A DNA stretch of 42,774 bases from Acidobacteriaceae bacterium. Its GTDB lineage: Bacteria > Acidobacteriota > Terriglobia > Terriglobales > Acidobacteriaceae. How positions within the stretch are numbered: position 1 is the first letter of the stretch; each line of letters starts with the position of its first letter. The stretch lies in NCBI GenBank assembly GCA_025449575.1, contig JANWJB010000066.1:1-42774 (forward strand), read 5' to 3'. The notes beneath the pieces were generated by a model. The model had not been told where the DNA came from and searched no databases. It was given only the letters and a program-made list of their open reading frames with translations. A program made the translations under genes and the position numbers. Shown here piece after piece: positions 1-42,774 of this stretch.

Positions 1-65
1 AATATGCTTACAGTGCAACCGTAGAGATTTTCTAGTTGGCCTTTCCGAGCTTTCCTATAAAGTTG

Positions 66-94
66 TTGACAATGCCAAAGAGCTTGAATAACAT
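66..94 (+). promoter_or_regulatory. Predicted sigma70-type promoter upstream of receptor relic/GH38
   Basis: A perfect TTGACA box at 66-71 is followed after 17 nt by TAACAT at 89-94, a two-mismatch -10 box. It lies 13 nt upstream of an inverted-repeat operator core and so copies the layout seen before the intact TonB receptor gene at 6271-6334. It would drive the relic and, by read-through, the GH38 and FG-GAP genes. This is predicted from sequence only. Confidence 0.55.
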
Positions 95-104
95 GCCCTC
101 GACA

Positions 105-122
105 TATGGGAACCTTCCCATA
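105..122. promoter_or_regulatory. Inverted-repeat operator (core TGGGAACCTTCCCA)
   Basis: The site is a palindrome with arms TATGGGAA (105-112) and TTCCCATA (115-122) around CC. Its 14-bp core, TGGGAACCTTCCCA at 107-120, differs at only two positions from the core TGGGAACGGTCCCA at 6314-6327. Both cores sit just downstream of a -10 box, where a bound repressor would block initiation. LacI-family operators often have this size and symmetry, so a LacI-type regulator is the best guess; none is encoded in the window. Confidence 0.6.
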
Positions 123-201
123 AAGTAGCCTGATCCGGCGCAACATTGAAATCAGAAGAAATTCCAACCGGGATTGTTCTTCTGGGAGGAGGCGGAGGCG
201 C

Positions 202-580
202 ATGAAAGACGCAGCGAGAGTTCATGGTGGAGGTTTGGCTAAGGAGTTTCGCAATTTTGCCGCAGCTTGGGTGCGAATTGCAGCCCCTATGCACGGGTTT
301 GTTGCTGGCATGCTGCTGCGCACGCGCCCAGAACACCGGGCAGGGCATGATCTCCGGAACCGTCGCCGATCCATTAGGCGCCGTAGTCACGAACGCCCCG
401 GTGAAAGTAACCAATATGGCAACCGGCGTGGCACAGAATTCCAGCACCAATTCGACCGGGTACTTCGAGGTGGATAACCTGAACCTCGGCGTTTACTCAA
501 TCTTAGTGACCGCTCCTGGATTCGCGCAGTTGCTGCACACCGGAATCACCCTCCAGGCGGATTCCGAAGCTCCATCGGGA
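202..580 (+). pseudogene. Truncated 5' relic of an Oar-like TonB-dependent receptor gene
   Basis: The frame beginning at 224 encodes a hydrophobic leader ending LLLACCCARAQ and then a carboxypeptidase-regulatory-like (CNA-B/Oar N-terminal) beta-sandwich: GMISGTVADPLGAVV, VKVTNMATG, GYFEVDNLNLGVYSI, APGF. This aligns by eye with the start of the intact receptor at 6428. Receptor similarity stops near 565-580 (after ITLQADSE), where about 1,100 residues of plug and barrel should follow, and the frame runs on into the GH38 gene. The best ribosome-binding sequence (GGAGGAGGCGGAGG, 186-199) precedes ATG 202, which is one base out of frame with the receptor frame, so an additional frameshift in the leader is likely. 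A chimeric protein starting at 224 is the alternative. Confidence 0.7.
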
Positions 581-622
581 TATTTTTCTCCACGCCATCT
601 TAGCGATCATTTCGGGGCATTC

Positions 623-3600
623 ATGCATAAGCTTTTGAAACAGTTCAAGAACGAGATTCCGCGATTCCTCCGGCTCGGCGCCACTACCGTCCTTATCGCC
701 TTGATCGGAACCTCCGTGGCCAGCGCACAATTTCCCTCCACCGGTCGCCACTTCGGCAGTCAAATCGACATCCCGGCGCAAGAGAAGGCGGCGCTCGATG
801 CGCTTTCGCCCCAGGCCCGAACCGTGATGCAAAAACTCACCGAGTTCGGCAGATTCACGGTGAGCGATTTTCTGTACCAGACGGGCGATGTACCGGACGG
901 CGCCGCGGTCGGTTTGAATGACTCCTCGTGGGAAAAAGGACAAGGCCCGATGACGCTTCCGGAGGACGCGACGTGGGTCCGCATTTGGGTTCAAGTTCCC
1001 AAGAACGTCAACGGATACGATCTGACCGGCGCAAAGATCGGATTCCGGCCATTCATGAGGGACGCGCAGGATATTTACGTAAATGGTCAGCCCATAGTGA
1101 GAATTCCAGGGGAGATACGGCCGACGATTCTTTTCGATTCCGCACAGCCGGGCGAAAAAGCGTTGGTGGCGATGAAGTTGGGCCAGAGCAAAATGCCCAA
1201 GAGAATGCGCGGCTTGTCGCTGACGATTGAGGTCGCTCCCGGCCGTCCCGACCCGGAGGTCCTGTACAAAGAATTTATGACCGCCGCGCTCTTGGTCCCA
1301 TCGGCGGCCGGCGCCGATTTGGCAACCGACCAGCGTGAGTTGAATCAGGCGATCGGCGATGTCGATTTGAAAGCGCTTGACGGGGCTGACCAGACGGCGT
1401 TCGATGCCTCGTTGCGCAAAGCGCATCAAGACCTCGATGTGCTCAAGCCCTTCCTGCGGTCGATCAATTTCAGCCTCAGCGGCAATTCCCATATTGATGC
1501 CGCCTGGCTTTGGCCTTGGACGGAAACGGTCGACGTAGTGCACCGCACCTTTGGCTCGGCCTTGAAGTTGATGAATGAGGCTCCCACATACACGTATTCG
1601 CAGTCCGCGTCACAGTACAACCAGTGGATGGCGGACAAGTATCCGAAGCTCAACGCGCAAATCAAGCAGCGGATTGAGGATGGCCGCTGGGAACTCGTGG
1701 GCGGAATGTGGATCGAGCCGGATCTGAATATGCCGACCGGAGAATCGTTGGTGCGCCAACTGCTCATCGGTCAGCGGACCCTTAAGAAGTTGTACGGAGT
1801 CACCACCCGGATCGGTTGGAATCCGGATTCTTTCGGCTATAACTGGCAGTTGCCGCAGATTTATAAAAAGTCTGGCGTCGATTACTTCGTGACGCAGAAG
1901 ATGGCGTGGAACGATACCAATCTGCTCCCGCTCAAGTTGTTCTGGTGGGAGGCGCCGGACGGCAGCAAGGTGCTTGCTTATTTCCCAGATGGCTATGGCA
2001 ACACCAACTTGGATCCCACCCGGCTGGCCAATGACATGGTGTTTTCCAGAACCGTGGACAAGGGAATGCGCAACATGATGGACCTGTACGGAGTCGGGGA
2101 TCACGGCGGCGGCCCGACCCTGGTGCTGATCAATCAAGGGACGCGATGGATGCAGCCGGATCGGACTGTTCCGAAGATGGAGTACGAGACCGCACAGACT
2201 TATTTCACCAACGTTGAGTCCACGATTGCAAAGAATTCTCCGGTCTGGAACTACGAGACGGCAGCTGCGGGAAATACCCAGCTTCCCACTCCTCCCGAGG
2301 GCAAGATCACCATTCCAACCTGGAAGGATGAACTTTACCTCGAGTTTCATCGGGGCACGTACACCACGCAGGCCCATCACAAGAAAAACATGCGCAACGC
2401 GGAAGAAGAGGTGATCGACGCGGAGAAGTGGTCATCGATGTCGTGGCTCTCGGGGAGTCCTTATCCCGGGAGCGAGCTGACAGGCGCATGGAAGAAGGTG
2501 CTTTTCAACCAATTCCACGATCTCGCCGCGGGCTCCGGCATCGCGGACATCTATAAGGACGCGCAAAAGGATTACAACGAGGTTCGGTTGACCACCAACG
2601 AAGTTACCTCAAACGCGCTGCGCACCATTCAGGTTTCTGTCGACACGCAGACGAGCGGAGACGCCGTGCCTGTGCTGGTCTTTAATTCTTTAGCGTGGCA
2701 GCGCACCGGGCTCGTCCAGACCGAAGTGGAAATGCATGCTCCCTCAGCGACGGGAGTTTCAGTTTACGATTCCCATGATCGCTTGCTTCCTTCCGAAGTG
2801 CTTTCGTCCGACAAAAAGACGGGCACCTATCACTTGCTGATCGAAGCGAGGAATATCCCGTCCGTAGGATATGAAGTGCTGCATGTCTTGCCAGGCGAGC
2901 GGCACTTTGCCACTGATCTTGCCGTGCATGGGCTCACCCTACAGAATGCTTTCCTGCGAGTAGTGGTCGACCCCACGACAGGATGCATCACCAGCTTGTA
3001 TGACAAGCAAGGGAAGTTTGAAACCCTTGCTGCTGGGGGCTGCGGAAATCAACTCGAAGCGTTTCACGATAACCCTAAGATGTTCGATGCCTGGAATATC
3101 CAGCCGGACTATGAGAAATTTCCTTTCGATCTCGGCCCGGTACGGAGTGTGAAGCTGATCGAATCCGGCCCCTTACGCGCGATCGTCGAAGTCAAGCACG
3201 CCACTGCAAAATCCACTTTCGTTCAGGACATCACCCTCTATGCTGGGATGGATCGCGTCGACGTAGCCAACACCATCGATTGGCATGAGCAGCACATCAT
3301 TTTGAAAGTCGCGTTCCCATTGTCCGCCTCGAGTCCGATGGCAGCCTATGAGATACCCTACGGCAATATTCAGCGGCCCACCACGCGGGATAATAGTTGG
3401 CAAGATGCGAAATTCGAGGTTTCCGCGATTCGCTGGGCAGATCTGGGGAATGCCCAGCATGGCTTCAGTCTCCTTAATAATTCAAAGTATGGCTATGACG
3501 CCAAGGGCAATGTGCTGCGTTTGACTTTATTGCGGAGCCCCACGGATCCGGATCCGGTTGCGGATCAAGGCGTGCATCACTTCGTGTATGCGCTTTATCC

Positions 3601-4015
3601 TCATGCGGGAACATGGAAGCAGGCTCTTACCGAACGCCAGGGGTGGGATTTTAACTATAAGCTCACTGCCCTCCAAGTTGAGCCCCACACCGGGACCCTG
3701 CCAGCCGAGCACTCATTTGTAGGAATCGACGCCGATGACGTGGTGCTGACCGCGATCAAGAAGGCCGAAGACAGCAACGCGCTCATCCTGCGCTTTTACG
3801 AGTGGGCAGGGAAAAACGCCAACGTGGCTATCCGGTTGCCGAAGGGAGTTACCTCGGCTACGCTCACCAATTTAATGGAAACGCCCGAGGGGTTGCCTTT
3901 GCAGGTTGTAGGTGAAGACAGAATCACGGTCCCCGCGACTCCCTACGACATCGTGACGGTGAGGGCATCCTATAATCCCCAACAGCGATCGAGCGCCCGT
4001 TATCTTGGATGGTAG
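623..4015 (+). CDS. Secreted GH38 alpha-mannosidase
   Basis: This is predicted to be a zinc-dependent retaining alpha-mannosidase of glycoside hydrolase family 38, removing mannose from oligosaccharides outside the cytoplasm. Starting at ATG 623 it is 1130 aa with a signal peptide (LLKQFKNEIPRFLRLG, hydrophobic stretch, SVASAQ). The family landmarks are present: HIDAAWLW (zinc ligands H290 and D292), WNPDSFGY with nucleophile D402, and NQFHD with zinc ligand H632. The C-terminal half is the usual GH38 beta-sandwich region. The frame is open upstream to 224 through the receptor relic. I chose 623 because a complete signal peptide begins there, although its ribosome-binding site is weak. The FG-GAP gene starts 40 nt downstream, so the two are probably co-transcribed. 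The family is secure; linkage specificity is not. Confidence 0.9.
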   Translation: MHKLLKQFKNEIPRFLRLGATTVLIALIGTSVASAQFPSTGRHFGSQIDIPAQEKAALDALSPQARTVMQKLTEFGRFTVSDFLYQTGDVPDGAAVGLNDSSWEKGQGPMTLPEDATWVRIWVQVPKNVNGYDLTGAKIGFRPFMRDAQDIYVNGQPIVRIPGEIRPTILFDSAQPGEKALVAMKLGQSKMPKRMRGLSLTIEVAPGRPDPEVLYKEFMTAALLVPSAAGADLATDQRELNQAIGDVDLKALDGADQTAFDASLRKAHQDLDVLKPFLRSINFSLSGNSHIDAAWLWPWTETVDVVHRTFGSALKLMNEAPTYTYSQSASQYNQWMADKYPKLNAQIKQRIEDGRWELVGGMWIEPDLNMPTGESLVRQLLIGQRTLKKLYGVTTRIGWNPDSFGYNWQLPQIYKKSGVDYFVTQKMAWNDTNLLPLKLFWWEAPDGSKVLAYFPDGYGNTNLDPTRLANDMVFSRTVDKGMRNMMDLYGVGDHGGGPTLVLINQGTRWMQPDRTVPKMEYETAQTYFTNVESTIAKNSPVWNYETAAAGNTQLPTPPEGKITIPTWKDELYLEFHRGTYTTQAHHKKNMRNAEEEVIDAEKWSSMSWLSGSPYPGSELTGAWKKVLFNQFHDLAAGSGIADIYKDAQKDYNEVRLTTNEVTSNALRTIQVSVDTQTSGDAVPVLVFNSLAWQRTGLVQTEVEMHAPSATGVSVYDSHDRLLPSEVLSSDKKTGTYHLLIEARNIPSVGYEVLHVLPGERHFATDLAVHGLTLQNAFLRVVVDPTTGCITSLYDKQGKFETLAAGGCGNQLEAFHDNPKMFDAWNIQPDYEKFPFDLGPVRSVKLIESGPLRAIVEVKHATAKSTFVQDITLYAGMDRVDVANTIDWHEQHIILKVAFPLSASSPMAAYEIPYGNIQRPTTRDNSWQDAKFEVSAIRWADLGNAQHGFSLLNNSKYGYDAKGNVLRLTLLRSPTDPDPVADQGVHHFVYALYPHAGTWKQALTERQGWDFNYKLTALQVEPHTGTLPAEHSFVGIDADDVVLTAIKKAEDSNALILRFYEWAGKNANVAIRLPKGVTSATLTNLMETPEGLPLQVVGEDRITVPATPYDIVTVRASYNPQQRSSARYLGW

Positions 4016-4055
4016 TAAAACCCATGCCGGCCGCGGGCGAGTCCCGGGAGGAAAT

Positions 4056-6032
4056 ATGTTGAGGAAACACATAGCGATCTTTGTTGCGCTCGCGCTTGCG
4101 GGAGCCGGTTTAGCCTTTGCCTCGGGTCCCGATTTTCGTCCCGATATAACCTTGACGGCCAAGAATCTTAAGGGATGGCATACGTTAGGCAATGCGGACT
4201 GGAAGGCGGAAAATGGTGAAATTGCCGGCAAGCCGGGTGCGGGAGGAGGTTGGCTGATCCTCGACAAGTCCTATCAGGACCTTCAATTTTACGCAGAATA
4301 CAAGTGTACGGGTGGTTGCGTGACCGGTCTGCTGATGCGCGCGGAGAAGACTTCGGACGGCGGCATGAAAGGCGTCTATGTCTCCCTCAGCGACACCACC
4401 GGCGGGATGGAGAATCTGGCAGGATACGATGTAACCATCGATGCGCAGGGGAAGATTGTTAATGCAACCCGGGAAGAACGTGGCGGCGGTTTCGAGCGCG
4501 TCATTTCGCCCTGGCCTCCCAAGCCCCAGCCCCAGAGTGCTCCGAGGGCCGGCAGATTTCGCAGGGAAGTACCTGCAGACTTACCGATCCACCGGCCCGA
4601 TACCAGCTACCGGCCGAATGAATGGAACGCCGTGGAGTTTTCCTTCGACGCCAATGTCGTCCGCGTCAATCTCAACGACGGCGGCCAGGGCGGCTCTCTG
4701 GCCGCCAACGGCTATGGTCCCATCGCGCTCTATATTGGAGGCGCCGGCGAGGTGGAATACAAGAACATCGCCATCCAGGACCTTAACTTTAAGACGCGCG
4801 AGCCAAGCTACACTTCCCCTGACTTTCGCAAGCAGACCCTAACCCCGTTTTACTATGGTTGGGGTCAAGCGGCAGCGGATTTCAATCACGATGGCCACCT
4901 GGATATCGCCTCTGGCCCGTTTGTCTATTACGGGCCCGATTTCAGGAGACGGAGCGAGATTTGGTGGGGAGAGGCTACGGACCCAACCAACGATTTCTCG
5001 ATGGATGCGCACGAGGAGTTTGCCGGAGCCTTCACCGGGCATCCCGAGTGGCCCGACCTCATCACGGTAAAGTTTGGAGGCGGCCACTGCGTCTACTTAT
5101 ATGTCAATCCCAGGGGAGAGAGCCGCACCTGGGACAAGTATCCCGTGGTCGATAACGTCTCCAGCGAGATATCGATCACGGCGGACATCGACGGACCCGG
5201 GAAGCCCGCGCTGGTCTTCACCGGCGATGGATACGTTCGCTATGCGGAGCCGGATCCAGCCGATCCCACCGCTCCATGGATCATCCACAACGTCTCGCAG
5301 CGAGGCTACGCGACTTCGCACGGGCTGGGCGCGGGCGATTTCAACGGCGACGGATTGATCGATATTGTGACGGCTTACGGATGGTGGGAACACCCGAAGC
5401 CGGGCAGCAGCGATCAGACTTGGAAGTATCATCCAGTGGCCTTTGGGCAGTATTCCCGCGGCTTTTACGGAGGCGCGGTCATGGGCGTCTATGACGTGAA
5501 CGGGGACGGCTTGAACGATGTGGTCACCTCGCTCGCCGCTCACGCCTGGGGTCTGGCATGGTTCGAACAGAAGCGCGACGCACAGGGCAATATCTCCTTC
5601 GTAAAGCACATGGTGATGGACGATTTCTCTACCAAGAACGCCGGCGGCGTGACGTTTTCAGAATTGCACGGCTCCGGGGTGGGCGACATCAATGGCGACG
5701 GCATTCCAGACTTTCTCGTGGGCAAGCGATGGTACTCCCATCTGGACAGCGGTATCGATCCCTATACCTTCGGCCCTCCTGTTCTTTATTGGTATGAAAC
5801 CGTTCGCGATCCGAAGGCTCCGGGTGGCGCCAGGCTGGTTCCGCATTTGATCGATAACGCCAGCGGCGTCGGGAACACCGTATTGGCGGTCGACCTCAAC
5901 CATGACGGCGCGATGGACGTTGTGACTTCCACGCGCTTTGGCGCCTTCATCTTCTGGAACAAGCTGCATGCGAAAGGGCACGCCCACGCCGCCAGGGGAA
6001 TCCGCCACTCTGCCGCTCGACGCGCTCCGTAG
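4056..6032 (+). CDS. Secreted DUF1080 (3-keto-disaccharide hydrolase-like) + FG-GAP/VCBS repeat protein
   Basis: The protein is 658 aa with a signal peptide (MLRKHIAIFVALALAGAGLAFASG). Residues about 25-235 form a concanavalin-like DUF1080 domain, a family that includes 3-keto-disaccharide hydrolases. The remainder is a beta-propeller of FG-GAP/VCBS repeats marked by calcium-loop motifs such as DFNHDGHLDIA, DFNGDGLIDIV, DVNGDGLNDVV, DINGDGIPDFL and DLNHDGAMDVV. ATG 4056 is preferred over the longer frame because GGGAGG at 4047-4052 is well placed. It lies 40 nt after the GH38 gene in the same probable transcript. It probably binds or processes glycans at the cell surface or in the periplasm. 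Its catalytic activity is not established by what I can see. Confidence 0.85.
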   Translation: MLRKHIAIFVALALAGAGLAFASGPDFRPDITLTAKNLKGWHTLGNADWKAENGEIAGKPGAGGGWLILDKSYQDLQFYAEYKCTGGCVTGLLMRAEKTSDGGMKGVYVSLSDTTGGMENLAGYDVTIDAQGKIVNATREERGGGFERVISPWPPKPQPQSAPRAGRFRREVPADLPIHRPDTSYRPNEWNAVEFSFDANVVRVNLNDGGQGGSLAANGYGPIALYIGGAGEVEYKNIAIQDLNFKTREPSYTSPDFRKQTLTPFYYGWGQAAADFNHDGHLDIASGPFVYYGPDFRRRSEIWWGEATDPTNDFSMDAHEEFAGAFTGHPEWPDLITVKFGGGHCVYLYVNPRGESRTWDKYPVVDNVSSEISITADIDGPGKPALVFTGDGYVRYAEPDPADPTAPWIIHNVSQRGYATSHGLGAGDFNGDGLIDIVTAYGWWEHPKPGSSDQTWKYHPVAFGQYSRGFYGGAVMGVYDVNGDGLNDVVTSLAAHAWGLAWFEQKRDAQGNISFVKHMVMDDFSTKNAGGVTFSELHGSGVGDINGDGIPDFLVGKRWYSHLDSGIDPYTFGPPVLYWYETVRDPKAPGGARLVPHLIDNASGVGNTVLAVDLNHDGAMDVVTSTRFGAFIFWNKLHAKGHAHAARGIRHSAARRAP

Positions 6033-6270
6033 CCTTTCCCCGCCCCTCGGTGATAACGAGTATCGTCCACCCCCTCATCATGACAGGCATGCGGAGCATT
6101 TCGACGGGATGGGTGCCCGGGCCCGGCCCATTGCTCACGATGAAGCGCGAAAACACAAGGCGGCTTCGAAGATCGGGGTGACTCTAGAAATCATTGAAAT
6201 CATGCGTGTTACGTGCAAATTGCAGATATGTTTCCATGATGGATTGGGCGCTGGAATTTTTTAAAAATCA

Positions 6271-6300
6271 TTGACAAGGCCCACAGTGCGTTATTAAAAT
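6271..6300 (+). promoter_or_regulatory. Strong predicted promoter for the TonB receptor gene
   Basis: A consensus TTGACA at 6271-6276 is followed after an 18-nt spacer by TAAAAT at 6295-6300, in a locally AT-rich stretch. The expected transcription start is about 6307, at the left edge of the large inverted-repeat operator, leaving a 5' leader of about 120 nt before ATG 6428. Confidence 0.7.
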
Positions 6301-6306
6301 CCCCTT

Positions 6307-6334
6307 AAATAAATGGGAACGGTCCCATTTATTT
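6307..6334. promoter_or_regulatory. Long perfect inverted-repeat operator before the TonB receptor
   Basis: Two perfect 12-bp arms, AAATAAATGGGA (6307-6318) and TCCCATTTATTT (6323-6334), flank the spacer ACGG. The core TGGGAACGGTCCCA matches the operator at 105-122 at 12 of 14 positions. It starts where transcription should start, so a bound repressor would block initiation. A LacI-type regulator responding to a sugar is the likely partner. A role as an mRNA hairpin is less likely, given the conserved core and promoter geometry. Confidence 0.75.
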
Positions 6335-6427
6335 GATTAAAAACCTCGGAAATACCCGCCCGGTGGTGAAATAAAGCGGCCAACGCCCTGCCTCGAAAGG
6401 GCACAGAAAGACATTTGGAGGTCAGTC

Positions 6428-9400
6428 ATGTTCAGGAACCGTCGCATTCTAGGCATTTTCGTCTGCTTCATATTCATGGTTGCGGCAGCAAAGTCTCAAA
6501 TTCGGTCAGGGACCATCACCGGCTCTGTGAGCGACTCGAGCGGAGCCGTGGTCACCGATGCCGACGTAACCGTGACGAACCTTGGAACGAATGTCTCGAA
6601 TACCACAAAAACAACCGGGGCAGGCGTATATACCGTGCCCTACCTGCAGACCGGGGACTATTCTGTCTCGATCTCGAAGGGGGGCTTCGAGACTTATACG
6701 GTGCAGGATGTTCATCTGGACCCTACCCAGACCGCGAGAGTGGACGCCAGTTTGCGGGTCGGCACCGCCTCGACATCGGTTCAGGTGACCGCTTCGGCAG
6801 CGCAGCTCCAAACCGAGAACGCCACCATCTCGGCCGGGGTCAACTCGCAAGTGATCGCGTCGATTCCGAATATCACGGAAAATCCGCTCTACTATGTGAC
6901 GCTGCAGGCTGGAGTCCAGCCCAGAAATGAAGCATCCACCAGCCAATCGCTCAATTCTTTTGGAATCGGCGTGGCCGGCCGCGCTCAATTTTCCGCCATC
7001 GGTGTGAACGGCGGCCGGGCGTTTACCAATAACATTCAACTCGATGGCTTGCCGATCATGGGCGACGGCTTCAATGAAGCGACGATTATTCCCAACGAAG
7101 AGGGCATCCAGGAAGTCCGGGTGATCAGCAATAACTTCAGTGCGCAATACGGCCACGGCCAATCCGTTTTAGAAATCACGACAAAGTCGGGAACGAATGA
7201 GTTTCACGGCCAAGCCTCCTATAGGATCAGGAATGAGGCGCTCGACGCAAACACCTGGGGAAACAACGAGCAGGGAATCCGGAGGCCGGCCTTCAAGGTC
7301 AACGACTTTGGCGGGGCACTGTCAGGCCCGATCCGCCGCAGTCACGTGTTCTTTGCTTCGAGCTATCACCTGCTCAGGTTTAACCAAGGACAGACGTATC
7401 TGGAAACGGTGCCGACCGATCTGGAGAGGGTTGGCAACTTCAGCCAGACTTACCAGCAGGATGCGAATGGACAGCCAGCTCCCGCCCAGTTATTCAACCC
7501 GTTCAGCGCCACGCAAATCGGCACCAATCTTTATCAACGCGCTCCCTATCCGAACGCGACCATACCCAATCCGGATCCCTTTGCCACATATATTTTGAGC
7601 CTATATCCCCAACCGAACCGGACGCCAAACGACATTTACAACACAGACAACTTCACCTCCACCGTGATCAACACAGTACGCCGGCAGACACTGAACAATC
7701 GCATCGACTACAAGCGGGGCAACCAGTCCTTTTATGCCAGCGGCGGCTTCGATTTCGGCACCATTCTGCAGCCGTATTACTGGGGCCAGTATGTGACCAA
7801 GGGCTTCAACGACTCTCCGACGACCACCAAAGACACGAACCTGTATGCGCAAATTGGGGACACGATCGTCATCAATCCGACCCTCGTTGTCGATGTCCGC
7901 TATGGAGCCACCAGAACCGATGCCATTGCTTTCGGCGGCAACCATTCGGGATTTACGCAATACGGCCAATTTGGCATTCCGGAAGCGACCCAGGCATTGT
8001 TCGCGGTTCAAGGGGCGGCTCCTGTGGTGAATCCGAGGATCGGGAGTGGCTCGGGAGGCGGCAGCAACTGGAGTGGGCTCTCCGGCGGCCAGTTCGCCAA
8101 TAAACAGGAGCATCAGATTTCGCATAGCGTGGTGGGCAGCCTCACAAAGATCCATGGAAATTGGACCTTCAAGGCAGGTTCGGAATACGACGTGGTGCTG
8201 GCCAACTATACCGATTTTGAAGAGGCTTCGACCAACATTGGGGGCTGCTGCGCGAACGATCCGGGAGGGAACTACACCTTCGAGTACAACACTGCGACTG
8301 GCGGCGTTGGGCCGGGCAACACCTCTCCGCTGCTCTCGGGCATCAATGGCGCAACCATGCTGGTTGGCGAGGGTGTGTGGTTTGTCCGGCCCGGCGCCAA
8401 TCTGAAACCGGCGTATGCGGCAAAGTACTTTGCTCTTTGGTCACAAAACGACTGGCAGGTCAACCCACGGCTGACTGTCAACCTTGGATTACGCTGGGAT
8501 CTGCAGCCCGGCCCAACAGAGCGTTTCAACCGCATCGCCGGGTATGACTTTACCAAGAAGAATGCCTTTGGCCAACAAGGGGCGATCGATTTTCCAGGAA
8601 CAGAAGGATACAGCCGCAATCTCTGGGACACGGAATATCACGATTTCCAGCCCCGCCTTGGCATTGCGTTTCAGGCAACGCCCCGCACCGTCGTGCGCGG
8701 CGGATACGGAATTACCTATCTGCCAAGCAATACGGGGTATTTCTCTAGCCCAAATGATTACGGCGAAGCGTCCTTCGCGCCGGGCAACCTTGCGCAACCC
8801 TATGGCACCAATCCGAACGGCGTCCCCACCTCCAGGTTTACGGACGCGGCGCCTCTCGTTGCGGCGACTGGTTCCAACCCCGCCGCGCCTCAGATCTATG
8901 GAGTTGGGGAGGCGTTCTTTGACCGGCACTTAAAAAATCAAGTCACGACGCAAGCCAATGTTTTTGTTGAGAATGCTTTTGGCTCCAAGGATCAATGGCT
9001 GTTTTCCATGGGTTGGAGCGGCGCATACTCCAATCACTTGACGACTCGCAACCTTCCTTTTGAGAACGTGCAGGATATATCGCCAACCACGCTTAGCCTG
9101 TGGAGAAGCCAATATATCGCCAGCAATGGAGCGACGAATCCGCAGAATAACCGGGTTCAGAATCCTTATCAGCCGGCAACCGGTTCACTCCTTCCTTTTC
9201 AGGGGAGTTTGAGCGCCAGTACCATTGCTCAATATATTCCCTTGCTTCCCTACCCAATGCTTTTTGGGGGCGGGTTGAACGGATCGACCGGCTTTGCCGA
9301 CTATAACTCCCTTCAAGTGCGCCTGAGTCACGCGTTTTCCTCCGGGCTTCATCTTGATCTGAATTACACCTGGAGTAAGGAACTGGATTTCGTGAGCAGT

Positions 9401-10186
9401 GGCATCGAGGATGGCCAGGGAGTCGATTATGGCGGGTCGGTCTCGAATCCGGATCTGATCAATAACCGCAGCAACAGAAACTATGGGACGGACGATCTGC
9501 CGCATCGTTTTGTGGCAACCGTGGTCTATATGTCGCCCTTCGGAGCGCACGGCAAGTATGCCTTGAGCAATCGTATCGCGCGCACCGCCTTCGGTGACTG
9601 GAGCGTTGGGTCGGTCATCACGGTCCAGAGCGGAATGCCTATCTATATCTCCGGATTAAATGGCGGCGTTACAGGACGCATCAACCGGGTTCCGGGTCAA
9701 CCTCTGGAGGTTCCGAAGGCCCTCCAGCACTGGTACAACGGGAGCACGCCGGTCACTTTGCCTTGCGGAAAAACCGTCACCCCGCAGAAGTTCACCTTTC
9801 TCAAATATAATTCCTGCGCCTTTGCCGGACCGACGGTGTCCCTTCCGAATGGGAAGATTGCGCCCGACATCTTCTGGAACGGAAACGCGAGGCAAACGGA
9901 CGGGGACATTCGCGGGCCAGGCCGCTCCAATATGGACTTCAGTCTCAGGAGGACTTTCCCGGTTACCGAACGCTACAGGCTGGAGATTGCCGCGGACGCT
10001 TCGAACCTGCTGAACCATGCCGAATTCAACGGCGCATATTCCGGAGGCCTCGGGAGTACCAACGTCGTGGACAACCCCAACGGCGGCTTCATTCCAGGAC
10101 AAGGCACGAGCAGCAGTTTCGGGACCAGGGGTGTAGGAACCTTTGACCCGCGCCAGATTACGATGTCTGCCCGGGTTGTCTTTTAG
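6428..10186 (+). CDS. Oar-like TonB-dependent outer-membrane receptor
   Basis: This 1252-aa protein belongs to the large acidobacterial Oar-like TonB-dependent transporter group. It has a signal peptide (residues 1-23, ending AAAKSQ), a carboxypeptidase-regulatory-like domain at about 27-105 (TITGSVSDSSGAVVTDADVTVTN, with the conserved GVYTVPYLQTGDYSVS), a plug at about 120-250 (IQLDGLPIMGDG and ITTKSGTNEFHGQ) and a long beta-barrel ending in an aromatic C-terminal strand (SARVVF). GGAGG at 6416-6420 sets the start. Its own promoter and operator lie at 6271-6334, and it sits between the secreted glycan enzymes and a sugar kinase plus permease. It is therefore likely to import an oligosaccharide across the outer membrane. 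The substrate is inferred from neighbours only. Confidence 0.9.
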   Translation: MFRNRRILGIFVCFIFMVAAAKSQIRSGTITGSVSDSSGAVVTDADVTVTNLGTNVSNTTKTTGAGVYTVPYLQTGDYSVSISKGGFETYTVQDVHLDPTQTARVDASLRVGTASTSVQVTASAAQLQTENATISAGVNSQVIASIPNITENPLYYVTLQAGVQPRNEASTSQSLNSFGIGVAGRAQFSAIGVNGGRAFTNNIQLDGLPIMGDGFNEATIIPNEEGIQEVRVISNNFSAQYGHGQSVLEITTKSGTNEFHGQASYRIRNEALDANTWGNNEQGIRRPAFKVNDFGGALSGPIRRSHVFFASSYHLLRFNQGQTYLETVPTDLERVGNFSQTYQQDANGQPAPAQLFNPFSATQIGTNLYQRAPYPNATIPNPDPFATYILSLYPQPNRTPNDIYNTDNFTSTVINTVRRQTLNNRIDYKRGNQSFYASGGFDFGTILQPYYWGQYVTKGFNDSPTTTKDTNLYAQIGDTIVINPTLVVDVRYGATRTDAIAFGGNHSGFTQYGQFGIPEATQALFAVQGAAPVVNPRIGSGSGGGSNWSGLSGGQFANKQEHQISHSVVGSLTKIHGNWTFKAGSEYDVVLANYTDFEEASTNIGGCCANDPGGNYTFEYNTATGGVGPGNTSPLLSGINGATMLVGEGVWFVRPGANLKPAYAAKYFALWSQNDWQVNPRLTVNLGLRWDLQPGPTERFNRIAGYDFTKKNAFGQQGAIDFPGTEGYSRNLWDTEYHDFQPRLGIAFQATPRTVVRGGYGITYLPSNTGYFSSPNDYGEASFAPGNLAQPYGTNPNGVPTSRFTDAAPLVAATGSNPAAPQIYGVGEAFFDRHLKNQVTTQANVFVENAFGSKDQWLFSMGWSGAYSNHLTTRNLPFENVQDISPTTLSLWRSQYIASNGATNPQNNRVQNPYQPATGSLLPFQGSLSASTIAQYIPLLPYPMLFGGGLNGSTGFADYNSLQVRLSHAFSSGLHLDLNYTWSKELDFVSSGIEDGQGVDYGGSVSNPDLINNRSNRNYGTDDLPHRFVATVVYMSPFGAHGKYALSNRIARTAFGDWSVGSVITVQSGMPIYISGLNGGVTGRINRVPGQPLEVPKALQHWYNGSTPVTLPCGKTVTPQKFTFLKYNSCAFAGPTVSLPNGKIAPDIFWNGNARQTDGDIRGPGRSNMDFSLRRTFPVTERYRLEIAADASNLLNHAEFNGAYSGGLGSTNVVDNPNGGFIPGQGTSSSFGTRGVGTFDPRQITMSARVVF

Positions 10187-10965
10187 GTACTTCTGAAACG
10201 GATGGCCGTTCACCAATCGGAGCTTTCTATGGCACGCTGGGAGCGTCACCATCCGTTTCTGCGGTTTCCGGTGCGGGCGCCGGTCACGAGGCGACATAGC
10301 TCGGAGATGAGTCTGTAAGGTCCGTTGCCACGCCAGCGCAGGCAGGCTGGCTGCGGCTGTCTGTTCGGTGGCCAATAACGATATCGATTTCGATACTCTA
10401 TGGCTGAGGCCAAGAATTGGCGTCGGGAGAAGGCGCTTCACGTGCTGTTCAAGGAAGCCGTTGGACCGCTCGGCGATGGCGAAGGTAATTCGGCGAGTCA
10501 GTCAGCAGATCCGGTGAGTAAATTAGGTTCTATTTTCCACGAGCGCAAGGCCTTCACCTGAAGCTGTCACGTCCATTGGTCATAGCGATGTTGCCTCGGC
10601 GGGGCATGTCGAGGCGGATCGCAGAACCATGATCCGGCTTCCGGTCACGGTTGGCTACTGCAGTTGGCGTTGCCAATGTGGTCAGGGTAGTGCCGGAAGG
10701 AATGTTCACGCCAGAAGCCCTTATAGACCCTGAAAAGCCGCCGATCGTGCTGTGATTCTGAGGAAGCTCTTCTCTGGACCGGTTCGACTCAAGAACGTTA
10801 CCATCAAAAACGTGCGGGCCGGCCTCAATGCCGCGTCATCTTAGAGCCAGGCCGGAATCGTCTTGGCATTGGTCCTACGGCGGCGTTATCGGACTTGCAC
10901 TAAACGGAGTTATGAAGAAGGGCGCCGCGGAGGTGGGTATCTGGGATGAGCAGGCTGGTGTTGGG
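10187..10965. other. Gene-poor stretch, probably decayed sequence
   Basis: No convincing gene lies between the receptor and the sugar kinase. After the inverted repeat at 10195-10259 there are only short broken open stretches. One on the minus strand reads FRVYKGFWREHSFRHYPD around 10680-10725 before meeting stops. One on the plus strand reads RKLFSGPVRLKNVTIKNVRAGL around 10760-10830 and ends at TAG. Both are rich in ordinary codons and could be gene fossils, but I do not recognise either. The last part may be a 5' extension of the kinase gene. Confidence 0.4.
10195..10259. repeat. Inverted repeat just after the TonB receptor gene
   Basis: Perfect 11-bp arms GAAACGGATGG (10195-10205) and CCATCCGTTTC (10249-10259) are separated by 43 nt, starting 9 nt after the stop codon. 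There is no T-tract, so it is not a classical intrinsic terminator. It could be an mRNA 3' stem protecting the receptor message, or the end of a vanished element. Confidence 0.4.
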
Positions 10966-11961
10966 ATGAGCGGTGCATTTTCGATAGGTGTTGACCTGGG
11001 TGGTACGAATCTGCGCGTGGCGGCCTACAGTGGCGGCACGGATTTTCTCGAGACCATCCTGCTGCCGACGCGGCTTGCGGCCGGCCGCGAACGGGTGGTG
11101 AGTGATATCTGCGAGGCCATCGACGCCTTGGCGCAAAGACACAACGGCCAGCGCAAATTGGCGGGGATCGGCATTGGAACGCCGGGGCCTTTGGAATTGC
11201 CGCGGGGAGTGCTGCGCAATCCTCCCAATCTGCCGGGTTGGGATGGCTTTCCCTTGCGCTCCGCGATCACGGCAAAACTCAATCGAGGGGTGCGGCTGGA
11301 AAGCGATGCGAACAACGCGGCGCTTGCCGAGCAATGCTTGGGCGCGGGCCTGCGGTACGGAGTGAGCACGCTGTGCATGCTCACGTTGGGCACCGGCGTG
11401 GGGAGCGGCCTGATCTTTCGCGGCCAGGTCTGGAACGGCGTCACGGGAATGGGCGGGGAAGCCGGACACATGATCGTACAGGATCAAGGAGGAGAGCCCT
11501 GCGGCTGCGGAGGCAGCGGCTGTCTGGAGCAATATGCCTCCGCCAAAGCGGTTCTGCGCATGGCGCGGGAGCGCCTAGGAGAGGAGGCGCCGGCAAGCGC
11601 GCATGACGTGGCTTTGCTAGCGCGTGCTGGCGATGCGAGAGCCTGCGGCATATTCGACGCGGTGGGGCATTCGCTGGCTGTCGCGCTGACCGGCCTGATC
11701 AATACCCTCAACATGCCGCTTTATTTGTTGGGCGGCGGACTCTGCGACGCGTGGGACCTCTTCTCTCCCGAGATGTTCCGCGAGCTGCATCTTCGCAGCT
11801 ACATCTACCGTCTTACGGAGCCTTCAGAGCTCGAGCCGGAGCGGCTGGAGGAGAAGAAAACCTACATTCTGAGAGCACAGCTCGGACCAGCCGCGGGGCT
11901 GCTCGGTGCATGTTTACTTGGCTTCCAAGAATCCTCCAGCATGGGGAGAGTGGGCATTTGA
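10966..11961 (+). CDS. ROK-family sugar kinase (glucokinase-like)
   Basis: The protein is a 331-aa cytoplasmic ATP-dependent sugar kinase of the ROK family. It has the N-terminal phosphate loop VDLGGTNLRVA, the sugar-binding GIGTPGPL, the catalytic-Asp motif ESDANNAALAE (D114), the adenosine-site LTLGTGVGSGL and the full ROK zinc signature GEAGHMIVQ...CGCGGSGCLEQYAS. The frame is open back to 10828 with possible starts at 10828 and 10912. I chose ATG 10966 because family members start a few residues before the phosphate loop, but no start has a strong ribosome-binding site. It is coupled to the downstream permease. It would phosphorylate the imported hexose; glucose is most likely, with mannose or fructose possible from sequence alone. 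Confidence 0.88.
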   Translation: MSGAFSIGVDLGGTNLRVAAYSGGTDFLETILLPTRLAAGRERVVSDICEAIDALAQRHNGQRKLAGIGIGTPGPLELPRGVLRNPPNLPGWDGFPLRSAITAKLNRGVRLESDANNAALAEQCLGAGLRYGVSTLCMLTLGTGVGSGLIFRGQVWNGVTGMGGEAGHMIVQDQGGEPCGCGGSGCLEQYASAKAVLRMARERLGEEAPASAHDVALLARAGDARACGIFDAVGHSLAVALTGLINTLNMPLYLLGGGLCDAWDLFSPEMFRELHLRSYIYRLTEPSELEPERLEEKKTYILRAQLGPAAGLLGACLLGFQESSSMGRVGI

Positions 11962-13301
11962 CTGTGAATAAGTACATCGTTCGTGGCGCTCTCGTCGGCG
12001 CCTTGGGTGGCCTGCTCTTCGGCTTTGATACCGCTGTCATCTCCGGCGCCACTGCTTCTCTTACGCGGGCCTATGGGCTAACAGCATCGCAACTTGGCCT
12101 GACGGTATCGATCGCATTGTTAGGCACGATCGTCGGAGCGCTGGGTTCGGGTGTCTTGGGGCAGCGTTACGGAGCGCGGGAGGCGCTCCGGCTTACCGCA
12201 TTGCTCTATCTGCTCTCCGCCCTCGGATGCGCCTTTGCGCCGAGCTGGGGCTTTCTGCTTGCGTCGCGCCTACTGGGTGGCCTTGGCATCGGAGGCTCCT
12301 CCGTGCTCGGCCCGGTATACATTACGGAGATCGCGCCGCCCCGGCTGCGCGGACGCCTGGTAGGTACGTTTCAGATCAACATCGTCGTCGGCATCTTGCT
12401 GGCTTATCTCTCGAATTTTCTGATTGGCCTGCTGCATCTGGGACTCGCGGAGTGGCGATGGGAGTTGGGCGTTGCGGCACTGCCCGCCGCGATCTTTCTG
12501 GGATTGCTTTTCATCATTCCGCACAGCGCGCGGTGGCTCGCATTGCAGGGGCGTTTGGAGGAGGCGCGGGATGTCCTCGCTTTGATGGGCACGCCCAACC
12601 CCCAAGCTGAACTGGACGAGATCCGCGCAGCGCTGCACGAGCAGGTTAACGTCAAAGGCGCCGCGCTTTTCGAATTTCGCAAGGGCGGCCTGCGCTATGG
12701 CAAGCCGATCTTTCTCGCTATCGCCATTGCCGCCTTCAACCAGCTCACCGGCATCAACGCTGTCCTTTATTATTTGAACGATATCTTTGCGGCGGCGGGT
12801 TTCAGCCAGCTCTCCGGCAGTCTGCAAGCCGTCGCCATCGGCGCCATGAATCTCTTGGCCACTCTGGTTGGGATGGCTCTAATCGATCGTCTCGGCCGCA
12901 AGATGCTTCTCTTGGTCGGCTCGGTGGGCACCGCTATTTGCCTGTCTTGCGTCGCCGCGATCTTTTTGCTTAAGCAGCACCAAGATCTGCTAGTGTGGGC
13001 GCTCGTGGCTTACATTGCGTTCTTTGCCGTCTCGCAGGGAGCGGTCATCTGGGTGTACATCAGCGAGGTGTTTCCCACCAGGGTGCGCGGCAAAGGCCAA
13101 AGCCTTGGCGCCGGCACACACTGGACCATGAACGCGATCATCTCCGGCATCTTTCCCGTAGTCGCCGCTCGTTCCGGCGCTTATCCATTCATCTTCTTCG
13201 CGGCCATGATGGTGCTGCAATTTTTTGTGGTCTTGTTCTTCTTCCCGGAGACGAAACAGGTTTCGCTGGAAGAACTACAGCGCAAGCTGCAGATCGACTA
13301 G
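11958..13301 (+). CDS. Sugar-porter MFS transporter
   Basis: This inner-membrane sugar:H+ symporter belongs to the MFS sugar-porter family (XylE/GalP type), about 447 aa with 12 predicted membrane segments. Family marks are GGLLFGFDTAVISGA in TM1, the cytoplasmic R-G/R motif region RLLGGLGIG...EIAPPRLRGRLVG after TM4, QLTGINAVLYY in TM7 and FFPETK at the C-terminus. A longer frame opens at 11751 but overlaps the kinase gene. The mature family start lies around LTVNKYIVRG. TTG 11958 has GGAG at 11945-11948 with good spacing and overlaps the kinase stop as TTGA, a translational-coupling arrangement; GTG 11964 is the alternative. It supplies monosaccharide to the adjacent kinase. Confidence 0.9.
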   Translation: MTVNKYIVRGALVGALGGLLFGFDTAVISGATASLTRAYGLTASQLGLTVSIALLGTIVGALGSGVLGQRYGAREALRLTALLYLLSALGCAFAPSWGFLLASRLLGGLGIGGSSVLGPVYITEIAPPRLRGRLVGTFQINIVVGILLAYLSNFLIGLLHLGLAEWRWELGVAALPAAIFLGLLFIIPHSARWLALQGRLEEARDVLALMGTPNPQAELDEIRAALHEQVNVKGAALFEFRKGGLRYGKPIFLAIAIAAFNQLTGINAVLYYLNDIFAAAGFSQLSGSLQAVAIGAMNLLATLVGMALIDRLGRKMLLLVGSVGTAICLSCVAAIFLLKQHQDLLVWALVAYIAFFAVSQGAVIWVYISEVFPTRVRGKGQSLGAGTHWTMNAIISGIFPVVAARSGAYPFIFFAAMMVLQFFVVLFFFPETKQVSLEELQRKLQID

Positions 13302-13456
13302 ATGTGGATTCACGATAGGCATACCCCGGGGCAAATGCGCATACGCGGCTTTTCCGTTAAGTCTGGCACTGGTGTCCACCGACCCCGGCGAATGAAACCT
13401 GCGAAGCGTGGCGGAGCGCAGCAATCGTGCATGGCTCTAACGCGCCAGGTCAGCGC

Positions 13457-13849
13457 CTACCGTACAGCGACAATGATCAGAATCAGGGCTGCGATGCCCA
13501 CGAGGATGAGCAGGAGATCGTGATTCGACATTGTTCCTGCCGCAAAGTCCGCTTCCGCCTTGGCCGAGCGAGCCGCCAGTTGCGTCAGCTCTTCGTTATT
13601 CAATTGGCTCGCCGCACTCGTGACTTCCTGGGAATCAATGTGGGCCGATTGCATTGCTTGCTCCACCTGTGGTGAGGAAAGGGAATCCTGCAGCTGCTGC
13701 AAATTCTGTTGGCGTACGGCTGAAGCCGCAACCACATCCTTATGAATCTGTGCAGGAGACACCACATGGTTCTGCTCTCCCAGCAGCTTGCCGGGAGTCA
13801 GTAAAAGAAAGCCCAATGCCAAAGCCACTATGAATCCGGATTGCTTCAT
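13457..13849 (-). CDS. PA2779-like small membrane-anchored protein
   Basis: The protein is 130 aa with an N-terminal signal or membrane segment (QSGFIVALALGFLLLTPGKLLG), a helical middle (QQNLQQLQDSLSSPQVEQAM...LNNEELTQLAARS) and a C-terminal transmembrane helix (LLLILVGIAALILIIVAVR). The layout and the 'position-ordered subdomain then NEEL..LA' pattern resemble the PA2779 family, whose function is unknown. GGAGG immediately before the double ATG selects this start over the upstream in-frame ATG at 13936. It is convergent with the MFS gene. Confidence 0.65.
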   Translation of the reverse strand: MKQSGFIVALALGFLLLTPGKLLGEQNHVVSPAQIHKDVVAASAVRQQNLQQLQDSLSSPQVEQAMQSAHIDSQEVTSAASQLNNEELTQLAARSAKAEADFAAGTMSNHDLLLILVGIAALILIIVAVR

Positions 13850-14130
13850 CATTCCTCCAATCAAAAAGCGCCACAGCAAATCCGGACCGTTCCTTCCGGT
13901 GCTGTCAATAGAGTCGCAGTGCAGCTTAGCTTTCATGCGAACTCATCACGATGCAACTGAGCTTGTGCATCGCGACGATCGGATCCGCCACATCAACATA
14001 ATAGAGAGAAACGGAGCCGAGAAGGTTGGCTGTCTCCTTCATCCTATGGATCGGAAGGCGTGAGACAGCGGAAATACGCCAAAAGGATGCTCCGGAGTTC
14101 ATCCGGAATGCGGAACACGCCTCTTCGAAC

Positions 14131-14511
14131 CTACTTTTTCCCGCTCACATTCAAGGACCACTGGACCGCGCCGGATCCATCGATGGTCACCAAGAGAGAG
14201 CCAATTTCTCCGCCCTGTACGGTCGGTCCTTTCGCGGTATGGTTTTTACCGGCAGCATCCATAAAATGGAGGGTGAGAGGCCCCGAACCCTCAATCGCAA
14301 AACTATGACGGAATTCACCGCCGGCCGCCAAGGAATCGGCTCCGAAGCTGGCAAAAGGATAATCGAACTCCAGCAAGCGCACGGGCGTGCCCTGATGATT
14401 GACGATGGTAGTTGCGACGAGAGGATTGCGCAGCGGATTGTGGCACCCGGCCGATGCGGCAGCCAGCCCGGCGGCCAGCAGCAGGGCCGGCCATGGTCTG
14501 CGCCACCGCAT
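14131..14511 (-). CDS. Putative small lipoprotein of unknown function
   Basis: From ATG 14511 the protein is 126 aa and begins with a compact export signal (MRWRRPWPALLLAAGLAAASAGC) whose ASAGC resembles a lipobox, although the -3 residue is not Leu. The mature part reads as an all-beta domain (TTIVNHQGTPVRLLEFDYPFASFG, HSFAIEGSGPLTLHFMD, GSLLVTIDGSGAVQWSLNV). The frame is open to 14646, giving up to 171 aa, and a TTG near 14625 follows GAGGAG, so a longer cytoplasm-facing N-terminus cannot be excluded. I do not recognise the family. Confidence 0.6.
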   Translation of the reverse strand: MRWRRPWPALLLAAGLAAASAGCHNPLRNPLVATTIVNHQGTPVRLLEFDYPFASFGADSLAAGGEFRHSFAIEGSGPLTLHFMDAAGKNHTAKGPTVQGGEIGSLLVTIDGSGAVQWSLNVSGKK

Positions 14512-14736
14512 TTGCCCCGTGAGGGGAACCGCGCTGTTCTTGAGCGGGATTAATCCGTCCTCCTGGACTGCGGCCGCGCCGCTGGAACCGTTCATTTTGC
14601 GACCCTGCATTTCGCCTTCGGCCAATGCGCATCTCCTCGCTCGCATCCTATACCGTCTGATCTCATTTTCACAGTTGGCGTCTGCCTACTCCGCGGCGTG
14701 CGGCGGGAGCCGCGAGCAACAGAAATGCCGCCCCGC

Positions 14737-15000
14737 TTAAGCCAAGCGGAGCGGCCTTTGGTTCCGAGCGAAGGTTCCGGTTAGGTCGAACTGGAAGTCG
14801 CGGCTGCCGCTGTTGCTGATGGCGCTGCCCACGGTTCCGAAGCTGCCGCGATTAACGTTGACTCCGATGCCGCTAAACGTGACTTTGTTGGTCACGTCTC
14901 CGGCAGTCCACGGCGAAGATGAATCTCACCTCCGGCGTGATATTGAAGCTGCGCCGCAGTTTCGGAGAGGGGTCGCCGGCGTGCTTGACCGGGGATGGAA
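14737..15000 (-). pseudogene. C-terminal relic of a TonB-dependent receptor, frameshifted
   Basis: On the minus strand the segment RSFNITPEVRFIFAVDC (about 14905-14965) is the typical penultimate strand of acidobacterial Oar-like receptors. The expected continuation, NKVTFSGIGVNVNRGSFGTV and SGSRDFQF, occurs directly downstream but in another frame, ending at TAA 14737-14739. One indel near 14900-14905 separates the two. Nothing recognisable remains upstream of about 15000, so this is a 3' remnant. It is not a duplicate of the tail of the intact receptor at 10186, which differs. Confidence 0.65.
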
Positions 15001-15260
15001 ACGATTGCAGACAATATGGACGACGCGCAGGCAACAACGCGGGTGCACTGGCGGACCAGTCAATTGTCCATAGGGGAGTAAATGCCAAAGAAAGATATCG
15101 GCTTGCGCTGGTTTTGTGCGCGGCTCAGAGGGGGCTTGGGGATCCACCGCTAGCGCAAATTGCTTGATCCGCACTACCGCGCTCCCGCTCCTGACGCGCA
15201 GAAGCTGCGAGGTGGAGGCGTTCCGCTTTTGTGCTGCTGTCAGGAGAAGCGCTTAGGAAC

Positions 15261-16100
15261 TTAGGCCGGGGTCGGCGCGAAGGGATTTTTGCGTTCCAGG
15301 ATCCGCGCCGTCAGCACCGCTCCCGGGCGTTCACTGTGCAGAGTAAGCGGAAACGCCAGCACGTTCCACACCCACTCTTCGCCGCGCCGCGGCAGGTTGA
15401 GCAATCCGCGGTAGGTGCGATCGATATAGGTCTCGCGCTGCTCGGTAACCATGCGCAGGATGTCCCGCCAATCCGCCGCCAGCTCCGGCATTTCCTCGAA
15501 AATGTTCCTGCCTGGAAACCAATCGCGCGATTTCTGCAGCAGCCGGGCACAGGCTTCATTTACGTATTGCCAGTTGCCGTCGCCGTCCAATATTTCCAGT
15601 ACCACGTCCTCTCCCATTGCCATGCTGATGCGGGAGTAGAAGAAGTCCTGCGCGTCCACCACCACCGGCCGGCCGCGGTGCTTGCCCTCGAACGACCGCA
15701 GCGCCGTCACCAGGTCTTCTATGGAGCTATAGCCCTTGAGCAGATGCATATCTTCTACGCCGCCGAAGCGCCGCTCCAGCGTGGCGGAAAGAATGATGAT
15801 AGGAACCTCCGGGCGGCGGCGGCGTAGACTGGCGGCTACCTCGGTGCCGAACTGGCCCGCTCCGAGGTGGTAGTCGAGCACTGCGATATCGATGCGATCC
15901 AGCAGCGCCTCGGCCTCCGCGATCGTACTGGCGGTTTCGGTTCGGTATCCATGCTTGTGCAAGATGGTCGAGCGCAGCAGGAGGTTCTCCTCGCGGTCGT
16001 CAAGAAGGAGAACCCGAATGGGCTCCGCTACGAGTTGCAGGCTCGCTCCACGCTCTCCCGCACCTGGGCGCAATCCGTGATGAAATCCGTCGTCGGCCAT
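15261..16100 (-). CDS. Response-regulator receiver + PAS domain protein
   Basis: The protein is 279 aa and cytoplasmic. Residues about 27-140 form a CheY-like receiver: acidic pair in VLLLDDREEN, phospho-acceptor Asp in IAVLDYHLG, the Thr/Ser position in IIILSAT and the conserved Lys in LLKGYSS. Residues about 155-270 form a PAS domain (VVLEILDGDGNWQYVNEACARLLQKSRDWFPGRNIFEEMP). There is no DNA-binding, GGDEF, kinase or phosphatase output domain, and no histidine kinase is adjacent. It probably relays signals through protein contacts. The start ATG 16100 lacks a strong ribosome-binding site. Confidence 0.8.
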   Translation of the reverse strand: MADDGFHHGLRPGAGERGASLQLVAEPIRVLLLDDREENLLLRSTILHKHGYRTETASTIAEAEALLDRIDIAVLDYHLGAGQFGTEVAASLRRRRPEVPIIILSATLERRFGGVEDMHLLKGYSSIEDLVTALRSFEGKHRGRPVVVDAQDFFYSRISMAMGEDVVLEILDGDGNWQYVNEACARLLQKSRDWFPGRNIFEEMPELAADWRDILRMVTEQRETYIDRTYRGLLNLPRRGEEWVWNVLAFPLTLHSERPGAVLTARILERKNPFAPTPA

Positions 16101-16406
16101 GAATTCTGTAAGATGCCTTTCCGGCTGGCGCCGCTGCCGCGGACTGCTGAAGGCGGCTGAAGCCCTCAGATGACAGACGTTTGCGAGGCCGTATTGCTTC
16201 TTCCCACCGCCAAATTTTTTTCCGCTCTGACGGCATTGCTGCCTTCCCCGCCCGACTGCCGGCCATTTTCCCAGGCGGACACCGGACGGGAAGCACTATC
16301 GCGGATTTCCTACAGGCGTATACCGCAGCAGCTACAGCAAGCACGGTTTTTCACCGAGAATAGCCGCACCCGTGGGTTCATGGCGCACAGCGATAGGAAA
16401 TCCGCC
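16101..16406. other. Intergenic stretch without recognisable feature
   Basis: This lies between the lpxD stop and the receiver-PAS start, both on the minus strand. I see no conserved frame, terminator with T-tract or clear promoter box. The promoter of the receiver-PAS gene should be within it. Confidence 0.4.
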
Positions 16407-17441
16407 TTAACCCCCTTGCTTTGACGCCGTTTCAGCCGAGGGCGATCCTCCATCCGCCTTCTCAAGCCGCTTCAGAATCTCCGGCAGCCGGTAAAAAATC
16501 GATGTCGCCCTCAGCCAGCGGCGATTTTCCATCCCCGGCGAGCCGCTCAGGATTTTTCCTGGGGGAATATCGCCGTGAAGCCCGGTCTGCCCCGTGGCGA
16601 TCACCCCATCCCCGATCCGGCAGTGCCCCGCCACTCCAACCTGACCCGCCAGCATGACGTTTTTCCCCACATGGGTGGAGCCGGCCAGACCGACCTGCGC
16701 GCACAACAATGTATTCTCATCGACGCTGGAACCGTGCCCCACCTGCGCGAGGTTGTCGATCTTCACACCGCGCCCGATGCGCGTCGCGCCAATGCTGGCT
16801 CGATCGATGCAGGCATTGGCCTGCACCTCGACATCATCCCCCATCTCGACCGGGCCCGATTGCATGATCTTATGCCAGCGGCCGTCGTCGGTTTTGGCGA
16901 AGCCGAAGCCGTCGGAACCGACGATTGCCCCATTCTGCAACACCACGCGATCGCCCAGCACACACCCCTCCCGTACTACGGCATGCGCGTGCGCGAAGAA
17001 TCCATTGCCTATGCGGGCTCGCGGATAGATGACCACGTGCGGCAGCAGGACTGCATTGTCGCCGATGGAAACCTCCGCGCCAATTACCGCATAGGCGGCG
17101 ATGTGCGCGTTTGCGCCGAGCGTGGCCGTCGCATCGATGACTGCCGTCGGATGGATTCCAGGGGGATATACCGGCGGCTCGTAGAAGATCTCGATAGCGC
17201 GTGCGAAGGCTAGGTAGGGATTGGAGCAGCGCAGCGTCGCCGCCTGGATCACGGGGAAATCGTCGCGTACCAACACCGCCGCCGCCTTGGTGCTGCGCGC
17301 TAGAGGTGCATATTTCGGATTGGCGACAAAGGTGAGTTGGCCCGCTCCGGCCTCTTCAATTCCTGCTACCGAGGTGATCTCAAGATCCGGATCGCCCGAG
17401 CAGGCGGCGTTGAGCTGACGGGCAAGGTCGGCAAGCTTCAT
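16407..17441 (-). CDS. lpxD: UDP-3-O-acylglucosamine N-acyltransferase (LpxD)
   Basis: LpxD transfers the 3-hydroxyacyl group from acyl carrier protein to the 2-amino group of UDP-3-O-acylglucosamine, the third step of lipid A synthesis, in the cytosol. The 344-aa protein has the family layout: N-terminal uridine-binding domain (ITSVAGIEEAGAGQLTFVANPKY), a hexapeptide-repeat left-handed beta-helix from about 95 to 300, and a C-terminal helix. The catalytic-His region reads NLAQVGHGSSVDENT, with H236 matching the E. coli H239 position, followed by AQVGLAGST. The gene is solitary: no fabZ, lpxA or bamA is adjacent, so the genome may carry another copy in the usual cluster. The C-terminus ends in a Ser/Gly/Lys-rich tail. 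Confidence 0.93.
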   Translation of the reverse strand: MKLADLARQLNAACSGDPDLEITSVAGIEEAGAGQLTFVANPKYAPLARSTKAAAVLVRDDFPVIQAATLRCSNPYLAFARAIEIFYEPPVYPPGIHPTAVIDATATLGANAHIAAYAVIGAEVSIGDNAVLLPHVVIYPRARIGNGFFAHAHAVVREGCVLGDRVVLQNGAIVGSDGFGFAKTDDGRWHKIMQSGPVEMGDDVEVQANACIDRASIGATRIGRGVKIDNLAQVGHGSSVDENTLLCAQVGLAGSTHVGKNVMLAGQVGVAGHCRIGDGVIATGQTGLHGDIPPGKILSGSPGMENRRWLRATSIFYRLPEILKRLEKADGGSPSAETASKQGG

Positions 17442-17562
17442 GCGGGCATTCTACTCAAACGGCGCTACCCGGAACATCGTCTTGGCTTCGCCGCCGCCGT
17501 CCGGGTCGCCACCCTCCCGCCCGGGCGCGGGGACGGCAGATGGAGATGGCCGATGGGGAGGC

Positions 17563-18051
17563 TCACTCGGGAGGATTGAAGAGGCTTTCCTGAAGATTCT
17601 GAGCGGCCGTCGGCGCCGCCTTCGCCCGGATGACAGCCAGAATCTCCAGTTCTGCGATCGCCGTCCGCGGCACGAAGAGCCGCTGGGTGTTGGAGCGGCT
17701 GTCCGGAGGCGCCAGCAAGAACCCATTGTCATCGAGGAGGTTCACGTCATTCTGCGCCAGTCCTTCGAGGCAGTCATTGTCCTTCAACTTGATTCGCAGC
17801 CAAAGCCCGGGGGTGCGCGGACGGCGCAGGAAGGCTTTTATCCGCAAGTGTTCGGGATCGCTGGCGGAAGCGGAGAAGTCGCGTACATAACAGATCCACT
17901 TCGCATCGGAAAGGGTGATCGCCGTGACTTTGCCGTCAAGATCGAGGAGACCGAAGCGGCCCGCTTCCACCGCGAAAGGAGAGGGAAGATAGCCGCATAG
18001 CCACTCCTGGGTCAGCTTGCGTACGATGACCTTCTTGCGGCTGGCTGTCAT
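17563..18051 (-). CDS. Conserved hypothetical protein
   Basis: From ATG 18051 the protein is 162 aa, starting TASRKKVIVRKLTQEWLCGYL. It is soluble, with two beta-rich halves (GLLDLDGKVTAITLSDAKWICYVRDF and GLWLRIKLKDNDCLEGLAQNDVNLL) and a tail NTQRLFVPRTAIAELEILAVI. Its style recalls small acidobacterial proteins with a duplicated Sm- or PilZ-like barrel, but I cannot name the family with certainty. The frame extends to 18129, but the extra residues are Arg-rich and unlike a leader. It lies 121 nt upstream of lpxD on the same strand and could share its transcript. Confidence 0.65.
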   Translation of the reverse strand: MTASRKKVIVRKLTQEWLCGYLPSPFAVEAGRFGLLDLDGKVTAITLSDAKWICYVRDFSASASDPEHLRIKAFLRRPRTPGLWLRIKLKDNDCLEGLAQNDVNLLDDNGFLLAPPDSRSNTQRLFVPRTAIAELEILAVIRAKAAPTAAQNLQESLFNPPE

Positions 18052-18404
18052 AGCGGAGCACTTCCTCGAGTTGCGGTTGCGGAGGCTGCGGTCGCGCAGC
18101 CGGCCGGAGCCCGGCGGAGGCGACTGCAACCAAGCAGCAAAATAGAACCGCCAATGGTGCAGAACGGTCTAGCCAACTGCGCTATCGTATGATAACTTAG
18201 TGCTTTGTGTGTAGCGTCTGGAAGGCCCTAAGGCATTCAGTGGATGAATGTTAGAGCGTTTCTCCTGATCCTTTGGCAAGGCCGGGACGGCCAAGCGCAA
18301 GGTTTCGCTGAATTCAGCGGCTGCGTCATGTTCCGTGTTCTGCCCGATGCTGCCGGAGAGACGCCATAGTCGGCGACTGGGCGTACCGGAACGGCGCGTA
18401 GGGC
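18052..18404. other. Divergent intergenic region
   Basis: This separates the minus-strand hypothetical gene from the plus-strand nucleotidyltransferase, so both promoters should lie here. The only AT-richer patch is about 18178-18215 and includes the small palindrome TATCGTATGATA. I could not pair convincing -35 and -10 boxes. Confidence 0.4.
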
Positions 18405-20219
18405 ATGCCCGATTATATTTATCTTCTAGAAAACCGTCTTTCCACCGACCAGCAAAACGCGCTTCGCCAGATTACCGAGGCGGCGCGTGCCGCCGGGATG
18501 ACCATCTTTTTGGTCGGCGGAGCGGTGCGCGATCTCACCAGCGGATCCTCCGTTCGCGACCTTGACATAGCAGTTCAAGGCAGCGCGCTCAAGTTAAAGA
18601 AACCACTAGCGAAAACGGGCGCCACGCTTTGGGGTGAACACGAGCCCTCCCACACCCTCTTCTATCGCTTTCCGGCCAGCGTCCGGGTCGAAATCTCCGG
18701 TACCCGCTTCGAGGAGTATCCCAAGCCCGGGAAGCCTGTCTATCACTGGTCCAGTATTCATGAAGATCTGCGCCGGCGGGATTTCACCGCCAATGCGATG
18801 GCTCTCTCGCTGAACCAGGGCTCCTATGGGCTGCTGATGGACCCCTTGAATGGCGTCGCCGATATCGAGGCGCGCCTGCTCCGTCTGGTAAGCAACTACG
18901 GCTTTCTGGAGGAGCCCTCCCGGCTGCTGCGCGCCACGCGGTTTTCCGCCCGCCTGGGATGGGAAATGGACGAGCGCACCAAGGCTCGCTATCAGAGCGC
19001 CAAAGAGGAGGGCGCCATGGGCGCGATCTCCAGTTATCTGCGCGGATATGAGCTGGAGGAAATCGGTCATGAAGAAGACGGACTGGATGCCCTGGCCGCA
19101 TTAGAGCGCGAAGGCTGGATGCACGAGTTATTTCCCGCTTGGGGCCATTCCAAGGCCGATGTCGCAGGCTTGGGCGAACTGCGTCAGTTGCTTACCCAGT
19201 TGCAGATGCACGGGGTCAATCCCGATCCCTCTGCCGCCGCCATGCAGTTGCTCACCGCGAAATTGTCGCCCAAAGATCTCGCTGCGTTGAAGCACATGTT
19301 CCCCCGTCCCGGCTTCGTGGAGGAGTGGAACCATCTGGACGTTTCCGCCAAGGAGTTTGCCAAGCATCTCATCGCGAAAGAGGCTGCGTCGCCCTCCGCC
19401 ACCTGGAAGCTGCTGACCACATCCGATCCCCAGGCTGTTCTCTGGCTGGGCTTGACTTCGAAATCGGCCCCCGTCCAGGCCAAGTATAAGAACTTCTTCA
19501 CCGTCTGGCCGGAGGCACGGCAGAAGATTCCTTATCTGCTCATGCAGGAAATGCGCATCACTCCGGAGATCCCCAATTACAGGGAGATGCTCGATCAGCT
19601 CTTCTTCGCCACGATCGACGGCAAGCTGGAGACAGAGAATCAGCTGCGGGCATTTTTGGAGCCTTATTCGCCGCCGGCGCCTCCTCCGCCGGTATCATTG
19701 CGGCGCGCACGCGCTCCGCGCAAGAGCAGCGAACCCAAGGCCAAGGCTCCCCGAAGCGAAGCCGCCGCATCACAGCCGCAGACTTCCACCCATGAGGCGG
19801 CGGCAGTTCAGGCCGGAACCTCGGTAACACCAGCTCCCGGAAAGAAGACGAAGGCGGAAAGCACGCCCACGGCAAAGCCAGGCAAGTCCCACGCGGGCTC
19901 CCACCCGGCGCCCGTTGCTGTCCAGGCGAAGGCCCCCGCTCAACCGGCGGCGAAGACGCACAAGAAGGCTTCGGCTGCAACGGAACCTGCTAAAAAGATG
20001 CCTTCTGCGCATGATACGTCAGCGAAATCCCCCGCTGGAAAGCCGGCGCCCAAAGCTGTCGCCGCAAAGGCCGCCAAGCACGCGGCGGCGAAACAGCCCC
20101 CTCCGCCAGCGGCTAAAAATCACCATGCCGCCAAGCCGGCCAAGAAATCTTCACCGAAGCCCGCGCCGGCGAAAAAAGCCGTGCCCGCCAAAAAGGCGAA
20201 ATCTCCTAAAAAGCGGTAG
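18405..20219 (+). CDS. CCA-adding/poly(A) polymerase family nucleotidyltransferase with basic C-terminal tail
   Basis: The 604-aa protein carries the class II tRNA nucleotidyltransferase/poly(A) polymerase head: nucleotide-binding GGAVRDL (residues 38-44), metal-binding DLD (52-54), RRRDFTANAMA (123-133) and the EEPSRLLRATRFSARLGW helix region. It probably repairs tRNA 3' CCA ends or adds A tails; the two cannot be told apart by eye. No HD phosphohydrolase domain is visible. From about residue 425 the protein turns into a Pro-rich linker and then about 165 residues of Lys/Ala/Pro repeats resembling histone H1 tails (AKKAVPAKKAKSPKK), unusual for this enzyme. The start at ATG 18405 fits the family N-terminus. 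Confidence 0.87.
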   Translation: MPDYIYLLENRLSTDQQNALRQITEAARAAGMTIFLVGGAVRDLTSGSSVRDLDIAVQGSALKLKKPLAKTGATLWGEHEPSHTLFYRFPASVRVEISGTRFEEYPKPGKPVYHWSSIHEDLRRRDFTANAMALSLNQGSYGLLMDPLNGVADIEARLLRLVSNYGFLEEPSRLLRATRFSARLGWEMDERTKARYQSAKEEGAMGAISSYLRGYELEEIGHEEDGLDALAALEREGWMHELFPAWGHSKADVAGLGELRQLLTQLQMHGVNPDPSAAAMQLLTAKLSPKDLAALKHMFPRPGFVEEWNHLDVSAKEFAKHLIAKEAASPSATWKLLTTSDPQAVLWLGLTSKSAPVQAKYKNFFTVWPEARQKIPYLLMQEMRITPEIPNYREMLDQLFFATIDGKLETENQLRAFLEPYSPPAPPPPVSLRRARAPRKSSEPKAKAPRSEAAASQPQTSTHEAAAVQAGTSVTPAPGKKTKAESTPTAKPGKSHAGSHPAPVAVQAKAPAQPAAKTHKKASAATEPAKKMPSAHDTSAKSPAGKPAPKAVAAKAAKHAAAKQPPPPAAKNHHAAKPAKKSSPKPAPAKKAVPAKKAKSPKKR

Positions 20220-20295
20220 GAGTACGATCTCCACTTCGCCGTCTCGCCGCCCTGTCGACGGAGAGCGACAGCAGCAGTGGGAGTATTCTGAGGCA

Positions 20296-21228
20296 ATGCG
20301 TTTTCGACTCCCCGTTTTCATTCTGGCCGCTGCGGCCTCTCTTTCTTTCCCAGCTACGGCTGTCCAAGCTACAGCTGTCCACACTACGGCTGCGCGGGCT
20401 GCGGCTGCGCGGGCCACGGCCATATCGGGTGAGAGTGACTGGACACAGCCTTTTCCTCCTTACAGAGTTATCGGCAACATCTACTATGTAGGGAGCAAAG
20501 GGCTCGCCGTCTTCCTCATCACCACTCCCCAAGGCGACATCCTCATCAACAGCGGCCTTCAAAGCACGGTCCCGCTCATCCAGGCAAATCTTCAGAAGCT
20601 CGGCTTCCATATGCGCGATGTGAAGATTCTCCTGATCAGCCATGCTCATTGGGACCATTGCGCCGGCAGCGCCCGCATCAAGAAGTTGACTGGCGCTAAG
20701 TACATGGTGATGGCGCCCGACGTTCCGGTTGTTGAGTCCGGAGGCCGCGCCGATTTTCAGTATGGCCACAACCCGAAGGACCTCTACCCTCCCGCCAAGG
20801 TCGACCGCGTCCTGCACGACGGTGATCAAGTGAAGCTCGGAGGGGTGGTCTTGACCGCGCATCTGACGCCGGGGCACACCAAGGGCTGCACTACCTGGAC
20901 AATGAAGGTCACCGAAGGCGGCAAGAGCTACAACGTAGTGATCGTCGGTAGCCCGAATCTCAATCCCGGCTACAAACTGGTAAAGAACGCCGCCTATCCG
21001 CAGATCACTCAGGACTATGAACGTACCTTCCGCGTGCTGAAGGCGCTGCCCTGCGACGTCTTTCTGGGCGCGCATGGGGACTATTACGGAATGGTCGCGA
21101 AGGATGCCCGCATGCGCGACGGAAGGGCCAATCCCTTCATCGATCCTCAGGGGTACAAGAGCTATGTGGCAGAGCGGGAACACGCCTTTCGCGCCGAATT
21201 GGCAAAACAGATCAAAGCCGGCAGCTGA
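20296..21228 (+). CDS. Subclass B3 metallo-beta-lactamase
   Basis: The 310-aa secreted enzyme belongs to the metallo-beta-lactamase fold, subclass B3 (BJP-1/THIN-B-like). It has a signal peptide and the B3 zinc sites: HAHWDH (H116, H118, D120, H121), PGHTKG (H194) and GAHGDYYG (H260). The B3-typical segment PNLNPGYKLVKN...YPQITQDYERTFRVLKALPCDVFLGAHG is complete. It would hydrolyse beta-lactams in the periplasm, although many environmental relatives may have other substrates. The frame stays open upstream to 19915 inside the nucleotidyltransferase tail, but that part is an Arg-rich artefact; ATG 20296 begins the signal peptide. The leader carries four 15-bp repeats. The DUF5996 gene follows after 50 nt. 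Confidence 0.88.
   Translation: MRFRLPVFILAAAASLSFPATAVQATAVHTTAARAAAARATAISGESDWTQPFPPYRVIGNIYYVGSKGLAVFLITTPQGDILINSGLQSTVPLIQANLQKLGFHMRDVKILLISHAHWDHCAGSARIKKLTGAKYMVMAPDVPVVESGGRADFQYGHNPKDLYPPAKVDRVLHDGDQVKLGGVVLTAHLTPGHTKGCTTWTMKVTEGGKSYNVVIVGSPNLNPGYKLVKNAAYPQITQDYERTFRVLKALPCDVFLGAHGDYYGMVAKDARMRDGRANPFIDPQGYKSYVAEREHAFRAELAKQIKAGS
20356..20415 (+). repeat. Four imperfect 15-bp tandem repeats in the beta-lactamase leader
   Basis: Units start at 20356 (acggctgtccaagct), 20371, 20386 and 20401 and encode TAVQA, TAVHT, TAARA, AAARA just after the signal-peptide hydrophobic core. They keep the frame and lengthen the region between export signal and mature enzyme, and are a candidate slippage site. 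Confidence 0.8.
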
Positions 21229-21278
21229 GCCGCGCATCTCACCGGAGAGCGAAATGTTTTTGACGAGGGGGGAGCGGG

Positions 21279-22169
21279 ATGACTCACGATCGTTGGCCGG
21301 AACTGCCGTGGGCAGAATGGCAACAGACGGCATCCACGTTACACATGTGGACGCAAATCGTAGGGAAAACGCGTTTGGCGCTATGCCCCTTGCAGGCGCA
21401 TTGGTGGAATGTTCCTCTGTACGTCAGCGCCCGCGGCCTGAGCACCGCGGCCATGCCGGCGCACGGCGGCGTGCTGGAGGTGGAGTTCGACTTTTCCAGT
21501 CACCGGCTGCATTTCCGCTTGAGTTCGGGAGCCAGGCTTTCCCTCCCATTGCGCACCCAATCCGTCGCCGCCTTTTTCAGTGAATACCAGGACTCTCTGG
21601 CCCAACTCGGCATCCCCGTGAAGATCTGGCCGGTTCCCGTCGAGGTTCAAGATCCCATTCCTTTCGCGAACGACACCATCCATGCCTCCTACGATGCGCA
21701 TTATGTCGAGCGCTTTTGGCGTATCCTGATTCGCTCGACTGGTCTCTTTCAGCGATTCTCCTCCTCCTTTGTAGGTAAGGTGAGTCCCGTTCACTTTTTC
21801 TGGGGCAGCTTCGATTTGGCCGTCACCCGTTTTTCCGGACGCCGCGCGCCCGAGCGGCCAGGCGCCGACCCGGTCACGCGCGAAGCCTACTCGCATGAAG
21901 TCATCAGCGCCGGCTTCTGGCCCGGCAACGGGGGCTTCGGAGAGGCCGCGTTCTATTGCTATGCGGCTCCCGCTCCGGCCGGCTATGAGGGGTTTCAAGT
22001 CGCGCCGCGCGCTGCCGCCTTCAATTCCGCCGTAGGCGAGTACATCTTGAAATACGACGATCTGCTGCGCGAGCCGTCTCCGGATGACGCGCTCATGGAG
22101 TTTTTGCAGAGTGCCTATAGCGCTGCTGCAGACGCCGCGCAGTGGGACCGCGCGTCTTTGGAACGCTGA
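21279..22169 (+). CDS. DUF5996 family protein
   Basis: The 296-aa soluble protein begins WPELPWAEWQQTASTLHMWTQIVGKTRLALCP, followed by HWWNVPLYVSARGLSTAAMP and FEFDFSSHRL-like strands, the pattern I associate with DUF5996. Its function is unknown. Other conserved-looking segments are ASYDAHYVERFWRIL, SPVHFFWGSFDLAVTRFSGR and SHEVISAGFWPGNGG. GGGGGAG just before ATG 21279 is a good ribosome-binding site. It lies 50 nt after the beta-lactamase on the same strand, so co-transcription is possible. Confidence 0.8.
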   Translation: MTHDRWPELPWAEWQQTASTLHMWTQIVGKTRLALCPLQAHWWNVPLYVSARGLSTAAMPAHGGVLEVEFDFSSHRLHFRLSSGARLSLPLRTQSVAAFFSEYQDSLAQLGIPVKIWPVPVEVQDPIPFANDTIHASYDAHYVERFWRILIRSTGLFQRFSSSFVGKVSPVHFFWGSFDLAVTRFSGRRAPERPGADPVTREAYSHEVISAGFWPGNGGFGEAAFYCYAAPAPAGYEGFQVAPRAAAFNSAVGEYILKYDDLLREPSPDDALMEFLQSAYSAAADAAQWDRASLER

Positions 22170-22233
22170 GAGCCGCTGTGCTCCAGCTTCTTTTTGTGCT
22201 CTGAAACATCCAATTGTTAGTAGGTGAATTGCG

Positions 22234-23205
22234 ATGTTTCCGAGGATATTTCACAAGTTTCGAGTGCTGGCTTTGCTGTCCATGGCGGCTCTGTGCATGC
22301 CTGCTTTCGGCGCCAACTCGGCTCGTCCAGGGACGGTGAACTATATCGAAGGCTCTGCGAATCTGGCGGGTGCGCCTTTGACCTCCCAATCGGTGGGTTC
22401 TGCCGAGTTGAATCCCGGAGAGGTGCTCTCCACCGGAGAAGGCAAAGCGGAGATCCTTATGACCCCAGGGGTGTATCTGCGCCTCGACGACCATAGCAGC
22501 GTGAAAATGATCTCCCCTGATCTGACGTTTACCCAACTCGCCCTGGAGCGAGGAAGGGCGGCCGTCGAAGTGGATGAAATTCATCCGCAAAACAACATTC
22601 AGATCGCCATGAGCGGTATCCCGACACAGATGCTGAAGACCGGATTTTACGAGTTCAATGCCGGTAACGATGTGGCCAGGGTCTTCAAAGGGAAGGCCGC
22701 GGCGCGATTGCCCGATGGGAAATGGGTCGTTATCAAGGGCGGCCGCGAATTGGCTCTCACGGCGGGTGATAACACCAAGCCGCGGAAGTTCAACGACCGC
22801 GATGCGGAAGACGAATTCTACAACTGGAGCAGTCTGCGCTCGCAGTACCTGTCGGAGTCGAGTGCTCGCCTTGCGCAGAACTACGCCTATGGCATGGCCC
22901 CAGGCTGGTATTGGGATCCATACTTTTTCGGCTACACCTTCATGGGGCCGTATTCGTTCTACAGCCCATTTGGGTGGGGTTTCTATCCCTTCGGATATAG
23001 AGGACCCATCATTTATGGCCGGCGTGGATTCTATGGACATGGCTTTCATGGCCATCCAGGGGTTGGCAACCGCTTCCACGGTTCCATTGGCGTAGGCCAT
23101 GGCCGAGCCTTCCACGGTGGCCATTTCCAAGGTGGACACTTCGAAGGCGGTCACTTCCAGGGTGGGCACATCGAGGGTGGCCACTTCCATGCCGGAGGCA
23201 GGTAA
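22234..23205 (+). CDS. FecR-domain secreted protein with His/Gly repeat tail
   Basis: The 323-aa protein has a signal peptide (FHKFRVLALLSMAALCMPAFGAN) and then a FecR-like beta domain at about 40-190 (LNPGEVLSTGEGKAEILMTPGVYLRLDDHSSVKMIS, RGRAAVEV, GIPTQMLKTGFYEFN). The second half is Tyr/Phe/Gly/His-rich (WYWDPYFFGYTFMGPYSFYSPFG) and ends in five GGHF-type repeats. Classical FecR proteins are anti-sigma regulators beside an ECF sigma gene and membrane receptor, but neither is present here. It is more likely an envelope protein using the FecR fold. The His repeats could bind metal; that is inference. It converges with the downstream minus-strand gene. Confidence 0.75.
   Translation: MFPRIFHKFRVLALLSMAALCMPAFGANSARPGTVNYIEGSANLAGAPLTSQSVGSAELNPGEVLSTGEGKAEILMTPGVYLRLDDHSSVKMISPDLTFTQLALERGRAAVEVDEIHPQNNIQIAMSGIPTQMLKTGFYEFNAGNDVARVFKGKAAARLPDGKWVVIKGGRELALTAGDNTKPRKFNDRDAEDEFYNWSSLRSQYLSESSARLAQNYAYGMAPGWYWDPYFFGYTFMGPYSFYSPFGWGFYPFGYRGPIIYGRRGFYGHGFHGHPGVGNRFHGSIGVGHGRAFHGGHFQGGHFEGGHFQGGHIEGGHFHAGGR
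23116..23190 (+). repeat. Five 15-bp tandem repeats encoding GGHF-type units
   Basis: Units begin at 23116, 23131, 23146, 23161 and 23176 (first unit ggtggccatttccaa) and encode GGHFQ, GGHFE, GGHFQ, GGHIE, GGHFH. The frame is maintained and third positions differ, so the peptide pattern seems selected rather than freshly amplified. Confidence 0.85.
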
Positions 23206-23225
23206 GGTCTACTGCACGCTTTAAA

Positions 23226-23921
23226 TTATGGGCGGCCCGAGCGTCGTATCCAGCGGCCGCCTTGCTTTTCCAGATAGACCCACTCCCCGCCCGAGCAGAG
23301 GTTTCCGCACCAATCGACCATATAGACCAGGGCGGCAGTTTGCTTGGAGTTGAAGAAGACCTGGCTGAAGTAGGTGATGCCGGGATAACCACTATACTTC
23401 TGCCGGAGCGCCGAGGGGGCGGTAGGCGTGCTTCGCGCGGTGCGGAATTCATTTACCTCTTCCGGAGTGAGCAGCGAGTAAGGCCGCTCGAGGTGGAAGT
23501 CCCGCACCAGCCGCAGACGCTCATCCTTTCGGGTCTCATAGTCGGCCGCCGCTTCCCGAAAGCCTTGCGGATCGTCTTTCGGGGGCTTCAGGGCCGCCTC
23601 CGGCGCTAGAGCGGGACTGATGTCGCTAGCGCTCACCGTCATTGCGGCGATTGCCCAGCGCTGATTCAGGCTGGGCGCCATCTTTGCCAAGGCCTCGCCC
23701 GGCACCAGAAGGGAATAGATCTCATATGCATCGCGCGACCGCTCGATGTCGGGTTGCTCCTTTGCCGCTTCGGACCGGGCGCGTGACTGCGTGGGAGAGC
23801 GGCTCGGAGCATGCTTCTGGGCGGGCGCCGGAGAGGGCGCGGCCCAAATTGTAAGCGTGATGGCTGCAAACAGCCGCAACGCAGTCTGCCCCGGGGAAAC
23901 CGTAATATGCCAGCCGCGCAT
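23226..23921 (-). CDS. Secreted hypothetical protein
   Basis: The protein is 231 aa from ATG 23921, chosen because GAGGAGGAGGAA lies 4 nt upstream and a clean signal peptide follows (GWHITVSPGQTALRLFAAITLTIWAAPSPAPAQ). The frame is open to 24176 but that part overlaps the divergent gene. The mature protein has a Ser/Arg-rich linker, a helical region (DAYEIYSLLVPGEALAKMAPSLNQRWAIAAMTVS) and a beta-rich end with YFSQVFFNSKQTAALVYMVDWCGNLCSGGEWVYL, whose two cysteines in CGNLC may pair. I do not recognise the family. It is divergent from the cyclopropane synthase gene. Confidence 0.7.
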   Translation of the reverse strand: MRGWHITVSPGQTALRLFAAITLTIWAAPSPAPAQKHAPSRSPTQSRARSEAAKEQPDIERSRDAYEIYSLLVPGEALAKMAPSLNQRWAIAAMTVSASDISPALAPEAALKPPKDDPQGFREAAADYETRKDERLRLVRDFHLERPYSLLTPEEVNEFRTARSTPTAPSALRQKYSGYPGITYFSQVFFNSKQTAALVYMVDWCGNLCSGGEWVYLEKQGGRWIRRSGRP

Positions 23922-24168
23922 AGGATTCCTCCTCCTCATCATAAGGCCAATCCTGGGTTGAGGATGTCCCTGGCGCGCCGGTGGCGCTCCCCATTGGACC
24001 GGTATAGACTGAACCGTTCGCGGATCTCGCCATGCCGGCGATGTTCCGTGCCGGGATGCGCCGGGTGGGATGCCCGGGATCGAGATTTTTTGCCATCTTG
24101 TGGTTGGGTTCTTGCGCTCCTTGCATCCCAGCAAGTAGGACAATACAGCGGAGAGGGGAGGAGGCAAG

Positions 24169-25428
24169 ATGAGCACTAGCTTGGGGTCGATTCATGGCGC
24201 GGGCGCAGGCGTTTTCCAAGCACTGTCGAACGGATACACAGGAGTAAACTTCGCAGTCCGGATGTGGGACGGATCGTCGTGGCGATTTTCCGAACTCGAG
24301 CCGCCGGCCTACACCATCATCTTCCACGGCCCGGAATCGCTGCGCGCGCTCGTGGTGAATCCCAGCGAGCTGACTCTCGGCGAAGCCTTCATCCATGGCG
24401 AGATTGACCTGGAGGGAGACATCTTCGCCGTATTCGACTTGGTCCAGCACATCCTGAGCCGCCCCGCCGAGGTTCATCACAGTTTTATCCAGAGCGTGGC
24501 CAAAACCTCCTTGCTGCTTCGCCAATGGATCCACGAAGCCGGCCGCCACACCCTTCCGCGCGATCGCGCCTCGATTGCCTATCACTATGACCAGCCGGTG
24601 GAGTTCTACCGGCTTTGGCTGGGCAAAACGCTGGTCTACTCCTGTGCCTACTTTGAAACCGGCGAGGAGACACTCGACCAGGCGCAAGAGAACAAGCTGG
24701 AGCTGATTTGCAAAAAACTGCGGCTGCAACCCCTCGAACGATTTCTGGACATCGGATGCGGGTGGGGAAGCATGATTCTGCATGCCGCGCTGCGCCATGG
24801 AGTCTACGCCCACGGCGTGACGCTGAGTCAGAGCCAGGCGCAGACCGTGACAGAGCGCATCAAGCAGGCGAATCTGATGCAGAGCTGCGCGGTCGATCTG
24901 GAGGATTACCGCGTGATGGCGCATCTGCTGCCTTTTGACAAAATGTCCAGCATCGGCATGTTCGAGCATGTGGGCCTGAAAAATCTGCCGCAATACTTCT
25001 CCGCCGCGCGTCAACTGCTCAAGCCGGGCGGGACCCTCCTCAACCATGGCATCGGTCGGTCTGCGCTCTCGCCACCGCGCAGCGCTTCCTTTATCGACCG
25101 CTACGTCTTTCCCGATGGGGAACTGGTCCCCATCCATCAGGCATTGGCAGCCGCGGAGGAGGCCGGTTTTGAGGTCCGCGATGTGGAGAATCTGCGCGAG
25201 CACTATGAGAGGACGCTGCGGCTTTGGGTACAGGCGCTGGAGAAGAATGCAGATGCCGTCCTCAAGCTGGTCTCGACGACCACTTATAGGATTTGGCGCT
25301 TGTATATGGCCGGTTCGGCGGCCGCCTTCCGGCGCGGCGACCTGGGACTGTATCAAACGCTTCTCAGCCGGCCCGAGCACGGCAACAGCGGCCTGCCGCT
25401 GACCCGCCGCGATTGGTATTGCGCCTGA
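24169..25428 (+). CDS. cfa: Cyclopropane-fatty-acyl-phospholipid synthase
   Basis: The enzyme transfers a methylene from S-adenosylmethionine across the double bond of membrane unsaturated acyl chains, protecting membranes under acid and stationary-phase stress. At 419 aa it has the N-terminal lipid-binding domain (GPESLRALVVNPSELTLGEAFIHGEIDLEGDI), the approach motif IAYHYDQPVEFYRLWLGKTLVYSCAYF, the SAM loop FLDIGCGWGSM, GVTLSQSQAQ and the C-terminal region SIGMFEHVG and LLKPGGTLLNHGI. GGGAGGAGG upstream of ATG 24169 is a strong ribosome-binding site. It stands alone on the plus strand. Confidence 0.92.
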   Translation: MSTSLGSIHGAGAGVFQALSNGYTGVNFAVRMWDGSSWRFSELEPPAYTIIFHGPESLRALVVNPSELTLGEAFIHGEIDLEGDIFAVFDLVQHILSRPAEVHHSFIQSVAKTSLLLRQWIHEAGRHTLPRDRASIAYHYDQPVEFYRLWLGKTLVYSCAYFETGEETLDQAQENKLELICKKLRLQPLERFLDIGCGWGSMILHAALRHGVYAHGVTLSQSQAQTVTERIKQANLMQSCAVDLEDYRVMAHLLPFDKMSSIGMFEHVGLKNLPQYFSAARQLLKPGGTLLNHGIGRSALSPPRSASFIDRYVFPDGELVPIHQALAAAEEAGFEVRDVENLREHYERTLRLWVQALEKNADAVLKLVSTTTYRIWRLYMAGSAAAFRRGDLGLYQTLLSRPEHGNSGLPLTRRDWYCA

Positions 25429-25538
25429 TTTGAGCCGGGCCCCGGCGAAAACCCGAACTCAGGGCTTGGCTGCGGCCCCGAACCTCGCGGCGCTTCGATG
25501 CGGGAGACAGCAATAGGAGAAATGCTCTGGAAAGGCCG

Positions 25539-28500
25539 CTACGCCATGGCCAGGCGGCGCTCGCGCGGCATGCGCTCATGCTCTCTATCCTGCTGGCCGC
25601 CCAGCCTCACAGAAACAACTTTTGAGATCCCCGGCTCCTGCATCGTGACACCGTAGATCAATTCCGCGGCCGACATCATGCGTTTGGAGTGGGTCACCAG
25701 CAGGAACTGCGTATCCGTGCTCATCGACTTGAGCATCTCCGCCAAGCGTCCCACGTTCGTTTCGTCGAGCGGTGCATCCACCTCGTCCAGCACGCAGAAG
25801 GGGCTTGGCTGATATTCGAAGATCGCCACCAACAGCGATAACGCCGTCAACGCCTTTTCCCCGCCGGAGAGCAGTAGGACGTTCTGCAGCTTCTTGCCCG
25901 GGGGTGAGGCCACGATGTCGATGCCGCTCTCCGCCGTGTTGGTTTCGTCGGTCAGGCGCATGAAGGCTTGGCCGCCTCCGAAAAGGCCCGAGAAGGTCTT
26001 GCCGAAGTTCTCATTGATGCGCGCAAAGGCCTCGGTGAACTTCTCATGTGAAATCTGATCGATCTCACGGATGGTGGCCTGCGTATTTTCAATCGATTCC
26101 ACCAAGTCGCGCCGCTGCGTTTCCAGAAAGCCATGCCTCTGCGATGTTTCCTGGTACTCCTCCAGCGCCATCATATTGACCGGGCCCATCGCTTCGAGCT
26201 TGCGCTTGAGGTCACGGCAGGCTTCGTCTTCGGCGGCGAGCTCCTCGCCCTCCAGCCGCGGGGTCTCCGCCTCCTCGCGCAACAGCGCCGCCTCCAGCCC
26301 CAACTCATTCACGCACGCCGCCTCGGAATATTCCAAATCGGCGGCCAGCTTGGCGGAGTGCGCGCTGCGCTCACTGCGCCGTTCCCGCAACCCATCGGTT
26401 TCCGCACGCAGGATCTTCAACTGCTGCTCGCTCTGCTTGAGCTGCTCACGCAGTAGCCGGGCCTCCTCCGTCCAACTCGCGGCTTCTTCCGCCGCCATCG
26501 CGCGCACTTCGGTGAGGCGCTGGGACTCTTGCGCCAACTGCTCATTCTCCTCGGCGCGGCGCGCCTGTTCGGCCGCGGCCGACGCCAATTGCTGCTCCAT
26601 CTGGCGGATCCGCTGCTCCAGGTCCGCATACATGCGGTCGATGCGGGCGAAGGCGGCTTCGGCTCCACGGCGCCGCTCCTCCAGGCCGGCCAACTGCGCG
26701 GAGGCCGCCGCGGCTTCTTGCTGGGCCTCATCGCGCTCGGCGCGCAATTGCTCGATGCCGCGCTGCAACTGCTCCAGCGCCTGCTCAGAAGAAGCGTGCC
26801 GGCTCTCCAGGGAGGCGATCTCCGCGCGCTTCTCATCGATGGCTGTGCCGCGCTGTTCGCGCTGTTCGCGGTTGCGCCCGCTCTCCAGCCGCCACTCTTC
26901 CAGCCGCCGCTCCAGTCGCGCCGCCTCGGCTTCCATCTGCCGCAACGCGGCGCCCTGGTTGGCGCTCTCCCGGTCGGCATTCCGCCGCTCTTCGCCGGCC
27001 GCATCCAGGCGGCGAGCCAGCTCAGCCAGTTCATGCGCCAACGCCGAGGCTTCCATCTCCGCCTGCGCCACCTCGGCCTGTGCCCGCTCCAGCCGGACCT
27101 CGGTTTCGCGCAGCTCGCGCTTCAGGGCCAGCGGGCCCTCGATGCTCGGCTTGCCGCCGGTCACGGTCACATTGTGGAAGCACTCGCCCGATGGGGCCAG
27201 AAAGAAAGCGTTGGGATTTTCCAGAGCCAGCGACTTGGCCTGCACCGCGTCGGGAGTTACGAACCCATCTCGCAGCTTGGGCAGGATCACTTCCAGTGAT
27301 CGGCCAAAGCCGTCCAGCACCCGGATGCAGTCCTTCAGCGGCACAATGCCTTCGCGCTTTTCGCCGCCGGTGCCGGCCTGAGCCGGCCCGGCAAAGGAGA
27401 ACTTCGCCTGCGCGTCGTCGGGATGCACCAGAAAGGTGGCGCGCCCATCCACGTCGCTCTTGAGCAGGCGCATGCCCTCGTCGGCGGCGTCCCAGCTCTT
27501 GACGACAATGTAGTTCAGCTCATCGCGGAGAAACGTATCCACCACGGTCTCATATTGGCCATCTACCTCAAGGAAGTCGGCCAGCGTGCCCACGGGAGCC
27601 AGGCCGCCTTCCAGCGACTGCGACTTGAGCAGTTGGCGCACCGTATCGGTGGAGTAGCTGTGCTCGCGGATCAGGCCGGCCAGCGATTCGCGGCGGCCGC
27701 TCAGCGCTGCCGCTTCGGAACGCAGCTGGTCTCCGCGGCGCTTGGCCTCGCTCTCCTGTTCGCGCTTGGCTTGGCTGGTCTGGCGCATGGATTCGATCTC
27801 GCTCTCCAGGCGCTTCAATTGGCCGGAGACGGTCTCGAACTCGAGCGCGCGCTGGCCCCGCTCAATGCCCAGCGCTTCCAGGTCTCTCTGCGCCGCATGA
27901 ATCTCCCCGGCCAGCCGCTCGGCGTCACGCTCCAAAGCGGAGAGGGAATCTTCCGCGTGCTGCATCTGGCTGCGCGCCTGGCTTAACGAGTTGAAGAGCC
28001 CGGAGACTTCGCGCCGCGCCCCCGCCATGTTCTCCTCTGCCCGTCCCAGTCCCTGGACTGCTCGCCGCGCCTGCTCCTGGCGCTCGCCGGCCTGCGCCCG
28101 GTGGGCGGCGGCCTCCGCCTCGGCCGTCTCCAAAAAGGCTCGTTGCGATTCCCGCTCGCCGGCCAGCGATTGCACATGCTGGCGTGCCTGCTCCATCTCA
28201 GCGGAGAGGGCGGCGGTCCGCGCCTCCAGATCTGCGATCCGTTCCCGGTTTGCGCTCTGCCGCGTGTTGGCCCGTTCCAGCCCCAGCGCCGCCTCGCTGG
28301 TCCGCTCTGTCGCCTGCTTGGCGCTCGTATCCAGTTGATACCCGCGGGAGACGCCGCTGGAATGTTTCTCTTCGAGCGCAGAGACGCGCCCGGCGGCCTC
28401 TTCAATCTCTGCGGCCAATGCCGCGATCTCCCGCCCCAACTCCGCCTGCTCCGCATCGAGTTGGCGGATGCGGCTGGCGAGCACCACCTTCAGGCGCGCC

Positions 28501-29489
28501 CGCAACTCATCGCGCAACGCGCCGTAGCGCTCCGCCTTCGCCGCCTGCCGCTTAAGCGAGCCCATCTGCCGCGTGATCTCTTCAAAAATGTCATTGACCC
28601 GCGCCAGGTTTTGCTTGGCCTGCTCCAGGCGCAGCTCTGCCAGCCGCTTCTTCGTCTTAAAGCGGGTGATTCCTGCCGCTTCCTCGATGATCGCGCGCCG
28701 GTCGTGCGGCTTGGAGCTGAGCATCTGCCCGATCCGCTCCTGCTCGATGATGGCGTAGGATTCCGGACCTAGTCCGGTGCCCATGAAGATGTCCTGGATG
28801 TCGCGCAGGCGGCAGAGTTTGCCGTTCAGCAGATATTCGCTTTCTCCGGTCCGGAAGAGCCGGCGGGTGATGACGATCTCGCCGGCGCGCGCGGGCGTCC
28901 GCTGAAAACGCCGGCGGCGAACCTTCAGTACGACAGGGTTCTCGCCTGCGCCCGCCGGAGCGGATTCATCTTCGCGCGTCCCAGCCGCTGCTTCAGGCTC
29001 GGCCTGGGCGTTGGCTTCTGCATTTTCGTCCGTCGCTCCTTCCGCGCTTGCTCCCGCTTCGGGCAGCGTGCCCGGCTGCACCTCGGCAATGCTGGCTTCG
29101 GTCTCCGACTCCCTCGCGGCGCGCCAAGACTCTTCATCCCAATCCCCATCGGCGGCCGCAGACTCCAGCGGTTCTCCCTCCGCCCGCCCGATTTCCAGCA
29201 GCGGTCCCTCGGCATAGGCCTCAGGATCGATCAGCGATAGGGAAACCTCCGCAAGGCCGAGCGCTTTGCGCTCTCTCGTCCCCGCGAAAATCACGTCTTC
29301 CATCTTGGTGCCGCGCAGGTTCTTCGCGGACTGCTCGCCCAATACCCAGCTCACCGCGTCCAGGATGTTGGATTTGCCGCAGCCGTTGGGACCCACTACG
29401 ACCGCCAGTCCTTGACCCGGCAGGGTAACTTCCGTCCGGTCGCAGAAGGACTTGAAACCCAGGATCTGGATCTTTTTCAGCTTCAGCAC
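25539..29489 (-). CDS. smc: Chromosome segregation protein SMC with insertion in the head
   Basis: SMC is the ATPase of the bacterial condensin, acting on the chromosome with ScpA and ScpB. The protein is about 1316 aa: N-terminal Walker A GPNGCGKSN (33-41), long coiled coils, a hinge (GLAPVGTLADFLEVDGQYE...RATFLVHPDDAQ), and a C-terminal half-head with LLSGGEKALTALSLLVAIF and Walker B PFCVLDEVDAPLDETN. I chose GTG 29489 because AAAGGAG lies 7 nt upstream and LKLKKIQILGFKSF is the family start; an upstream frame opens at 29546. Between VSLSLIDPE and EIVITRRLFRTGESEYL lies an acidic Ala/Glu-rich insertion of about 90-100 residues. This makes the protein longer than the usual about 1190 aa. No scpA or scpB is in the window. 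Confidence 0.93.
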   Translation of the reverse strand: MLKLKKIQILGFKSFCDRTEVTLPGQGLAVVVGPNGCGKSNILDAVSWVLGEQSAKNLRGTKMEDVIFAGTRERKALGLAEVSLSLIDPEAYAEGPLLEIGRAEGEPLESAAADGDWDEESWRAARESETEASIAEVQPGTLPEAGASAEGATDENAEANAQAEPEAAAGTREDESAPAGAGENPVVLKVRRRRFQRTPARAGEIVITRRLFRTGESEYLLNGKLCRLRDIQDIFMGTGLGPESYAIIEQERIGQMLSSKPHDRRAIIEEAAGITRFKTKKRLAELRLEQAKQNLARVNDIFEEITRQMGSLKRQAAKAERYGALRDELRARLKVVLASRIRQLDAEQAELGREIAALAAEIEEAAGRVSALEEKHSSGVSRGYQLDTSAKQATERTSEAALGLERANTRQSANRERIADLEARTAALSAEMEQARQHVQSLAGERESQRAFLETAEAEAAAHRAQAGERQEQARRAVQGLGRAEENMAGARREVSGLFNSLSQARSQMQHAEDSLSALERDAERLAGEIHAAQRDLEALGIERGQRALEFETVSGQLKRLESEIESMRQTSQAKREQESEAKRRGDQLRSEAAALSGRRESLAGLIREHSYSTDTVRQLLKSQSLEGGLAPVGTLADFLEVDGQYETVVDTFLRDELNYIVVKSWDAADEGMRLLKSDVDGRATFLVHPDDAQAKFSFAGPAQAGTGGEKREGIVPLKDCIRVLDGFGRSLEVILPKLRDGFVTPDAVQAKSLALENPNAFFLAPSGECFHNVTVTGGKPSIEGPLALKRELRETEVRLERAQAEVAQAEMEASALAHELAELARRLDAAGEERRNADRESANQGAALRQMEAEAARLERRLEEWRLESGRNREQREQRGTAIDEKRAEIASLESRHASSEQALEQLQRGIEQLRAERDEAQQEAAAASAQLAGLEERRRGAEAAFARIDRMYADLEQRIRQMEQQLASAAAEQARRAEENEQLAQESQRLTEVRAMAAEEAASWTEEARLLREQLKQSEQQLKILRAETDGLRERRSERSAHSAKLAADLEYSEAACVNELGLEAALLREEAETPRLEGEELAAEDEACRDLKRKLEAMGPVNMMALEEYQETSQRHGFLETQRRDLVESIENTQATIREIDQISHEKFTEAFARINENFGKTFSGLFGGGQAFMRLTDETNTAESGIDIVASPPGKKLQNVLLLSGGEKALTALSLLVAIFEYQPSPFCVLDEVDAPLDETNVGRLAEMLKSMSTDTQFLLVTHSKRMMSAAELIYGVTMQEPGISKVVSVRLGGQQDREHERMPRERRLAMA

Positions 29490-29816
29490 GGGCCCACTCC
29501 TTTGTGCCGGTTCACGCTTCCGCGATGGCGCGGCGCGCGTTGGCATTTGAGAGAACTCTATCGCCCGGCGAGGATGGAATCAACATGAGCACCCCAACAT
29601 CTTGTGGATAATCCGGGCGGAACTCAACAATTAGAGCATTTGGCAGCTCGGAGCGCTCTCGAGTCACTCTCTCGGATTTGAAAGTAGTCCTGAAGCTGCC
29701 CCACCGCAAGTGGTCTTCGCGGCACCCCTTGCGCAGCTCACGGGCTCCGCAGTGCTCCGGCGGCAGGCTCTGCTCGCCAGAAGGCCGGCTTCCTGCCCCA
29801 AACGGCTCTGAGGGCT
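29490..29816. other. Region upstream of smc, no gene recognised
   Basis: The stretch between smc and the SDR gene holds the smc ribosome-binding site. A 65-codon minus-strand frame (29512-29709) overlaps it but has no family resemblance. A promoter for smc should lie here, but no clear box pair was found. The two genes are codirectional with a gap large enough for separate transcription. Confidence 0.4.
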
Positions 29817-30587
29817 TTACGGCTTGACCGTCGGCCGCATCAATACCTCGCTAACAAACGCATTCGCCGGCTGTGTGATCACATGCAGCACGGTCGCTGC
29901 GACATCGTCCGGCTGAAGCATCTTGGAGGGGGCTTTCTCCTGCCACATGCCCTTTCCCGTGCCCGGATTGGCGCTGGCGCTGAAGTGCGTATTCACCGAG
30001 CCAGGTGCGATCGCGGTGACCCGAATGCCATATTGCCGCAGTTCCTCGGCCAGCGAGTACGTCAGCCCATTCAACCCCCACTTGGAAGCCGCGTAAGCGG
30101 CGCCATTGGGCAGCGGGTTCCGGCCCGCCAACGATGAAATATTCACGATGTAGCCGGAGCGGGCGGCAATCATCATCGGCGCCAGCGCCCGAATGACGAG
30201 GAACGGCCCTCGCAAATTGGTCTGTAGAATCCGGTCCCACTCCTCGGGCGTGCAATCGACCAGCGGCTTGCCCAGCAGGCCTACTCCGGCGTTGTTTACC
30301 AGGACGTCGCAACGCCCAAATTGCGCGGTCACGCTCTTGCCCAAGGCCTCGACCGAGGCTGGATCGGTAAGATCGCAGGGCAGCACCACGGCCCGGCCGG
30401 AGTGCTTCTCAATCTCGGACTTCACCGCTTCCAATTGCTCCCTGTTGCGGGCCGTGAGCACCACTGTTGCGCCCTCGCGCGCCAGCATGCGCGAGATGGC
30501 CTCTCCGATTCCCCGCGCCGCGCCGGTGACTACCGCGATGCGATCTTTCAAAGAGATAGGCTGTGCTTGGTTTTCAGTATGCGTCAT
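29817..30587 (-). CDS. Short-chain dehydrogenase/reductase (FabG-like)
   Basis: The 256-aa cytoplasmic NAD(P)H-dependent oxidoreductase belongs to the classical SDR family. It has the cofactor loop TGAARGIG, the NNAG motif in VLVNNAGVG, the catalytic Ser in VNISSLAGR, the YxxxK pair in YAASK and the PG motif region IAPGSVNT. An Arg in the early beta-2 segment (TARNREQLE) suggests NADPH preference. GAGGAGG upstream of the ATG supports the start. Sequence resembles 3-oxoacyl-ACP reductases but no fatty-acid synthesis gene is nearby, so the substrate is unknown. Confidence 0.9.
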   Translation of the reverse strand: MTHTENQAQPISLKDRIAVVTGAARGIGEAISRMLAREGATVVLTARNREQLEAVKSEIEKHSGRAVVLPCDLTDPASVEALGKSVTAQFGRCDVLVNNAGVGLLGKPLVDCTPEEWDRILQTNLRGPFLVIRALAPMMIAARSGYIVNISSLAGRNPLPNGAAYAASKWGLNGLTYSLAEELRQYGIRVTAIAPGSVNTHFSASANPGTGKGMWQEKAPSKMLQPDDVAATVLHVITQPANAFVSEVLMRPTVKP

Positions 30588-30953
30588 CTCGGAGGCCTCC
30601 TCGGTGCGGTGTCACGATTTGCAGGGCAGTTTTCGGCGATTTTTGTTCTGCTTCGTCTTGCATCCTATTAGAGTAGATGACGGGTTGCGGCTGAACGGGT
30701 GGCTGTGGCGTTTCATCTCTCTTCCCAGTGAAGTGCGATTGTCAGCTTCGTCACTTGTCATAATGTGGGAACGGTTTCTATAATCCACCCCATCCGACGG
30801 AGAGGCCCGGAGTTGTTCATTGCTCCTGGCCATCTGAGGATGGAGCCTTTGTAGTCGATGGAAGACTTGGTCCTTGGTGGTCCGGCATTCCACGCAGATG
30901 ACAAGCTTCGATAGTGCCGCCGTTCTCGTGAAGAATTCTGCTAGGAGCGTTGC
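30588..30953. other. Divergent intergenic region with a strong plus-strand promoter
   Basis: This holds the start regions of the SDR gene (-) and the TPR-like gene (+). The clear element is the plus-strand promoter at 30755-30784. Nothing coding is recognised. Confidence 0.5.
30755..30784 (+). promoter_or_regulatory. Predicted promoter of the secreted TPR-like gene, with operator-like half site
   Basis: TTGTCA at 30755-30760 is followed after 18 nt by a perfect TATAAT at 30779-30784, predicting a leader of about 160 nt before ATG 30954. The spacer contains TGGGAACGGTTTCT (30767-30780), which matches the operator core at 6314-6327 at 11 of 14 positions, including ten consecutive bases. A binding role for that half site is speculative. 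Confidence 0.6.
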
Positions 30954-32249
30954 ATGAAGAAGGTCGTGTTGTTCACCGTGCTGGCTATCGCCATCACTTC
31001 ACTGGGCCAGGCGCCCGTGCTATTTGCGCAGCAACAATCGGGTCAGATCACCATCAAGGACCCGGCCGAGTACAACGCTTATACCAACGCGGTAGGGCAG
31101 GGAACTCCCCAGGCGAAAACGCAGGCAATTGAAGCCTTTCTGCAGAAGTATCCCGATTCCGTGGTTCGCAATGACCTGCTGGAGATGCTGATGGCCACCT
31201 ATCAGCAGATGAATGACCAGGACAAAGAGCTGGCTACCGCCGAACGTCTGCTGACCGTCGATCCCAACAATCTTCGCGCGCTGTTTATTGTGGCCTACAT
31301 CAACAAGAGCAAGGGGACGGCGGCAATGGCGACCAATCCCGCCAGTGCGCAGCCCTTTCTTGACGATGGTGCAGCGGCGGCCCAAAAGGGTTTAGCCGCC
31401 ACCAAGCCTGCAAACATGGTGCAGGCCGACTTTGAAAAGCTCAAGGCCGCGACCACTCCAACTTTTTATGAAACCATCGCGCTCGCCGATCAAAACAAGA
31501 AAGACTTCGCCGGCGCCATCGCGGCTCTTACCAGCAGCCTGAAATCCTACGCCAACCCCGATACCGACACCACCAGCGGCGCCGGCCTGAATGACACGTA
31601 TATTCTGGGCCAGCTCTACGCGCAGCAGACCCCTCCTGACACCAAAACCGCCGCGTGGTTTCTTACCCGGGCTGCGCAGTTCGCTCCCGCCGCCAACAAG
31701 CCCACGATCGAGAAGGCAGCCGAGTACTTCTACAACAAATACCACGGCAGCATGGACGGCTATCCGGCGGTCCAAGAACTGGCCAAGAACAATCTCTTTC
31801 CACCGGCCGCCTACAATCCAACGCCGGCGCCTCCTCCTCCGTCGCCTGCCGATCTCGCCGCACAGACGGTCGCCTCCACTCCCGATCTGTCCACGCTTAG
31901 CCTCTCCGACCGCGAATTCATTCTGGTGAATGGGAAGCCGGACGATGCGGCCAAGGTTTGGGCGACCATGAAGGGACAGCGCGTCGGGGTCCCCGGCACC
32001 GTCGTCTCGGCCACGCCGAATTCGGTTCAACTCGCCGTCACCCAGGACAACCAGGAGTCCAAAAAGGCCGACTTCACCATCAACATGAAGACGCCCCTGA
32101 AGTCGGTTCCCGCAATCGGCTCCAGCGTGACGTATGACGCCACGTTCGACTCTTACACAACCACCCCGTTCATGATCACCATGGTGGACGGCCAAGTACC
32201 ACCTAAGCCCGCCGCACATCGGCGTGCGCCCATTCGCAGAAGGCGATAG
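30954..32249 (+). CDS. Secreted TPR-like protein
   Basis: The 431-aa protein has a signal peptide (KKVVLFTVLAIAITSLGQAPVLFAQ). Helical TPR-like repeats fill residues about 35-285: EYNAYTNAVGQGTPQAKTQA, AERLLTVDPNNLRALFIVAY and NKKDFAGAIAALTSSL. A Pro-rich linker (PTPAPPPPSPADLA) leads to a small beta domain at about 325-415 (RVGVPGTVVSATPNSVQLAV, FTINMKTPLKSVPAIGSSVTYDATFDSY) that looks like an OB or similar barrel, and an Arg-rich tail. It is likely a periplasmic or surface scaffold; the exact role is unknown. GGAG precedes ATG 30954. It is flanked by its own promoter and an intrinsic terminator, hence monocistronic. Confidence 0.8.
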   Translation: MKKVVLFTVLAIAITSLGQAPVLFAQQQSGQITIKDPAEYNAYTNAVGQGTPQAKTQAIEAFLQKYPDSVVRNDLLEMLMATYQQMNDQDKELATAERLLTVDPNNLRALFIVAYINKSKGTAAMATNPASAQPFLDDGAAAAQKGLAATKPANMVQADFEKLKAATTPTFYETIALADQNKKDFAGAIAALTSSLKSYANPDTDTTSGAGLNDTYILGQLYAQQTPPDTKTAAWFLTRAAQFAPAANKPTIEKAAEYFYNKYHGSMDGYPAVQELAKNNLFPPAAYNPTPAPPPPSPADLAAQTVASTPDLSTLSLSDREFILVNGKPDDAAKVWATMKGQRVGVPGTVVSATPNSVQLAVTQDNQESKKADFTINMKTPLKSVPAIGSSVTYDATFDSYTTTPFMITMVDGQVPPKPAAHRRAPIRRRR

Positions 32250-32277
32250 AGCATTTCTCCGGCGGCGCAGAAGAAAG

Positions 32278-32310
32278 AAAAGGGCGGCCTCAAAGGCCGC
32301 CCTTTTCCCT
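32278..32310 (+). terminator. Intrinsic terminator after the TPR-like gene
   Basis: A perfect 13-bp stem, AAAAGGGCGGCCT (32278-32290) with AGGCCGCCCTTTT (32294-32306), closes a CAA loop and runs into T-rich sequence. It lies 28 nt after the stop codon. The A-tract on the 5' side means it could also work for transcripts arriving from the minus strand. Confidence 0.85.
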
Positions 32311-32402
32311 GCCTGCCCGGCGGGGCCCATGCATGGTCGCCCGCGATGCCCACCTTCGGAGACTTCCCACGGATCGGGAAAACCGGTAGAGTGGGCTTGT
32401 TC

Positions 32403-33395
32403 ATGCGCAAGCTGCCCATCCTCTCCCGGCCGCTCCCGCTTTCATTCGGGCTTGCCTCGTTTTTGCTGGCGGTAGCCGCCGGGGCTCCGGCGCAAATTCC
32501 ATCCCAGGCTGCACCAGTCGAGGCAGGTGCGAGCCCGCGGCAGGTGGTCCCTGACGGTTCGCAGCAACAACTGCCGCGCCGCGCCTCCAGCCAGGAATTC
32601 TTTTCCGGATATACCGCGTCGCCGGCGCCGGAGAAATTTCCCGGATATTCCGCCTCGCCTGCGCCGGAGAAACTTTCCGGATATTCCGCCTCCCGAGTCG
32701 ACACCACGCCGCTCTCGGCGACCCCTTACGTCTATGCCCTCAAGCGGCGCGATCCGGCGGAGATGAAGGCGGAGGATGCCGGACTTCTTAAGTCGCTGCA
32801 ATCGCAACTTCATGGGCAAGCGGCATTGCTCAGCTTCAATCTCAACACTCCCGGCTGGACATTTCAGCAGGTCGTCTGTCCCGCGCTGCCCGACTATGTT
32901 CTGCTCAGCTTCGTGCGCGGGCCGAGCCCCAGCGGCTCGTCGCGCTTTACCGCCATTCTCGAGCGGGATAATCCGCGGGTAGAGATCGTCTCCACGTTTA
33001 CTCACGGCATGAAGCCGTTTACCGCCGCTTGGTCCAAGCCCTCCACCTTCGACATCTTCAATCGAATGCTGCGCCGGGAGCGAGGTTCCCGCTCGCTGGC
33101 CACGGCCCCCAATTGGCTGGTCATCGGCATGTGTTATGCCGAGTTGAGCGGCCGTCCCGTGCAAGCTCTAACCAGCAAACCGGAGCCGGATCCGACGCTG
33201 GATCTTCAACGCCTTCATGGCAGACTGCCGCGGATGCAGGTGGCACCGGATCGCAGCACCGAGATCAGCTTCAGCGATGTTTCGCAGCCTGCGGTCACGG
33301 CTGATTGGTTGCTCCGTTTTGACCGGCGAGGCCGGATTGTTGCCGCTCAAATCGAGCACCAGCGCCAACCCGCGCGAGCCCGGCTAGGCCGGTAA
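32403..33395 (+). CDS. Secreted hypothetical protein with 12-residue repeats
   Basis: From ATG 32403 the protein is 330 aa with a signal peptide (RKLPILSRPLPLSFGLASFLLAVAAGAPAQ). A low-complexity segment at about 60-100 contains the repeats FSGYTASPAPEK, FPGYSASPAPEK and a partial LSGYSAS. The rest is a globular mixed domain (ALKRRDPAEMKAEDAGLLKSLQSQL, GWTFQQVVCPALPDYVLLSFVRG, FTAILERDNPRVEIVSTF, NWLVIGMCYAEL). I do not recognise the family. The frame opens at 32346, but the shorter start gives a standard signal peptide. The ribosome-binding site is weak. Confidence 0.7.
   Translation: MRKLPILSRPLPLSFGLASFLLAVAAGAPAQIPSQAAPVEAGASPRQVVPDGSQQQLPRRASSQEFFSGYTASPAPEKFPGYSASPAPEKLSGYSASRVDTTPLSATPYVYALKRRDPAEMKAEDAGLLKSLQSQLHGQAALLSFNLNTPGWTFQQVVCPALPDYVLLSFVRGPSPSGSSRFTAILERDNPRVEIVSTFTHGMKPFTAAWSKPSTFDIFNRMLRRERGSRSLATAPNWLVIGMCYAELSGRPVQALTSKPEPDPTLDLQRLHGRLPRMQVAPDRSTEISFSDVSQPAVTADWLLRFDRRGRIVAAQIEHQRQPARARLGR
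32601..32700 (+). repeat. 36-bp tandem repeat in the secreted hypothetical gene
   Basis: Two full 36-bp units (32601-32636 and 32637-32672) and a third partial unit from 32673 encode 12-residue F/L-x-GYxASPAPEK blocks. The units are over 80% identical by eye, suggesting recent duplication. Confidence 0.85.
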
Positions 33396-33523
33396 GCGAC
33401 CGCCATTCCCGTAAGGGACCGCTGTTTCCGGAAGCAACCGACATTTAGGAACTCTGCGGTAAGCGAGACGCGCACAAGCGCGTGGCGTTCGCTTCGGCTG
33501 CAGTGTCTCCCAGCTTGGCTCTC

Positions 33524-36373
33524 CTATTGTTTTGCTCCGCCTTGTTTTGCGCCGCCGAGCAGGTGGCCGAGCGACTGCATTGCGCGCCCAAAGCTCTCCC
33601 AATCTCCCTGCTGCATCGCCTTCTGCGCGGCCTCATACTGCGATCGTGCTTGGCCCAACTGCGGCGGCGGCTGTTTCGGTTGCTGCGAGCCGGCTGTCTG
33701 CGCCTGCGTCGGCGCCACCGTCCCGCTCGTCGATGGCTGCTGCGAAAAGAGCGCTCCGATGGCCTCGTCGAGCGTCGGTTCCATTACAATTCTGTCGGCA
33801 GTCACCGCGATGATGCGCTTGAGCTGCGGGAAATTCGTGCCGGCTGCTTTCAGATAGAGCGGTACTACGTACAAGAAGGAATTTTCGATGGGAATCACCA
33901 GCAGCTTGCCGCGGATGACCTGCGAGCCCTTCTGGTCCCACAGGGTCAACTGCTGGGAGATAGTGGTGCTTTGATCGATCATCGCCTCAATTTGGTTGGG
34001 GCCATAGATCAACTTGTCTTTCGGCAGCTCATAAAAAATCATCTTGCCGTAATCGGGAAAGTCGCAGCGCGCCCCCACCCAGGCGATCATGTTGTCTCTG
34101 TTTTGCGGGGTGAAAGGGGTCATCAACAGAAACTCCAGCCGGTTGCTCCCGGGAAGCTTCATCAAAATGTAGTACGGCTCCATCGCGAGCGTATTGCCGT
34201 TGTACTCCTCCACTGGAGAGTCCCACAGGTCTTCGCGGTTGTAGAACACCTGCGGATCGGTCATGTGAAAGGTCTTGTATTCGTGTGTCTGGATGGTGAA
34301 AAGATCTTCGGGATAGCGTAGGTGGCTCTTCAGGTCGGGAGACAGCTGGCTGAGATCTTTAAAGACGCCCGGAAAAGCGCGCCGGTATGCGGCCAACACC
34401 GGATCCTTGGGATCCATTATGTAGAACGAGACGGTTCCGTCATACATATCCACAATCACCTTGACCGAGTTGCGGATATAGTTCAGCTCGTTGCCGGAGT
34501 TATCCGTGTAGGGGCTGGAGTAGGGGAACTTGTCCGAGGTGGTGTAAGCATCCTGAATCCAATACAATTTGCCGCCGCTTAGAACCGGATACGGGTCGCG
34601 ATCCAGGCGCAGGAAAGGAGCAATCTGCGAAACTCTGGCCTGCACGCCTCTCCATATCTGGATTCTGCTTTGGGGCTGCAGGTAAGAGGTGAACAGGATG
34701 TTGATATCCCGTTGGGTCCAGGCAAAGAGCAGCCTTTTCCAAAGGCTGTCCAGCGGAATGCCTCCGCTCCCCGCATAGCTGGTGTAGACGTTCGCGTTGC
34801 CCTTGGGATAATCGAATTCCTTGATTCCCGTGGAAACGATGCGGTACCCATTCGTGGCTTCGCCATAGTAGATGGCCGGCTGGGTGATCTTCAGGCCATA
34901 GTCGGACTCTGGCGGAATGTTCTGCAATAAGTAATCCGGGAATCCACCTCCAACGGTCTGCGACGCGAAGTTCATGACCAATCCATAGCCGTGGGTGAAC
35001 TGCAAATAGCGATTGACCCAGGTTTGCGCTTCGGCGGGAAGGTCGGGAGAGAGCTCGCGCGTCGAAAGCATCACTTGGTGATACCCATCCTGCAGATGGT
35101 AGCGGTCTACGTCGACGTTATAGAACTGGTAGTACAGCCGGATAGCCTGGGTCTGTTGATAGGTCTGCAGCAATGGCCGCGGATCCCAAAGGCGAATGTT
35201 CTGGATCGTGTCCTCGTTCCGGGCGATCACGTCGGCGGTCAGATCGGGGAGCGCAGGATAGGATGTCTCCTTGATCCCGTCCAATAGATAGGCCTTGCGC
35301 GTGAACTGGATGTAATCCTTCAGGTAGGGAAGCTCCAGGCTTAACTCGCTGGGCTGCACGACAAACTTCTGGAACAAAGCCGGCAGCGCGATCATCGCTA
35401 TGCCATACAAGACGGCATAAGCGACGGCGCCGATGGCAATGGCCTTGAATCGCGGACGGAAGTAATTGTAGGCGAGCAGCGCGCAGGCCGCGCCGGAGGC
35501 CGCGATCATTGCCCATAGCGCGGGCATGGTGACGTGGGAGGCCGTGTAACCGGCTCCATGAACGATGCCCAGGGATGAGTAGACCAGCTCATAGCGATCC
35601 AGGTGGAAGCCCCAGCCCCAGCCGGCTACCAGCAGGAAAAACAGCACCGAAAGATGCTGCCCGATATTCTTCCGCACGAAGAACTCTCCGCCCGGAGCCA
35701 TCCGCAGCAGACCGAATGACATGTACGCAATCAGAACCGCCGCCAGCGCGATGATGGTCAGATAAACGAAACTGCCCTGCAGCAAATCGTAAAAGGGCAG
35801 ATGGAAGAGATAGAATCCCAGATCGATCTTGAAGAGCGGATCCGCCAGCCCGAAATGGCCGCCGTAGCGGAAGCGTAGAAAGGTGTCCCATTGGGAGGCA
35901 ACGCCCAGCGCGAAAAGCAGAGAAAGAAAGGCCGCCGCCACTCCGGAGAGCAGCGCCAGAAGGCCGGGCTTGATCTCGAAGTTGAGATGAGGGCGGTTGG
36001 ATGGGGCATCCAGGAAGCCCACTCGATCCAGTTGATTGCCGCGGTATAGCGCATAGATGATTCTGGCGGCCAGGCGGAAGTTGACCCACAAAAAGAAGAA
36101 GGCGCACACAAACGCCACGCCGAACATGACCCAGCGAATCGACAACAGCGTCCAGAAGATGTCCAGGTAGTGCAGTTGGCTCATCCAGAGGCCCTTCTGG
36201 ATCAGCCCTGCAAGCACTGTCAGAACAATAACGACGCCGATGGCCACCAGCCAGAGGCGGGCAAACAGGTGGCGGCGGGGATGCGGCGCGGTGGGGTGAA
36301 CCTTGAAGTGCTCGTCTACCTGACGCCGAAGTCTCTCGATCGTTCGCTCATCCAGCGGTTCCTCATCGTCCAT
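33524..36373 (-). CDS. UPF0182 family membrane protein
   Basis: The 949-aa protein matches UPF0182 in size and layout. A cytoplasmic N-terminus is followed by about seven transmembrane helices within the first 330 residues (LWLVAIGVVIVLTVLAGLI, WVMFGVAFVCAFFFLWV, GLLALLSGVAAAFLSLLFALGV and others). A large extracytoplasmic domain then carries the family-like segments LPYLKDYIQFTRKAYLLDGI, NIRLWDPRPLLQTYQQTQ, YGEATNGYRIVSTGIKEFDYPKG and LPGSNRLEFLLMTPFTPQNRDNMIAWVGARCD. The function of the family is unknown. A Gln-rich C-terminal tail ends in GGAKQGGAKQ. An extended -10 element only 8 nt from the ATG suggests a near-leaderless message. Confidence 0.9.
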   Translation of the reverse strand: MDDEEPLDERTIERLRRQVDEHFKVHPTAPHPRRHLFARLWLVAIGVVIVLTVLAGLIQKGLWMSQLHYLDIFWTLLSIRWVMFGVAFVCAFFFLWVNFRLAARIIYALYRGNQLDRVGFLDAPSNRPHLNFEIKPGLLALLSGVAAAFLSLLFALGVASQWDTFLRFRYGGHFGLADPLFKIDLGFYLFHLPFYDLLQGSFVYLTIIALAAVLIAYMSFGLLRMAPGGEFFVRKNIGQHLSVLFFLLVAGWGWGFHLDRYELVYSSLGIVHGAGYTASHVTMPALWAMIAASGAACALLAYNYFRPRFKAIAIGAVAYAVLYGIAMIALPALFQKFVVQPSELSLELPYLKDYIQFTRKAYLLDGIKETSYPALPDLTADVIARNEDTIQNIRLWDPRPLLQTYQQTQAIRLYYQFYNVDVDRYHLQDGYHQVMLSTRELSPDLPAEAQTWVNRYLQFTHGYGLVMNFASQTVGGGFPDYLLQNIPPESDYGLKITQPAIYYGEATNGYRIVSTGIKEFDYPKGNANVYTSYAGSGGIPLDSLWKRLLFAWTQRDINILFTSYLQPQSRIQIWRGVQARVSQIAPFLRLDRDPYPVLSGGKLYWIQDAYTTSDKFPYSSPYTDNSGNELNYIRNSVKVIVDMYDGTVSFYIMDPKDPVLAAYRRAFPGVFKDLSQLSPDLKSHLRYPEDLFTIQTHEYKTFHMTDPQVFYNREDLWDSPVEEYNGNTLAMEPYYILMKLPGSNRLEFLLMTPFTPQNRDNMIAWVGARCDFPDYGKMIFYELPKDKLIYGPNQIEAMIDQSTTISQQLTLWDQKGSQVIRGKLLVIPIENSFLYVVPLYLKAAGTNFPQLKRIIAVTADRIVMEPTLDEAIGALFSQQPSTSGTVAPTQAQTAGSQQPKQPPPQLGQARSQYEAAQKAMQQGDWESFGRAMQSLGHLLGGAKQGGAKQ

Positions 36374-36381
36374 GCGATCAC

Positions 36382-36390
36382 TTTATAGCA
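36382..36390 (-). promoter_or_regulatory. Extended -10 promoter of the UPF0182 gene
   Basis: On the minus strand TGCTATAAA (36390 to 36382) forms an extended -10 box ending 8 nt before the ATG at 36373. The expected start of transcription is about 36375, two bases before the start codon, and no Shine-Dalgarno sequence is present. No good -35 box is seen, as is common for extended -10 promoters. Confidence 0.5.
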
Positions 36391-36499
36391 TTTCTGCTTC
36401 CCACGGTGCGAGGCGAGCCGCCGCGAACTGGAGATGCGCTGCTGCCGTCCTCGCGGCTGACTGGTCGAACACTCGCTCGCTCTAGCAGCGGTTGGGGCA

Positions 36500-38281
36500 C
36501 TATCCCGCGACTGCCAGCTCTTCCTCCAGAAGCTGCCGCCGATACAGCTCCGCGTAATAGCCGTCGCGATCCATCAACTCTCCGTGTGTTCCCAGTTCCG
36601 CGATTCGTCCGGAAACAAGCACGGCGATGCGGTCGGCATGCCGGACTGTCGAGATGCGGTGCGAGATAAGCACTGTCGTGCGGCCCCGCATCAGGCGCTG
36701 CAACTCCTCCAGGATCTGCTCTTCGGTATAGGTGTCTACGCTGGAGAGAGCGTCGTCCAGAATCAGAATCCGCGGGTCGAGCAGCAGCGCGCGCGCGATC
36801 GATGTACGTTGCTTCTGCCCGCCCGAGAGAGTGATTCCCCTCTCCCCAACCGGCGTTGCGAATCCGGCGGGGAATTCCTCGAACTCCCGCCGGATGTGTG
36901 CCGCTTCCGCCGCCCGCAGCACCTCCGCTTCGGTCGCCGAAGGCCGGCCAAAGGAGATGTTGCCGCGCAGCGTCTCGCTAAAGAGGAAAGTCTCCTGCGG
37001 AATAAAGCCAATATTGCCGCGCAGTACCGACAGGGGATAATCCCGAACCGGGCGGCCGTCGATCAGCAACATTCCCGGTGGCGCATCATAGAGCCGTGGA
37101 ATCAAATTCACCAGCGTCGATTTGCCGGAGCCGGTCGGACCCACAATGGCCAGGCTGCTGCCCGCCGGCACCGTAAGCGAAATAGAGTGCAGAACCTTGC
37201 TGCCCGTTCCATTCGATTCGTTCGCGCCGCCATAGGAGAAGGACAGATCGCGGAACTCGATCTCCCCCCGCAGAACGAGGTCTTTCGGAATCGCGGGATC
37301 CGCCGCGGCATCGTCAATCGTGGGCTTCTCGGAGAGCAGCTCCTCGATGCGGGTCACCGAGGCCGTGCCTCGTTGCACCAGGTTGACCACCCAGCCCAGC
37401 GCGATGATGGGCCAGGTGAGCATCACCAGATATGTCGTAAACGCCACAAAATCGCCAATGTTGATGCGGCCCGAAAGCACCTCATGGCCCCCCACCAGCA
37501 GCGCCAGCACCATCGCCAGTCCCAACACGAAGTCCAGCGTGGGCCACAGCAAACCCATCAGTTGGACCAGCCGCAAGCCGCGCCGCACGTTCTCGCTATT
37601 GGTCCGCTCGAAGCTTTCGATCTGCGGCTCCTCCTGCACGAAGGCCCTCACCAGCCGCGCTCCGGCGAAGTTCTCTTGCGCCTGCGCCGAGAGATCCGAG
37701 AACATCGCTTGAATACGCTCAAAGCGCTCGTGGATGCGGCGGCCGATGGTCTGAATCAGAATGCTGACCAAGGGCAGCGGCGCCAGCGTCACCAGAGTAA
37801 GGAACGGACTGATCCGGAGCAGAAAAAACAGCGCGCCAATCGAAAATAAAACAGTATTGACGCTGTACATGATCGCCGGCCCCAGCAGCATGCGTACCGC
37901 GCTGAGGTCGTTGGTCAGCCGGGCCATGATATCCCCGGTCCGATGTTGCTGGAAATATTCCGCCGTCTGCCGTTCCATGTGCTGGAAGAGGTCGTTGCGC
38001 ATGTCGAATTCGATATCCCGCGAGACGCCGATCATGATCCAGCGGGTAAGGAATAGGAAAATGCCCATCGCCAGCGCGATGGCGACCAGCAGCCCGGCAT
38101 AAACCAGAATCTTGTGCCGGGTCACGCCCTCATTCAGGCCGTTGATTGCGATACGCAGAACCTGAGGAAATAGGATCCGGATCGCATTGGTCAGCACCGC
38201 CGCAACGCCGCCCCAAAACAAGCCGCGCCGGTAACGGCGCATGTATGGGAGCAGGGGGCGCAGTTGGGAAAGCATCACCAT
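36500..38281 (-). CDS. ABC transporter, fused permease and ATPase (MsbA/MdlB type)
   Basis: This half-size ABC exporter of about 593 aa forms homo- or heterodimers in the inner membrane and pumps lipids, drugs or peptides outward. Residues about 15-310 are the six-helix type I exporter membrane domain (TRWIMIGVSRDIEFDMRNDLFQHM, AEYFQQHRTGDIMARLTNDL). The ATPase half has Walker A GPTGSGKST near 385, Q-loop FIPQETFLFSETLRGNI, signature LSGGQKQR near 486, Walker B ILILDDALSSVD near 508 and H-loop LISHR. ATG 38281 was chosen; TTG 38299 and ATG 38275 are alternatives. It lies 126 nt downstream of the UPF0182 gene start on the same strand. The substrate is unknown. Confidence 0.92.
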   Translation of the reverse strand: MVMLSQLRPLLPYMRRYRRGLFWGGVAAVLTNAIRILFPQVLRIAINGLNEGVTRHKILVYAGLLVAIALAMGIFLFLTRWIMIGVSRDIEFDMRNDLFQHMERQTAEYFQQHRTGDIMARLTNDLSAVRMLLGPAIMYSVNTVLFSIGALFFLLRISPFLTLVTLAPLPLVSILIQTIGRRIHERFERIQAMFSDLSAQAQENFAGARLVRAFVQEEPQIESFERTNSENVRRGLRLVQLMGLLWPTLDFVLGLAMVLALLVGGHEVLSGRINIGDFVAFTTYLVMLTWPIIALGWVVNLVQRGTASVTRIEELLSEKPTIDDAAADPAIPKDLVLRGEIEFRDLSFSYGGANESNGTGSKVLHSISLTVPAGSSLAIVGPTGSGKSTLVNLIPRLYDAPPGMLLIDGRPVRDYPLSVLRGNIGFIPQETFLFSETLRGNISFGRPSATEAEVLRAAEAAHIRREFEEFPAGFATPVGERGITLSGGQKQRTSIARALLLDPRILILDDALSSVDTYTEEQILEELQRLMRGRTTVLISHRISTVRHADRIAVLVSGRIAELGTHGELMDRDGYYAELYRRQLLEEELAVAG

Positions 38282-38716
38282 CTTATTGTAGCGGCGCAAC
38301 CCGGCATCACGGGCCGGAGCCGGCGGTCATCGGCCCATTCTCTCGAATGGGTGCGGCGAATGCCCGCACTCAGGTCTGGGACCCGCGACCGGCGCGATAA
38401 AGCCGCTGCCTTCCGCCCGCAGCAAGGCAATCGATCGAAATTGCTCTCGCGCTCCAGCCCTATCAGACGCGCGTGGCCGTAGTCCGGTAAGCGGGAAGGC
38501 CGCGGCAATCTTGCTTCGTATGGCATTTGCCCATGTCACTTAGAATCCCTCAACAGTCCTATAACGTTCGTGATAAGGTCATCGGTGGAATTGCTATCAC
38601 CTTTATCTGGTGAGCACCGCCATGCTCCTTCTTCGCGGCAACTCTGAAGGTCCAAGACGGCAGCGGCCGGGTTATCGCCCAACCATGCAACAACAACGAT
38701 CCTGGAGGTGAGGAAG
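38282..38716. other. Divergent intergenic region
   Basis: This separates the ABC transporter (-) from the bicupin gene (+). It contains two adjacent small hairpins: CCCATT/AATGGG at 38334-38351 and GTGCGG/CCGCAC at 38351-38369. Neither has a T-tract. GGAGGTG at 38704-38710 is the bicupin ribosome-binding site. No coding frame is convincing and no promoter pair was identified. Confidence 0.4.
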
Positions 38717-39766
38717 ATGGAGAGACGGCCTTTCTTAAAATATGCGGCGCTGGTCGGAGCCGGAGGAATGGCTTCAACCGTTGCGCCCGCTAGCGTAATC
38801 ACGGCGGGAGCCGGAGAACGGTCTATGTTTCAGGATGCCGCCGCTCCGTCGGCTCCATCGGCCCCGGCCTCGCCGCTCGAGCAGCGCATCGGTCACACGA
38901 TCCCCTCAGAAGCGCGCCGCCTTGTAAGCGTGCATGAAGGCGCCGGGTCGATGAATTTCAGGCCGCTCCTCAACGGAGGAGCGCTCGATACCAACCTGCT
39001 CTTCTTCCATCGCGGTACCCTCAACGCAAAAAGCAGCATTGGCGCCCATTTCCATAATCGATGTGAAGAGATGTTCGTGATCCTGGATGGCGATGCTCAG
39101 TTCACCATCGATGGACGTACCTCGGTGCTGAAGGGACCGGCTGGCGCGCCCTGCCGCTTGGGTCACTCCCATGGAATCTACAATCCTACTGACAAGCCTA
39201 TGCAGTGGCTCAACATCAACGTCGGTCTCACCGGGATCTACGATGCCTTCAATCTGAACGATCCGCTGGTTGGTGCTCCCCTTGATCCCATTCCCGCATT
39301 CATGTCCATGCATCTGGACCGGTCCCTGCTCCGTCCGGTGAATGCGATGAACGGCGGCAGCGGAACCGTGCAATACCGGCGCGCCCTCGATCCCACCGTT
39401 TTCTTTACTCCATGGTCTTATGTAGACCACCTGCTGCTGCCCGCCGGCGCATCGGTCGGCCCTCGCCGGCAGACGGACATGAGCGAGGTCTATTATGTGC
39501 TCGCCGGCGATGGCAAGGTCACGGTCGAGTCTGAAACGGCCCAGATCAAGACCGGGGACGCGGTTCCCATTCTGATGAGCCAGCAAAACTTGTTCAGCAA
39601 CACAGGTAGCGGCCCGCTCGAGTTCATGATTCTCGGCATCGCGCGCGATCTCGCCGCCAAGGATGCATACATCCTCGCGGAGTATAAGACCCGTATGGAG
39701 CAGTTTCGGAACTTTCGGCAGCGCGGACCCCGTAATCCCCCACGTCCGGGTGGTCCTCCAAAATAG
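38717..39766 (+). CDS. Tat-exported bicupin protein
   Basis: The 349-aa protein starts with a twin-arginine-type leader ([19 protein letters not shown]), so it is likely folded in the cytoplasm, perhaps with a metal cofactor, and exported. It contains two cupin beta-barrels. The first (about 95-185) keeps the metal set: [15 protein letters not shown] and GHSHGIYN. The second (about 230-320) reads [19 protein letters not shown], where the two His are missing and only the Glu-like position remains, so it is probably structural or binds substrate without metal. ATG 38717 is supported by GGAGGTG six bases upstream. The substrate is unknown. A Pro/Arg/Gly-rich tail closes the protein. Confidence 0.85.
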
Positions 39767-39777
39767 GCTGCACCGCG

Positions 39778-39822
39778 TCGAGACAGGAAGCGCGTCTCTC
39801 CGAGGCGCGCTTCCTGTCTCGA
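39778..39822. terminator. Perfect 17-bp hairpin after the bicupin gene
   Basis: Arms at 39778-39794 (tcgagacaggaagcgcg) and 39806-39822 are exact complements around an 11-nt loop, starting 12 nt after the stop codon. No T-tract follows, so termination efficiency is uncertain. The symmetric stem could act on both strands or stabilise the mRNA 3' end. Confidence 0.6.
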
Positions 39823-39896
39823 CCTGACGCACTCCTCAGCGTCTTCCTGTTGCAATGTTCTGGGCCACTCGCTGCGATTTGCCAGGAGATTCTCTA

Positions 39897-42764
39897 ATGC
39901 CCACGAATATGCCCCCCGGCTCCACATCCGCCTCTCCTGCCGTCCCACAACAGATCGGTCATTATCAGGTGATCGCGAAAATCGGTGCGGGCGGCATGGG
40001 CGAGGTCTATCGCGCGCGCGACACGCGGCTCAATCGTGAGGTGGCGATCAAGGTATTGCCGCGCGCCTTTGCCGAGGACCCTCACCGGATGGCCCGCTTC
40101 GAGCGTGAGGCGCAACTGCTGGCTTCGCTGAACCACCCGAAGATTGCGGCGATTTACGGGCTTGAGGAGTCCGGCGCCACGCGGGCGCTGGTGATGGAGC
40201 TGGTGGAGGGGCCGACGCTGGCCGAGCGCATCGGCAGAACGGCGTCGTCGGGCCGTTCGAGGGCGGGATCGGCTTCGCCGGCCCAGGCGGCGGGGAGTGC
40301 GGCGTCGGGGAGCGGAGGGAAAGCCGCCGCGCGGAGCGGCTCCGCAGGTATCGCCCACGCACTCTCGATTCCGATTGACGAAGCTTTGCCGATTGCCGAA
40401 CAGGTGGCGGAGGCGCTGGAATACGCGCACGAGCATGGCGTGGTCCATCGCGATCTCAAGCCGGCGAATATCAAGATCACGCCCGATGGCGAGGTCAAGG
40501 TTCTCGATTTTGGATTGGCGAAGGCGATGGGGCCGGACGAAGGCTCGGGGGATATCTCCAATTCACCCACACTGAGCCTGGCGATGACCGAGGCCGGATT
40601 GATTATCGGCACCGCGGCATATATGGCTCCGGAGCAGGCCAAAGCCAAGAAGGTGGACCGCAGAGCCGATATCTGGGCCTTCGGCTGCGTGCTTTATGAA
40701 ATGCTCACCGGGCGCAAAGCCTTCGAAGGCGAAACCGTTTCCGACATTCTGGCCGCAGTGATCAAAAGTGAGCCGGATTGGAGCGCGCTTCCGGCAGATA
40801 CGCCGCCTGCGATACAGAAGCTGCTTCGCCGCTGCCTGCAAAAGGAGCCTAAGCAGCGGTTGCGTGACATCGGCGACGCCCGCATTGCAATTGAGGAAAC
40901 CATCTCCGGCGAAGGTGCGGCCGCGGAAGCGGCTGTCTCCGGCGGCCGCGCCCCCGAACCCCAGCATATTTCGCGTCTGCGGCGCGCGCTGCCCTGGGCG
41001 CTGGGGGCCATTGCCGTTCTTCTTGCCGCCTTCGCCGCCTGGCTCCTGCTCCAGCCCAAGCCGCGTCAGAACGTCGTTCGATTTCCCGTCCAGCAGCCCG
41101 AAGATGCAACGTTTTTCTCCCAGGGCATGGCAAGCATTTCGCCCGATGGCCGCACGCTGGCATTCGTCGCCCAGCCCGGCTTGAACAAGCCCCAGGTTCT
41201 GTGGCTGCGTCCGCTCGACAGCCTCAACGCCCAGCCGGTTCCAGGGACAGACAATGTGTATCTTCCCTTTTGGTCGCCGGACAGCCAATGGATCGGGTTT
41301 ATCGCAAACGGCAAGCTGGAGAAGGTTGCGGCCTCCGGCGGGGCGCCCCAGATACTTTGCGATGACGAGGAAATCAGCAGCTCAACGTGGAGCCGCGACG
41401 GTGTCATTCTCTTCACAGGCAAAGGCGGCGGCCTCTACCGCGTGCCCGATACGGGAGGCACACCCACGCTGGTGGATGCGCCGGATCAGGCGCACTCGGG
41501 GATCGCTTATGGCTTTCCGCAGTTTCTCCCCGATGGCCGGCACTTCCTCGTTGCGCTGATCCCCTCCAACAAGCAAGTGCGAATATTTGCCATCGCAGTG
41601 GGCTCGCTGGACTCGAAGACGGTGAAGGTCGTTTCGCAGGGCAGTTCCCAAGCCGTCTATGCTGCGCCCGGCTATCTGTTCTATCTGAATCAGAGCACGC
41701 TGATGGCGCGCCCCTTTGACGCCGGGGCGCTGCGCTTCACCGGTCCCGCCGCTCCTGTCGCTCAGAATGTCGCAAGCCACAATTCGATCTACGGATACTT
41801 CTCCGTCTCATCGGCAGGCGTGCTGGCCTACATGGCAGGGGCGGTTAGCCCTCAAGACACTCCTGGCCAGATGGCCTGGTTCAATCGCGCGGGCGAGAAG
41901 CTGGGCACGGTGGGCGAGTCGGAGATTGTCTCGACTCCTGCGCTCTCACCCGACGGAACCAGAGTGGCCGTCACCGTGGGGGAATACCAGAAACACGACA
42001 TCTGGATCTATGACCTGAAGCGTGGCGCCGCCTCGCGCCTCACCTTTAGTCCTGCCGATGATTACAATCCCATCTGGTCGCGGGACGGCAGCATGATCTT
42101 CTTTTCCTCCAATCGCAGCGACCAGTATGGCATTTATCGGAAAGCCGCGGACGGCCTGGGCGGTACGCAGCCGGTCTCCGTGTTCAAGGACCAAGCCGAG
42201 GCCGTCGACGATCTGTCGCCGGATGGCCGCTATGCCATCTACGATACGACGGGCGGCAATGCTGGGAACCAACTGGGGGGTGTACCGCTCTTCGGTGATC
42301 GCAAACCCTTCCCCTTCGTTCAGGGCAATGCCGGCCAGGGCGGCTTTAGTGCCAGCAACGCCCAATTTTCACCCAACGGCCGCTATCTTGCCTATAGCAC
42401 AGATGAAACAGGGAGGCAGGAAGTTTACGTCCAGACCTTCCCGCAGCACACCGGCAAGTGGCAAATCTCGGTCTCGGGCGGCTCGCAGCCCATGTGGAGG
42501 CGTGACGGCAAGGAGCTTTTCTACCTCAACCCCGGAGACAATGCCACATTGATGTCGGCTGCAGTCAATACCGATTCGCCGGCATTCCAGGCCGCCATCC
42601 CCAAACCGCTTTTTCAGGCGCAACTGATCCCGCTTTGGTATTGGAAAAACATTTACGCGCCATCTTCCGACGGGCAGCGGTTTCTAATGATCGTGCCCGC
42701 GGGTCGGGCTAAGCTGCAGCCAATTACGGTGGTGGTGAACTGGCCGGCGCTGCTGAAGAAGTAG
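39897..42764 (+). CDS. Ser/Thr protein kinase with C-terminal TolB/WD40-like propeller
   Basis: The 955-aa membrane protein has an N-terminal Hanks-type kinase (about 22-345): glycine loop GAGGMGEVY, catalytic Lys K52 in VAIKVL, HRDLKPAN (D186), DFG (204-206), AYMAPEQ and DIWAFGCVLYEM. A single transmembrane helix follows at about 364-385 (ALGAIAVLLAAFAAWLLL), then an extracytoplasmic beta-propeller of PD40/TolB-like blades (ISPDGRTLAFV, WSPDSQWIGFI, LSPDGTRVAV, WSRDGSMIFFSSNRSDQYGIY, FSPNGRYLAYSTDETGRQEVYVQTFP). This architecture is abundant in Acidobacteria. ATG 39897 follows AGGAG at a good distance. A low-complexity Ser/Gly/Ala insertion occupies residues 113-155. It probably senses an envelope signal with the propeller and phosphorylates cytoplasmic targets. 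Confidence 0.93.
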   Translation: MPTNMPPGSTSASPAVPQQIGHYQVIAKIGAGGMGEVYRARDTRLNREVAIKVLPRAFAEDPHRMARFEREAQLLASLNHPKIAAIYGLEESGATRALVMELVEGPTLAERIGRTASSGRSRAGSASPAQAAGSAASGSGGKAAARSGSAGIAHALSIPIDEALPIAEQVAEALEYAHEHGVVHRDLKPANIKITPDGEVKVLDFGLAKAMGPDEGSGDISNSPTLSLAMTEAGLIIGTAAYMAPEQAKAKKVDRRADIWAFGCVLYEMLTGRKAFEGETVSDILAAVIKSEPDWSALPADTPPAIQKLLRRCLQKEPKQRLRDIGDARIAIEETISGEGAAAEAAVSGGRAPEPQHISRLRRALPWALGAIAVLLAAFAAWLLLQPKPRQNVVRFPVQQPEDATFFSQGMASISPDGRTLAFVAQPGLNKPQVLWLRPLDSLNAQPVPGTDNVYLPFWSPDSQWIGFIANGKLEKVAASGGAPQILCDDEEISSSTWSRDGVILFTGKGGGLYRVPDTGGTPTLVDAPDQAHSGIAYGFPQFLPDGRHFLVALIPSNKQVRIFAIAVGSLDSKTVKVVSQGSSQAVYAAPGYLFYLNQSTLMARPFDAGALRFTGPAAPVAQNVASHNSIYGYFSVSSAGVLAYMAGAVSPQDTPGQMAWFNRAGEKLGTVGESEIVSTPALSPDGTRVAVTVGEYQKHDIWIYDLKRGAASRLTFSPADDYNPIWSRDGSMIFFSSNRSDQYGIYRKAADGLGGTQPVSVFKDQAEAVDDLSPDGRYAIYDTTGGNAGNQLGGVPLFGDRKPFPFVQGNAGQGGFSASNAQFSPNGRYLAYSTDETGRQEVYVQTFPQHTGKWQISVSGGSQPMWRRDGKELFYLNPGDNATLMSAAVNTDSPAFQAAIPKPLFQAQLIPLWYWKNIYAPSSDGQRFLMIVPAGRAKLQPITVVVNWPALLKK

Positions 42765-42774
42765 CGGCGGGAGG

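Follow-up and report, generated by a model that had tools for sequence, protein, structure and literature searches.

Background

The capture of an upstream promoter and first codons by a downstream gene is a well precedented event, both in experiments (PMC4395868) and in genome comparisons (PMC12803068). In the wrinkly-spreader fusions of P. fluorescens, deletions joined an upstream promoter and 5' codons to a downstream enzyme ORF and raised transcription 23- and 219-fold; some of the joins were in frame, and for several of them the benefit lay in transcription (PMC4395868). Deletion-born fusions have also been described from comparisons of many genomes per species, in which two gene fragments became fused through loss of the DNA between them (Kaul et al. 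2026 preprint, PMC12803068).

The window that we analysed is the whole of a contig (42,774 bases) from a draft Acidobacteriaceae genome of 3.03 Mb, 83% complete and in 233 contigs. Near its start, the 5' end of an Oar-type TonB receptor gene is joined to a gene for a GH38 alpha-mannosidase, an anatomy that resembles both of the systems above. Whereas the P. fluorescens fusions arose as new mutations in the laboratory, from an ancestor that was known, this one is found in nature and its ancestor is missing, and in contrast to the many genomes per species of Kaul et al., one genome of the species is at hand. A further difference from P. fluorescens, and the novel element of this case, lies in the regulatory setting: donor and recipient apparently belong to one mannoside regulon.

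Two other described systems are relevant to the parts of the locus. The enzyme shares its catalytic module with the Ams1-type GH38 mannosidases, including the conserved HIDxAW and PDxFGY motifs; unlike them it is bacterial, carries a signal peptide and is presumably exported. As in the LacI-family sugar regulons, a palindromic operator lies just 3' of a -10 box, in the neighbourhood of hydrolase, ROK kinase, transporter and receptor genes, although a search of the assembled genome (83% complete) gave no member of the LacI clade associated with this operator, the best match having 35% identity.

We consider it probable that the GH38 gene underwent promoter capture inside a mannoside-use locus, that the receptor 5' end is a relic that came with the promoter, and that the enzyme is translated from ATG 623. 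The locus would then be a natural candidate for regulatory rewiring by sequence loss, from a phylum that has received little study. It also suggests that joins of this kind may be tolerated if one repressor already controls both donor and recipient.

A receptor remnant in frame with a complete mannosidase gene

An earlier note on this DNA had described a receptor promoter, operator and leader that run without a stop codon into a complete GH38 gene with its own signal peptide, and each of these parts was found. The ORF at 224-4015 starts at ATG 224, is open throughout and encodes 1263 amino acids, with about 117 codons of Oar-type TonB receptor (CarboxypepD_reg) in frame with a complete GH38 alpha-mannosidase. 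The features of the locus and of the cluster that follows it are these:

66-94, plus strand: sigma-70-type promoter TTGACA-17-TAACAT of the receptor remnant
106-121, no strand: LacI-type palindromic operator ATGGGAACCTTCCCAT, just 3' of the promoter
184-477, plus strand: strong Shine-Dalgarno sequence (GGGAGGAGGCGG) with ATG 202, which probably was the receptor's first start codon but is out of frame today
323-574, plus strand: receptor relic, CarboxypepD_reg minus its last beta-strand (6 of 7 strands)
575-622, plus strand: junction, with no receptor homology, operator or promoter and with non-coding codon use
623-4015, plus strand: GH38 alpha-mannosidase, its own signal peptide included; ATG 623 is the probable true start
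4056-6032, plus strand: next cluster gene, 3-keto-disaccharide hydrolase-like domain (KDH) and FG-GAP repeats (Pfam)
6271-6328, plus strand: promoter (6271-6300) and second operator (ATGGGAACGGTCCCAT, 6313-6328) of the intact Oar gene
6428-10186, plus strand: intact Oar-type TonB receptor (PF13620 and PF25183)
10828-11961, plus strand: ROK-family sugar kinase; the ROK genes that adjoin LacI and the operator in relatives are 54-57% identical to it
11751-13301, plus strand: sugar/MFS transporter

In the Pfam search, CarboxypepD_reg (PF13620) covers amino acids 43-115 of the ORF at an E-value of 3e-15, and of 8.5e-17 for the match to profile positions 2-74 of 82, and the N, middle, C and C2 domains of GH38 (PF01074, PF09261, PF07748 and PF17677) are all above cut-off. 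The same search found no outer-membrane barrel within the 1263 amino acids, and the receptor part is a remnant, not a receptor.

The stretch from 623 to 4015 is predicted to encode a presumably exported GH38 alpha-mannosidase, which aligns with a solved Ams1-type GH38 over most of its length (6lz1, 1e-115); the zinc and nucleophile motifs GNSHIDAAWLWP and WNPDSFGYNWQLPQ also align with Ams1. ATG 623, amino acid 134 of the ORF, opens MHKLLKQFKNEIPRFLRLGATTVLIALIGTSVASAQ, signal-peptide-like as judged by eye, with a putative cleavage site near amino acid 169. The hydrophobic leader terminates at SAQ, the same as the signal peptides of the orthologues. The starts of the orthologues and a weak Shine-Dalgarno sequence (CGGGGC) point to ATG 623 as the probable true start.

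The receptor domain is cut at the junction

When the relic is aligned with its closest receptor relatives (L024 and L098, 47-55% identical), homology reaches GITLQADSEA, at about amino acid 117 or nucleotide 574, and there is none beyond. In the frame of ATG 224, the coding score from codon use is +33.7 bits for 323-575, -3.8 bits for 575-622 and +8.7 bits for 623-755. By structure prediction, the domain of the nearest intact receptor has seven strands (pLDDT 93), whereas the fused domain has six, the seventh being absent and the chain disordered from residue 80 on, including the residues past the junction; the receptor piece has therefore been cut inside its domain. What the earlier note called the first domain of the receptor is thus present above cut-off but truncated, its last strand missing.

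An independent promoter at 580-620 had been named in the earlier note as an argument against capture. We found no consensus promoter in 560-625, no promoter or operator in 480-640 and no notable RNA fold at the junction, so that none of these hidden elements was retained as a candidate. A terminator-like stem at 561-581 was rejected as being at chance level (1 found, 1.0 expected).

The continuous frame itself is hardly meaningful. Sixteen codons of the junction's composition stay open 57% of the time, which with one frame in three gives a probability of about 0.19, or roughly one time in five, for an accidental in-frame link, and upstream frames are at least as open in 21 of 43 GH38 orthologues. 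The open link between receptor piece and GH38 is not significant on its own.

These results bear on the second of the two possibilities between which the earlier note made no choice, a genuine chimera with an added beta-sandwich. A functional protein of up to 1263 amino acids, with a receptor-type sandwich ahead of the mannosidase, would agree with the single open frame, with a CarboxypepD_reg domain that still exceeds its Pfam cut-off and with a possible start at TTG 257 behind AAGGAG, yet we regard it as improbable: the sandwich has lost its last strand, the two domains would be separated by a hydrophobic signal sequence inside the protein, the linking stretch is non-coding by codon use, chance alone gives an in-frame link about one time in five, and none of the 43 relatives whose starts were read has the fusion, so that the extra domain is neither complete nor conserved.

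Translation starts and probable decay of the receptor leader

The strongest Shine-Dalgarno sequence is that of ATG 202 (-12.5 kcal/mol), followed by those of TTG 257 (-7.7), ATG 623 (-5.0) and ATG 224 (-3.9). ATG 202 lies +1 out of the GH38 frame, and its own ORF, 202-477, stops at 477. Codon use in 263-322 favours the 202 frame over the 224 frame by about 9 bits. The original receptor probably began at ATG 202, and the leader looks as if a one-base shift near 310-325 had hit it later, a reading drawn solely from codon use and the ribosome-binding site that supports decay and is not proof of it. The earlier note had taken a best ribosome-binding site feeding an out-of-frame start as a hint of decay in the receptor part, and these results agree with it.

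Several points count against capture. The frame of GH38 runs through the relic without meeting a stop; TTG 257, which lies in the 224 frame, could start a read-through product from its AAGGAG; a LacI of the matching clade was missing from the incomplete genome; and the contig begins close by. We have considered whether the receptor fragment was kept by selection, either because the start at TTG 257 gives a mannosidase with a receptor-derived sandwich in front, or because a translated 202-477 leader tunes the output of enzyme. We think this quite doubtful; if true, it would mean that a new domain architecture or a leader control had been born from rearrangement within one regulon.

Operators, a probable promoter capture and a candidate mannoside regulon

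The promoter at 66-94 has 10 of 12 consensus matches, and two such sites occur in the region against 0.4 in shuffles. In the whole 3.03-Mb genome, the operator core TGGGAACNNTCCCA occurs only at 107 and 6314, before the relic and before the cluster's intact Oar gene, and the reversed control pattern has no site at all. The 16-base form of the operator has only 8 sites in 200 family genomes, two of them in this cluster. This recurrence is significant; because a looser consensus also gives a chance site at 14996 (13/14), the argument rests on the strict TGGGAACNNTCCCA counts. Both operators follow a TTGACA-type promoter and lie about 80-100 bases before an Oar start, and the intact gene at 6428 shares the entire layout of promoter, operator, leader of about 100 bases, strong Shine-Dalgarno sequence and start.

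The GH38 orthologues often have operators of the same class. A TGGRAACGTTYCCA-like site (at least 12/14) lies within about 170 bases upstream in 14 of 43, against 0.24 in shuffles, and in one genome of the same genus (L055) the orthologue adjoins a LacI gene and has a similar LacI-type palindrome just upstream. The GH38 gene of the window has no TGGRAACGTTYCCA-like operator of its own in 480-640. With the native operator lost and the receptor's equivalent upstream, the swap appears to have joined two members of one mannoside regulon. The earlier note had the capture placing the enzyme under the receptor's regulation, and this needs correction: since GH38 in relatives has a LacI-type operator of this class already, regulation probably stayed the same in kind and only the promoter changed.

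The operators of the orthologues could also be taken to mean that promoter and operator here are GH38's own, and that an insertion placed the receptor fragment between these elements and GH38. We consider this very improbable, as the layout from promoter to start codon matches that of the intact Oar gene, and the orthologue operators mostly lie within about 170 bases of the GH38 start, where here the distance is about 500.

Judged from its sequence, the arrangement is one that works like promoter capture: a donor promoter and 5' codons stand directly upstream of GH38, and the gene's own promoter is gone. In the capture that we propose, a rearrangement would have joined the receptor promoter, LacI-type operator, leader and first 117 or so codons to the DNA that begins 48 bases upstream of the GH38 start; the simplest such event is a deletion that removed the remainder of the Oar gene and GH38's native promoter. 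Transcription of the enzyme gene would come from the promoter at 66-94, a LacI-type regulator would repress at 106-121 until released by a mannoside signal, and ribosomes would make the enzyme, with its own signal peptide, from ATG 623. The receptor piece would be a decaying 5' leader, and the continuous frame incidental. Of the promoter-capture deletion suggested in the earlier note, the capture is upheld by the donor promoter and operator, the missing native operator, the truncated domain, the non-coding junction, the out-of-frame leader and the lack of in-frame relatives; the deletion is what we infer from this anatomy and is not demonstrated, because the arrangement that preceded it is not seen in any close relative.

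The same operator motif recurs at ROK or LacI-ROK genes of four other genomes (G119, G041, G037 and G073), and is found at a GH47 mannosidase gene in G119 and at an Oar gene, 52 bases downstream, in G041. In the form TGGRAWCGTTYCCA it stands at base 1501 of L159, L163, L164, L166, L168, L169 and L171, marking GH38, LacI-ROK, GH47 and Oar genes. Several mannoside genes thus share a predicted operator upstream, and the genes so marked make up a candidate alpha-mannoside regulon of the Acidobacteriaceae. The survey yields a testable regulon for the family, with GH38, GH47, ROK kinase, LacI and Oar receptor as its members.

Comparison with relatives and genomic setting

Of 150 genomes of the family, 79 have a GH38 relative of this type. 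The nearest are only about 61% identical, and we found among them no ancestral or sister locus in which both genes are complete. Relatives sharing the in-frame arrangement with conserved relic codons would, as the earlier note observed, favour a functional fusion; a receptor domain in frame was seen at none of the 43 GH38 loci whose upstream side and starts were read. An Oar gene does stand directly upstream of GH38 in two other loci, complete in L088 and truncated in L057. At the latter, from another genus (3574-5713, with GH38 at 5905), the Oar gene is cut after barrel positions 1-193 of 838 and then runs out of frame into GNVWYNSQTANGTWSGW-type repeats of another protein, which may be a separate case of receptor truncation beside GH38.

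The KDH-Oar pair is conserved in L152, of another genus, and stands there without GH38; GH38 and the relic therefore look like additions to the locus. This suggests that, besides changing its promoter, GH38 also moved next to the KDH-Oar pair. The idea that the relic is a local duplicate of the cluster's intact Oar gene was rejected, the two being only 37-39% identical.

We also considered an assembly artefact near the contig end, with sequence skipped or mis-joined where an intact Oar gene lay upstream of GH38. The assembly is a fragmented and incomplete draft, just 575 bases separate the junction from the contig start, and no second copy of the DNA at 1-720 was found in the genome. A random chimera, however, would not be expected to bring here the genome's only other copy of an operator found 6.2 kb downstream, and there is no repeated DNA for 1-720 in the genome that could drive a mis-join. 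We regard an artefact as unlikely, though it is the least improbable of the alternatives to capture.

The genome holds a second GH38 gene (C212, L075), 55% identical to the first, which has a different LacI gene adjoining and no recognisable operator of this class. At E-values of at most 1e-60, the KDH and FG-GAP gene at 4056-6032 is matched in just 9 of 150 genomes of the family, with several copies where it is present.
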